A stretch of DNA of 48,936 nt, from contig JAFYVM010000017.1 in assembly GCA_017549145.1 (NCBI GenBank), positions 1-48,936 on the forward strand, in the 5' to 3' direction. The notes beneath the pieces were generated by a model, which searched no databases, was not told the DNA's origin, and was given only the letters and a program-made list of their open reading frames with translations. This DNA comes from Bacteroidales bacterium (GTDB lineage Bacteria > Bacteroidota > Bacteroidia > Bacteroidales > UBA932). Positions 1 through 48,936 of the stretch are shown one piece after another (positions within the stretch are counted from its first letter, which is position 1; each line of letters opens with the position of its first letter). A program made the position numbers and the translations under genes.

Positions 1-156
1 AGGATAGCAGTGATTGCGGAGGCGTGTCCACCCGCGGACACGGGTAGCGGGAGGGGCCCGTTGGTAACAAGTTATCGCGCAGCGATGACGAAGATAACAA
101 TGGGAGGGTCCGGAGTGAGCGAAGCGAACGGAGTCCTCCGCAATCACTGCTATCCT
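1..156. mobile_element. MITE-like element with 22-bp terminal inverted repeats
   Basis: Bases 1-22 are the exact reverse complement of 135-156. Between them are smaller dyads: a 7-bp stem at 23-29/36-42, and a longer interrupted stem pairing about 58-63 and 70-75 with 92-103. The element has no credible gene and can fold into a branched structure on one long terminal stem. This resembles a non-autonomous mobile element or a structured intergenic repeat. The left flank lies outside the window, so a target-site duplication cannot be tested and the element may extend further left. Assignment to a known family is not possible from this sequence. Confidence 0.55.
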
Positions 157-179
157 CCCGGTGCAATCATATATAAAGA

Positions 180-224
180 AAGAGGGTTACCAATCAGTCA
201 ATTAAGACTTTTTAGCACCCTCTT
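180..224 (-). terminator. Terminator of the ettA-M28 transcript
   Basis: AAGAGGGT at 180-187 pairs with ACCCTCTT at 217-224. Read on the minus strand, the stem lies just after the M28 stop codon and is followed by a T-rich run (TCTTTCTTTATAT). The loop is long at 29 nt. Confidence 0.55.
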
Positions 225-244
225 GTTATTTCGGTAATATCACC

Positions 245-1966
245 TTATTTCTTTTTAGGATACATCAAGTAGAGATCGGCAAGCGGAATGAGAACCATCA
301 TATCGAGGAAGGCAATCATTGCAACTGCTCCGAGAGCTCCGATTGTCAATGCCATTGAAAGGGCATAAAGGAATGAAAACGCATGAAGCAGAATCATTGC
401 AATTGCCACTGGAAGCCAAGACTTGATCGATGTCAATCTCCACAGAATCAAAGCAAATGTTGCGAATGCAAGAGGGATAAAGAACATCATGTTCTCACCA
501 ATCGCAAGAAGCAAAGCTGCGCTCAAAACAAACAACAAAGCGAGCGAAGCATAAAGAAGATTCAATGCATAGGTTGTCGTAGCTGTATGCGCTGCACTAA
601 CTCTCATCGAGCCAAGAGTTGCTCTCACAACCTTTGTTCTGCCATTGTAATACAATAGCAATGAACCAGCGAATACAAGAGCTACATAAAGCGCCATTGC
701 CATATTATCGAATGGCACACCCTGTACAATACCGAAAAGGTTGAACTTTGCACCCACTCCTGCCGCACAAGCATACGCGAACAACTCACCCAAGAGAAGA
801 ACTCCCACAGCTGAACCAAGTACGATTCCGGAAGTCTTGAACACGCGCATCGCCTTAAGTCTTCCTCTGAATCCCTCTACGGCAAATGCAAGAAGGAACA
901 AGATGAAGATAACAACACATAGGATTGTATATCCAATCTTAGAGAAGGAAAGAAGTCCCAAAGCAGGAATGCTGAAATTGATTACATCCTTATCTGAGCG
1001 CAATGCATCCTTGCTGACATACTCTTCTGATGTAAGATATGCCTGAGCTACAGGAAGTACCTGCTCGCCATAATGCTGGATAGACTTTTCGTCAATATTG
1101 CTGAAGTTATCAAGATCAGTATGATAATGATTGATATCTGCAATTGTCGAGAAATTCAATCCAGGAACATAATCCTTGATGATCGTGAAATCAGTAAAGT
1201 TAGGCATGAACTGATAAACCACAGTCGTAAGCGAATATGTAAACGGATACTTTGCAGAATCAGCATATAAGCCAAGAACCTTATCATTACCAGGGCAAGC
1301 CTCAAACATAAGAGCAGGTCCATAAGGTCCACGTGCCTCAATATTGATCACAAGACCGACATTGTCAAACACTTCCCTATTTCCTTCCCACATTGCAGTC
1401 ATACCCATCATCCCTACCTCTTCAGCATCGGTCAAGAGCACCTTCACACCCTGCTTCCAATCCTGACGATTCTTCAAAAGATGTGACATTGACTCAAGAA
1501 TGACTCCCAAACCATAGCCATCATCTGCAGCGCCATACGACCACACTGTATCTCTAGGCATAGGCTGAGAATAGCGAGAATCATAGTGAGCGACAAACAT
1601 CAGATATGCTGTGCTGTCAGTTGCATTTTCCGGAGCGAACTCAGCAAGTACATTAACTGCATCAAATGTATAAACGACGTGCTTGTTCTTAGGTCCGACA
1701 AGTGAATCATACTCAAAAAGCTTCACTGTGTCAGCACCCAATCCTTCAAGTCTGCCTACGAGATATTCACGTACGCTAGCTCTCTCCTGAGGATGAGCAA
1801 CTGAGTGATGTTCTTTTGAAATTTCCTCAATATGCTTAACTACACGAGCAGATGAAAATCCCTCTGCATCAGCAGCTTTTGGCTTAGGCATCGTGAACAG
1901 CCCAAACGCAAGAAGGCCTGACAGTATTACTGCCAAGCCTAGTATAAATGGTCTTATCTTATTCAT
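245..1966 (-). CDS. M28-family zinc metallopeptidase with C-terminal membrane domain
   Basis: This 573-residue protein is a probable membrane-bound aminopeptidase. An N-terminal hydrophobic segment (about 5-25) anchors the M28 domain (about 40-325). The metal and catalytic motifs look intact: AHYDSR with H127 and D129, GAADDG with D148/D149, DAEEVG with E182/E183, NIEARG with E210, and a late NHYHTDLD histidine. Residues from about 340 to the end form roughly seven or eight hydrophobic helices, recalling the architecture of ER aminopeptidase-like M28 proteins. It starts 21 nt after ettA and is probably cotranscribed with it. The peptide substrate is unknown. The family call is firm; the physiological role is not. 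Confidence 0.85.
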   Translation of the reverse strand: MNKIRPFILGLAVILSGLLAFGLFTMPKPKAADAEGFSSARVVKHIEEISKEHHSVAHPQERASVREYLVGRLEGLGADTVKLFEYDSLVGPKNKHVVYTFDAVNVLAEFAPENATDSTAYLMFVAHYDSRYSQPMPRDTVWSYGAADDGYGLGVILESMSHLLKNRQDWKQGVKVLLTDAEEVGMMGMTAMWEGNREVFDNVGLVINIEARGPYGPALMFEACPGNDKVLGLYADSAKYPFTYSLTTVVYQFMPNFTDFTIIKDYVPGLNFSTIADINHYHTDLDNFSNIDEKSIQHYGEQVLPVAQAYLTSEEYVSKDALRSDKDVINFSIPALGLLSFSKIGYTILCVVIFILFLLAFAVEGFRGRLKAMRVFKTSGIVLGSAVGVLLLGELFAYACAAGVGAKFNLFGIVQGVPFDNMAMALYVALVFAGSLLLYYNGRTKVVRATLGSMRVSAAHTATTTYALNLLYASLALLFVLSAALLLAIGENMMFFIPLAFATFALILWRLTSIKSWLPVAIAMILLHAFSFLYALSMALTIGALGAVAMIAFLDMMVLIPLADLYLMYPKKK

Positions 1967-1987
1967 AACGGTTTTAGTACAAAATGA

Positions 1988-3667
1988 TTACTCAGCCATG
2001 AGCTTCTTATACTTGAATCTCTTAGGCTCCTCATTTCCGAGACGACGCTTCTTGTTCTCCTCGTACTCCGAATAGGTTCCCTCGAAGAAGTAAACCTGTG
2101 AATCACCCTCGAATGCAAGAATATGAGTTGCAATACGATCCAAGAACCAACGGTCATGGGAGATTACCACCGCACATCCTGCGAAGTTCTCAAGACCCTC
2201 CTCAAGAGCACGGATTGTATTAACGTCCACATCATTGGTAGGCTCGTCGAGAAGAAGAACGTTTCCTTCATCCTTAAGTGTAAGAGCAAGGTGGAGACGG
2301 TTTCTCTCACCACCAGAAAGAATGCCACAAAGCTTCTCCTGGTCTGCACCACCAAAGTTAAAGCGTGAAACATAGGCACGAGCATTAACCTCTCTCTTAC
2401 CAAGCTTTACAAACTCTGAATTATCTGCAATAGTCTCGTAAACTGTCTTCTCTGGATCGATGCTTCTATGCTGTTGATCAACGTAAGCAAGCTTAACTGT
2501 CTCACCGATTGTAATCTCACCTGTATCAGGAGCATCAAGTCCCATGATAAGGCGGAAGAGTGTAGTCTTACCAGCACCATTAGGGCCGATTACACCAACG
2601 ATACCTGCTGGTGGAAGAACGAAGTTAAGGTTCTCATAAAGAAGCTTGTCACCATATCCCTTCGACACATTCTTGAACTCAATAACCTTGTTACCGAGTC
2701 TTGGTCCGTTAGGGATGAAGATCTCAAGTTTAGCCTCTTTCTCACGTCCATCATCTGCAGCAAGTTTCTCATAAGCACCCAAACGTGCCTTAGACTTAGC
2801 CTGACGAGCCTTAGGAGCCATACGAACCCACTCGAGCTCACGCTCCAACGCCTTACGACGCTTGCTCTCCTGCTTCTCCTCCTGTGCAAGACGAGTACTC
2901 TTCTGATCCAGCCATGAAGAATAGTTACCCTTCCATGGAATACCCTCTCCTCGGTCAAGCTCAAGGATCCATCCGGCAACATTATCAAGGAAGTAACGGT
3001 CGTGGGTAACGGCGATAACTGTACCCTTATACTGCTGAAGATGTGCCTCAAGCCACTGGATACTCTCTGTATCAAGGTGGTTGGTAGGCTCATCAAGAAG
3101 AAGCACATCCGGCTGACGAAGAAGCAAACGGCAAAGAGCCACACGACGACGCTCACCACCACTCAATGTAGCTACCTTGGCATCAGAAGGAGGACACTGG
3201 AGGGCATCCATAGCTCTTTCAAGCTTAGAATCAATCTCCCATCCGCCACAGTGCTCGATCTTCTCTGTAAGCTCACCCTGACGCTCGATAAGAGCTGCCA
3301 TTTCCTCATCAGACATTGGCTCACAGAACTTCATATTAACCTCTTCATATTCCTTAAGGATATCCATAACCTCCTGAACGCCTTCCTGGACAACCTCAAG
3401 GACAGTCTTCTCAGGATCCATCTGAGGCTCCTGCTCAAGATATCCTACAGAATATCCTGGTGCCCAAACAACCTCACCCTGGTATCCCTTCTCGATACCT
3501 GCGATGATCTTCATAAGGGTTGACTTACCTGATCCGTTCAATCCGACAATACCGATCTTTGCTCCATAGAAGAAAGAAAGGTAAATATCCTTAAGAATCA
3601 CTCTATTATTGTGGGGCAGGATTTTTCCTACACCATTCATCGAAAAAATAATCTTCTCGTCTGCCAT
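1988..3667 (-). CDS. ettA: Energy-dependent translational throttle protein EttA (ABC-F ATPase)
   Basis: EttA is a soluble ABC-F protein that binds the ribosomal E site and, in E. coli, gates the start of elongation according to the ATP/ADP ratio. The 559-residue protein has two ABC cassettes. Walker A motifs are GLNGSGKST (about 42-50) and GPNGAGKTT, each followed by an LSGGE signature and an LLLDEPTNHLD or LLLDEPTNDVD Walker B. The charged inter-domain linker contains the RMAPKARQAKSKAR stretch typical of this subfamily. There are no membrane segments. Length matches the family (about 555). It is the first gene of a two-gene unit with the M28 peptidase, behind a TATCTTTG box. Confidence 0.95.
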   Translation of the reverse strand: MADEKIIFSMNGVGKILPHNNRVILKDIYLSFFYGAKIGIVGLNGSGKSTLMKIIAGIEKGYQGEVVWAPGYSVGYLEQEPQMDPEKTVLEVVQEGVQEVMDILKEYEEVNMKFCEPMSDEEMAALIERQGELTEKIEHCGGWEIDSKLERAMDALQCPPSDAKVATLSGGERRRVALCRLLLRQPDVLLLDEPTNHLDTESIQWLEAHLQQYKGTVIAVTHDRYFLDNVAGWILELDRGEGIPWKGNYSSWLDQKSTRLAQEEKQESKRRKALERELEWVRMAPKARQAKSKARLGAYEKLAADDGREKEAKLEIFIPNGPRLGNKVIEFKNVSKGYGDKLLYENLNFVLPPAGIVGVIGPNGAGKTTLFRLIMGLDAPDTGEITIGETVKLAYVDQQHRSIDPEKTVYETIADNSEFVKLGKREVNARAYVSRFNFGGADQEKLCGILSGGERNRLHLALTLKDEGNVLLLDEPTNDVDVNTIRALEEGLENFAGCAVVISHDRWFLDRIATHILAFEGDSQVYFFEGTYSEYEENKKRRLGNEEPKRFKYKKLMAE

Positions 3668-3686
3668 ATCTTTGAAAAATTTTGCA

Positions 3687-3694
3687 CAAAGATA
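3687..3694 (-). promoter_or_regulatory. Bacteroidota -7 box for ettA
   Basis: TATCTTTG on the minus strand matches TAnnTTTG, 19 nt upstream of the ettA start codon, which implies a very short leader. Confidence 0.6.
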
Positions 3695-3717
3695 ATGTTT
3701 CCTAGGTAGTTACGCAA

Positions 3718-4836
3718 CTAAATTAAGCGCTCCATCCGGGTCTTTGACAGCCGATTACGTTCCCGTCTTATCCAATCACTAGGATTCTCATCCATATACA
3801 ACTTGAAAGCCATAGTAAAGGACGGAACAGAGTTAAACCCTGACTGGCACGCCAGTTCTGCCACCTTCAGTTCCGGGTTACGCCTGAACACCTCCACAGA
3901 ATGCCTTATCCTATAATAATTCACAAACTGACAGAAGTTTCTTCCTGCACAGCGGCTGATAGCACGAGAGATATATAACTTATTAGCATACACAACCTTG
4001 ACAAGATCTTCTATCACTAAGTCACCTGACAGATACGGAGTATCGCTTTCAAAATAGTCCACCACACGGGAATATATCTCCCGATATGTATCCTCCACAG
4101 ACGTTGGTCCACTTGAAATATCAGTAGGGGCGTCATTGATTGTCTCCAGAATTATAGTCTCATGCCTTCTCATAACAAAGAACAACGAATCACTTGATAT
4201 CCTATATCCCAATGCTACCATTGTCGTCAATACGATTATCACGGCAACAACTGTAATCACTGGAAGAAACCTATCAAATACAACCTGACTCATATACAAC
4301 AGGACCACATTGCCAAGTATAGAAGTCACATAGACAAAATCCACACTCAGAGAAAGCATAGTCCATATAGTTGTCTTCTTGACAATATTCCTTATTCTAC
4401 GGATGTATACCAATAATTCCACGAAATAATAAGCGGCAAAAGACAATGCGCAAAAGACCGAAACAGCAAAACTTATAGAAGGCTCCAACAAGAATGGATG
4501 GGTATATTTCAAGTAAATGCACACAGACTCATAAAGTACTCCCATCCCGATAGCAAAGATAATTGCCAGCTTCTCTTTTGGCAGAAAGGAAGAGGCCAGA
4601 ATCACCAAAGGGAAAATATCAATCACCAACATAGCAGGCAAAGTATAGATTCCCAAACCTAGCACCATCCAAACAACTATCTTGATTATAACAGCTGAAA
4701 GACACAATGGAAGCATGCGAGTTGAAAAACTCACAAGAGCGGGATTGTTATAGTTTGCGTAGATCTGGTATAGCCCCATGACTATGCATAACAGACAGAT
4801 CGTCACTGCTAGTATTATGTTCAAAATCGCCATCAC
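3718..4836 (-). CDS. Membrane-anchored AraC-family transcription regulator
   Basis: The 372-residue protein has an N-terminal half (about 1-215) of six or seven hydrophobic helices and a C-terminal AraC-type double helix-turn-helix (about 265-365). Recognisable stretches are YISRAISRCAGRNFCQFVNYYR and, in the second helix-turn-helix, ELACQSGFNSVPSFTMAFK. This implies a DNA-binding domain tethered to the inner membrane, with the membrane half possibly sensing a ligand. It appears to be a single-gene unit: a TAATTTTG promoter box overlaps the tail of the neighbouring terminator. Neither target genes nor signal can be read from the sequence. Confidence 0.8.
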   Translation of the reverse strand: MMAILNIILAVTICLLCIVMGLYQIYANYNNPALVSFSTRMLPLCLSAVIIKIVVWMVLGLGIYTLPAMLVIDIFPLVILASSFLPKEKLAIIFAIGMGVLYESVCIYLKYTHPFLLEPSISFAVSVFCALSFAAYYFVELLVYIRRIRNIVKKTTIWTMLSLSVDFVYVTSILGNVVLLYMSQVVFDRFLPVITVVAVIIVLTTMVALGYRISSDSLFFVMRRHETIILETINDAPTDISSGPTSVEDTYREIYSRVVDYFESDTPYLSGDLVIEDLVKVVYANKLYISRAISRCAGRNFCQFVNYYRIRHSVEVFRRNPELKVAELACQSGFNSVPSFTMAFKLYMDENPSDWIRRERNRLSKTRMERLI

Positions 4837-4854
4837 AAATCAATTTGCAACGGG

Positions 4855-4862
4855 CAAAATTA
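4855..4862 (-). promoter_or_regulatory. Bacteroidota -7 box for the AraC-type gene
   Basis: TAATTTTG on the minus strand lies 18 nt before the start codon and sits in the T-rich tail of the terminator at 4871-4900. Terminator tail and promoter therefore share sequence. Confidence 0.5.
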
Positions 4863-4870
4863 TAGAAAAA

Positions 4871-4900
4871 GGCTCCTCTCGAACACCGTCGAGAGGAGCC
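4871..4900 (-). terminator. Rho-independent terminator of the YitT operon
   Basis: GGCTCCTCTCG at 4871-4881 pairs perfectly with CGAGAGGAGCC at 4890-4900 (11 bp, 8-nt loop). On the minus strand the hairpin is followed by TTTTTCTATAATTTT. It lies 33 nt after the last YitT stop codon. Confidence 0.85.
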
Positions 4901-4933
4901 TGTAAAGCAGATTTTTCTTTTTTTTATTAAGAT

Positions 4934-5893
4934 TTAATCTTTTTTATCAATTTTCTTTGAAGACGCCTTTACCTTGATAGCATCAAAGCCTTTTCCATAC
5001 ACACCCATTACGTTAGCAACAGACAAGAACGCATCCGGATCAATAGACTTGACATACTTCAAAAGCATGTTAAGATCAGTTCTTCTGGTTACAACCATAA
5101 GAACATAACCATCCTCCTTTGAGTACCATCCCTTCGCAGGGAGCACTGTAACTCCTCGATTCATATCAAAGGCAATCGCATCAGCCATTTGCTGATATTT
5201 CTTTGTAAAAATAAGAGCCTGCACAGACTGTTTGGTACCAGAAAGGTAAACATCCACAGAGTAGCCACATACCGTCACCATGATCAGACCATAAACGGCA
5301 ACTGCAATCTTATCAGCAAATGAAAGTACCTCACCAGTCTCCGTATGAGAAGGCATGAGCAAAGATGACAGAATTATTACGACATCTATTATAAGGATGA
5401 CGCGTCCAGGGGATGCATTGCGGTACTTGCACCAAATCAGAGCGATAATATCTGTACCACCGGTACTTCCGCCCTGAGAGATTGAAATTCCTATTCCGAC
5501 TCCAGCAATGATTCCACCAAGAATAGTACAGATCAATTTACCATTTGACACCGCAAATTCTTCGATAAACTCATGCGGAACGACAGACGGGAAGAAATTC
5601 AAGCAGACAGAAGTCATTACGATAGCATATATCGTCTTGCCGCCAAACCCAGTGCCAAGAATCTTCATTGCAATAAGCAGAAGTATAGCATTGACAACAA
5701 GATAAGTGTATCCCATCGGAATATGGGTCGCGTAGTAAAGTATCGCTGCAAATCCTGATACTCCACCTCCTACCAGGTTGTTTGGCAACAAGAAGATGGT
5801 CCAGCCTAACGAGTATGCAAGCAGTCCAAGAGTGATGGCACCATACTCTTTGACTACATTCCAAAAGGTCTTTTTAATTAAACTACCTGCCAT
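4934..5893 (-). CDS. YitT-family membrane protein (second of tandem pair)
   Basis: This 319-residue protein has a DUF161/YitT membrane domain (about 10-210, five or six helices) followed by a cytosolic DUF2179-type domain (about 225-305). Typical family motifs are LLPNNLVGGGVSGFAAIL near residues 35-52 and SQGGSTGGTDIIALI near 140-154. Its ATG overlaps the stop codon of the upstream paralogue as TAATG, so the two are probably translationally coupled and may form a hetero-oligomer. Biochemical function is not established for the family. A lysine-rich tail ends the protein. A strong terminator follows. Confidence 0.88.
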   Translation of the reverse strand: MAGSLIKKTFWNVVKEYGAITLGLLAYSLGWTIFLLPNNLVGGGVSGFAAILYYATHIPMGYTYLVVNAILLLIAMKILGTGFGGKTIYAIVMTSVCLNFFPSVVPHEFIEEFAVSNGKLICTILGGIIAGVGIGISISQGGSTGGTDIIALIWCKYRNASPGRVILIIDVVIILSSLLMPSHTETGEVLSFADKIAVAVYGLIMVTVCGYSVDVYLSGTKQSVQALIFTKKYQQMADAIAFDMNRGVTVLPAKGWYSKEDGYVLMVVTRRTDLNMLLKYVKSIDPDAFLSVANVMGVYGKGFDAIKVKASSKKIDKKD

Positions 5894-6828
5894 TATTCAA
5901 CTTCTGACTTTTCTATTTTTTTCTTCTTCAGGCTAATTCCTGTCTTGATCTCTTCAAATCCTTCTCCATACACGCTATTTGCAGATGACACAGAAACAAA
6001 TGCGTCCTTATCTATTCGCTTGATCTCATTGATAACCTCATTCATCTGGTATTTCCTGAGAATGATCAAAAGGACCTTGCTTTCCTGCTGAGAGTACCAG
6101 CCGACTGACTGCAACGCAGTAACTCCTCTCTGAACATCATAGATGATATGGTCTGCAATCTCTTTATACTTCTTTGAGAACACTAAGAGCTGGACTGAAG
6201 ACTTGTTTCCAAGAAGGACATAATCCACTCCGAAAGAAAAGGTAAGCATCACCACAAATGCATAAATCATATTCACGAGACCTCCACCTGACTCGACAGG
6301 AATCAAAAGAAGGCTGGATACAATGAATACATCTGAATACAAATACACCTTTCCTGGTGATATCGGCCAGTACTTATTGAGAATCATGGCAACGATATCA
6401 GTTCCACCTGTACTTCCGCCTCGAAGGAGAATCATACCGATACCGACTGACTCCATCGCACCTCCGATAAGCACAATCATAATCTTATCGAGATTCGGAT
6501 CGACTACCTCCAGATTTGGGAAGTATGTAGGTAACAACCAGAACAATAACGATGAAAAAGCGATTACATAGATGGTCTTGAAACCAAATGCTTTTCCAAG
6601 GAAAAGGAATCCGGCTACCAAGAGCACCACATTAAGCAGAGCATAGGTAAAATCCATCGGAATCTTACCATTGGTAGCATAATCCAGAATAGTGGTAAGA
6701 CCTGTCAGTCCACCACTGGCAAGGTTATTAGGAATCAGGAATGAAGTCCACGCCATTACAAAAACCAGCGTTCCGACACTCATTATGAAATAATCCCAAA
6801 GTATATTTAAAACCTTACTTGTCTTCAT
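5893..6828 (-). CDS. YitT-family membrane protein (first of tandem pair)
   Basis: The 311-residue paralogue of the next gene has the same layout: a hydrophobic N-terminal half with LIPNNLASGGLTGLTTIL and LLRGGSTGGTDIVAMI, and a C-terminal DUF2179-like domain ending in a charged lysine-rich tail. Substantial similarity along the whole length suggests tandem duplication. The start codon is 7 nt downstream of the leuS stop, so both YitT genes probably belong to the leuS transcript. The transported or sensed molecule is unknown. Confidence 0.88.
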   Translation of the reverse strand: MKTSKVLNILWDYFIMSVGTLVFVMAWTSFLIPNNLASGGLTGLTTILDYATNGKIPMDFTYALLNVVLLVAGFLFLGKAFGFKTIYVIAFSSLLFWLLPTYFPNLEVVDPNLDKIMIVLIGGAMESVGIGMILLRGGSTGGTDIVAMILNKYWPISPGKVYLYSDVFIVSSLLLIPVESGGGLVNMIYAFVVMLTFSFGVDYVLLGNKSSVQLLVFSKKYKEIADHIIYDVQRGVTALQSVGWYSQQESKVLLIILRKYQMNEVINEIKRIDKDAFVSVSSANSVYGEGFEEIKTGISLKKKKIEKSEVE

Positions 6829-6835
6829 GGCGAAA

Positions 6836-9601
6836 TTATTTTACAACGATGTTTACAATCTTTCCAGGAACAACGATTACCTTGACGATGTTGCCACCTG
6901 CAACATACTTTGCAGTCTGCTCAAGTGAACGGACATGTGCATCAACCTCCTCACGTGGCATATCAAGAGGAAGGTCCACTGTAAAGCGAGTCTTACCATT
7001 GAATGACACAGCGTAAGTGCAAGTATTCTCGATTGTATATGCCTCGATATACTCAGGGAATGCTGCATAAGTGATGCTCTCCTTGTGTCCGAGTGCCTCC
7101 CAAAGTTCCTCTGAGATATGCGGAGTAAATGGAGCGAGAAGAACGATGAGCTGCTCAAGAATCTCACGCTTGTTGCACTTGAGATCAGTAAGTTCATTAA
7201 CAGCGATCATGAATGCACTCACTGCTGTATTGAATGAGAATGCCTCAATATCTGAACGAACCTTACCGATGAGCTTGTGAAGAGCCTTGAGTTCCTCAGG
7301 AGTTGCCTTCTCATCTGTCACAAGGAAGTTCTCGCGATCGTAGAACAATCTCCAAACCTTTCTGAGGAAACGGTTAACACCATCGATACCCTTTGTATCC
7401 CATGGTTTCGACTGCTCGAGAGGACCGAGGAACATCTCATAAAGTCTCAATGTATCAGCACCGTATGTATCACAGATCAAGTCAGGATTTACAACGTTGA
7501 ACATTGACTTAGACATCTTCTCTACTGCCCATCCGCAGATATACTCGCCATCCTCAAGGATAAACTCAGCGTTTGCAAAGTCTGGCATCCATGCCTTGAA
7601 CGCCTCAAGATCAAGACGGTCATTGCGAACGATATTCACGTCAACATGAATCTCAGTTGTCTCATACTGATCCTTAAGTCCGAGGGAAACGAATGTATTT
7701 GTGTTGATGATACGATATACAAAGTTCGAACGACCCTGAATCATACCCTGGTTGATCAACTTCTTGAATGGCTCCTTCTCACACACATATCCGAGGTCAA
7801 AAAGGAACTTGTTCCAGAAACGGGAGTAGATCAGGTGACCTGTAGCATGCTCAGTACCACCAATATAGAGGTCTACATCTCTCCAGTACTCATCTGCCTC
7901 TGTGCTTACAAGAGCCTCTGAGTTGTGTGGATCCATATAACGAAGGTAGTATGCGCTACTTCCAGCAAAACCAGGCATTGTGCTGAGCTCGATAGGATAT
8001 CCGTCAATTGTCCATCCTGTAGCACGTCCAAGCGGGGGTTCACCAGTCTCAGTTGGAAGGAACTTATCCACCTCCGGAAGCTGCAATGGAAGCTGATCAA
8101 GAGTCATTGGAGTTGCAATACCATCCTTGAAATATACTGGGAACGGCTCTCCCCAATATCTCTGACGAGAGAAGATAGCATCACGAAGTCTATAGTTAAC
8201 CTTTCTATGTCCGATACCATGCTTCTCAACGTAGTCGATCGCTGCCGGGATTGCCTCCTTAACTGTAAGACCATTGAGGAAGCCTGAGTTGCACATGATT
8301 CCTTCCTTAGCATCAAAGCTTGACTCGCTTACATCGCATCCCTCAATAAGCGGAACTACAGGGAGGTTGAAATGCTTAGCAAAAGCATAGTCACGGCTAT
8401 CGTGAGCAGGAACCGCCATGATGGCACCTGTACCATAACCTGCAAGTACGTACTCCGAAATCCATACAGGAACCTCATCACCTGTAAGAGGATTCACTGC
8501 ATATGAACCAGAGAACACACCAGAAACCTTCTTAGTCTCAGTCATTCTCTCACGCTCAGTCTTCTTCTTAGCCTGCAATAGGTACTCTTCAACAGCCTCT
8601 TTCTGCTCTGCTGTAGTAAGTTTCTCCACCCACTCGCTCTCTGGTGCAAGTACCATGAAAGTAACTCCAAACACAGTATCTGCACGAGTAGTGAAGATTG
8701 TCATATCATACTCCTCGGTACCATTAGACACCTTGAAGTTCATCTCAGCACCCTGGCTCTTACCGATCCAGTTACGCTGCATATCCTTAAGTGAATCTGT
8801 CCAATCAAGGTCCTCAAGATCCTCAAGAAGACGTCCTGCATAAGCAGAAACTCTAAGCTGCCACTGAGTCATCTTCTTCTGCTCCACAGGATGACCTCCG
8901 CGTACAGAGTAGCCCTCCTTTACCTCATCATTTGCGAGCACAGTACCAAGAGCAGGACACCAGTTAACTGCTGTTTCTCCCTGATATGCAATACGATACT
9001 GCATCAAAACGGCTGACTTCTCCTTCTCAGAGAAAGAAGCCCACTGCTCTGCAGTAAATGCCTCAACATCTCCGCATGCCGCATCAACTGCAGCACTTCC
9101 ACCCTGTGCAAAAGCAGCCTCAAGCTCAGCGAGCGGACGAGCCTTCTGCTGATTGTTGTCAAACCAGCTCTCAAACATCTTAAGGAATGCCCACTGAGTC
9201 CACTTATAATACTCAGGATCACAAGTACGGATCTCGCGTGACCAGTCGTAAGAGAAACCGATTCTGTCAAGCTGCTCACGATAACGTGCAATGTTCTTCT
9301 CTGTTGTTACAGCTGGATGCTGACCTGTCTGGATGGCATACTGCTCTGCTGGAAGACCAAATGCATCATATCCCATCGGATGGAGCACATTGAAGCCACA
9401 AAGTCTCTTGTAGCGGCTATATATATCACTTGCAATATATCCAAGAGGATGTCCTACATGAAGACCAGCTCCTGATGGATAAGGGAACATATCCAAAACA
9501 TAGTATTTAGGCTTTGAAGGATCTACTTCTGCCTTAAATGTCTGATTGGCAGCCCAAAACGCCTGCCATTTCTGTTCGATTTGTCTGAAATCGTATTCCA
9601 T
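6836..9601 (-). CDS. leuS: Leucyl-tRNA synthetase
   Basis: This cytosolic class I aminoacyl-tRNA synthetase charges tRNA-Leu with leucine. The 921-residue protein carries the HIGH-type motif as HVGH (residues 48-51) within the characteristic [16 protein letters not shown] segment, the KMSKS loop as [13 protein letters not shown] (about 694), a CP1 editing domain with the [15 protein letters not shown] segment, and a C-terminal anticodon-binding domain. It is somewhat longer than the E. coli enzyme (860). An inserted stretch near residues 155-215, rich in Ala and Glu, accounts for part of this. Flanking genes are 7 nt and 27 nt away, so it sits mid-operon. Confidence 0.97.
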
Positions 9602-9628
9602 AAAGTATCGTATTAGATCAATTATTTT

Positions 9629-11002
9629 CTAGTAAATTGAATGCTTCTTGAAACCGAAGTTTCCACCCTTTGAAGTCTTCTTCTTCAATCGGAATTCCAC
9701 AGGCACAGTAATAGACGTTCTTACTTTCTGTCCATTCACTCTTCCTGGTTTCCATTTTGGTGAAGCGCTGATTACACGCACAGCCTCCTCATCCAGCTCA
9801 ATATCAATTCCTCTCACCACTCTGACATCTGTCACTTTTCCATCCTTATCAATAATGAAGTCAACCATCACACGTCCCTGGACACCGTCGCGTACAGCAT
9901 CCTCCGGGTATTTCAGATTAGGGTACACCCACTTCTCCATGAATGGAGCTATGTCTGCACTATTGAGGAATGTCGGCCTCTGATCACAATCATAGTATGA
10001 CACAACATCATCGTAAGCTGGTCCGCGAGCAGGCACCTTACTTTCTCTGAATGCCAAGGTCTGACTAGTACCAGCAACCTCAAGCAGGAAATTATAAATG
10101 TACTCCAGTTCCTTCTCCATTGTATCGTAATCAATGATCGACTGGGTGTCCTTCTCTGTATTATGCTCGGAATACTTACCTGTTGTGAACATCACAGCAG
10201 GAATCTCGCTTGCATAAAAAGCACGGTGGTCTGATGGATATGGTTCTGCAGCAGTCACCTCAGGACGTATAGGATGAAGTCCACCTGAAAGTTTTCTGAT
10301 GATGAGGTTCAAATCAACATTCGATGCTGTGTATGCATAGAAACCATTATTTCCCATACCTAACATATCGAGGTTGATCATGGTCTCGATATTCTTCGAA
10401 TCACTGAACGAACGATTCAGGAAATACCATGCTCCAGCGTATGTCTCCATAGAAGCACCGAAAGCTACGAACAATACAGATCTTCTGAACATCAAAGACT
10501 GAGTCTGTACCATTCTTGCCAACTCAAGCATCACTGCAAGACCTGAAGCATTACCGTTTGCGCCATAGAATATCTTTTCAACCGGCTGACCATCGATTGT
10601 AACAGTCATCGTTCCAAGATTATCCAGACGCGCTCCGACCAAAACATACTGGTCTCTTAGCTCCTTATCGTAACCTTGTACAAAACCGATGACATTTCTG
10701 GAAGTCAATGTATCTCCCTGAGCAGTCTTAAGACCAAAAAGATCACCACCAGCTGGAGAAAGCACATCAACACCATAAGATTTCAACGTCTCTCTTACAT
10801 ATTCTGCAGCTTCCTTTTCACCCTCTGATCCGGCTTTTCGTCCTTCCAGATGAGCTGCAGACAAAGTAGCCACATGCCTCTTGAACGCAGCAACGGCCTC
10901 ACTATCATACAATTCCTCATATCTAGCTCCATCTCGAAACTGAGCAAAGCTAGGTAGAGAAACCGCACAAAGTACTGCTAAAAGTATAAATATCCTGTAC
11001 AT
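9629..11002 (-). CDS. M28-like pseudo-peptidase fused to a TonB C-terminal domain
   Basis: The 457-residue secreted protein has a signal peptide ending near SFAQ (residue 21), an M28-like fold (about 35-315) and a TonB C-terminal domain (about 365-445, with YPEDAVRDGVQGRVMVDF and SPKWKPGRVNGQ). Aligned by motif to active M28 enzymes, the first zinc His is Arg125 (GARLD), the bridging Asp motif is GANGN (147-151), and the catalytic Glu pair is Ser184-Met185. Only D212 and H280 seem kept. The protein is therefore probably catalytically dead, perhaps a binding protein. The TonB domain lacks the usual N-terminal membrane anchor, apart from the signal peptide. It lies 3 nt after the SPOR lipoprotein. 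Confidence 0.8.
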   Translation of the reverse strand: MYRIFILLAVLCAVSLPSFAQFRDGARYEELYDSEAVAAFKRHVATLSAAHLEGRKAGSEGEKEAAEYVRETLKSYGVDVLSPAGGDLFGLKTAQGDTLTSRNVIGFVQGYDKELRDQYVLVGARLDNLGTMTVTIDGQPVEKIFYGANGNASGLAVMLELARMVQTQSLMFRRSVLFVAFGASMETYAGAWYFLNRSFSDSKNIETMINLDMLGMGNNGFYAYTASNVDLNLIIRKLSGGLHPIRPEVTAAEPYPSDHRAFYASEIPAVMFTTGKYSEHNTEKDTQSIIDYDTMEKELEYIYNFLLEVAGTSQTLAFRESKVPARGPAYDDVVSYYDCDQRPTFLNSADIAPFMEKWVYPNLKYPEDAVRDGVQGRVMVDFIIDKDGKVTDVRVVRGIDIELDEEAVRVISASPKWKPGRVNGQKVRTSITVPVEFRLKKKTSKGGNFGFKKHSIY

Positions 11003-11005
11003 AAA

Positions 11006-11542
11006 TTATTCATTAACTAACACCCAGGCTCCCTTAGGGAAGAATGAATCCTCTGAGACTTTCTTCAATGATCTCTGGGCCTCTCTGATATGATTCGTAG
11101 GACACACTCCCACGACGCATAAGCCATTCTTGAAACAAAATACTCTTGATTGGTATCCATGTTCATCGGCCTTATGCTTGAATGCATATGCATTTGCACT
11201 TGATCGGAATGCTCCAACTACGACATAGTATCTTGCCTCAAATTCTCCGGAAGTCATTCCCTTGAAATTTTCCGGATTCAAAAGCGGTCCAGTTTTCTCA
11301 ACAATAGAATCAATGGCAGCAATAGAATCCACACGTGCAAGAGAGTCCTTCTGTCTCGCAACTCGCACTTTCTCCAAAGAATCAAGACGAGCCTGCAAAG
11401 CCTCCTGCTCCACACGTTTAATTTCAGTTCTAATCTCCTCTATATCAGCGCTTGTAGGACGTCCGGCCAATATGCGGAAAAAATCGCATCCGGTCAAGGA
11501 AATCAAAGCCCCGATAATAAGTAATATTTTGACAATTCTCAT
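11006..11542 (-). CDS. SPOR-domain lipoprotein
   Basis: The 178-residue protein begins with a lipoprotein signal (lipobox LTGC, Cys19), followed by a charged coiled-coil-like segment (about 35-85) and a C-terminal SPOR domain (about 105-178, starting YYVVVGAFRSSANAYAF). SPOR domains bind denuded peptidoglycan glycans at division sites, so this is probably an envelope protein involved in cell-wall remodelling. It is the first gene of the probable five-gene operon through leuS to the YitT pair, behind a TAAATTTG box. Confidence 0.85.
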   Translation of the reverse strand: MRIVKILLIIGALISLTGCDFFRILAGRPTSADIEEIRTEIKRVEQEALQARLDSLEKVRVARQKDSLARVDSIAAIDSIVEKTGPLLNPENFKGMTSGEFEARYYVVVGAFRSSANAYAFKHKADEHGYQSRVFCFKNGLCVVGVCPTNHIREAQRSLKKVSEDSFFPKGAWVLVNE

Positions 11543-11567
11543 ATAGACACATTAAGGTACATTGTTG

Positions 11568-11575
11568 CAAATTTA
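11568..11575 (-). promoter_or_regulatory. Bacteroidota -7 box for the SPOR-leuS operon
   Basis: TAAATTTG on the minus strand lies 25 nt upstream of the SPOR lipoprotein start. It is 32 nt from the divergent capA-like promoter box at 11608-11615. Confidence 0.55.
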
Positions 11576-11607
11576 AGTAATAAATGGTCTCTGACAAAAA
11601 AAAATAA

Positions 11608-11615
11608 TATATTTG
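11608..11615 (+). promoter_or_regulatory. Bacteroidota -7 box for the capA-like gene
   Basis: TATATTTG at 11608-11615 matches TAnnTTTG. It covers the in-frame TTG at 11613, which argues against that TTG as start codon and for the ATG at 11643. Confidence 0.6.
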
Positions 11616-11642
11616 CAAGTCCTTAAACAACAGATTTTAACA

Positions 11643-12806
11643 ATGAAATACAGACTTCATCGAGCATTACTCATCTGCATACTTACTTTCTTGACAGCAA
11701 ATGTATATGCTCAAAAAATCATAATACCAGAAAGATGGCAGATCAAGCCGGTAAGACCGATATTTCAAGAAGACACATTAACCATCAGAATCTTTGGAGA
11801 CCTCATGATGCATGAGGCCCAGATCAAGGACGCAGCCCGCTCTAACGGCACATACGAGTTCAGCACATATTTCACTCATATCCAGAAATATCTGGACAAC
11901 TCAGACCTGAATATCGGAAATCTTGAGTTCACCCTTGGTGGCAAACCATATACAGGCTACCCGGCATTCTCTGCACCTGACGAATATGCAAGGCACATTA
12001 CAGATTGCGGATTCAATGTATTTCTGACTGCCAACAACCACATTTGCGACAAGTACAGCGCAGGTATGACCAGAACCCTGAGAATCTACAGAGAACTGGC
12101 ACAGAGCGACAGCATTGTGTTCACAGGAACTGCAGGCAATCAGGAAGAATTTGAGAAGACTACCCCACTTATCATTGTACGCAAGGGTATCAGAATTGCC
12201 ATAATCAACGCAACCTACGGCACAAATATTGGCTCAGAAAAACCATGGCCAAAGACTAACTATCTAAGGAATAAGAAGATGCTGAAGGACGCACTCATCA
12301 AGGCAAAGGAAAACGCTGACATAGTCGTTGTATTCCCGCACTGGGGAGACGAGTACTTCCTTACTCACAACTCACGTCAAGAGAGCGAGGCTAAATGGTT
12401 CGCTGAAAACGGAGCAGATATTATCATTGGTGCCCACCCTCACGTGGTACAGGATGCTGGAGTAATAGAAGTAAAAGACACGACAGCCAGTGACGGCATC
12501 AAGAAGGTTCCAGTAGTTTATTCTCTTGGAAATGCCATCTCAAACATGAGCGCAGAGAACACGCAGATCGAGTTGATGGCAACGCTTAAAATCACCAAGA
12601 ACAAAGACGGAGAAATCAAACATCTACCACTTGAATTCACATACCTATGGTCCTCAAGACCAGGCGGTTACTGTAATCATTACACAATGCTTCCGGTTAA
12701 GGATCAGATAGGTAAATCTAACGAATGGATCGGCAAGTGGGAGTATGACAAAATGATGACCACCTACAACAGAGTAAAACAAGCAACCAAAATAAAAGAA
12801 CAGTAA
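11643..12806 (+). CDS. CapA-family (metallophosphatase-like) secreted protein
   Basis: The 387-residue protein belongs to the CapA/PGA-synthesis family, which has a calcineurin-like metallophosphatase fold. Motifs include FGDLMMHEAQ, NLEFTLGG, LTANNHICD and GAHPHVVQ, which carry the usual Asp, Asn and His ligands. A signal peptide ends near VYAQ (residue about 24). The start is taken at ATG 11643 because the upstream in-frame TTG lies inside the promoter box. CapA proteins in firmicutes take part in polyglutamate capsule export, but no capB/capC genes are here, so a capsule role is not supported. phoH follows after 3 nt. Confidence 0.82.
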   Translation: MKYRLHRALLICILTFLTANVYAQKIIIPERWQIKPVRPIFQEDTLTIRIFGDLMMHEAQIKDAARSNGTYEFSTYFTHIQKYLDNSDLNIGNLEFTLGGKPYTGYPAFSAPDEYARHITDCGFNVFLTANNHICDKYSAGMTRTLRIYRELAQSDSIVFTGTAGNQEEFEKTTPLIIVRKGIRIAIINATYGTNIGSEKPWPKTNYLRNKKMLKDALIKAKENADIVVVFPHWGDEYFLTHNSRQESEAKWFAENGADIIIGAHPHVVQDAGVIEVKDTTASDGIKKVPVVYSLGNAISNMSAENTQIELMATLKITKNKDGEIKHLPLEFTYLWSSRPGGYCNHYTMLPVKDQIGKSNEWIGKWEYDKMMTTYNRVKQATKIKEQ

Positions 12807-12809
12807 CGA

Positions 12810-13751
12810 ATGAGCAGAAGCACAATTCATCTTGAAGCAATCGACCCAATAGAAATCTACGGCGCAGCAAACAAAAACCTCGAAGCGCTTTGTGGATATT
12901 TCCCGGAACTAAAAGTCATAGCAAGAGGCTATGACATCATTCTTGACGGAAAGGAAAGTGACATCGAGCAGTTCACAACAAAATTGAACATGCTCATAGA
13001 ACGCAGAAAACACAAGATGAATATCACTCCGTACGACGTAGAAGACATCTTCGATGGAGAGTGCACACCAGACAGATTCAAACTCAGTGGTGAATCCGTA
13101 ATCGTTCATGGCAACGACGGTAAGCCTATCAAAGCACGCAACCGCACTCAGCAAGATATGGTCAAATCATACTTTGAAAACGACCTTCTCTTCGCCGTTG
13201 GACCTGCAGGAACAGGAAAGACGTACATTGCTATTGCGCTTGCTGTCAGAGCATTGAAAAATAGAGAAATCAAGCGTATTATTCTCACAAGGCCAGCTGT
13301 CGAAGCCGGTGAAAGACTTGGTTTCCTCCCAGGTGATCTGAAAGACAAACTCGATCCATATCTCCAGCCATTATACGATGCTCTCGGAGACATGATTCCA
13401 GCTAAAAGACTTCAGGAATTCATGGCAGAGGGCACAATCCAGATTGCTCCCCTAGCCTATATGCGTGGTCGTACGTTAGACAGAGCTTGCGTCATTCTTG
13501 ACGAGGCTCAGAACACAAATCTTGGCCAGCTCAAGATGTTCCTCACACGTATGGGTTGCGACGCAAAATTCATCGTTACCGGTGACGCCAGTCAGATTGA
13601 CCTACCCAATAAAAAGGACTCCGGACTTCTTAAAGGTATTGAGCTGACTAAAAATATTAAGGGTGTCAAGACCATCTTCTTTAAGAACGAAGATATTGTC
13701 CGACACCCTCTAGTTGCGAAGATTGTTAAAGCCTTCGAGACTATTAGTTAG
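12810..13751 (+). CDS. PhoH-family P-loop ATPase
   Basis: This 313-residue cytosolic protein has an N-terminal KH-like region (about 1-100) and a PhoH P-loop domain. Walker A is GPAGTGKT at 131-138, followed by the family motif LTRPAVEAGERLGFLPGDLKDK and a Walker B ILDEAQN. PhoH/YbeZ proteins are linked to RNA metabolism and often pair with the endonuclease YbeY, which is not in this window. It is cotranscribed with the capA-like gene. Its 3' end overlaps the convergent TPR gene by 8 nt. Confidence 0.92.
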   Translation: MSRSTIHLEAIDPIEIYGAANKNLEALCGYFPELKVIARGYDIILDGKESDIEQFTTKLNMLIERRKHKMNITPYDVEDIFDGECTPDRFKLSGESVIVHGNDGKPIKARNRTQQDMVKSYFENDLLFAVGPAGTGKTYIAIALAVRALKNREIKRIILTRPAVEAGERLGFLPGDLKDKLDPYLQPLYDALGDMIPAKRLQEFMAEGTIQIAPLAYMRGRTLDRACVILDEAQNTNLGQLKMFLTRMGCDAKFIVTGDASQIDLPNKKDSGLLKGIELTKNIKGVKTIFFKNEDIVRHPLVAKIVKAFETIS

Positions 13752-15126
13752 CCTGTCCTGATTTTACAATCTCATTATACTTGTTGTAAGCAGCCTCGTA
13801 CTCAGCTCCCTTTGAATAGAAGCGGTAGTTGATGTTCTTGAGGTACTCTGCGACATTTACTCTAAGTGCATTGTCCTTAGAAACATTGTAAGCCTGCTCG
13901 AATGGCTCAAGTGCTTTCTCAAGAGCTTTCTCCATTTCTGCGAGAAGAGCCTCGTACTTAGCCTGGTTGAACTCGTTAGAAGCCTTATCCTGAAGCTCAA
14001 CTGCGTAGTTGTAATACTGGATACCCTTTCCAATGTAACCGAACTCGAACTCAGGGTTAACCTTTACACACTCCTCATAAGCCTTGATGGCTGCGTCGAA
14101 GTACTCCTGCTTCTTAGCCTCTGCACCTTCCTCATCAGCCTTGACTGCCTGACGAAGCTCGTTGTAGATGTTACCCTCTACATAATAAAGAGATGCGTTT
14201 GAAGGCTCGTTAGCCTTTGCTGCAGCGATAAGCTCGAAAAGACGACCTGTATCCTTCTTGCTCTGGAGATAGTAGTTGATAAGACCGATAAGAATGCTCT
14301 GGCTCTGTGGATACTTCATGAAGCCCTGCTCAAGGATCTCACATGCCTTCTCTGGCTGCTCAAGGTTAGTGTAAATCTCACCAAGCTTAGCGAAAACCTC
14401 ACCATTCTCATAGTAGTAGTTGTGCTCAAGGCACTTCTCGTAGTATTTCTTAGCCTGCTCTACATTACCGCTAGCAAGAGCTGTGTAACCTGCATTGTAA
14501 AGAGCTTCAGTATTTACCTTATTATATGGTTCTACAAGTGACGCCTCAGCAGCAAGACCGAAATACTTGCTTGCAGTAGCATTGTCACCAAGCATATAAG
14601 CAGTCATACCATCATCAAGGTAGCTGTTTGAAACTGCAGCGATTCCCTCAGTGATATCCTTAATCTTTGACTGCTTTGCATCTACCTCGTAAGCTTTCTT
14701 ATATGCCTCAAGTGCACCAGCAAGAGCATCCTCTACTACAGGCTTAGTAACGATGATAGTTACAAACTGACCCTTACTATTATATACATAGTCTCTTGTT
14801 GCATAAACCTCCTTGATGCAAGGCTCACCACCCAATACTACGTTCTCTGTTGCAGTTGGCTTCTCACCTGCAAGCTGAAGAGCAACTTCCTGCTGTCCTA
14901 CACCCATACCGAGCATATTCATAGCGTTACCCTTTGGAGAGTTGTAAGCGTCCATGTAAGACTTAGCCAATTTAAGCCATGTAGCTACCTTTGTAGCCTT
15001 CTTAGCATCTTGTGAAGCAGCCTGAGCTGATTCTACTGCCTTCTTTGCTGTTGCAGCTGGCTTAACCTGTGCATTTGCAAACTGTACTGAAAGAAGTACA
15101 ACTAGTGCGAAAATGATTTTTTTCAT
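13744..15126 (-). CDS. Secreted TPR-repeat protein
   Basis: The 460-residue protein has a signal peptide (cleavage near ANAQ, residue about 20), an Ala/Lys-rich segment, and tetratricopeptide-like helical repeats from about 130 onward (for example ALYNAGYTALASGNVEQAKKYYEKCLEH). TPR proteins act as scaffolds for protein-protein contacts, here presumably in the periplasm or outer envelope. The gene starts 20 nt after gyrA and is likely cotranscribed. No enzyme motif is visible and its partner is unknown. Confidence 0.8.
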   Translation of the reverse strand: MKKIIFALVVLLSVQFANAQVKPAATAKKAVESAQAASQDAKKATKVATWLKLAKSYMDAYNSPKGNAMNMLGMGVGQQEVALQLAGEKPTATENVVLGGEPCIKEVYATRDYVYNSKGQFVTIIVTKPVVEDALAGALEAYKKAYEVDAKQSKIKDITEGIAAVSNSYLDDGMTAYMLGDNATASKYFGLAAEASLVEPYNKVNTEALYNAGYTALASGNVEQAKKYYEKCLEHNYYYENGEVFAKLGEIYTNLEQPEKACEILEQGFMKYPQSQSILIGLINYYLQSKKDTGRLFELIAAAKANEPSNASLYYVEGNIYNELRQAVKADEEGAEAKKQEYFDAAIKAYEECVKVNPEFEFGYIGKGIQYYNYAVELQDKASNEFNQAKYEALLAEMEKALEKALEPFEQAYNVSKDNALRVNVAEYLKNINYRFYSKGAEYEAAYNKYNEIVKSGQAN

Positions 15127-15146
15127 AATCTGAAGTATTAAATTAA

Positions 15147-17678
15147 TTATTCGTTATTCTCTTCTGGAGTAGCATTTTCGACAGTGCCTTCAACTGGCTG
15201 AACAGGAGTATCCTCCTCGCTCTTGTTCACTGCAGAAATTGCTGCGATTGAGTCTCCCTCCTTAATGTTGATAAGACGTACACCCTGAGTTGCACGACCT
15301 GCTACTCTGATATCTGATACAGCCATTCTGATTGTAAGTCCAGAACGATTGATGATCATAAGGTCATTCTCATCAGTAACATTCTTCATTGCTACAAGCG
15401 GACCTGTCTTATCAGTAATCTGGAGAGTCTTCACTCCCTTTCCACCTCTATTTGTCTTGCGGTACTCATCGAAATCAGAACGCTTACCGTATCCATTCTC
15501 ACTCACAACAAGAATTGAGTGAGCGGAAGCATCCTCAGCGGTAGGATCATAAGTGATCATTCCTACAACTTCATCGTCCTCTTCAATATTTATACCACGA
15601 ACACCTGAAGCTGTTCTACCGAGTGCTCTTGCGTCATTTTCATCGAAGCGGCAGCAGCGTCCGTTGCGTCCTGCAAGAAGGATTTCGCTGTTTCCGTTTG
15701 TGAGTACTGCATCAAGCAATTCATCTCCGTCACGAACTGTGATTGCGATCACACCGTTTGTACGTGGACGTGAATAAGCCTCGAGTGAAGTCTTCTTGAT
15801 GATACCTCTCTTCGTTCCGAGAACGATGTAATTATTGTTTACATATTCCTCATCCTTGAGGTTCTTCACATTGAGATATGTCTTGATCTTGTCATCTGGC
15901 TCGATGTTGATCACATTCTGGATTGCACGCCCCTTAGATGCACGCGATCCCTCTGGAATCTCGTAAACCTTGAGCCAGTAGCAGCGTCCGTTCTGAGTGA
16001 AGAGGAGCATTGTACTATGCATATTCGCAACATAGATATGCTCGATGAAGTCCTCATCACGTGTTGCGCTACCCTTCATTCCTACTCCACCTCTGTTCTG
16101 AGTCTTGTACTCAGTGAGAGATGTTCTCTTGATATATCCGAGATGAGAAATTGTGATAACCACATCCTCATCAGCATAGAAGTCCTCTGGGTTGAATTCT
16201 TCAGCAGAGAGAGCGATCTCAGTTCTTCTCTCATCGCCATACTTCTCCTTCATCTCGAGAGTCTCATCCTTGATGATACCCATCTGAAGATCTACATTTG
16301 CAAGAACGTCCTCGCAATAGCGGATGAACTTCATAAGCTCGTCGTACTCGTTCTGGAGTTTCTCTCTCTCGAGTCCTGTGAGCTGACGGAGTCTCATCTC
16401 AACGATAGCTGTAGCCTGAGCCTCTGAGAAATCGAATGTAGCGATGAGCTCGTTCTTAGCATCCTCAACTGACTTAGATGCACGGATGATTCTGATGATC
16501 TCGTCGATCACGTCAAGTGCCTTAAGGAGACCTTCGAGGATATGAGCTCTCTTCTGAGCCTTCTCAAGATCGAACTTAGTTCTACGAAGGATTACCTCGT
16601 GACGATGTTTTACGAAATACTTGATAAGCTGCTTGAGGTTAAGCGTACGAGGGCGACCGTTTACGAGGGCTACGTTGTTGACTGAGAAGCTTGACTGAAG
16701 CGGAGTGTACTTGAAGAGAGTATTGAGAACTACGTTAGAGTTCGCATCCTTCTTAAGACGGATTACGATACGCACTCCCTTCATTGTAGTCTCATCGTTG
16801 ATATAAGCGATGCCGTCGATCTTCTTGTTCTCAACAAGTTCGGCGATCTTCTCGATCATCTCACGCTTGTTCACCATGTAAGGGATTTCAGTCACAACGA
16901 TTGTTTCGCGACCTGAATCACTTACCTCAATCTCAGTCTTCGAACGGATAACGATACGACCGCGACCATTCTCAAATGCATCCTTGATACCCTGACGTCC
17001 CTGGATGATACCTCCTGTAGGGAAATCCGGACCCTTCATGTAGTGCATGAGCTCCTCGATTGTGATGTCTGGGTTGTCGATGTATGCGCAGATGGCATCA
17101 CAGCACTCGCTCAAGTTATGAGGAGCCATGTTTGTCGCCATTCCGACAGCAATACCTGACGAACCGTTCAAAAGAAGAAGCGGAACCTTTGTAGGAAGCA
17201 CTGTAGGCTCCTGCAAAGAGTCGTCAAAGTTATTCTGGAAATCTACAGTATCCTTGTCAAGATCTGCGAGAACCTCATCAGAAAGCTTTGAAAGCTTAGC
17301 CTCTGTATAACGCATCGCAGCCACTGGGTCACCGTCCATAGAACCGAAGTTACCCTGACCGAATACAAGCGGATATCTCAAGCTCCAATCCTGAGCCATA
17401 CGGGCCATTGCATCGTAAACGCTTGAGTCTCCATGTGGATGGAACTTACCGAGAACCTCACCGACGATACGAGCAGACTTCTTTGTCTGGCTTGTATGAC
17501 GGAGTCCGAGACCGTCCATACCGAAAAGCACTCTTCTGTGAACTGGCTTGAAACCGTCACGCACATCTGGAAGAGCACGAGACACAATTACAGACATTGA
17601 GTAGTCAATGTACGAGCTTCTCATCTGCTCGTCAATATTGACCTGCTCAATTCTACCTGTTTTTACTTCATTTTCCAT
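15147..17678 (-). CDS. gyrA: DNA gyrase subunit A
   Basis: GyrA cuts and rejoins DNA in the gyrase A2B2 complex, introducing negative supercoils. The 843-residue protein has the breakage-reunion domain with catalytic Tyr124 (AAMRYTEAK), and a C-terminal beta-propeller with a GyrA-box variant, TNRGGKG. In the quinolone-determining region, PHGDSSVYD gives Ser85 and Asp89 at the positions of E. coli Ser83 and Asp87, the susceptible residues. The C-terminus ends in an acidic tail. The divergent Clp ATPase gene shares the promoter region. Confidence 0.97.
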
Positions 17679-17700
17679 ATAATGTTTCTACGTATTTATG

Positions 17701-17726
17701 CAAAATTATACATCTTGGCAAAGATA
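17701..17726 (-). promoter_or_regulatory. gyrA promoter boxes
   Basis: Two candidate -7 boxes lie on the minus strand, TATCTTTG at 17719-17726 and TAATTTTG at 17701-17708, giving leaders of about 15-35 nt. The first overlaps the TTG at 17715-17717, which could be the -33 element of the divergent clp promoter. Confidence 0.5.
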
Positions 17727-17746
17727 CGATTTTTTTAGTAAATTTG
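17715..17746 (+). promoter_or_regulatory. clp ATPase promoter
   Basis: TTG at 17715-17717 is followed after 21 bp by TAAATTTG at 17739-17746. The implied leader is about 15 nt before the ATG at 17769. Confidence 0.6.
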
Positions 17747-17768
17747 CACTATCAAAACTGAAAACATT

Positions 17769-20105
17769 ATGGAAATAAGCATATCTGATGAACTGAACTC
17801 AATTATCAACTACTCTCGTGACGAAGCGATGAGGACAGGAAGCTATGGAATAGCTCCTGATCACCTGTTTCTCGGCATCATCAGACATGCCGAAAATACT
17901 GCTGCGGATGCTCTCCGCGGCCTCGCTTGTGACCTGCAGGAAATGAAGCAGTTCATCGACAATCACATCTTCACAAACGAGCACATCCCATACTCCGAGA
18001 TTGACAAGATCTCATTCTCGCGAGGAGCTCAGAATGCGCTCAGTTTCACTATTTTAGAGGCAACTAGACTCAAGAGTCCACAGGCCTCGTCACAGCATCT
18101 GCTTCTAGCTCTCTGCAAAGCCGGAGGCTCTTACGGAAGCACATACTTGAGAGACACTGGTATCGAATATGGCAATATCTTCCGTTACCTCGACCGTAAT
18201 GAAATGCTTGACAGAGGCAAAGAGGAAACAGAGGAGGAAGAAAAGGAAGAGCCTACTCCACAGATCAGGATCAGGGCGGTGCGCGAGGACGGTGAAGAAG
18301 TGGAGAAAAAGATATCGCCACTTGAGGAATTCGGATACGATATCACTCAGGCTGCTCGCGAAGGCAAGTTAGATCCGCTTGTAGGTAGAGAGAATGAGAT
18401 TCAGCGAGTTATCCAGATTCTTGGACGTAGAAGAAAGAATAATCCTATGCTAGTGGGAGACCCGGGTGTAGGTAAATCTGCAATCGTCGAAGGTATCGCA
18501 ATCAAGATAGCTATCGGAGACATACCTCCAGTCCTCGCGAACAAGAGACTCATATCGCTTGACATGGGTTCAATCGTAGCTGGAACCAAATACCGCGGAG
18601 ACTTTGAAAAGAGACTCAAGGCAATCATCAACGAGGTGGCTCAAAATCCTGATGTCATCCTCTTCATTGACGAGTTCCACACTATCGTAGGAGCAGGTGG
18701 AGCATCTGGCAGCCTTGACGCAGCCAATATGTTGAAGCCAGCCCTTGCCCGTGGAGAAATCCAGTGTATCGGAGCAACAACGATGGATGAATTCAGAAAG
18801 AATGTGGAGAAAGATGGAGCATTGGACCGACGTTTCCAGAAGATTGTTGTCGAGCGCACAGATATAGCCCAGACCATATCAATTACACATCGTCTGAAGG
18901 TAAATTATGAGAAGTATCACAACGTGATTTACACAGATGAGGCAATTGAGGCATGTGTCAGAATGTCAGAGCGTTACATAACAGACAGATGTCTTCCGGA
19001 CAAGGCTATTGACGTGATGGATGAGACCGGTTCCATGGTACGTCTCAAGAACCCAAATAAGACTGCACATGTTACTGCTGAGGATGTAGCTGCCATGATT
19101 TCAAAAATGACAGGAATCCCATCTGGAAGAATAGCCGAAAACGAAGGAACCAAACTGATGAAGATGGGCGAAAAACTTCGCAGCAGAATCATCGGACAGG
19201 ACGAGGCGATTGATAAAGTTGTACGTGCGATTCAGCGAGGTCGTGCGGGAATCAAGGATCCAGGAAAGCCGATCGGCACATTCATATTCTTTGGACAGAC
19301 AGGAGTCGGCAAGACTCAGTTGGCAAAGAGTCTAGCCGAATATCTATTTGATTCAGAAGAGAATATGATTCGCCTCGACATGAGCGAATACATGGAGAAA
19401 TTTAATGTTTCGAGACTCATCGGAGCGCCTCCGGGATATGTTGGATTTGAAGAAGGTGGGCAGCTCAGCGAAAGAGTTCGCCGCAAGCCTTATTGCGTCG
19501 TGCTCCTTGATGAAATCGAGAAGGCACACCCGGATGTATTCAATCTTCTGCTTCAGGTAATGGACGAGGGTCGTCTGACAGATAGTACAGGAAGAACTGT
19601 GAGCTTCCGCAATACGATACTTATCATGACTTCTAATGTCGGTAGCCGCGAGCTTGACGAATATGGCTCAGGAGTGGGCTTCAGCACATCGAAGAAGAAT
19701 GTCCAGGGTAACAGGAAAAGTGTCTTAGAGAAGGCTGTAAAGAAGGCTTTTCCACCTGAATTCATCAATCGTGTTGACGAGCAGATCTTCTTTAATCCAC
19801 TTACGAAGGAAGATATCGGACATATCATCGACATCGAGCTCAAGGGGCTCAAGAAACGCGTAAAAGAAGCGGGATTCGAACTGGTAATCACCCCTGCAGC
19901 TAAGAGATTCGTTGCCGATGCTGGCTTTGATCCAAGCTTTGGAGCCAGACCTCTCGAAAGGGCCATCAGAAAGTATATTGAAAATCCTGTTTCTGAGCAC
20001 ATTATCTCAGACAAGATGTTCGGAAGCATTACCCATACAGAGGCACGAAAACTGCGTATCAGCCTCTCGAAAGACAAGGAGTCTACAGTTGTTGAGTGGC
20101 GATAA
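17769..20105 (+). CDS. clpC: ClpC/ClpA-type AAA+ ATPase subunit of Clp protease
   Basis: This 778-residue Hsp100 unfoldase feeds substrates to ClpP. Domain order: Clp N-domain repeats (about 5-145), an acidic linker (about 150-175), AAA-1 (Walker A GDPGVGKS near 231) and AAA-2 (GQTGVGKT near 509). A VGF tripeptide near 638, in [10 protein letters not shown], matches the ClpP-binding loop position. After AAA-1 the sequence runs from [18 protein letters not shown] straight into the segment before AAA-2. The coiled-coil middle domain and UVR motif of ClpC are absent, so the architecture is closer to ClpA although the N-domain looks ClpC-like. The symbol is tentative. A small antisense gene may overlap the 3' end by 23 nt. 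Confidence 0.9.
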
Positions 20106-20205
20106 CCTCAAGGTCCATATCGCAGATCATATCAAGAAGTGTAGAATATGATGAATCTGATGAGATCATTGAGTTGATAAATGAAAGTGCTGATTCGTTA
20201 TTCAT
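20083..20205 (-). CDS. Possible 40-residue small protein
   Basis: An open frame of 40 codons fills most of the gap between clpC and the exporter gene, on the opposite strand. It starts ATG AAT AAC GAA, has GAAG 8 nt upstream of the ATG, and sits 38 nt after a TATCTTTG box (20244-20251). The product is acidic and serine-rich (SFINSMISSDSSYS in the first half, [12 protein letters not shown] near the end). It overlaps the clpC 3' end by 23 nt. I recognise no family. Chance occurrence is possible, but the promoter box and start context favour a real small gene. Confidence 0.4.
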   Translation of the reverse strand: MNNESALSFINSMISSDSSYSTLLDMICDMDLEVIATQQL

Positions 20206-20243
20206 AATTCTTCAGATTTAATTGTTAGTTTTGTTTCTTGATG

Positions 20244-20280
20244 CAAAGATATAGGCACAATGTGCCAATCTATGGCACAA
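20244..20280. promoter_or_regulatory. Promoter box with TGCCA/TGGCA dyads
   Basis: A minus-strand TATCTTTG (20244-20251) is followed upstream by overlapping dyads: GGCAC-aat-GTGCC at 20254-20266 and TGCCA-atcta-TGGCA at 20263-20277. These look like an operator for an unidentified regulator, placed between the small minus-strand frame and the exporter gene. Confidence 0.4.
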
Positions 20281-20295
20281 CAAAAACATTTTGCT

Positions 20296-21429
20296 ATGGA
20301 AAGTGAGAAATACACAGAAAAACTTGCAAAATACACACTTTACGCTGCTGTATTTTGCTTAATAGCAGTTCTATGCTGGTACTTGAAAGACGTACTGGTA
20401 TATATACTGACTGCCGTAGTGATATCACTGATGGCGCGTCCTATAACTACTATATTAAGGAAAATAAAGATACGCGGCAAACAGATGCCGGATTGGTTAT
20501 CCGCACTGATAGCCCTGTTGCTGCTGATTGGAGGTATCCTGACCATTGCGACTATGATAATCCCAATCATCGGAAGCATAGCCAAAGGCATATCAATGGC
20601 AAGTATAGAAAAGGCAGCGACACAGATTTCTGCACCTCTAGAGAATCTGAATGAATTCCTAAGAACATCCTTCCCTGCTCTTGGAGCTGATTTCAAGATT
20701 GAAACCAGCATTTTCAATGAGTTGCATAATCTATTGGATGTATCCATATTCTCATCCGTACTAGGATCTGCTGCATCCATTATCTCCAGCGTGGGAGTCG
20801 GACTATTTTCTGTGGTATTCATCAGTTTCTTCTTCACTAAGGACGAGAGCCTGTTTGGTAAAATGATTGGAGCGATTGTGCCTGACAGACATGAAGAAAA
20901 TGCCACTGCAGCTATTTCTGACATAGGGCAATTGCTATCACGTTATTTCTCAGGGGTTGTCGTTGAGATGATTGGAGTTGCACTTTTGAACTTCCTCGGA
21001 CTGTTCTTCATTACACGACTAGGATTCAATGCAGCCATAGGAATTGCCTTCCTGACAGGACTACTAAATATAATCCCGTATGTAGGACCGCTGATTGGAG
21101 GAGTCCTCGGAACTATATTGGCTATAATTGTCAAATACAGCAGCATCACGCCTATTGGTCTTAATGTAGGATTCGGTTGGTTCGTACTGATTCTTGTTGC
21201 AATATTCTGTTTCACCCAACTTGTTGACAACATCCTATATCAACCAATTATATACTCGAGCAGCATCAAGGCTAAACCTCTTGAGATCTTCATTGTGCTG
21301 CTGATTGCTGGTCACATTGCAGGACCATTGGGCATGATTATCGCGATTCCATCATATACAGTTGCACGTGTGATTGCATTCAGATTCTTCTCTGATATCA
21401 AGGCAATCAAAAGACTTGAAAACAAATAA
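20296..21429 (+). CDS. AI-2E (PerM/YdgR) family membrane transporter
   Basis: The 377-residue integral membrane protein has about seven or eight hydrophobic segments, starting with YTLYAAVFCLIAVLCWYLKD and ending with LIAGHIAGPLGMIIAIPSYTVARV. It has the family motif GLLNIIPYVGPLIGG (about 255) and a periplasmic or loop segment near 100-150. AI-2E proteins have been linked to autoinducer-2 export or Na+/H+ antiport, so the substrate is uncertain. I place the start at ATG 20296, because the 12 extra residues from ATG 20260 look unlike the family and fall in the dyad region. The next gene follows after 3 nt. Confidence 0.85.
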   Translation: MESEKYTEKLAKYTLYAAVFCLIAVLCWYLKDVLVYILTAVVISLMARPITTILRKIKIRGKQMPDWLSALIALLLLIGGILTIATMIIPIIGSIAKGISMASIEKAATQISAPLENLNEFLRTSFPALGADFKIETSIFNELHNLLDVSIFSSVLGSAASIISSVGVGLFSVVFISFFFTKDESLFGKMIGAIVPDRHEENATAAISDIGQLLSRYFSGVVVEMIGVALLNFLGLFFITRLGFNAAIGIAFLTGLLNIIPYVGPLIGGVLGTILAIIVKYSSITPIGLNVGFGWFVLILVAIFCFTQLVDNILYQPIIYSSSIKAKPLEIFIVLLIAGHIAGPLGMIIAIPSYTVARVIAFRFFSDIKAIKRLENK

Positions 21430-21432
21430 ACC

Positions 21433-22392
21433 ATGAAACGTTATTTACTAGTAATTGCAGGATTGCTGACATTTTCATCAATCGTATCTGCACAGGAAGA
21501 AGAGACAAAACTGATTAGTCCTGACGGAACATACATGTTCGAAAAAAGGGATGACGGAGAATTGTTCCTTGATGTTTATAGCCCAGCCAAAGGAAGTGAA
21601 ACTTCAATAGAAGGAAAAGCGAAACCTACAATCCTATTTATGTTCGGCGGCGGTTTCATTCAGGGCCAAAGAGATGACGCCAGCTATCACAAATGGTTCA
21701 AGATGCTGACAGATAACGGCTTTAGAGTCATCTCAATTGACTATAGACTAGGACTAAAAGGATCAAATAAGGTAGGAGTTGCTCAGGTAAACGTACTTGA
21801 CAAAGCAATCCATTGGGCAGTTGAGGACCTTTTCAGCGCCACGAATTATATTATTAAGAATGCAGAGCAGCTTGAGGTAGACCCATCCAATATCGTTATT
21901 TCTGGTTCTTCAGCAGGCGCAATCAGCGTAATGCAGGCTGAGTATGAACTCTGCAACAGGACCAGATGGGCAGCAGTACTACCCGAGGGCTTCAAATATG
22001 CCGGCGTAATGTCATTCTCAGGTGCAATTCTCTCGCGCGAGGGCGAGTTGGACTATGCCAGAATGCCAGCACCTACCCTTATGCTCCACGGAACATCTGA
22101 CGAACTAGTTAACTACAAGCAGATCAAGTTCTTCAATCTGGGATTCTTCGGAGGCGGAAAGCTCGTGAAGAGATTCGAGAAATTGGGCTTTGACTACAAC
22201 ATGTACCACTTTGTAGGATATGGCCACGAGATTGCCGGTTCAATGGAAACAACATTTGACCTTCAGATGAAATTCATCGAATCTAATGTAATGAAAGGAC
22301 ATAGACGTATAATTGAAGCGTGGGTTGATGACCCGGGAGTCTATAAAGGATTCGGAGTTCAATCAAGAAAAGATCTCTACGGAAAGAAATAA
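21433..22392 (+). CDS. Secreted alpha/beta-hydrolase (carboxylesterase-like)
   Basis: The 319-residue protein has a signal peptide (cleavage near VSAQ, residue 21) and an alpha/beta-hydrolase fold. An oxyanion-type FGGGF appears near residue 71, the nucleophile elbow GSSAG places Ser160, and a late GYGHE His (about 265) probably completes the triad. The HGG-type loop and layout resemble esterases that deacylate lipids or sugars. It lies 3 nt after the exporter gene. A strong terminator follows. The substrate is unknown. Confidence 0.82.
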   Translation: MKRYLLVIAGLLTFSSIVSAQEEETKLISPDGTYMFEKRDDGELFLDVYSPAKGSETSIEGKAKPTILFMFGGGFIQGQRDDASYHKWFKMLTDNGFRVISIDYRLGLKGSNKVGVAQVNVLDKAIHWAVEDLFSATNYIIKNAEQLEVDPSNIVISGSSAGAISVMQAEYELCNRTRWAAVLPEGFKYAGVMSFSGAILSREGELDYARMPAPTLMLHGTSDELVNYKQIKFFNLGFFGGGKLVKRFEKLGFDYNMYHFVGYGHEIAGSMETTFDLQMKFIESNVMKGHRRIIEAWVDDPGVYKGFGVQSRKDLYGKK

Positions 22393-22403
22393 GCATAGAA
22401 TTT

Positions 22404-22430
22404 GTCTGCCGGCAACGGCAGACATTTTTT
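22404..22430 (+). terminator. Rho-independent terminator with GCAA tetraloop
   Basis: GTCTGCCG at 22404-22411 and CGGCAGAC at 22416-22423 form an 8-bp stem closed by GCAA, followed by ATTTTTTATT. The next start codon is only 4 nt after this T-tract. Confidence 0.85.
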
Positions 22431-22433
22431 ATT

Positions 22434-23357
22434 ATGGAAAGACATCATATTGCTTCAGCTTACGATGGGCTAAATATCAGCTTTGTGGTGGAAAGACCAC
22501 AGGTAGCCCCAAAGGCGGTCTTGCAGTTAGTGCACGGGATGTGCGGATGCAAGGAAAGATTTGAACCTTTGATGAAATATTTGGCAGACAATGGCATTGC
22601 CTGCATAGCATCGGATGTTCGAGGGCACGGAGCAAGTGTAAAACGTCGTGAGGACTTAGGCTACATGTATAAAGGTGGCTACATGGCTCTTGTTTCGGAC
22701 ATCAGACAGGTCAGTGAATGGGGGCACTCTGAATTTCCCCAACTCCCCTATTTTCTGCTTGGGCATAGCATGGGATCTCTTGCAGTCAGGATCCTTATCA
22801 GACAGGATGATTCTGACATTTCCGGGCTTATAGTATGTGGAAGTCCTAGTTGGAATCCCCTTTCTGTGATAGCTAAATGGCTATCAGGTGCAGGATGCGC
22901 AATAGGCTTGGGGCACAATAGACCAACAGCTCTGCAAAAAATTACCTCAGATATATTCAACAGCCGCTTTGCTTCTGAAGGAACGTTATCATGGACATGC
23001 TCGGACCCTGAAGTCCGTAAAAATAATCGAGAGAATCCGTTATGTAACTTCAGATTCACAATGAATGGCACATATAATCTGATGGCAATGATGCAAGCGA
23101 CTTATAAATCTGACTCATGGAATATATCAAACCCTGAGATGCCAGTGATATTCCTCTCTGGGTCAGATGACCCATGCATGATAAGCGAGCAGAGGTTTCA
23201 CAGAGCAGCCTATCAGATGCTAAAAGCTGGATATCACAATGTTACTTCAGTATTATATCCACACATGCGCCATGAAGTACTCAATGAGATTGACAAGATG
23301 ACCGTCTGGAAAGATATTCTAGCTTTCATAAAGGAAGAAAATTTTGGCAATGATTAA
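22434..23357 (+). CDS. Alpha/beta-hydrolase (lysophospholipase / monoacylglycerol lipase-like)
   Basis: The 307-residue cytosolic hydrolase (no signal peptide) has the serine-hydrolase elbow GHSMG (Ser112), the DVRGHGAS motif of the lysophospholipase/S33 group near residues 61-68, and late Asp (GSDDPC) and His (HMRHEV) triad members. It probably cleaves fatty-acyl esters, but the substrate is not defined by sequence. Part of the SRP RNA promoter lies in the last codons (TTTG at 23343-23346). Confidence 0.85.
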   Translation: MERHHIASAYDGLNISFVVERPQVAPKAVLQLVHGMCGCKERFEPLMKYLADNGIACIASDVRGHGASVKRREDLGYMYKGGYMALVSDIRQVSEWGHSEFPQLPYFLLGHSMGSLAVRILIRQDDSDISGLIVCGSPSWNPLSVIAKWLSGAGCAIGLGHNRPTALQKITSDIFNSRFASEGTLSWTCSDPEVRKNNRENPLCNFRFTMNGTYNLMAMMQATYKSDSWNISNPEMPVIFLSGSDDPCMISEQRFHRAAYQMLKAGYHNVTSVLYPHMRHEVLNEIDKMTVWKDILAFIKEENFGND

Positions 23358-23373
23358 AATTTGAGTACCTTTG
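23343..23373 (+). promoter_or_regulatory. Promoter of the SRP RNA gene
   Basis: TTTG at 23343-23346, a 19-bp spacer and TACCTTTG at 23366-23373 give a near-consensus Bacteroidota promoter. The predicted start lies just at the 5' strand of the RNA's closing stem. Confidence 0.75.
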
Positions 23374-23377
23374 CAGC

Positions 23378-23481
23378 CGGGTAAGTCTTACACGACCAGC
23401 TCCCTCTGAATTCCCCCAGGACTTGACCGTAGCAAGGGTAGGAGGTCGTAGCGGTGCGATGTAATCAGCTTACCCTTTTTT
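23378..23481 (+). ncRNA. ffs: Signal recognition particle RNA, small bacterial type
   Basis: About 100 nt with the SRP layout. GGGTAAG (23379-23385) pairs with CTTACCC (23469-23475) and a T-run follows. The Ffh-binding internal loop appears as CCCAGG (about 23415-23420) opposite AGCAAGGG (about 23431-23438), and GCGATGTAATCAGC (23456-23469) matches the conserved 3' strand (cf. GGGATGTAGCTGGC in E. coli). The apical part between AGG and AGCA is ACTTGACCGT, not the common TCCGGAAGGA with a GGAA tetraloop. It delivers membrane and secreted proteins with Ffh and FtsY. Confidence 0.85.
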
Positions 23482-23498
23482 AATATATCCACACACTG

Positions 23499-25133
23499 AT
23501 GAAAAAAATACTCTCATTTATTTTAATGGCAGTTCTATTCCTTGGCTGCGAAGAAGAAAAATACCCTGGAGCAGACGAATTCCGTCCAGACAAGGATAAA
23601 ACAGAGCAGACTCCTGAGGACGACAATGGAGGAAGTACCGAGGATCCAGAAAATCCGGAAGATCCAGAGAATCCGGAAGATCCAGAGAATCCGACAGATC
23701 CAGAGAATCCGACAGATCCAGAAAACCCTGCAGATCCGGAGCAGCCTGAAAACCCAGAGACTCCAGAGCAGCCAGAGACACCAGAGACACCAGAAACGCC
23801 TTCAAGCTGGGACTATTCACCTGTAACGACAGCGACTTTTGGTCATAATGGACTCACATATATGTGGGATGAGAGTGTAATGCCAGAAATTACAATCAGC
23901 GTATCTGTATCTGAGTGGAACAGACTTCTTAAACTATTCGATCAGAACAATAATACAAAGGAATATATCTACTGTGACATAACCTATAAAAAGGGATCTG
24001 AGACTCACCAGATTGAGGATGCCGGTATCAGACTTCGTGGTAACACATCACGCCGCAGACCTGAGGTTGGAAGTGACACACACAGAACCAACAATGCCGA
24101 TTGGCAGCACTGCCATTTCGGTGTAAACCTTCGCAAGTTCGTCAAAGACAGCAATCACGAAATCAAGGGAATCAGAAAGTTCAACTTAAAGTGGTTCAAG
24201 GATGATCCTTGCTATGTGCGTGAGCTATTCTGCTATGACCTTTTCCGCCGCGCAGGCATCTGGACAGCAGCATTCGATGTATATTGCCGCCTATGGGTTC
24301 ACGTTGAAGGAGACTCTAAGCCTGCATACTATGGAGTTTATGAAATGATTGAGCCATATGACAACAAGTACGTTGAAAAGCGTGAACAGCTTTTCGGTAG
24401 CGCAGATGGTAACCTCTGGAAGTGCAGCTATGACTCGCATGGTCCGGCAGACCTTAAGGACCCGAATGCAAACATGGCTGAGGATAACAACAGAGACGAT
24501 TTCACATACGAGCTAAAAGAGTCTGAAGCAGGATTCGAATCAGCTAAAGCTCAGCTACAGGATTTTATTAAGAAAGTCAATGGCAAGGGAGACGAGAGTT
24601 TCTACACATGGATCAAGGAAGTTTGCGACGTTGAACTTCTCATGAGAACATACGCAGTAAACGTAGCTGTGGGCATGTGGGATGACATGTGGAACAATGG
24701 TAACAACTATTACCTCTATTTCAATAGCTCCGACCTATACGATTATAAGGTATTCCTCATCCCTTACGACTACGACAACACCCTCGGAACAAGCAATGCA
24801 TACGACCCTGCCAGACAGGATCCATACAACTGGGGAGACAGAGGTATCCTTATGGAGAGAATGATGCAGTTCGAGGAGTTCAGGAACATCTATCGCGATG
24901 AGCTGAAGAGACTTGTAAATCCAGCATACGGACTCATGAACCAGGCTGCAGCAACACAGCGCATCCTTGACTGGCAGTCAAAGATCAAGAACTACATCAC
25001 CAATGACACTGATGAAGATATGGAGATCAAAGACAGGCCTGCAAGCTGGGGTAGAGTCGGTGACTATCGTCTGATGTCCACAAGCAACAACTACTTCACT
25101 GTGAAGGCTGAGACCATCAATAAAATGCAGTAA
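23499..25133 (+). CDS. CotH-family lipoprotein with Pro/Glu repeat linker
   Basis: The 544-residue protein has a lipobox FLGC (Cys17) and an extended low-complexity linker (about 40-105) of repeated DPENPE/DPENPT units passing into ETPEQPETP. A CotH domain follows (about 120-530), with GIRLRGNTSRRR, KFNLKWFKDDP and FLIPYDYDNTLG. CotH in Bacillus is an atypical protein kinase of spore coats. The bacterial surface relatives have no proven substrate. The linker is encoded by near-identical 18-bp units, so it can vary in length without frameshift. The 3' end is 2 nt from the convergent M64 gene. Confidence 0.85.
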   Translation: MKKILSFILMAVLFLGCEEEKYPGADEFRPDKDKTEQTPEDDNGGSTEDPENPEDPENPEDPENPTDPENPTDPENPADPEQPENPETPEQPETPETPETPSSWDYSPVTTATFGHNGLTYMWDESVMPEITISVSVSEWNRLLKLFDQNNNTKEYIYCDITYKKGSETHQIEDAGIRLRGNTSRRRPEVGSDTHRTNNADWQHCHFGVNLRKFVKDSNHEIKGIRKFNLKWFKDDPCYVRELFCYDLFRRAGIWTAAFDVYCRLWVHVEGDSKPAYYGVYEMIEPYDNKYVEKREQLFGSADGNLWKCSYDSHGPADLKDPNANMAEDNNRDDFTYELKESEAGFESAKAQLQDFIKKVNGKGDESFYTWIKEVCDVELLMRTYAVNVAVGMWDDMWNNGNNYYLYFNSSDLYDYKVFLIPYDYDNTLGTSNAYDPARQDPYNWGDRGILMERMMQFEEFRNIYRDELKRLVNPAYGLMNQAAATQRILDWQSKIKNYITNDTDEDMEIKDRPASWGRVGDYRLMSTSNNYFTVKAETINKMQ

Positions 25134-25135
25134 GT

Positions 25136-26362
25136 TTAGTTTTTCTGAGAAATATAGAATTCAATAATACGGCTGATTGCACGCTGACAGACAGGACAGA
25201 AGCAGTCAGCCTTATTTGTATGCATACGGCAATCAGGAGCCGGACGATAAACGCCTTTTGACTGATAGCCTGCACCCTCCAGTAGCTGAGCCTGACCAGC
25301 GTCGAGCATATCCTTCCATTTTGAGTCAAAGTCCTTGAGAGTGGTGATATTCTGCTCCCATGGCTCTGTGTGCGGGTAGTAGTACTGAACGTACATATCA
25401 TCATAATAATACTCGTCTGCAAGACCGGCAAAACTATGTCCAAACTCGTGTACTACCACTGGCTCGAAAGATGGATGATGAGCTGTTGTAAGAGTGTAGG
25501 AATTAAAGATTCCTCCACCGCCGTAAGTATCTGTATTTGCAAGGATTACAATATGCTCGTATGGTACTCCGCAAAGCTTGTCATGCATGTTTTTAAGGCG
25601 GAGAGTAGTCAAGTAACGATCCATGTAGAAGGTATTGAAATGCGCCTTCAAAGCAGTATTCTTCCACTCCCCTGCTCCGGGTACGCTGACACCGCTTTCT
25701 TCTGACTCCAACGCCACTGCTACAATGTTAAATGCATCCTTGTACTTACCGAATGGTTCATGTCTGAAGAGTGCATCCATAGCCTTCTGAGCATCAGCAT
25801 AGAAGATGTCCATTTCTTCTTTTGTATAGCCCTCCGCTACAATTGCAACATCGATTTTTTCCTCAGGCAAACCACTCTGCAGCAAATACTTATGCTCAGC
25901 AGGTACTGGGACTATTTTTCTAATCAGAATATCCTTAGGATCGACGTCATGTCTTAAGGAAGCGCATACATTTCCATAGAAATCATATATCTCCACCTTC
26001 ACTTTTGCCGGAGTCTGAGGCATAGGAAGGAGAAATACATTTTCAAAAGATTTACGCACTTTTGTTGCCTCTTCTGTTGTCTGCCATTCCTGGAACAGAG
26101 TTGAAAAAGCTTGTCTGTAAAGTGTGTCGCCTGACTGTGCATCTGTCATGAGTATCTGACCATTTCCTCGCACAGGTACCCCTTTAAGATTCACCTTGCG
26201 TCCAGCCCAGCCATCAAAGCGTGACATCTCGTCCAGAGATATCTCAGATGCCTTGTCAGTTCCGGAAAATATATAGTCCACACGAAGCGTCTGTGACTGC
26301 GCCGAAAGGTTGACAACACAGATTACAGAAAGCAAAAATGCACAAAAAAGATTACGACACAT
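25136..26362 (-). CDS. Secreted M64-family zinc metallopeptidase
   Basis: The 408-residue protein has a signal peptide (cleavage near LSAQ, residue 22), a beta-rich N-terminal domain (about 25-150) and an M64 catalytic domain with the zinc motif HEFGHSFAGLADE near residue 305. Four Cys in the last 35 residues (one in PDCRMH, one in KADCF, two in CPVC) may form disulfides. M64 contains the IgA peptidase of Clostridium ramosum, but most relatives are uncharacterised, so immunoglobulin cleavage is only a possibility. It is the last gene of the tsaD-FAD-M64 unit (6 nt spacing). Confidence 0.85.
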   Translation of the reverse strand: MCRNLFCAFLLSVICVVNLSAQSQTLRVDYIFSGTDKASEISLDEMSRFDGWAGRKVNLKGVPVRGNGQILMTDAQSGDTLYRQAFSTLFQEWQTTEEATKVRKSFENVFLLPMPQTPAKVKVEIYDFYGNVCASLRHDVDPKDILIRKIVPVPAEHKYLLQSGLPEEKIDVAIVAEGYTKEEMDIFYADAQKAMDALFRHEPFGKYKDAFNIVAVALESEESGVSVPGAGEWKNTALKAHFNTFYMDRYLTTLRLKNMHDKLCGVPYEHIVILANTDTYGGGGIFNSYTLTTAHHPSFEPVVVHEFGHSFAGLADEYYYDDMYVQYYYPHTEPWEQNITTLKDFDSKWKDMLDAGQAQLLEGAGYQSKGVYRPAPDCRMHTNKADCFCPVCQRAISRIIEFYISQKN

Positions 26363-26368
26363 AAGAAC

Positions 26369-27925
26369 TTAAATTTTAGCGGCACAGTTGATTCCGTCAA
26401 GGGCAGAAGAGACGATTCCTCCAGCATATCCAGCACCCTCACCACATGGATAAAGTCCAGCAATCTGAGTATGCTCGAGAGTTTCCGGATCACGCGGGAT
26501 ACGTACTGGAGATGAAGTACGTGACTCAACACCTAGAACAAGAGCGTCATTGGTGTAATAGCCGTGCATCTTCTTATTACCGATCTCAGGGAACGCGTAT
26601 TTAAGTCTGAGTGAAACATGCTCAGGAAGAAGTTCATGCAAAGGCGCATTCTCAACACCAGGATGATAAGATGACTTCGGAAGATTAGCAGAAGGGATTC
26701 TGCGGCAGAAGTCCATCATACGCTGTGCAGGGGCCTTGAGTGAACCTGTGTACTCAAACATTTTCTTCTCGATATCCTGCTGGAAACGCAGCAGAGCAAG
26801 AGCTCCGTACTGTGCATATTCAGGGAAATCTTCTGGCTCGATCTGTACGACCACTCCTGAATTTGCCCACTTTGAGTTACGCTGTGAGTTTGACATTCCG
26901 TTGAGTACAAGCTCACCTTCTGCTGTAGCTGCAGGAACCAGAATACCGCCAGGACACATACAGAATGAGAACACTCCACGCTCAAGAACCTGTGTTACGA
27001 AAGAGTACTCAGCTGTAGGCATATATGGCTGATACTTACCGTGATACTGAATCTTATTGATCAGTGACTGAGGATGCTCGACACGTACTCCGAGAGCAAA
27101 TCCCTTAGCCTGAAGTTCCCAGCCTTTACGGTCAAACATCTCGTAGATGTCACGTGCCGAGTGACCGGTTGCAAGGATGACTTTTTTTGCGGTATAGGTA
27201 GCAGATCCTTTGCTGCGCTCAGGATGACATGCGGTAATAACATCGAAGGCGCCATCAGGACGCTTCACGATATCGGTAACACGTGAGTCGAAATGGTACT
27301 CGCCACCGTGTTCAACGATGCAGTTACGGATATTCTCAACCACAATCGGAAGCTTGTCGCTTCCGATATGCGGATGCGCGTCGATCAAGATTGTTGGGTC
27401 TGCACCAAAACGTACCAGCTGGTGAAGCACCTCGCGGATGTCGCCTCTCTTTGAGGAACGTGTATAGAGTTTACCATCTGAGAAAGTACCTGCACCACCC
27501 TCTCCGAAGCAGTAGTTCGAATCAGGATTCACAATTCCCTCACGAGAAAGTTTCGCCATGTCAAATTTACGCGCATGAACATCTTTTCCGCGCTCAAGAA
27601 TCACTGGCTTAAGGCCTTTCATCAGGAGTCTAAGAGCTGCGAACATACCGGCAGGACCTGCTCCAATGATGATTACTGGCTCAGCAGAAGACACATCCTT
27701 GTACTCCTCAAGCTTATATTCTGTCATCTCCTCGTCTGGCTTGTACACCTCAACTCTGTAACGATAAATGATATCATTACGAGCATCAATCGAGCGACGT
27801 ACAATACGATAACGAAGCTGCTCCTTGATCTTTGGAGACACTCCAAGAGCCCTTACGGCAGATGTCTGGATTTCATCAGCGGAAAGTTCCTTTCCTAGTT
27901 TACAGGTTATTTCTATTTCTTTCAT
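26369..27925 (-). CDS. FAD-dependent oxidoreductase (COG2509-like) with in-frame repeat
   Basis: The 518-residue flavoprotein has the dinucleotide-binding motif GAGPAGMFAALRLL (88-101), a GEGGAGTFSDGKL segment (141-153), ILATGHSARDIYEMF and a C-terminal YPCGEGAGYAGGI flavin motif. This is the family of uncharacterised dehydrogenases conserved across Bacteroidota and Firmicutes. Residues 233-241 (CHPERSKGS) are encoded by a 26-bp palindromic repeat, and a close copy lies just upstream of the gene. The insertion falls in a loop just before the conserved ATGHSARD region, so the protein probably still works. The substrate is unknown. Confidence 0.88.
   Translation of the reverse strand: MKEIEITCKLGKELSADEIQTSAVRALGVSPKIKEQLRYRIVRRSIDARNDIIYRYRVEVYKPDEEMTEYKLEEYKDVSSAEPVIIIGAGPAGMFAALRLLMKGLKPVILERGKDVHARKFDMAKLSREGIVNPDSNYCFGEGGAGTFSDGKLYTRSSKRGDIREVLHQLVRFGADPTILIDAHPHIGSDKLPIVVENIRNCIVEHGGEYHFDSRVTDIVKRPDGAFDVITACHPERSKGSATYTAKKVILATGHSARDIYEMFDRKGWELQAKGFALGVRVEHPQSLINKIQYHGKYQPYMPTAEYSFVTQVLERGVFSFCMCPGGILVPAATAEGELVLNGMSNSQRNSKWANSGVVVQIEPEDFPEYAQYGALALLRFQQDIEKKMFEYTGSLKAPAQRMMDFCRRIPSANLPKSSYHPGVENAPLHELLPEHVSLRLKYAFPEIGNKKMHGYYTNDALVLGVESRTSSPVRIPRDPETLEHTQIAGLYPCGEGAGYAGGIVSSALDGINCAAKI
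27204..27229. repeat. Palindromic repeat copy inside the FAD gene
   Basis: The sequence has the form GATCCTT-N10-AGGATGACA with TGCTGCGCTC in the middle. It shares both outer blocks with the copy at 27940-27965. On the minus strand it encodes CHPERSKGS in frame, the signature of a widespread interspersed bacterial repeat. Confidence 0.75.
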
Positions 27926-27939
27926 AATTTCTTTTTAAA

Positions 27940-27965
27940 GATCCTTCACTTCGTTCAGGATGACA
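27940..27965. repeat. Palindromic repeat copy between tsaD and the FAD gene
   Basis: It has the form GATCCTT-N10-AGGATGACA with CACTTCGTTC in the middle, in the 51-nt gap between tsaD and the FAD gene. It has the same orientation and length as the in-gene copy at 27204-27229. Confidence 0.75.
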
Positions 27966-27976
27966 AGGGTGGAATT

Positions 27977-29002
27977 CTAAAATTCTGCGAGGCGTGAAAC
28001 TGGTGCAACATCAAGAGAAGATCGCTCACCGTTCTGATAATGGAACCATCCGGCGATTGCAATCATTGCTGCATTGTCAGTTGTAAACTTGAACTCCGGA
28101 AGGAATGTAGTCCATCCTCTCTTACGACCTTCCTCCTCTATTCTCGAACGGAGTCCGCTATTGGCAGAGACGCCACCTCCGATTGTAATCTGCTTGATAC
28201 CAGTGTGTTTCGCAGCTTTAATAAGCTTATCCATAAGGATATCGATCAAAGCTTTCTGGAAGCTGGCACAGATATCAGCCTTATTCTTTTCCATGAAGTC
28301 CGGATCAAGAGCAATCTGGTCGCGCACGAAGTACAGAAGCGATGTCTTGATACCACTGAAACTATAGTCAAAACCAGGAATCTGAGGCTTGGAGAACTTA
28401 TATTTCAACGGGTCACCTTCCTTAGCCAGACGATCTACGATAGGGCCACCAGGATATCCCAAGCCCATCATCTTTGCACACTTGTCAAATGCCTCACCCA
28501 CTGCATCATCAATGGTCTGACCGAGAATTTCATATTCGAGCGGGCTGTTTACCTTGACAATCTGAGAGTTACCTCCAGACACAAGCAGGCAGAGATACGG
28601 AAACTCCGGCTGTCGGTTCTCCTGGTCATACTGCTTGATAAAGTTGGCAAGAATATGTCCCTGAAGGTGGTTCACCTCCACTAGAGGCTTTCCTAAAGAC
28701 ATTGACAATCCCTTGGCGAAAGATGTTCCGACAAGCAGTGAGCCAAGCAAACCTGGTCCACGCGTAAATGCTATTGCTGTAATATCTTCAGGTGCGATTC
28801 CTGCACGCGTGATTGCCTCACTGACAACTGGTACGATATTTACCTGATGCGCACGTGACGCAAGTTCGGGAATCACTCCACCGTATGCTTTATGAACGTC
28901 CTGGCTTGCAAGTACATTTGAGAGCAGGTAACCATCCTTGATTACCGCAGCTGATGTATCGTCGCAAGATGACTCTATTCCTAGTATAATTTCCGGGCAC
29001 AT
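27977..29002 (-). CDS. tsaD: tRNA N6-adenosine threonylcarbamoyltransferase TsaD
   Basis: TsaD transfers the threonylcarbamoyl group to A37 of ANN-decoding tRNAs (t6A), working with TsaB, TsaC and TsaE. The 341-residue protein begins with the ASKHA fold signature ILGIESSCDDTSAAV, has RGPGLLGSLLVG (81-92), the metal-binding HLQGH (H112, H116), and GGGVSAN in the C-terminal half. Length is typical. It is the first gene of a unit with the FAD and M64 genes and is divergent from tamB. Confidence 0.96.
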   Translation of the reverse strand: MCPEIILGIESSCDDTSAAVIKDGYLLSNVLASQDVHKAYGGVIPELASRAHQVNIVPVVSEAITRAGIAPEDITAIAFTRGPGLLGSLLVGTSFAKGLSMSLGKPLVEVNHLQGHILANFIKQYDQENRQPEFPYLCLLVSGGNSQIVKVNSPLEYEILGQTIDDAVGEAFDKCAKMMGLGYPGGPIVDRLAKEGDPLKYKFSKPQIPGFDYSFSGIKTSLLYFVRDQIALDPDFMEKNKADICASFQKALIDILMDKLIKAAKHTGIKQITIGGGVSANSGLRSRIEEEGRKRGWTTFLPEFKFTTDNAAMIAIAGWFHYQNGERSSLDVAPVSRLAEF

Positions 29003-29024
29003 AATATGTAATATTATTCGGGCG

Positions 29025-29032
29025 CAAAAATA
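29025..29032 (-). promoter_or_regulatory. Bacteroidota -7 box for tsaD
   Basis: TATTTTTG on the minus strand, 22 nt upstream of the tsaD ATG. A mirror box, TATTTTTG for tamB, lies at 29056-29063 on the plus strand. Confidence 0.55.
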
Positions 29033-29055
29033 AGGATTTTCTCCGAGATTTTTAC

Positions 29056-29063
29056 TATTTTTG
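29056..29063 (+). promoter_or_regulatory. Bacteroidota -7 box for tamB
   Basis: TATTTTTG matches TAnnTTTG and predicts a transcript start near 29070, just upstream of the coding sequence of the TamB signal anchor. Confidence 0.5.
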
Positions 29064-29088
29064 CAAGTTAGACTTAATAAACAGGCGC

Positions 29089-32000
29089 ATTATCAAAAGG
29101 GTTCTTAAAATATCTTGGATAGTAATTGTTGCAATTACAGTCGTTCTCATTGCTGGAGCACTTATTCTCCAGCTCCCGAGAGTACAGACTTTTGCAGCAG
29201 ACAAGGTAGTAGAGAAACTCTCAGAAAAGCTCGATGGTGAGATCTCGTTTGAAAAGATTCACTTCAAGCCATTCACGACTCTTGTGCTGAAGAATGTCGC
29301 AATTATCGACAAGCATCCGGCAATAGATCCTGCCGACTCAACAAAAGCACCTATCGACACATTCTTCCGCGCAGAATATATCATCGCTAAATTCACCTTG
29401 AACAGCCTCCTCAAAAGTGAATCTATCGGTATCAATCGAGCATTTATAAGTAACGCTCAAATGAACCTTGTCCTTGAAGACACCATTGTAGATGGCGAGG
29501 AGGAAACATCCCAAAACCTCAGCAGGATTTTCCGCATCAAGAAGAAGGAAAACAAGAAGAAGAACCCTAACGAGATTTTCCGCATCAAGGAGGTAGAAAT
29601 CGACAATTTTGGATTTGCCCTGATAAACCATAAAGAAAGAAAAGTTCCACGCTCAGGTATAATTGACTGGAATGATATGTCTGTCACCAATGTCTGCATC
29701 AGCGCGAGAGATCTCAAATTCAAGGGTGGAATAATGTCCGGCGTGGTAGACAAAGGCTCATTCAAAGAAAAAAGCGGATTCAATGTCTCTGATCTTGATG
29801 GCCAGGCAGTAGTCGGAAACGGCAAGGCCATAATCAAGAACTTGAAAATCAAAGATGAATGGTCAGATATCACTATGCCGTTATACATGATGACTTACCC
29901 TGATGTTAAAGCTTTCAGCGAGTACATCACAGATGTCAAGATGGACGCAGAGGTAGCTGAAAGCGTCCTGGACTTCAGAACAATCGCATATTTTGCAAAT
30001 GCACTGAAGGGTAATGACCTAGGACTCACCATCTCAGGAAACGCATCCGGATATGTAAATAATTTCAGATTCAGCAACATTTCAGCATCCTCTCACAAAG
30101 GCGGATTTTCATGTCTGGCAGATGGTGCTATCGTAGGACTGCCGGAAATAGAAACCACAACTTTCGACGGTACGATCAGAAACGTCAACATCACCACTGA
30201 TGGCTTAAGCAAATTCGTATCCGTGTGGATGAAGGAGGGAAAACTGGACCTCAGCAAATTTGCAAAAGGATACATCTTCAATGTGACAGGTAAAGTTCAC
30301 GGTCCGCTTAACGACATGAAGATTAGAGCTAATCTAAGTTCGTTAATCGGAAAAGCTGCCGCAGACATCACCATGTCTGATGTCCTTTCTGACAATCCTC
30401 TCACATTGGATGGAGTCATTTCTACTCAGAACCTCAACTTAGGAAAAATCATTGACACAAAACTTCTAGGACCTGCCACCCTCAGAACTGGTGCAAGAGC
30501 TAGTTTCGGTGAAGGAACTCCAGAGGTACGCATAGACTCGCTTATAGTAGACCGCCTCATGCTCAACAGCTATGACTACTCGGGCATAGCTGCGGCAGGA
30601 ACATTACAGGAGAACACATTCGACGGTCGTCTGATATGTAACGACCCTAACCTCAGTTTCCTTTTCCAAGGAAGCTTTGCTCTCTCACGTAAGACCAACA
30701 ACGCGAGATACCAGTTCTATGCTAACGTAGGTCACGCAGACCTTAACAAGCTGAACATTGACAAACGCGGCACGTCTCGCATTCAGCTTCAGACTAACGC
30801 AAACTTCACTCACACCCGCCAGGGTGATCTCTTAGGAAAGATTGACCTCGGAGGCATAACCTTGGAAAACAAGCAGGGCAAGCATAAAATCGGAAACATC
30901 AGCCTAATCTCGCACACCAGCGACGACAAATGGGGAATACGCTTGAAGTCTGACTTTGCAGATGGTTCTTACAATGGAACTGCATCAGTCGGCAAGTTCA
31001 TATCTGACCTTCGCGAGCTTACACTCCAAAAAGAGTTGCCTGCCCTATTCAAAGAGAAGGCAAAGAACTGGAGCGGCAACTCATACAATCTACATTTCAG
31101 ATTTCACAATTCGATGAACCTGATGTCATTTGCCATGCCAGGCGGATACATTGCAGACAGCACATCACTTGACCTCACAGTGAGCGATGCCGGAAAGATG
31201 AAAATGACAATGAAGTCTCCTCGAATTGCATACAGAAGACAATACCTCAAGGGAGTAACTGCCACTGTAGACAACAACAATGAAACTCTCAACGGAGAGA
31301 TTGCCATCTCCGAAGCTTCTATGGCATCACTGCTTCTCAATGAAAACAGACTCCAGATTCTTGCAGATGACAATAGTTTAGGACTTGGATTTTCTTACGA
31401 CAACCGCGGAGAGCTAGAAAATCGAGGAGAATTTGTCATCCGAAGCCTCTTTGACCGTATTGATGACAAAGTCAATATGGACATCAACATCCTCCCGACA
31501 ACCTTGTACTTCAATTCAAGAGAGTGGAACGTACAGCCATCACATTTGACAGTATATGGCTCTGAGATAGATGTTGAATCTGTTGAATTTACAAGTTCAG
31601 AACAAAGAATTCATCTAAGTGGTAAGACTTCAGCAGACAAAAAGGAAACACTTACCTTAGACCTTGACAGATTCGACATCTCTGTCATAAACTCCCTCAT
31701 GGGAACTGATCTCGGCATATCAGGAGCGGTCACAGGAAACGTGCAGCTCACTTCCCCACTCAAGAACTTCGGACTTTTGGCTGACACAATCTGTGACTCA
31801 ACCGTCATTGCAGATATTCCACTTGGAGTACTCAGCATCGGCAGCAATTGGGATGAGCAATTTGACCGATTTAACATTGACATCAGAAATGGCCTTAATG
31901 GCACCAGCAACATACAAGCAAACGCTAAATTCTACCCTAAGCAGAAGACGCTTGAAGCTATTGCGGATTTGAACCGACTCAACATCGGATATGTCCAGCC

Positions 32001-33720
32001 TTTCTTGAAAGACGTATTCAGCGTGATGGATGGTACGGTATCCGGAAAGATTCTTGTGGATGGACCGCTTGAAAACCTTGAAATCAGCAGTACTGACACA
32101 CGCATTGACGACGTTGAACTAAAGATTGCATATACCAATGTTCCATACTATGCTCAGGGAACATTCCACCTTGATAGCAGGGGCGCTTATCTCGACGACA
32201 TCAAGTTCAAGGACCGTCAGAGTGGAACAGGTATAATGACAGGTAGCATCTATTGGGATCACTTCAAGGATATAGGATTCAACCTTGCAGCCAAAGTGAC
32301 TGATATGGAATGTATTGACCTATCTGAGAAACAGGCAGAGTATTTCTACGGTAACATCTTTGCTACCGGAAACCTTGCGATTACCGGTCCATTGAATGCA
32401 ATTCAGATGGATATTGACGCTGTAACTTCAAAAGAAGGACAGTTACATATCCCTATCACCAGCGCCATGACTTCAGGCGGTGGAACCAACCTGCTAAGAT
32501 TCAAAGAGCCGGTTAAGGAAGTATATATTGACCCATACGAGACACTCATCAGCAAACTGGAAAAGAAAGAGGAGACAGAAAGCGACTTCGGAGTCAAATT
32601 GAGAGTCACAGCATCACCAGAAGTTGAGGCATTTGTCGAAATTGACAAGGCCAGCGGAAACGTACTTTCAGGTAAGGGTAACGGTACCATCGATCTGGAG
32701 GTGTCTAACGATGTATTCGACATCAACGGAGACTACAACATTACAAGCGGAAACTATAAATTCGTTGTATTGGGACTAGCAAGTCGAGATTTCAACATTC
32801 TTGACGGCAGTTCAATCAGATTCAGAGGTGATATTTGGGAAAGCGAAGTGGACATCAATGCCACATATAGAACAAAGGCATCTCTATCTACACTTATCTC
32901 AGATACTACTTCAGTCGCCAACAAGCGTACTGTGGACTGCGGTATTGCCATCAGTGACAAACTCAGCAACCCTAAGCTTTCGTTCTCTATCCAGATTCCG
33001 GACCTTGACCCTATGATCAAGTCCCGCGTCGAAAGTGCATTAAGTACGGAGGATAAGGTGCAGAAGCAGTTCTTGTCACTCATCATCTCTAATAACTTCC
33101 TTCCTGACGAGCAGTCCGGTATTGTCGACAACTCATCAATGCTCTACTCTAACGTCAGCGAGATTCTTGCGAACCAGCTTAACAACATATTCCAGAAGTT
33201 GGATATCCCTCTTGACCTTGGACTGAATTACCAGCCGAATGAAAGAGGCAATGACATCTTTGACGTAGCTGTATCTACCCAACTCTTCAACAACCGAGTC
33301 GTAGTGAACGGAAATATTGGAAACAGGCAATATACAAGCAACAGCAGCAAGAACAATGTGGTCGGCGATATCGACATTGAAATCAAGCTCGACCGTTCTG
33401 GTGCTCTCCGTCTGAACCTGTTCTCTCATTCAGCAGACCAGTACACCAACTACCTTGATGACTCTCAGCGTAACGGTGTCGGTCTCACTTACCAGACCGA
33501 GTTCAACAGTTTCGGACAGCTGATGAAGAATATATTCACAAGCAAACAGAAAAGACAGGAGAACAGACGTCTTGAGGAAGATGCAATGGTCAACACAGAA
33601 AAGGTTGTCATCGACATTGAAAAACCTCTGGAAGACGAATCCGGAAAGAAAGAAAAGAAAACTAAATATGGCAGAAAAAGGAAAACTGTATCTGATTCCC
33701 TCTCCGTTGGGGGAAAATGA
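29089..33720 (+). CDS. tamB: TamB/DUF490 translocation and assembly module protein
   Basis: TamB-like proteins are long inner-membrane-anchored beta-helical proteins spanning the periplasm, implicated in outer-membrane assembly and phospholipid transport. From 29089 the frame gives about 1,543 residues: a basic N-terminus, one membrane helix (VLKISWIVIVAITVVLIAGA), a long beta-rich region, and a C-terminal DUF490 domain (roughly the last 400 residues). The first in-frame ATG/GTG/TTG is GTG 29284, which would lose the anchor. Upstream of it the frame is open to 29005, with only ATA 29077 or ATT 29089 as possible starts. I chose ATT by comparison with usual family N-termini. The 3' end overlaps the methyltransferase gene by 53 nt. 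Confidence 0.85.
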   Translation: MIKRVLKISWIVIVAITVVLIAGALILQLPRVQTFAADKVVEKLSEKLDGEISFEKIHFKPFTTLVLKNVAIIDKHPAIDPADSTKAPIDTFFRAEYIIAKFTLNSLLKSESIGINRAFISNAQMNLVLEDTIVDGEEETSQNLSRIFRIKKKENKKKNPNEIFRIKEVEIDNFGFALINHKERKVPRSGIIDWNDMSVTNVCISARDLKFKGGIMSGVVDKGSFKEKSGFNVSDLDGQAVVGNGKAIIKNLKIKDEWSDITMPLYMMTYPDVKAFSEYITDVKMDAEVAESVLDFRTIAYFANALKGNDLGLTISGNASGYVNNFRFSNISASSHKGGFSCLADGAIVGLPEIETTTFDGTIRNVNITTDGLSKFVSVWMKEGKLDLSKFAKGYIFNVTGKVHGPLNDMKIRANLSSLIGKAAADITMSDVLSDNPLTLDGVISTQNLNLGKIIDTKLLGPATLRTGARASFGEGTPEVRIDSLIVDRLMLNSYDYSGIAAAGTLQENTFDGRLICNDPNLSFLFQGSFALSRKTNNARYQFYANVGHADLNKLNIDKRGTSRIQLQTNANFTHTRQGDLLGKIDLGGITLENKQGKHKIGNISLISHTSDDKWGIRLKSDFADGSYNGTASVGKFISDLRELTLQKELPALFKEKAKNWSGNSYNLHFRFHNSMNLMSFAMPGGYIADSTSLDLTVSDAGKMKMTMKSPRIAYRRQYLKGVTATVDNNNETLNGEIAISEASMASLLLNENRLQILADDNSLGLGFSYDNRGELENRGEFVIRSLFDRIDDKVNMDINILPTTLYFNSREWNVQPSHLTVYGSEIDVESVEFTSSEQRIHLSGKTSADKKETLTLDLDRFDISVINSLMGTDLGISGAVTGNVQLTSPLKNFGLLADTICDSTVIADIPLGVLSIGSNWDEQFDRFNIDIRNGLNGTSNIQANAKFYPKQKTLEAIADLNRLNIGYVQPFLKDVFSVMDGTVSGKILVDGPLENLEISSTDTRIDDVELKIAYTNVPYYAQGTFHLDSRGAYLDDIKFKDRQSGTGIMTGSIYWDHFKDIGFNLAAKVTDMECIDLSEKQAEYFYGNIFATGNLAITGPLNAIQMDIDAVTSKEGQLHIPITSAMTSGGGTNLLRFKEPVKEVYIDPYETLISKLEKKEETESDFGVKLRVTASPEVEAFVEIDKASGNVLSGKGNGTIDLEVSNDVFDINGDYNITSGNYKFVVLGLASRDFNILDGSSIRFRGDIWESEVDINATYRTKASLSTLISDTTSVANKRTVDCGIAISDKLSNPKLSFSIQIPDLDPMIKSRVESALSTEDKVQKQFLSLIISNNFLPDEQSGIVDNSSMLYSNVSEILANQLNNIFQKLDIPLDLGLNYQPNERGNDIFDVAVSTQLFNNRVVVNGNIGNRQYTSNSSKNNVVGDIDIEIKLDRSGALRLNLFSHSADQYTNYLDDSQRNGVGLTYQTEFNSFGQLMKNIFTSKQKRQENRRLEEDAMVNTEKVVIDIEKPLEDESGKKEKKTKYGRKRKTVSDSLSVGGK

Positions 33721-34378
33721 TCCATCGGAAGTAATACCTCTACCTGTCCTGAAATCCCTGGAGGGTTTCAGGACTTTTGTGGTGGAAGAAGTTCGCACAG
33801 CACGTCGTTACCTTTCTAAGGCTGGTCTTAAGGGGAAAATCGACGGTTTGGAATTTTATGAACTGAACGAGCACACAGAAGCAGCGACAGTTGAGAGCTA
33901 CCTCAAACTTTTCAATGATGGAAACGACGTCGCACTCATCAGCGAAGCTGGGCTTCCAGCCGTTGCTGACCCGGGCGCACAGCTTGTTGCACTTGCACAT
34001 CGTCACGGCATAGAGGTCATTCCTGCAGTTGGTCCTTCCTCATTGATGATGTCACTTATGGCATCAGGTCTGAATGGACAGTCATTCGCGTTCTGCGGCT
34101 ACATCCCCGCTAAAACTGACGAGAGAAAAAGCAAGCTCAAGCTGCTTGAGAAGGTTTCTGGTCAGTTGAAGCAGACTCAGATCATCATTGAGACTCCATA
34201 TAGAAACGACTCACTGTTCAAAGACATGTTGTCAACATGTTCCCCTTCCACAAGATTGTGTATCGCAGCAAATATCACTATGCCTGATGCATACATCAAG
34301 ACAAAGACAATTGCGCAGTGGAAGAAGGAAGTAATCACCATCGGAAAACGCCCATGCGTATTCCTAATTCTAGCATAG
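33668..34378 (+). CDS. RsmI-like SAM-dependent methyltransferase
   Basis: The 236-residue protein belongs to the tetrapyrrole-methylase fold family that includes RsmI (2'-O-methylation of 16S C1402). Motifs are YLIPSPLGE at the N-terminus, LISEAGLPAVADPGAQLV (about 80-97), PAVGPSSLMMSLMASGL and FCGYIPAK. It is shorter than E. coli RsmI (286) and lacks its C-terminal part, a form common in Bacteroidota, so the methylated site is uncertain. The start is ATG 33668 inside the tamB end (53-nt overlap), because the family motif YLIPSPLG follows directly. uup starts 9 nt later. Confidence 0.87.
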   Translation: MAEKGKLYLIPSPLGENDPSEVIPLPVLKSLEGFRTFVVEEVRTARRYLSKAGLKGKIDGLEFYELNEHTEAATVESYLKLFNDGNDVALISEAGLPAVADPGAQLVALAHRHGIEVIPAVGPSSLMMSLMASGLNGQSFAFCGYIPAKTDERKSKLKLLEKVSGQLKQTQIIIETPYRNDSLFKDMLSTCSPSTRLCIAANITMPDAYIKTKTIAQWKKEVITIGKRPCVFLILA

Positions 34379-34387
34379 AACCAACAA

Positions 34388-36181
34388 ATGGCGAGTTACC
34401 TACAGATAGAAAACATCTCCAAATCATACGGGCCGAAGGTCCTTTTTGAAAACATCGGATTCAATATAAATGAGGGTGACAAGATTGCCCTCATCGCTCC
34501 TAACGGTACAGGAAAGACATCTCTGATGCGCATACTTGCCGGTAAGGACAAATCTGACTCCGGTGGAAAAATCATGTTCCTCAAGGACATACGCATCGCA
34601 TTCCTTGAGCAGGAATACCCATTTGACCCTGAGAAGTCGATCTTTGACCAGATAATGACCTCAAGCGTAGAGTTCACAAAAGGACTTGACCAGGAGCACC
34701 TTTGGGAGTATGAGCGCAGAGTCGTAAAATTCCTCACAAGCTTCAACCTGCCAAATCCAGAGCAGAAAATGAAGGAGCTTTCGGGAGGAGAAGTAAAACG
34801 CGTGGCGCTGAGTCAGATGCTCGCAACTGATGCAGAGTTCTTCATCATGGACGAGCCGACTAACCACCTGGACATTGATGCCATCGAGTTCCTCGAAGGA
34901 TATCTGAGCCGTTCACGCTGCACCCTGCTTATGGTTACCCACGACAGATACTTCCTTGACAGAGTCTGCAACACCATCATCGAGATGGAGCGCGGTGCCA
35001 TCTATACGTATAAGGGCGACTATCAGAACTACCTTGAGAAGCGCGAGGAGCGCATAGCAAATTATAATGCTGAAACAGACAAGGTACGAAACATCCTTCG
35101 CCGAGAGCTCGAATGGATCCGCAGCACCCCATGTGCACGTACAGGAAAGGCCAGATATCGCGTCAACGCATTCTACGACCTCAAAGACAGAGCGGAGCAG
35201 GTACACACCACCTCTCAGGTGAATATGAACGAACTTAAAGGCGCGACGAGACTCGGTACAAAGATCATCAACTGCAAGGATCTTAGCTTCTACTATGGAG
35301 AGGACTGCTACCTCGATAAGTTCACATATAACTTCCAGCGATATGAGCGCGTGGGAATTGTGGGACGCAACGGAGCTGGTAAATCTACATTCTTGAACAT
35401 CCTTACTGGAAGGATTACAGACGACCAGCTGAGCGGCAGCATCGAGCGCGGAGAATCCCTGAAGATAGGCTACTACCACCAGAGTGGTATGAACTTCAAT
35501 CCGGATGACACTGTCCTTGACATCGTGAATGACACCTGGTTGCTCAACCGCTTCCTCTTCCCTCACGAGATGCTCAACAACAAGGTAGAGAAACTCAGCG
35601 GAGGAGAAAAAAGACGTCTATATCTGCTCACCATACTGATGCAGCAGCCAAACCTGCTGATTCTTGACGAGCCGACCAACGACCTGGACATCGTCACCCT
35701 CAATATCCTTGAAGAATATCTTAAAGAGTTCGGAGGTTCTCTGATCATCGTCTCACACGACAGGCACTTCCTCGACAAGCTCGTGGATCACCTGTTCATT
35801 TTCTGTGGCAACGGACTCGTAAAGGACTTTGTGGGAAGCTATAGCGAGTATCGCGAATACATAAAGGAGTACGAAGCGGAGCAGAAATCAGCAGCCCGCG
35901 CCCAGGAGAAGGCAGAAAAGGAGAAAAACAGCAAAGAGGCATCCAAAGCAGCTAACTTCACTCAGAAAAAGAAGTTGACCTATAAGGAGCAGAAGGAACT
36001 CGAACAACTTGAGAAAGACCTGGAGTCATTAGCAGAAGAGAAGGCAGCTATAGAGGAAAGTCTCAGCAGTGAGAATATGGAATTTGAGCAGTTGCAGAAA
36101 GCATCTGAGCGCATAGCCGAAATCATCGAACTGACAGACGAAAAGGAGATGAGATGGCTGGAATTATCAGACAATCTGTAA
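34388..36181 (+). CDS. uup: ABC-F ATPase of the Uup type
   Basis: The 597-residue soluble ABC-F protein has two ATPase cassettes (Walker A APNGTGKTS near 38 and GRNGAGKST near 326), LSGGE signatures and MDEPTNHLD / LDEPTNDLD Walker B motifs. The C-terminus (about 500-597) is a highly charged coiled coil (KKKLTYKEQKELEQLEKDLE), typical of Uup. Uup acts on ribosomes and branched DNA intermediates, and loss in E. coli raises precise transposon excision. It is distinct from the ettA gene in this window, which lacks the coiled-coil tail. Confidence 0.9.
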   Translation: MASYLQIENISKSYGPKVLFENIGFNINEGDKIALIAPNGTGKTSLMRILAGKDKSDSGGKIMFLKDIRIAFLEQEYPFDPEKSIFDQIMTSSVEFTKGLDQEHLWEYERRVVKFLTSFNLPNPEQKMKELSGGEVKRVALSQMLATDAEFFIMDEPTNHLDIDAIEFLEGYLSRSRCTLLMVTHDRYFLDRVCNTIIEMERGAIYTYKGDYQNYLEKREERIANYNAETDKVRNILRRELEWIRSTPCARTGKARYRVNAFYDLKDRAEQVHTTSQVNMNELKGATRLGTKIINCKDLSFYYGEDCYLDKFTYNFQRYERVGIVGRNGAGKSTFLNILTGRITDDQLSGSIERGESLKIGYYHQSGMNFNPDDTVLDIVNDTWLLNRFLFPHEMLNNKVEKLSGGEKRRLYLLTILMQQPNLLILDEPTNDLDIVTLNILEEYLKEFGGSLIIVSHDRHFLDKLVDHLFIFCGNGLVKDFVGSYSEYREYIKEYEAEQKSAARAQEKAEKEKNSKEASKAANFTQKKKLTYKEQKELEQLEKDLESLAEEKAAIEESLSSENMEFEQLQKASERIAEIIELTDEKEMRWLELSDNL

Positions 36182-36226
36182 GAATATGACATTTTGTCAG
36201 TAAATCCCTGATGGCAGATTATTTGT

Positions 36227-36234
36227 TATCTTTG
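36227..36234 (+). promoter_or_regulatory. Bacteroidota -7 box for grpE-dnaJ
   Basis: TATCTTTG at 36227-36234 predicts a leader of about 100 nt before grpE. I see no CIRCE-type operator here. Confidence 0.55.
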
Positions 36235-36266
36235 CAGCCGATTTCAACAACAAAGAAACGAACAAA

Positions 36267-36470
36267 ATGCTGATTACAGTAATTGTGGGCATTTTGCTCA
36301 CACTGATTTTTGGTAAGATAACTATAAAGGAGATAAAAGAACATGTCAGAAAATACACAAATGGAGACAGAGACAACATTACAGGAGGAAGCAACAGTGC
36401 AGGAGGAGAAGAAGGTAAGCTCGAGAAAGGAAAAGAAGGAGAAGGCGAAGATTGCGGAGCTGGAAAGTAA
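36267..36470 (+). CDS. Possible 67-residue membrane peptide overlapping grpE
   Basis: An ATG about 26 nt after the predicted transcript start opens a 67-codon frame. The first 16 residues are hydrophobic (MLITVIVGILLTLIFG), followed by a basic stretch, then a Gly/Glu/Lys-rich tail. It overlaps grpE out of frame by 128 nt. It could be an upstream frame affecting grpE translation, or chance. The tail looks like a shifted reading of grpE, so only the first 25 or so residues carry a meaningful signal. Confidence 0.25.
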   Translation: MLITVIVGILLTLIFGKITIKEIKEHVRKYTNGDRDNITGGSNSAGGEEGKLEKGKEGEGEDCGAGK

Positions 36471-36936
36471 GATTACTGAGCTGGAGACTAAGAATGCAGA
36501 ATTAGAGAACAAGACTGCCAAAGATAAGGATGACTACATCCGTCTTATGGCTGAGTTTGACAATTACCGCAGACGTACTGCACAGGAGAAGCTTGAGCTT
36601 GTAAGTACTGCATCAACTGAGACCATCAAAGGTCTGCTCCCTGTTCTCGACGACTGTGAAAGAGCTCTCAAGGTTCTTCTTGAGTCTGATGACAGCGATG
36701 CTGCCAAGGAAGGCACAGAGCTTATCTACAGCAAGCTTATGGGCTACCTCAAGAGCAAGGGACTTGCTGTAATCGAGGCAATCGGACAGCCTTTTGACAC
36801 AGACCTTCACGAAGCAGTTGCTCAGTTCCCGGTTCAGGAAGAGGAGCAGAAGGGCAAAGTATTCGATGTTGTTCAGACCGGCTACACACTTAACGGCAAG
36901 GTAATCCGTTTTGCAAAGGTTGTTGTAGGCATTTAA
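36343..36936 (+). CDS. grpE: GrpE nucleotide-exchange factor
   Basis: GrpE releases ADP from DnaK. The 197-residue protein has a charged, disordered N-terminus (1-40), a long coiled coil (about 40-100, ITELETKNAELENKTAK, then EFDNYRRRTAQEK), and the C-terminal beta domain ending in the family signature YTLNGKVIRFAKVVVG. ATG 36343 is used because SENTQME-type acidic starts fit the family. dnaJ follows after 9 nt. dnaK is not in the window. Confidence 0.94.
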   Translation: MSENTQMETETTLQEEATVQEEKKVSSRKEKKEKAKIAELESKITELETKNAELENKTAKDKDDYIRLMAEFDNYRRRTAQEKLELVSTASTETIKGLLPVLDDCERALKVLLESDDSDAAKEGTELIYSKLMGYLKSKGLAVIEAIGQPFDTDLHEAVAQFPVQEEEQKGKVFDVVQTGYTLNGKVIRFAKVVVGI

Positions 36937-36945
36937 CATTATATT

Positions 36946-38103
36946 ATGGCAAAGAAAGACTACTATGAAGTGCTAGGCGTTGACAAAAACGCATCAGCAG
37001 ACGAAATAAAGAAAGCCTACAGAAAGTTGGCCATTAAATACCACCCTGACAAGAACCCAGGCAACAAAGAAGCTGAGGAGAAGTTCAAGGAGGCAGCTGA
37101 GGCGTATTCAGTACTCAGCGACGCTGACAAGAAGGCTAAGTATGACCAGTTTGGTCACGCAGGAGTAGATGGAGCCGGTCCTGACTTCAGCGGAGGTTTC
37201 GGAAACCTCAATGACATCCTCAACGATCTCTTTGGCGGAGCATTCGGTGGGGGCTTCGGAGGCGGTTTTGGAGGCTTCGGTGGCTTTGGAGGCGGACGCC
37301 GTCAGGAAAGAGTATATAAAGGACGCGACATACGCGTGCGCGCGAAGCTCACACTTGAGGAAATCGCCCACGGTGTAGAAAAAGAAATCAGCATAGAAAA
37401 GAACGTACCATGTCCGGATTGTGGCGGCAGAGGAGCAAAGAACAGCGCAGACGTAAAGACATGTCCTGCCTGCAACGGAAGTGGTCAGGTTCAGAGAGTG
37501 GTAAATTCATTCCTCGGACAAACAGTCACCTACTCTACATGCCAGCAGTGTGGCGGTGAAGGTAAAATCATCACCAATCCTTGTCCTAAGTGTAGTGGAA
37601 CCGGCCTCGTAAGACAGCGCGAGACAATCAAGGTCAAGATTCCTGCAGGAGTTGAGTCAGGAATGCAGCTTACAGTCCAAGGAGAAGGACACGCAGCAAA
37701 GAACAATGGTATAAACGGAGACCTCCTCGTAGTAATCGAAGAACTCGAGCATCCACAGTTCAAGCGCGAAGGCACAAATCTCTTCCACACAGCGATCATC
37801 TCAATGATTGATGCAATGCTTGGATGCGAGATTACAGTCCCATGCCTCGATGGTACATATAAAATAAAGGTAGAGCCAGGCACTCAGTCAGGAAAGATCG
37901 TCAGACTGAAAGGCAAGGGTCTTCCGGCGCTTAACGGATATGGTACTGGTGACCTTTATGTGAAACTTGCAGTGTGGATTCCGAAGAAACTCACAAAAGA
38001 AGAGAAGGCATTATTCGAGTCAATTCGCAATAATGAGAGCTTCAAACCTACTCCAAACAAGGAGGATAAAAGCTTTTTTGATAAAATTAAGGATCTTTTC
38101 TAA
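36946..38103 (+). CDS. dnaJ: DnaJ chaperone (Hsp40, type A)
   Basis: DnaJ stimulates DnaK ATP hydrolysis and presents unfolded substrates. The 385-residue protein has the J domain with HPD at 33-35, a Gly/Phe-rich linker (about 75-120, [11 protein letters not shown]), four CxxCxGxG-type zinc motifs ([32 protein letters not shown]), and a C-terminal substrate-binding domain. Length is typical. It is cotranscribed with grpE. Confidence 0.96.
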
Positions 38104-38120
38104 AAAATTGTTAAAAATAA

Positions 38121-38151
38121 TTTGCAGAGTTAAAATTTATTTCTACCTTTG
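38121..38151 (+). promoter_or_regulatory. rplS promoter
   Basis: TTTG at 38121-38124, a 19-bp spacer and TACCTTTG at 38144-38151 form a near-consensus promoter. The leader is about 74 nt. Confidence 0.75.
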
Positions 38152-38157
38152 CAATCC

Positions 38158-38230
38158 CAAAATCAAAGCAACCTCTCACGCTGGGTGAAAAGAAACGCGA
38201 TGTTGCCACAACAATTAATAGAATTAGACA
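38158..38230 (+). promoter_or_regulatory. Structured rplS leader, possible L19 autoregulatory element
   Basis: The untranslated leader can pair GCAAC (38168-38172) with GTTGC (38202-38206), enclosing smaller dyads around CTCACGCTGGGTG. Ribosomal-protein leaders that bind their own product are common, but I cannot match this to a named family. Confidence 0.3.
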
Positions 38231-38605
38231 ATGAATCTTATTAACTTAGTAGAGCAGGCTTTCGCAAACGAGAAAGTAGCTAGCTACCCAAAATTCAAAG
38301 CCGGTGACACAATCACCGTTACATACAGAATCAAAGAGGGTGACAAGGAGAGACTCCAGAAGTTCAGAGGAACAGTTATCCAGCTCCGTGGAGCTTCAGC
38401 TGCAACAAGAACTTTCACTATCCGCAAGGTTGCAAATGGTGTAGGAGTTGAGAGAATTTTCCCATTCGAGTCACCATTCATCGAGTCAATCGAGCTCAAC
38501 AAGGTTGGTAAAGTGCGTCGCGCACGTATCTTCTACCTCCGCGAACTCTCAGGTAAGAAGGCTCGTATTAAGGAGAAGAAGGTTGCTACAGTTAAGAACG
38601 ACTAA
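38231..38605 (+). CDS. rplS: 50S ribosomal protein L19
   Basis: L19 sits at the 30S-50S interface and contributes to subunit bridges. The 124-residue protein shows the family core FKAGDTITVTYRIKEGDKER, RVQ-type segment QKFRGTVIQLRG, and TFTIRKVANGVGVERIFPF, then the basic tail KVRRARIFYLRELSGKKARIKEK. It is monocistronic except that tRNA-Arg starts 20 nt after the stop codon, probably on the same transcript. Confidence 0.97.
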   Translation: MNLINLVEQAFANEKVASYPKFKAGDTITVTYRIKEGDKERLQKFRGTVIQLRGASAATRTFTIRKVANGVGVERIFPFESPFIESIELNKVGKVRRARIFYLRELSGKKARIKEKKVATVKND

Positions 38606-38625
38606 GTTAGCAAGTTGAAAATAAC

Positions 38626-38702
38626 GGCTCCGTAGCTCAACTGAATAGAGCATCTGACTACGGATCAGAAGGTTACAGGTTTGAATCCTGTCGGAGTCAC
38701 CA
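38626..38702 (+). tRNA. tRNA-Arg (anticodon ACG)
   Basis: A complete 77-nt cloverleaf with encoded CCA. Acceptor GGCTCCG pairs with CGGAGTC, the D-stem is GCTC/GAGC, the anticodon stem TCTGA/TCAGA encloses the loop CTACGGA (anticodon ACG), and the T-arm is ACAGG-TTTGAAT-CCTGT. The first A of the anticodon is normally converted to inosine by TadA to read CGU, CGC and CGA. The 3' end is followed by a terminator and possible integration-site DNA. Confidence 0.96.
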
Positions 38703-38703
38703 T

Positions 38704-38738
38704 AAAACCGCATTCTAGATATCTAGGATGCGGTTTTT
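38704..38738 (+). terminator. Terminator of rplS-tRNA-Arg
   Basis: AAAACCGCAT (38704-38713) pairs with ATGCGGTTTT (38728-38737), with an inner CTAG-atat-CTAG dyad, followed by a T-run. It is strong and perfectly placed 2 nt after the tRNA. Confidence 0.9.
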
Positions 38739-39035
38739 GTGTGGAATTGCACCACCGTTGCACCACCGATTTTTCTGACGATCATTGCAGAGGGTTGCAA
38801 AATGGATATTCCTTTGCAAATAACTAGCCCCCGTTATTTGCTCCAAAAGTTTAACAAGTTCCGGAATTTGGGGTCAGATTCACTTGGAGGAGTCTGGGCT
38901 GGCTCTTATCCCTGGTGTGGATGAGTATGAGAAAATCTGATGTGCGTTGTTTTGTAGTTCTTGAATAAATGCTTATATTTGCCATAGTATTATATGGAAT
39001 ATATATTGCAAAAATGAGAAAAGACATAATATAGT
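38739..39035. other. Gene-free stretch after tRNA-Arg with repeats and hipB control region
   Basis: I see no credible gene. The stretch holds a tandem duplicate of the 11-mer TTGCACCACCG (38747-38757, 38758-38768), a 9-bp dyad GCAAATAAC/GTTATTTGC (38816-38824/38833-38841), then the hipB promoter and operator-like repeats. Its place directly after a tRNA gene, before an accessory toxin-antitoxin pair, resembles the scar of an integrated element, but no integrase remains. Confidence 0.4.
38951..38981 (+). promoter_or_regulatory. hipBA promoter
   Basis: TTTG at 38951-38954, a 19-bp spacer and TATATTTG at 38974-38981. The transcript would start near the first of the two direct repeats at 38983-39007. 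Confidence 0.7.
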
Positions 39036-39049
39036 ATGGAATATACATT
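38983..39049 (+). promoter_or_regulatory. Candidate HipB operators: two 25-bp direct repeats
   Basis: Copies at 38983-39007 and 39025-39049 match at 21 of 25 positions and share TATGGAATATA. They are 42 bp apart start to start, almost exactly four helical turns. The second covers the hipB start codon (39036). This fits cooperative autorepression by a dimeric XRE protein. Confidence 0.5.
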
Positions 39050-39347
39050 AGATATTTACTCAAAGCAGCCGGAGCAGTTGATGAAGAAAATGGCTCAAAA
39101 CTGTAAGGCCCGAAGGTTGGAGAGAGGATATAGCCGTAGGACGCTCGCCCAGAAGACGGGCGTCCCGGCTCCTACAATCGAGAGATTTGAGACGACCGGC
39201 AAGATATCCTTCGAATCTTTTTGTGCCATTGTCGTGGAGTTTGACTATTTCCAGGAAATGTCGGAAATACTCTCCAAACCGAAATATTCGACAGGTAGCG
39301 AGCTGGAAACTATCAATAAAAACAAAAAAAGAGTTAAGGGAAGATGA
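39036..39347 (+). CDS. HipB-type XRE-family antitoxin/repressor
   Basis: The 103-residue DNA-binding protein has an XRE/Cro helix-turn-helix at about 20-80 (RLERGYSRRTLAQKTGVPAPTIERFETTGKI split by the helices) and a basic C-terminal tail. Such proteins bind and neutralise HipA kinase and repress their own operon. Its stop codon overlaps the hipA start by 4 nt (ATGA), which is typical of hipBA pairs. Candidate operators lie over its promoter and start codon. Confidence 0.85.
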   Translation: MEYTLDIYSKQPEQLMKKMAQNCKARRLERGYSRRTLAQKTGVPAPTIERFETTGKISFESFCAIVVEFDYFQEMSEILSKPKYSTGSELETINKNKKRVKGR

Positions 39348-40468
39348 TAACACAGGTGGATAAGATAATCGTTTATCATAACGAGGATTTGGTAGGAACG
39401 CTTCAGATGACTCCAGACGGGAAGTCTTGCGTGTTTGAGTATTCTCAGCAGTGGCTGAGAGATGGCTTTGCCCTGTCTCCTCTTGAGCTGCCGCTCTCGT
39501 CTGATCTGTTGTACGCACAACCGGATAAGTTTGATGGAAACTTTGCGGTGTTTGAGGACAGTATGCCTGATGGGTATGGATTATATCTTATAGACAGGAT
39601 GCTCCGCAAGGAAGGATTTCAACTTAAGAATTTGACACCGCTCCAGCGTCTGGCTATTGTCGGCTCATCTGGCATGGGAGCTCTTCGCTATGAACCATAT
39701 ATCGAACTGGACAAGTCAGACATGAAGGTGTCTATGGATCAGTTGGATGAAGTGCAGCAGAAGGCGTTGGATATACTGTCTGAAAAAGATGAAGGCGATG
39801 AATCGTTGCTCTACTACAACAGTGCAAACTCCGGTGGTGCCAGACCTAAGGTAGTGATGGCTGATTCACAGGGAACCCATTGGCTAATTAAGTTCAGACA
39901 TACCTATGATTCTGCCGAGATTGGACGTGAAGAATATCTTTACATGAGTGTAGCCTCTGAGTGCGGTATCAATGTCCCCCAAATTAAGCTTCTTAAGGAC
40001 AAGTACTTCGCCATTGAAAGGTTTGACCTGGAGAATGCAAAAGGAATACATGTCGTCACTGCTGCCGCTCTGTTGCAGACTGATTTTAGGAATCAGGATG
40101 TCGATTACACGAACCTCCTGGCGTTGACAGGATACCTCACCCAGGATCCGGCACAAGTAGAGGAGATGTATCGCAGAATGGTATTTAACCTGGTATGCGA
40201 CAACAAGGACGACCATGCAAAGAATTTCAGCTTCATGTGTCGCAATGGACAGTGGACTCTTGCGCCCGCCTATGATATAACCTATTCTCCTAAAGGTTCG
40301 AATGGTCAGCATGCTACATCTCTCTACTTCAGCGGAAATCCTACAAGGGAAGAGGTAATAAAAGCTGGCATGCAGATCCGAATACCAAAGAATACATGTG
40401 AGGAGATTATAGATACCGTGCAGACAATATGTCAGCAGAAACTGCCTGTATCCGTAATACTGAAATAG
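39344..40468 (+). CDS. HipA-family serine/threonine kinase toxin
   Basis: HipA in E. coli phosphorylates glutamyl-tRNA synthetase and induces persistence. This 374-residue protein has the N-subdomain (about 1-110, LSPLELPLSSDLL; NFAVFEDSMPDGYG) and the kinase core. The phosphate loop is NSGGARPK (162-169), with Ser163 a candidate autophosphorylation site. The catalytic motif NKDDHAKN (287-294) places Asp289 as base, and LAPAYDI gives the metal-binding Asp311. All key residues are present, so it looks active. It is shorter than E. coli HipA (440). The target is unknown and may differ. Confidence 0.88.
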   Translation: MITQVDKIIVYHNEDLVGTLQMTPDGKSCVFEYSQQWLRDGFALSPLELPLSSDLLYAQPDKFDGNFAVFEDSMPDGYGLYLIDRMLRKEGFQLKNLTPLQRLAIVGSSGMGALRYEPYIELDKSDMKVSMDQLDEVQQKALDILSEKDEGDESLLYYNSANSGGARPKVVMADSQGTHWLIKFRHTYDSAEIGREEYLYMSVASECGINVPQIKLLKDKYFAIERFDLENAKGIHVVTAAALLQTDFRNQDVDYTNLLALTGYLTQDPAQVEEMYRRMVFNLVCDNKDDHAKNFSFMCRNGQWTLAPAYDITYSPKGSNGQHATSLYFSGNPTREEVIKAGMQIRIPKNTCEEIIDTVQTICQQKLPVSVILK

Positions 40469-40560
40469 TTGAGTCTTGCCCGTAAGGTGAAAGTGGACTC
40501 CGGCCGAGTAAGATAAAGGCCTTTTTACAGAAAATGAAGAAAAGCCCTGGAGATCTGATG

Positions 40561-40609
40561 TGACATGAACCCCGAAAGTTAGACAAAAAAACTTTCGGGG
40601 TTCATGTCA
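40561..40609. repeat. 49-bp palindrome of two facing IS3-like ends
   Basis: TGACATGAACCCCGAAAGTT (40561-40580) is perfectly inverted at 40590-40609 around 9 nt. The arm, continued by AGACA, matches the IS3-family end at 48812-48836 at 19 of 25 positions. There is no T-run on either side, so it is not an ordinary terminator. It looks like a minimal deletion derivative of an IS3-type element. Confidence 0.5.
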
Positions 40610-40623
40610 AAATCTCTGGATGT

Positions 40624-40681
40624 TTTATTTTATATCAACGAGTTAAAAGCTTGCTTTTATTAAGCGATGATATAAAATAAA
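40624..40681. repeat. AT-rich 14-bp inverted repeat
   Basis: TTTATTTTATATCA (40624-40637) and TGATATAAAATAAA (40668-40681) are perfectly complementary, flanking an inner AAAAGC/GCTTTT hairpin. It could extrude a cruciform. The function is unknown. Confidence 0.5.
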
Positions 40682-40733
40682 GCTGTTGGGGCGAAGCCAC
40701 AACAATGTTTGCTCTCTCCCCGACTACTATGCC

Positions 40734-40753
40734 GTGACTCCGACAGGAGTCAC
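40734..40753. repeat. 8-bp hairpin with GACA tetraloop
   Basis: GTGACTCC (40734-40741) and GGAGTCAC (40746-40753) enclose GACA. It lies just before the terminator stem at 40761 and has no T-run of its own. Confidence 0.5.
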
Positions 40754-40760
40754 AAAGATT

Positions 40761-40795
40761 AGAACGCTTGACACAAGTCAAGCGTTCTTTGTTTT
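40761..40795 (+). terminator. 12-bp terminator stem between hipA and esterase
   Basis: AGAACGCTTGAC (40761-40772) and GTCAAGCGTTCT (40777-40788) enclose ACAA, followed on the plus strand by TTGTTTT. It may also stop minus-strand transcription of the esterase, though the T-run there is weak. Confidence 0.75.
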
Positions 40796-40798
40796 ATC

Positions 40799-41785
40799 TT
40801 ATCTAATATTCTTAAGCCACTGCTCAAGAGCGTTATAGAACTCTTTTCTATGAGCACCCAGCTTGTCATTTCCCTTGCCTGCCACATTCTCCGATGAGAA
40901 TCCCCAGCCATGACCTCCAGATTTCCAGATATGCATTTCAGCAGAAACCTTGTGAGAGACAAGGCTTTTGTAATATATGAGACTATTCTCAACAACTGTC
41001 TTGTCGTTGGTGCAATGTGAAATGAAAGTTTGAGGAGTCTCAGCTGTCACTTGCTTTTCCAAAGAATAGTACTCGACGAGCTCATTCAATTTAGCCTCAT
41101 TTCCCGCCCATTTTTCATCCTTACCAATAAGGCCTGGACGAGTTCCGCTACGATATACATTATAGTCAAATGAGATCACTGGGTAGATAAGTATTGAGAA
41201 ATCTGGTTTAGTCGCAGCATCTACATAGTGATTAGAAGCGCAAGCTGCAAGGTGTCCACCTGCAGAAAAACCGATTACTCCTATCTGTTTGATCTTCCAC
41301 TCCTCAGCATGTGCACGGCAATATCTGAAAGCATTGTGTACGTCTTCGAGTGGGACATTCCAATGTCCATTAGGAATGCGGTGTTTTACTACAGCCACAG
41401 CTATACCTTTGGATAGCATCCAGTCAGCAACATGCTGTCCTTCTCCATAGGTAGAGAGTTTGACATAACCTCCACCTGGACATACGACCACCATCTGTCC
41501 ATTTGGCTTTTTAGGGAAATACAAGTCAACTCTTGCAAGATCTGAAACATTTCTAAGAATTCCCTTCTCATTTATTGTTTCAGGGCCTGTAAGACCATTG
41601 GATTCCTGCATCTTGAATCCACCGCAGATGATCTCTTTACCATATACCGGGTCAACATTTCCCTCAAAGGAATCTGTATAGAGAAGAACGGTCTGAGCTG
41701 GTTTCAGTCCTTTTACCTGCTGTGCATTTGCGAAAATTGGCGCAAGAATCAGGATGCTTGCCAGAGAAATGATAAGCTTTTTCAT
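40799..41785 (-). CDS. Secreted alpha/beta-hydrolase (acetyl-xylan esterase-like)
   Basis: The 328-residue protein has a signal peptide (cleavage near ANAQ, residue 22) and the fold of esterases that remove acetyl groups from plant polysaccharides. Motifs: CPGGGY oxyanion loop (102-107), GFSAGG elbow with Ser174, late Asp (CTNDKTV) and His (SGGHGWG). ATG 41785 is used; the TTG six bases earlier is less likely. It follows the 697-residue lipoprotein on the same strand and lies near a GH3 gene, so a role in glycan breakdown is plausible. The polysaccharide is not defined. Confidence 0.8.
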   Translation of the reverse strand: MKKLIISLASILILAPIFANAQQVKGLKPAQTVLLYTDSFEGNVDPVYGKEIICGGFKMQESNGLTGPETINEKGILRNVSDLARVDLYFPKKPNGQMVVVCPGGGYVKLSTYGEGQHVADWMLSKGIAVAVVKHRIPNGHWNVPLEDVHNAFRYCRAHAEEWKIKQIGVIGFSAGGHLAACASNHYVDAATKPDFSILIYPVISFDYNVYRSGTRPGLIGKDEKWAGNEAKLNELVEYYSLEKQVTAETPQTFISHCTNDKTVVENSLIYYKSLVSHKVSAEMHIWKSGGHGWGFSSENVAGKGNDKLGAHRKEFYNALEQWLKNIR

Positions 41786-41804
41786 ATACAAATTTATTGC
41801 AAGA

Positions 41805-41835
41805 GATGGTAGCCGCCAACACAGCGACTACCATC
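41805..41835 (-). terminator. Intergenic hairpin after the 697-residue lipoprotein gene
   Basis: GATGGTAG (41805-41812) pairs with CTACCATC (41828-41835), extended by CGC/GCG past one mismatch. On the minus strand it follows the lipoprotein stop but lacks a clean T-run. It may be a weak terminator or an RNA-stability element that sets the esterase level. Confidence 0.4.
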
Positions 41836-41856
41836 ATAAATATTCGAAAATTTATA

Positions 41857-43950
41857 CTATTTTGTTGCGAATGTATTACCCTCAGATACAATCTTAGCTC
41901 TTCTTTTTGCAGTATCGCCAAACATGTACATAGCGAAGTTGTCTGCATCGATAGTCACCACCTCATCTGCAGCGCTATATGGACCGATCTTACCACCCGC
42001 CTTACAGTTCTTGACAGTTACAACTTTAGTATTTGGACGTGAAAGGATTATACCCATAGTTGGATTATCGCCACTTCCATCAGCCGAGAATGCACATGAG
42101 AACCAAGTATCAGCAAGGATGGCTCCGTAATTTTCACAATTCTCGATTGTAACAGGGTTTCCTGCCTGTCCAAAAATTCCAGATACACAAGCCACATAAT
42201 CTGTTCCGTTTGCAAACTCACGGATAAAGCATACGTCACCGTTATTTACGCAACCCTTGATTGTAGTATTTGTAGAACCAGCATAAGCAAGAATTCCGGC
42301 TGTACGAGACGACTTGTCAGAAGTTCCACTGACTGTAGAAAGGACATTACCATTATTAGTACAATTCTCGATAATCAGCTTTGAATTTTCAGTTGCTACA
42401 ATACCTCCCATACGAGGAGCATCACCCCAGAATTCATCACCTACCATACCTCCAAGTTCAGCGTTGTTTGTACAATTCTTAGCAAACGACGCACCCTGGC
42501 AGTAGCCAAAGATTCCACCTAACTGGTAAGCATTACCGCCATTATGAGTATTCACTGAATTCTGAACTCTTACAGGACAGTTGTTGACACAGCCATCAAC
42601 AGTCGAAGCTCCTACAAGGCCGACAATACCTCCCAGGTTGTTACGTACTGTACCTTCTACAGTCTGCTTTGAAGCGATCATTGCCTGGTCGTTTGCTGCG
42701 AGTACAGTACAATTGAGGATTGTTGATTCATTGCATGCAGCACCAGCGATACCACCGAGGCTGAACTCAAGCGCAGGACACTCGGTATAGATCTTTGCAA
42801 CTTCTACAGTAAGGTTCTTTACTGTAGCTCCGCTAAGTGCACCAAAGAAACCAAGTGTCGAACATGTAGGCAATGTAGTACCATCAGGTGTATATGTCAA
42901 GCCTGTAACCTTGTGTCCGTCACCATTAAATATTCCTGTGAATGCAGGAGCAGATCCAGTCTGAAGAGCACCAGTACGGTCAATACAAGCATTACCGATA
43001 GGAACCCATGTCTTGCCAGTAAGATCTACATCAGCAAGAAGCTTGATTTCGCCGTTCTCATCTGTCCAACGAGAAAGGTCTGCACCAGTATTGACAGCTG
43101 CAGCAAAAGCCATCAGTTCATTAACATTTGTAATACCACCAAGAGCTTCCTGCTTGCCAAGAGTACCAAGGTTATAGATCTTGTTTGGAGCAAGAGTTAC
43201 CTCTTCTGTGGTCTTCACACCTTCACCATCGAACTGGAGTGTAAGTGTAGCTGCTTCGCTGTTAGGAATAGCAGTAATATAGTATGTCTTACCAACCTCG
43301 AATGGTCCATCAAGAGTAATTTCTGAAGCATCTCCCTCGTTGATGACAGCATTGTTTACTACATCATACTTATAAGATCCGGCAATCTTCTTGCCTCCGT
43401 CATTGATAAGCTTGACAGAAGAAGGAGCAGTCTCTCCACCTACAGTAAACTTAACAAGGCAGTGAATATTATTGAATACAAGATCAGTACTTCCTTCAGA
43501 CTTTGGAGTACCAACTGCTGCTGCAACTGTCGGGTCATAGCTTCCAGCTACTGCAGTCTGTGTACTTGCAACAGAGAAATTAGTAACAACTCCATTCTCA
43601 TATACCTGTACACCTGAACGATCAGGATATACTGCAAGAAGTTCAGCTGGTACTGAGAATTCAGCGTTATTGGTAAACTTGGCAGATGGTGCCTTTTCTG
43701 TAATGGCAGTACTGAATGCAACAGGTTGACCAGCAGCATTAAATACTGTTATCTTGTCGCCAGGAGTCCAATATGAAACATTTCCCTCCAGAACAGTCTT
43801 TGCGTCAGTAGAAGCGAACGCTGTAACTGTGAACTTCTCACTAGCGTCATTAAGATTTCCGTTTACCAGTTCCTTCTGGCAAGATGTAGCTGAAAGAATT
43901 GCAACAGCTACAAGAACAAATGAATAAAACTTTTTCATGATCTTGAACAT
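41857..43950 (-). CDS. Fimbrillin-like lipoprotein with GLUG-like repeats
   Basis: The 697-residue protein (693 if ATG 43938 is used) has a lipoprotein signal with lipobox SATSC, a fimbrillin-like N-terminal region (about 30-270: KTVLEGNVSYWTPGDKITVF, LLAVYPDRS, FNNIHCLVKFTV, KIYNLGTLG), and a C-terminal half with about seven repeats of GGI(A/V/F)G...NCxNNG type, GLUG-like beta-helical units. This suggests a surface or fimbria-like adhesin. It is encoded 9 nt after the 39-codon peptide gene and shares its N-terminal domain type with the lipoprotein at 46729. Confidence 0.75.
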   Translation of the reverse strand: MFKIMKKFYSFVLVAVAILSATSCQKELVNGNLNDASEKFTVTAFASTDAKTVLEGNVSYWTPGDKITVFNAAGQPVAFSTAITEKAPSAKFTNNAEFSVPAELLAVYPDRSGVQVYENGVVTNFSVASTQTAVAGSYDPTVAAAVGTPKSEGSTDLVFNNIHCLVKFTVGGETAPSSVKLINDGGKKIAGSYKYDVVNNAVINEGDASEITLDGPFEVGKTYYITAIPNSEAATLTLQFDGEGVKTTEEVTLAPNKIYNLGTLGKQEALGGITNVNELMAFAAAVNTGADLSRWTDENGEIKLLADVDLTGKTWVPIGNACIDRTGALQTGSAPAFTGIFNGDGHKVTGLTYTPDGTTLPTCSTLGFFGALSGATVKNLTVEVAKIYTECPALEFSLGGIAGAACNESTILNCTVLAANDQAMIASKQTVEGTVRNNLGGIVGLVGASTVDGCVNNCPVRVQNSVNTHNGGNAYQLGGIFGYCQGASFAKNCTNNAELGGMVGDEFWGDAPRMGGIVATENSKLIIENCTNNGNVLSTVSGTSDKSSRTAGILAYAGSTNTTIKGCVNNGDVCFIREFANGTDYVACVSGIFGQAGNPVTIENCENYGAILADTWFSCAFSADGSGDNPTMGIILSRPNTKVVTVKNCKAGGKIGPYSAADEVVTIDADNFAMYMFGDTAKRRAKIVSEGNTFATK

Positions 43951-43959
43951 TTAAGCTGT

Positions 43960-44079
43960 TTATAATACCTCTTCTTCATCATAAGGATTGAAAGAACCAT
44001 TGTCGCTCTGGCAGAGAACGCCTTCAACCTCACAGTCTATACATTCCAAGACTGGAGCAGAATAGAATTTTGTCTCCAT
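43960..44079 (-). CDS. 39-residue small peptide A (EGxLCxS family)
   Basis: The open frame from ATG 44079 to TAA 43960 encodes a small acidic peptide. Its first 25 residues align without gaps to peptide B at 46574 (10 identities). Shared features are M-E-x3-Y-x2-P-V at positions 1-10 and E-G-V-L-C-Q-S at 19-25, with an acidic end (YDEEEVL). Three Cys occur (13, 16, 23). A TATATTTG promoter box lies upstream and the fimbrillin-like lipoprotein starts 9 nt downstream. There is no signal peptide. The function is unknown: a cytosolic regulator, an assembly factor or a processed peptide are all possible. Confidence 0.7.
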   Translation of the reverse strand: METKFYSAPVLECIDCEVEGVLCQSDNGSFNPYDEEEVL

Positions 44080-44152
44080 TGTTATTTGTTTTGATTATTA
44101 ATTATATGTACTTCTGCGAATATGACAGTAGCAGACAAAACTGCCACCTTGA

Positions 44153-44183
44153 CAAATATAGTGATTTATATCGTTCTGAGCAA
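44153..44183 (-). promoter_or_regulatory. Promoter of the peptide A-lipoprotein operon
   Basis: On the minus strand, TTG (44181-44183), a 20-bp spacer and TATATTTG (44153-44160). The leader is about 65 nt before the peptide ATG at 44079. Confidence 0.65.
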
Positions 44184-44333
44184 CTACCAACAAACCATCA
44201 CCATCTGACAGATCAGATTCCGGCGTACACGCAGCTAGAATACAAAGCGAAAAAAGAAGGTATAAAAGTAACATTAAGTTTTATATTTAGGTCTAAAAAA
44301 ATTATATTTAGCGCAAAATAGAAAACAATTTAT

Positions 44334-46496
44334 ATGAAAAGATTTTCAATCTGCATCCTTGCATGCGCACTAACACTACCGCTGATAACAGCATTCTCAC
44401 CTGCACTAGATGAATCTGAGACAAAGAAGAGTCAATTTATTGAGGAACTGCTTTCAAAAATGACATTGGAAGAGAAAATTGGTCAGTTGAATCTCATCAG
44501 CTCTCCAGGAGATGTGGTGACAGGACCTAAAAAGGGTGAGGACCTCACAAATGACATCAGGAGCGGTCGCCTTGGTAATGTTCTTAATGCTATCGGAATT
44601 GACTATATCCGCAGTCTCCAGCGCATTGCAGTGGAGGAAAGCCGCCTCGGCATTCCGCTCACTTTCGCCTTCGACGAAATTCATGGTTACAGAACCACAT
44701 TCCCGATTCCCCTTGCAGAGAGTTGCACCTGGGATCCCGAGCTAATATCAAGATGCGCCCAGGCAGGAGCGCAGGAAGCCGCAGCCGATGGATTGACCCT
44801 CACATATAATCCTATGGTTGACATTGCCCTCGATCCACGTTGGGGACGAATCAGCGAAGGCGCAGGAGAAGACCCATACCTCGGTTCCCTTATCGCTGCA
44901 GCACGAGTACGTGGCGTCCAGGGAGAAGATTTGTCTGACCCTCTAACTATTGCAGCATGTCTTAAGCATTACGCAGCATATGGCGGAGCGGAAGGCGGAC
45001 GAGACTACGCAGCTGTTGAAATGGGCGAAAGACGCCTTCGCGAGCACTACCTTCCTCCATACAAAGCAGCTGTAGAAGCAGGAGTGGCCAGTGTAATGAC
45101 TTCTTTCAACCTATACGACGGCATCCCGGCCACAATGAACAAATTCCTAGTGGATCAGGTTCTCCGCACTGAATGGGGATTCAAAGGAGTTGTTATGACA
45201 GATTATGGTTCAATCGGTGAAATCCTCGAGCACGGATGCGCAGAAACAATAGCTGAGGCTTCACGCCTATCACTTGAGGCAGGAACAGATATGGACATGT
45301 GCTCAGGAGCATACATTCAGGAACTTAAAGGCCTAGTTGAGTCTGGAGCAGTGGATGTAAAACTGATCGATGACGCATGCCGCAGAGTACTTCAGCTTAA
45401 ATACGATCTAGGTCTATTTGAGGATCCATATCGCTACCTTAACCACAAAAGAGCAGAAAAGATTATCTACAGCAAGGAGAACATCGCACTCAGCAAGCTG
45501 GAAGCCGTCAAATCTATGGTTCTTCTAAAGAATGATAGCGAAGTACTTCCTCTAAAGAAAAGCGAAAAAATCGCCCTTATAGGCCCTCGTTGCGAGGATA
45601 CGCGTTCATACTGCGGAGCATGGGCAGGCAAATGTGAGCCGAATCGCATACAATCAATCGCTGATAGATTTGCCAAAGCAAACATCGTATCACCAGAAGA
45701 GGCTGACAAGATTGTCTGCGTACTAGGTGAAACTCATAGAATGTCGGGAGAAGCAGCATGTTTGACAGACATCCGCATCCCTGCAGATCAACGCGAACTA
45801 CTCGAAAAGATGTGTGCCCTCGGCAAGCCAGTGGTACTGGTAGTCATGGCAGGAAGACCGCTTGACCTGACCCGTGAAAGTGAAATCGCATCATCAATAC
45901 TTATGGCATGGCAGCCAGGCTTCAAGACAGCAGACGCTCTATATGACATCCTATACGGAGCAGAGAATCCTTCAGGCCGACTTACCACCAGCTTTCCACG
46001 CAATGTAGGCCAGATTCCAGTATATCACTATATGCTCAATACCGGACGTCCAGCAACAGATGGTAAAAACGAGAGATACACCTCGAGATATCTTGATTGT
46101 TGGAATGCCCCTCTCTATCCGTTCGGATATGGACTGAGCTACACTCAGTTTGAGTACTCAGATGTTACACTCAGCGGCACTGAGATGGATGCCAATGGCA
46201 GCATCACAGCTACAGTTACTGTAAGGAACACAGGAAAGGTTGCAGGAGACGAAGTGGTTCAGCTCTATCTACGAGACATGGTAGGTAGCGTTTCACGACC
46301 TGTAAAGCAGCTTAAGGGATTTGAGAAGATCAGCCTTAAACCAGGAGAGAGCCAAACAGTTGACTTTGAGATAAATGAGGAAATGCTCCGCTTCTGGAGA
46401 GCAGACATGACATATGGAAGCGAGAAAGGAGAATTTGTTGTGATGGTAGGTCCGAATGCATCCATTACCAAAGGGGTAAATTTCTGGTTAAAATAG
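44334..46496 (+). CDS. bglX: GH3 beta-glucosidase
   Basis: This 720-residue periplasmic or secreted glycoside hydrolase family 3 enzyme releases terminal beta-linked sugars by a retaining mechanism. A signal peptide covers about 1-22. The (alpha/beta)8 domain has the KH motif (CLKHYAAYG) and the nucleophile Asp290 in VVMTDYG. The alpha/beta sandwich follows, then a fibronectin-III-like C-terminal domain starting near PFGYGLSYTQFEYS. Length and motifs match BglX; sugar specificity (glucose versus xylose) cannot be fixed. Two TTATATTTAG near-promoter boxes precede it. It may cooperate with the esterase nearby. Confidence 0.9.
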   Translation: MKRFSICILACALTLPLITAFSPALDESETKKSQFIEELLSKMTLEEKIGQLNLISSPGDVVTGPKKGEDLTNDIRSGRLGNVLNAIGIDYIRSLQRIAVEESRLGIPLTFAFDEIHGYRTTFPIPLAESCTWDPELISRCAQAGAQEAAADGLTLTYNPMVDIALDPRWGRISEGAGEDPYLGSLIAAARVRGVQGEDLSDPLTIAACLKHYAAYGGAEGGRDYAAVEMGERRLREHYLPPYKAAVEAGVASVMTSFNLYDGIPATMNKFLVDQVLRTEWGFKGVVMTDYGSIGEILEHGCAETIAEASRLSLEAGTDMDMCSGAYIQELKGLVESGAVDVKLIDDACRRVLQLKYDLGLFEDPYRYLNHKRAEKIIYSKENIALSKLEAVKSMVLLKNDSEVLPLKKSEKIALIGPRCEDTRSYCGAWAGKCEPNRIQSIADRFAKANIVSPEEADKIVCVLGETHRMSGEAACLTDIRIPADQRELLEKMCALGKPVVLVVMAGRPLDLTRESEIASSILMAWQPGFKTADALYDILYGAENPSGRLTTSFPRNVGQIPVYHYMLNTGRPATDGKNERYTSRYLDCWNAPLYPFGYGLSYTQFEYSDVTLSGTEMDANGSITATVTVRNTGKVAGDEVVQLYLRDMVGSVSRPVKQLKGFEKISLKPGESQTVDFEINEEMLRFWRADMTYGSEKGEFVVMVGPNASITKGVNFWLK

Positions 46497-46518
46497 GCTT
46501 TTAAAAGAAAAAAAATGC

Positions 46519-46526
46519 TACCTTTG
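46519..46526 (+). promoter_or_regulatory. Bacteroidota -7 box for the peptide B-lipoprotein operon
   Basis: TACCTTTG at 46519-46526, 47 nt before the peptide B start codon and 22 nt after the bglX stop. It gives the small-peptide module its own promoter. Confidence 0.6.
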
Positions 46527-46573
46527 CCAGCTCATTTTAGAAAACAGATTTTTAACCAAAATATTCATTAAGA

Positions 46574-46714
46574 ATGGAAATTCAGTATTACGAGTCTCCT
46601 GTATGCCTTGTTATGGAGATTGCACACGAAGGCTTGCTCTGCACGAGCGGATTAAACGGCGGTTTTGGCCACGATGGAATCGGTGGTAACGACGACGACA
46701 TTTTCAACAATTAA
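46574..46714 (+). CDS. 46-residue small peptide B (EGxLCxS family)
   Basis: The frame from ATG 46574 to TAA 46714 encodes a peptide aligned to peptide A over residues 1-25: shared M1, E2, Y6, P9, V10, E19, G20, L22, C23 and S25. The tail is Gly-rich and acidic (NGGFGHDGIGGNDDD). It has two Cys (11, 23). The fimbrillin-like lipoprotein starts 14 nt downstream, the same order as in the peptide A locus. Conservation between two loci that differ in nucleotide sequence is good evidence that both are real genes. The function is unknown. Confidence 0.75.
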   Translation: MEIQYYESPVCLVMEIAHEGLLCTSGLNGGFGHDGIGGNDDDIFNN

Positions 46715-46728
46715 TTCCTGGAGACAAT

Positions 46729-48609
46729 ATGAGAACAATTATCAGAACTATACTAGCATCTGCTGTATGCATGATTGCCGCATCTTGTCTTAAGGATGCA
46801 TCATTTGAATCTGGCAAGCAGAATCTTAGCGAGCCACTTACTATTTCAACAGAAACACAGACAAAGACATCGCTTAACGGAAGTGAAGTACACTGGAGTT
46901 CAGATGATGTGGTTGCAATATTTGATAACAGCAACACAAAGAACAGATTCCAGGCAGTTTCTACAAACGGAAACAATGCAGAATTTTCAGGCGAAGTCAC
47001 ATCTGGAACCACTATGATCTATGCTGTATATCCATACGATTTGGCTAATTCGGCAAATGGCAGCATCTTGAATGTAACAATTCCAGTAGAACAGACATCA
47101 AAAGAGGGTTCATTTGCAGAGGAGCATAATATATCTGTCGCAAAGGCAGTAAAGACTCCTGGCGTTGAAGCTATTGAAGGCATCACATTCAAAAACGTAT
47201 GTGCACTTCTTAAGTTCACTGTTCCAGCATACCTTACAGATGTAACAAAGGTTACCTTGTCCAGCAATAGTGTCATTGCCGGAGATATGGTAATTGATTA
47301 CAGCGAAGAGAATCCTACATGCACAATGTCAGCTGAAGGCAGCAAGAGCATTTCTATGACAGGTGCATACGCCGCAGAAAGCACATTCTGGTTCGTACTC
47401 GCTCCAGGCACACTTGACGGCATCAATGTAAATGTAGAAACCAGCAAAGGTACATACTCGATGTCATCAGATAATCAGTTCGAGATGACAGCTGGAAATT
47501 ACAGAAACCTCGGTACCCTAGAACTTAAAAAGGTACAGGTAACTTCTGCTACAGCAGCACACACATACAGAGAAGGCGTCCTCACAGGAACACAGGTTAA
47601 CGTCAACCTTGGCATCGACCAGACAACAGCATCATATATCACAGCAGTGAGCCTTCAGATCAAGAACGCAGAGGGTACAGTTCTCCGCACATTGACTTTG
47701 GATTCAACTGCAGAAAGTGTTGTTATGCCAGCTGAGGGTTCATGGCCATATCTTCCTAAGGGAGACTACACTGTATCTGGCGCATACACGCTCTCAGGCG
47801 TGACTGAAAAAACTATCGAGGACATTACGTTCAGCGTGACTGAGTCCCCTGTATTCGAGATGACTGCAACTACTCCATATACTTCATACGACAAGTATCT
47901 TGCAGGAGACGCAGCCGGCGCCAATAGCCTTGACGGTTCTACTATCTACAATGTAGGCGCGACTGTATCAGTTTCAGATGCAATCCTTAATAACGCCAAT
48001 TACCCATCATTGTCAATCACCGACAACGATGCCCAGGTATCTGCAGGCAACCTCACAGGTCGTTCATGGGGCAAGCACACTATCAAGGCATCTTATACAC
48101 TTGATGGTGTTACAGCTTCAAGCGAGGCTTCTGTTGACGTCACAGGTCTTCCTTACAGCCATACATTCTATGATAACGAAGATAGTACAAACAGCACATG
48201 GACTTGCAAGAGCATACAATACACAATCAGCAAATGCGCTATCTTCTATGATGGAACATATGGATACATGTTTTCACCAAAATTCAATATTCCATCAGCA
48301 GGTGCTAAGATCTCCTATACTATAGGAGCAAGATTCTACATGCCAAAGGCATTCAATGCCAGCAAAGAGACATGTGAACTTTACGTTGGTGCCACTTCCA
48401 ACAACACAACGCCGACAACAACAAATAAGCACACTTTCAACGGAAATAATAGCACAAATAGCTCACATGACTCATGCGCAGGAAACCTTGACCTCAGCGC
48501 TGGTACACCTTATGTTTCATTAGATAGTAATGACAAGAATTACTCAACCACCTTGAATGTGCCTGAGTACCTTTGGTTGCATAATATATCTATCAAATAC
48601 AGAAATTAG
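46729..48609 (+). CDS. Fimbrillin-like surface lipoprotein
   Basis: The 626-residue protein has a lipoprotein signal (lipobox AASC, Cys20) and a fimbrillin-like N-terminal domain (about 35-270: KTSLNGSEVHWSSDDVVAIF, YAVYPYDLA, FKNVCALLKFTV, YRNLGTLEL) matching motif by motif the lipoprotein at 41857-43950. The C-terminal 350 residues are different: two immunoglobulin-like beta domains (about 280-475) and a Ser/Thr/Asn-rich terminal domain with a final YLWLHNISIKY. It is probably surface-exposed. The partner gene is peptide B, 14 nt upstream. Confidence 0.75.
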   Translation: MRTIIRTILASAVCMIAASCLKDASFESGKQNLSEPLTISTETQTKTSLNGSEVHWSSDDVVAIFDNSNTKNRFQAVSTNGNNAEFSGEVTSGTTMIYAVYPYDLANSANGSILNVTIPVEQTSKEGSFAEEHNISVAKAVKTPGVEAIEGITFKNVCALLKFTVPAYLTDVTKVTLSSNSVIAGDMVIDYSEENPTCTMSAEGSKSISMTGAYAAESTFWFVLAPGTLDGINVNVETSKGTYSMSSDNQFEMTAGNYRNLGTLELKKVQVTSATAAHTYREGVLTGTQVNVNLGIDQTTASYITAVSLQIKNAEGTVLRTLTLDSTAESVVMPAEGSWPYLPKGDYTVSGAYTLSGVTEKTIEDITFSVTESPVFEMTATTPYTSYDKYLAGDAAGANSLDGSTIYNVGATVSVSDAILNNANYPSLSITDNDAQVSAGNLTGRSWGKHTIKASYTLDGVTASSEASVDVTGLPYSHTFYDNEDSTNSTWTCKSIQYTISKCAIFYDGTYGYMFSPKFNIPSAGAKISYTIGARFYMPKAFNASKETCELYVGATSNNTTPTTTNKHTFNGNNSTNSSHDSCAGNLDLSAGTPYVSLDSNDKNYSTTLNVPEYLWLHNISIKYRN

Positions 48610-48718
48610 TAAATTGAAATAATTCTACTTCGCAAGCTTCTGCAATTCACTGACCGGATAGGAGCCACGAAGACTGAATAGAACATGCATATACATTGGC
48701 CTCCGCTTATATCAATAA
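48610..48718. other. Gene-free flank before the IS remnants
   Basis: About 110 nt with no gene or clear structure that I can see. It may include decayed transposon DNA, because the adjacent frame 48719-48814 is a transposase fragment. Confidence 0.4.
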
Positions 48719-48814
48719 ACTCACTTCGCAAAGGAACTGGTTAAATATATATGCTACTACAATAATGATCGAATCAAACCGAGGCTAAATGGAAAGAGGG
48801 TGACTAAAAAGTGA
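48719..48814 (+). pseudogene. Remnant of an IS3-family transposase C-terminus
   Basis: A 31-codon open fragment reads THFAKELVKYICYYNNDRI and then KPRLNGKRVTKK before a stop. YYNNDRIKxRLNG is the C-terminal signature of IS150-type OrfB transposases. It ends where the inverted repeat of another element begins, so its stop codon comes from that repeat. It has no start and no catalytic DDE residues. Confidence 0.7.
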
Positions 48815-48837
48815 TGTGACCCCCAAAAGTTGGACGG
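48812..48837. repeat. Terminal inverted repeat of an IS3-family element
   Basis: TGATGTGACCCCCAAAAGTT and the following GGACGG form a typical IS3/IS150-type end (TG...CCCCAAAAGTTxGAC). It marks the transposase 3' end of the element that continues to the right, 11 nt before its stop codon region. Confidence 0.7.
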
Positions 48838-48847
48838 TTTAACATTA

Positions 48848-48936
48848 TTAAGAGGCGCTCTTAGATTGGAATAAAGCTCGGTATTGCACCGGGCTTTTTC
48901 CATTTAGCCTCAGTTTGATCCTATCATTGTTATAAT
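48848..48936 (-). CDS. IS3-family transposase OrfB, C-terminal end (cut by window)
   Basis: The minus-strand frame enters from the right edge and ends at TAA 48848. The visible C-terminus contains YNNDRIKLRLNGKSPVQYRA and a short tail LFQSKSAS, a standard IS150-type OrfB end. The gene body lies outside the window. A small GC-rich dyad within the coding end (around 48875-48899) could act as a terminator on the plus strand. Confidence 0.8.
   Translation of the reverse strand, partial: YNNDRIKLRLNGKSPVQYRALFQSKSAS

Follow-up and report, generated by a model that had tools for sequence, protein, structure and literature searches.

Small peptides encoded beside fimbrillin-fold lipoproteins in Bacteroidales resemble precursors of linear polyphosphorylated peptides

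Introduction

Linear polyphosphorylated peptides (LPP; lppAKBSDN) are presented in the main text of a 2026 Nat Commun study as restricted to Bacillota and of unknown role (PMC13381572). A five-gene core was described in that phylum, in clusters often set among polysaccharide genes, and the RRE, protease and kinase steps were shown experimentally, with Ser3 as the kinase target (PMC13381572). The LPP leader follows the consensus YxxPxVLxHQxIxFETxxS; it ends in FET, and its serine stands at Y+18. According to the same text, split B1/B2 lasso peptides of the paeninodin type combine a YxxP or WxxP leader with a discrete RRE and with HprK-like kinase and nucleotidyltransferase partners (PMC13381572). 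On distribution it states only that most peptidase homologues came from Bacillota, and the term 'bacteroid' does not occur in its main text.

Here we describe a set of small peptides and associated genes from Bacteroidales that is comparable to these systems. A literature search returned no paper in which 'fimbrillin' and 'RiPP' occur together. The Bacteroidales set is not described in the available portions of PMC10352776, PMC12710340, PMC7533575 and PMC10885120, and the search terms for it do not occur in those of PMC7470986.

Results

Two small genes and their lipoprotein partners

The window analyzed here is a stretch of 48,936 nucleotides from a Bacteroidales bacterium (assembly GCA_017549145.1, contig JAFYVM010000017.1), whose genome we call G000. 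Both small open reading frames named in the original prediction are present: putative precursor peptide 1 on the minus strand (43960..44079; 39 aa plus stop) and putative precursor peptide 2 on the plus strand (46574..46714; 46 aa plus stop). Each carries Y6, P9, E19-G20, C23 and S25, followed by an acidic tail in peptide 1 and a Gly/Asp-rich tail in peptide 2. The predicted 10 ungapped identities over the first 25 residues were reproduced, and at least 10 identities were reached by 8 of 200,000 shuffles of peptide 2 with its Met held fixed. We propose that the leader extends through the conserved serine (codons 1–25 of peptide 1, 44005..44079, minus strand; 46574..46648 in peptide 2, plus strand), which would leave variable cores at 43963..44004 (minus) and 46649..46711 (plus). 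A signal peptide is absent from both peptides, and searches of Pfam, NCBIfam and PHROGs gave no family match for either.

The partner of peptide 1 is a lipoprotein gene on the minus strand (41857..43950; 697 aa from the first ATG), whose signal peptide and lipobox Cys are read from a Met at 43938; the gap is the predicted 9 nt, or 21 nt if this later Met is the start. Lipoprotein 2 (46729..48609, plus strand; 626 aa) begins 14 nt after peptide 2, again as predicted, and its N-terminal part is fimbrillin-fold. The shared N-terminal domain was confirmed by blastp, which found only the N-terminal ~170 aa in common (29% identity, E 4e-11). In a fold search the best PDB matches were 3ufi, 3t2l and 4k4k (E 1e-9 to 7e-8, with modest TM-scores), followed by Mfa2 (5nfi). 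By fold and lipoprotein signal, the partners are fimbrillin-fold lipoproteins. They share the fold, signal peptide and lipobox Cys of the fimbrillin superfamily, of the type V pilus kind (Mfa2, Mfa3, Mfa4 and Bacteroides cell-adhesion structures), but differ from it in falling below detection in Pfam and NCBIfam searches. A glycoside hydrolase gene stands between the two modules.

Each small gene had also been assigned its own TAnnTTTG promoter. The −7-like boxes are there, TATATTTG at 44153-44160 (minus strand), 81 nt upstream of peptide 1, and TACCTTTG at 46519-46526 (plus strand), 55 nt upstream of peptide 2, although both are weak. The motif occurs 40 times in the window against 30 expected, a count reached by 4 of 100 shuffles, and for 5 of the 11 peptide copies in the genome it is found no more than 150 nt away. 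By itself it is poor promoter evidence.

A recurrent peptide family

The two small genes are real, decisively because a profile finds further copies in the same genome. A two-row profile recovered six more (E 5e-7 to 0.12), and later profiles raised the number to 11, window pair included. One further match to the two-row profile (E 0.26) was discarded as false; C49:85699/85678 in G000 (without a Met) and L035 and L037 (not family members) were left out of the rows, and L036 and L291 (contig edge) were left out of the counts.

The family pattern, which recurs in Bacteroidales, consists of Y-x2-P, a strand, E-G-x-[LI]-[CA]-x-S and an acidic aromatic tail. Tyr and Pro occur in every row of alignments A3 (36 of 36) and A8 (43 of 43), rows that were partly picked by motif. 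The motif serine is present in 84 of 85 peptides, at Y+19 (63 peptides) or Y+20. Tails are net negative in 76 of 84 peptides, and 25 of the 84 contain no other serine. Among 16 homologues from G079 and G350, two genomes of another genus, leaders are closely similar and most tails differ; one pair, in which the alignment was off by one codon, was not used in the core comparison.

The selection check that had been proposed could be made indirectly, on these other-genus homologues, which gave a leader dN/dS of 0.23 from 120 non-independent pairs. For the window peptides themselves, a DNA search across 400 genomes of the same genus found no close orthologues: 13 genomes matched, mostly at the glycoside hydrolase, and L319 alone matched at peptide 1 and the start of the lipoprotein, with a peptide that differs much. 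Short open reading frames are easily over-called, but this dN/dS and cross-genus profile matches that have the same kind of neighbour leave a negligible probability for chance frames or functionless repeats.

Pairing with exported proteins

In the window's genome, a lipoprotein follows all 11 peptide copies at a gap of 6–28 nt, with the lipoprotein starts as taken. A lipoprotein likewise follows 24 of 25 assessable peptides in relatives (28 loci examined out of 77 matches) and 3 of 3 in G392. Pairing extends to six genomes of other families (20 of 23 assessable peptides; 24 examined out of 37 matches) and to another order (4 of 4 in G791). The homologue search therefore bears out a repeated two-gene module that is kept upstream of fimbrillin-like genes elsewhere. 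However, partners other than fimbrillins occur. Most peptides examined in the genus to which G135 and G317 belong sit behind secreted-looking proteins, and 10 of 12 lie behind rather than ahead of the neighbouring gene; in G043, two peptides are placed after T9SS-sorted proteins.

This variation bears on the suggestion that the peptide controls the operon, with translation of the short frame regulating the lipoprotein gene through attenuation or ribosome stalling. The close spacing in G000 and the lack of a signal peptide would suit such a role, which we nevertheless regard as improbable given the reversed order in G135 and G317, a peptide that heads an RRE operon without a lipoprotein (L147), and the co-occurrence of peptide and RRE. 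Furthermore, stalling motifs usually lie at the C-terminus, which is the variable end here, conservation being N-terminal. The peptides often accompany exported proteins, of two kinds, and might instead serve the surface protein as a cytoplasmic chaperone or as a tag for its export, the RRE link being incidental. Similar leaders with varied tails are better explained by shared processing machinery than by a chaperone specific to its partner, and the protease and exporter described below would be left without explanation, so that this reading appears similarly improbable.

Processing and export machinery

The peptide family accompanies an RRE, a protease, a kinase, a nucleotidyltransferase and an ABC exporter encoded elsewhere in the genome; because of this, the two-gene module is probably not self-contained. 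All five parts are present in G000, away from the peptide genes. The RRE lies at C22:2491-2757, and its model is closest to the leader-bound lasso RREs TbiB1 and TfuB1. The other four are on C7: a signal-peptidase-like Ser/His protease (53084-53554) with SMxPF, HR and GDGN, an HprK-like kinase (53617-54510), an ABC exporter (54514-56151) and a nucleotidyltransferase (47135-48226). Among the machinery proteins examined, the RRE matches the PqqD family at E 1e-9, the nucleotidyltransferase PF14907 at E 1e-29 and the exporter ABC_membrane at E 3e-32, while the kinase carries the P-loop GKSGTGKS and matches HPr_kinase_C at E 0.004. The protease and kinase Pfam matches are under the curated cut-offs, and the protease profile matches to LexA and SEC11 are weak. 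SMxPF, HR and GDGN are nevertheless retained in 6 of 6 aligned proteases and in G000, where the protease is not beside the RRE. The genes surrounding the C7 parts look like polysaccharide synthesis genes, a setting like that of LPP clusters.

Elsewhere, the same four kinds of gene are frequent RRE neighbours, and a simple pattern places a protease-like frame within 1.5 kb of the RRE in 16 of 30 RRE loci. A motif scan judged by eye found the peptide in 5 of 20 diverse RRE loci, and both peptide and lipoprotein lie inside the RRE neighbourhood in 4 of the 20 (L128, L145, L137 and L143). The order is kinase-protease-RRE-nucleotidyltransferase-peptide-lipoprotein in L128 and peptide-lipoprotein-kinase-protease-RRE-nucleotidyltransferase-ABC in L145. 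A peptide search of 4832 small frames in 80 RRE loci (kept of 545; mostly near the window's genus) gave none below E 0.2.

Across 393 Bacteroidales genomes, with cut-offs of E<=0.05 for the peptide and E<=1e-5 for the RRE, the peptide was found in 38, the RRE in 55 and both in 29 (p 4e-21). When 13 genomes used or seen earlier were removed, the RRE was present in 17 of 25 peptide-positive genomes compared with 43 of 380 overall (p 2e-12). The correspondence is incomplete: an RRE match is missing in 9 of the 38 peptide-positive genomes, and 7 of 27 strong-RRE genomes have no detected peptide. G317, with 7 peptide matches, yields no RRE even at E<=10; the best RRE E values in G190 and G263 are 0.8 and 0.002. 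Within the window's genus there is no association: where a peptide match is present (E<=0.1), 15 of 18 genomes have a PqqD match, and where it is absent, 5 of 7, in assemblies 58-98% complete. PF05402 scores over its cut-off in 20 of 25 genomes from the genus, G000 among them, counted as profile matches.

Discussion

The original interpretation is partly supported; best borne out is its remark on possible export of the peptide through a dedicated route. We consider it quite probable that the window peptides are LPP-kind precursors of leader-guided, exported RiPPs, processed by machinery in trans, with a core that acts with the lipoprotein of the same operon. Through Y-x2-P, the leader would dock on the RRE as an extra beta strand, and the HprK-like kinase would phosphorylate the near-invariant serine. 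The signal-peptidase-like protease may cut inside the [LI]-[CA]-x-S motif or immediately beside it, and the nucleotidyltransferase may attach a further group. The ABC exporter would then take the acidic core out of the cell, where it could act with the surface lipoprotein, most likely as ligand, cap or decoration. Each of these steps is a proposal, and the least certain is the last, in which the core and the surface protein of its operon work together.

The serine is more likely the phosphate acceptor than the last leader residue, since it is near-invariant, many tails contain no other serine, and Ser3 is the kinase target in the LPP as described. A signal-peptidase reading of C-x-S, with small residues at −3 and −1 and Ser as the last leader residue, is the less probable alternative.

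As far as LPP are described in that main text, the likeness is extensive, with a PqqD-fold, discrete RRE, a SipW-like Ser/His signal-peptidase-like leader peptidase, an HprK-like kinase, an NTP transferase and an MsbA-like exporter. The YxxP precursor, too, has a variable C-terminus and a conserved serine nearly equally far from the tyrosine. In contrast to LPP, the Bacteroidales set belongs to Bacteroidota. Its precursors are numerous within a genome, with as many as 18 matches, most lie beside a surface-protein gene, and in the window's genus they are remote from the machinery; its leader ends in EGx[LI][CA]x rather than FET. Because the published consensus is unmatched, the peptides appear to be LPP-like, short of strict LPP members.

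An alternative is that these LPP-like RiPPs target other bacteria or serve as signals, with the lipoprotein as the producer's immunity protein or receptor. Tails that vary far more than leaders, and the divergence of the two window lipoproteins past their N-terminal part, are what such a role might produce, and the histories of Bacilli LPP and paeninodin have been interpreted as conflict-gene-like in the main text of PMC13381572. However, the partner is fimbrillin-fold and elsewhere replaced by a T9SS-sorted or secreted-looking protein, and the predominantly acidic tails are unlike antimicrobial peptides of the cationic type. We therefore judge this alternative unlikely, though worth bearing in mind.

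The preferred reading, of LPP-kind precursors acting with a surface partner, could extend to genome-wide peptide decoration in Bacteroidales, in which one RRE, protease, kinase and exporter serve dispersed precursors and the phosphorylated acidic cores cap or functionalize the adjoining adhesin, be it a fimbrillin lipoprotein or a T9SS protein. We offer this extension tentatively, at somewhat below even chances; if true, LPP-type RiPPs would gain a general role as dedicated surface-protein partners. In Bacteroidales, an LPP counterpart that has numerous precursors in one genome and often a surface adhesin as genetic partner would give a direct clue to the function of LPP-type peptides and make it testable, and these genomes supply many natural leader and core variants for one RRE. 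It could also account for a class of very small genes, without family matches in the databases searched, that precede fimbrillin-like genes.

Finally, the peptides share with lasso peptides of the paeninodin type, as described in the same main text, a YxxP leader, a discrete RRE, a kinase and a nucleotidyltransferase, in line with the TbiB1 and TfuB1 matches. No macrolactam synthetase (Asn synthetase-like) or B2 transglutaminase peptidase was noticed in the G000 C7 and C22 stretches or the RRE-operon genes read, nor was a fixed acidic ring position seen by eye, and a lasso precursor was dropped as a candidate. A different cluster in G013, with what appear to be asparagine-synthetase-like and YcaO-like genes, was set apart.

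Modules of a small peptide and a fimbrillin-like lipoprotein

Both small open reading frames and both lipoproteins of the original prediction are present in the sequence. A 39-residue peptide (43960-44079, minus strand) lies directly upstream of one lipoprotein (41857-43950, minus), and a 46-residue peptide (46574-46714, plus) directly upstream of a second, of 626 residues (46729-48609, plus). The ungapped likeness claimed for the peptides holds, with 10 of the 25 leading residues identical, a score that 8 of 200,000 shuffles reach, and the lipoproteins share an N-terminal region of ~170 residues only, as had been proposed. The predicted promoter-like boxes exist, yet their motif is common and they carry little weight. 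The fimbrillin-like label given to the lipoproteins is supported by a match of their N-terminal profile to the Bacteroides cell-adhesion protein 4k4k (E 4e-5), together with a structural model of residues 1-340 of the second lipoprotein (pLDDT 78), which matches Bacteroides adhesins, Mfa2, Mfa3 and Mfa4 at modest TM-scores.

Between the two modules lies a family 3 glycoside hydrolase (44334-46496, plus), and beyond the first comes a BD-FAE/alpha-beta-hydrolase esterase-like gene (40799-41791, minus); the adhesins of the window may belong to a carbohydrate-use context. Nearby, an HTH (HipB-like) and HipA-like gene pair (39036-40468, plus; PF07804, E 1e-47) is probably a toxin-antitoxin pair.

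The pairing within and beyond the genome

The assembly measures 2.35 Mb and is 83% complete; the window is its contig C12. Profiles built from two and then eight peptides identified 10 true copies in this genome; an 11th, more divergent copy was first seen upstream of a lipoprotein and then matched by a wider profile of which it is itself a row. All 11 precede a lipoprotein, with gaps of 6-28 nt for the starts taken here. A further match at C49:85699, which has no Met and a neighbor of another kind, was set aside. The converse search, with a profile of the lipoprotein N-termini, gave 42 matches (E<=0.01), of which 17 have E below 1e-13. The peptide is present at 11 of these 17; three others come later in a run of same-strand genes, two behind a peptide-headed lipoprotein (C66:40573 and C19:33946) and one behind another gene (C52:28855), and no peptide was found at the remaining three. 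Nor was a peptide of this kind found at the nine inspected of the 25 weaker matches.

Among 41 genomes (40 relatives and the window's own), 19 had a peptide match at E<=0.1, two of which were judged false. We fetched 28 of the 77 matches in relatives, dropping two as of another kind and one at a contig edge, and found a lipoprotein downstream in 24 of the 25 assessable loci. The sole exception, L041, precedes a permease-like gene that is presumably MlaE-like. In a separate genome, G392, all three peptides are followed by a lipoprotein. A signal peptide and lipobox Cys were recognized, by pattern and by eye, in all 33 lipoproteins whose start could be extracted (34 tried, one too short).

For six genomes from other families we inspected 24 of 37 matches, one of them at a contig edge, and a lipoprotein lies downstream in 20 of the 23 assessable loci. 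Two of the others, L301 and L302 in G043, immediately follow T9SS type A sorted proteins (TIGR04183 above its cut-off), which are a second kind of exported partner; the last has neither neighbor. Two more peptides from these six genomes, L052 and L054, also precede lipoproteins; L053 (G269) precedes a protein with a signal peptide and no lipobox, and L051 (G363) has no lipoprotein-type neighbor. Within the genus of G135 and G317 (12 loci inspected; 25 matches), 10 peptides lie directly behind a secreted-looking protein at about -4 to 36 nt, one precedes a lipoprotein and one, L064, lies in the frame of a secreted-looking protein. The word "secreted" reflects the look of these neighbors, since none of eight compared with NCBIfam matches TIGR04183 and six match nothing. 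In a phylum-wide draw of 316 genomes, the peptide profile matched one genome besides the window's own, G791 of another order, whose four peptides all lie upstream of lipoproteins.

Peptide anatomy

The motif Ser is found in 84 of 85 peptides (at Y+19 in 63 and Y+20 in 18), with Cys or Ala two residues before it in 69 of 84, a net negative tail in 76 of 84, and W, F or Y within the last eight residues in 82 of 84, counts that are not an independent test because the profiles that found the peptides contain the motif and Ser was accepted anywhere from Y+16 to Y+22. Sixteen peptides of genomes G079 and G350 have closely similar leaders (YVKPDFEV...LLxxS), and most of their tails differ. The original prediction would have been refuted by neutral dN/dS in close relatives; leader dN/dS in these homologues, from two genomes of another genus, is 0.23 (pooled Nei-Gojobori, 120 non-independent pairs), which speaks for it indirectly. 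Judged by sequence, a conserved leader with an apparently variable core is the form of RiPP precursors.

G079 and G350 (L288-L300) hold many homologous putative precursors (15 and 8 matches, respectively) with closely similar leaders. A core shared by the two genomes can follow leader ends that differ slightly between them, a hint that leaders have undergone recombination or gene conversion.

A proposed RRE-centred machinery

Because the YxxP leader suggested a RiPP recognition element (RRE), we sought one, and 20 of 25 genomes of the genus, the window's own included, have a PqqD-family match. Eight RRE loci were read. Six of them combine the RRE with an HprK-like kinase, an ABC exporter and a signal-peptidase-like protease that keeps SMxPF, HR and GDGN, joined in one by a PF14907 nucleotidyltransferase. 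A protease-like ORF was found by pattern at 16 of 30 RRE loci across the order (1.5 kb flanks). The other two of the eight are the window's own genome, where the RRE stands alone (C22:2491-2757), and G013, which has a different cluster. In the own genome the other four parts lie on contig C7 between 47135 and 56151, in surroundings we take to be polysaccharide-synthesis-like genes. The best matches of the modeled RRE (pLDDT 84) are TbiB1 and TfuB1 in complex with lasso leaders. The G013 cluster, L089 (G013:C1:480000-497000), presumably comprises two asparagine-synthetase-like genes and HprK-like, sulfotransferase-like and YcaO-like genes.

Across 393 Bacteroidales genomes, the RRE (E<=1e-5) occurs in 55, the wide peptide profile (E<=0.05) in 38 and both in 29 (p 4e-21); after leaving out 13 genomes (12 suppliers of profile rows and the already known G363), the figures are 43, 25 and 17 of 380 (p 2e-12), both p values being too small because the genomes are related. 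At a peptide cut-off of 0.005, chosen after the list was seen, 23 of 26 peptide genomes have the RRE, and 11 of 13 outside those left out. A convincing RRE was not found in three genomes with peptide matches, G317, G190 and G263, and the peptide was undetected in 7 of 27 strong-RRE genomes. G317 has seven peptide matches in an assembly 89% complete; a missing contig or another adaptor may account for its undetected RRE.

A YxxP peptide lies within a few kilobases of the RRE in 5 of 20 neighborhoods fetched (motif scan, judged by eye), against a roughly guessed chance expectation of 0.25 (Poisson p 7e-6). Four of the five have a lipoprotein downstream of the peptide, and at L128, L145 and L137 both genes stand among those of the machinery. 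The peptide was found at none of 80 named RRE loci (the best 80 of 545), mostly herbivore-gut assemblies taken to be near the window's genus, and peptides of this genus would therefore be served in trans. Within the genus no association between peptide and PqqD is seen: PqqD occurs in 15 of the 18 genomes that have a peptide match and in 5 of the 7 that lack one. Since almost all genomes of the genus carry the RRE and their assemblies are incomplete, this null leaves unchanged our strong reading that the peptides are very probably precursors served by an RRE-centred machinery.

Comparison with the LPPs of Bacillota

The linear polyphosphorylated peptides (LPPs), RiPPs of Bacillota, are described with the same five-gene core as the Bacteroidales set (PMC13381572). 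There, the RRE protein LppB binds YxxP and is required for leader cleavage by LppS, LppK adds several phosphates to core Ser3, and the NTP transferase makes no visible difference; both the final product and the role are given as unknown (PMC13381572). The paper terms LPPs restricted to Bacillota, and the word stem bacteroid is absent from its main text. Unlike the LPPs, the Bacteroidales peptides do not follow the leader consensus YxxPxVLxHQxIxFETxxS (PMC13381572), and we therefore call their system LPP-like rather than a proven LPP member. A literature search, thin in subscription papers and preprints, returned no earlier description of such a Bacteroidales set. A working partnership between the exported core and the neighboring adhesin is a plausible if tentative proposal, somewhat short of even odds, and it is what makes the finding interesting.
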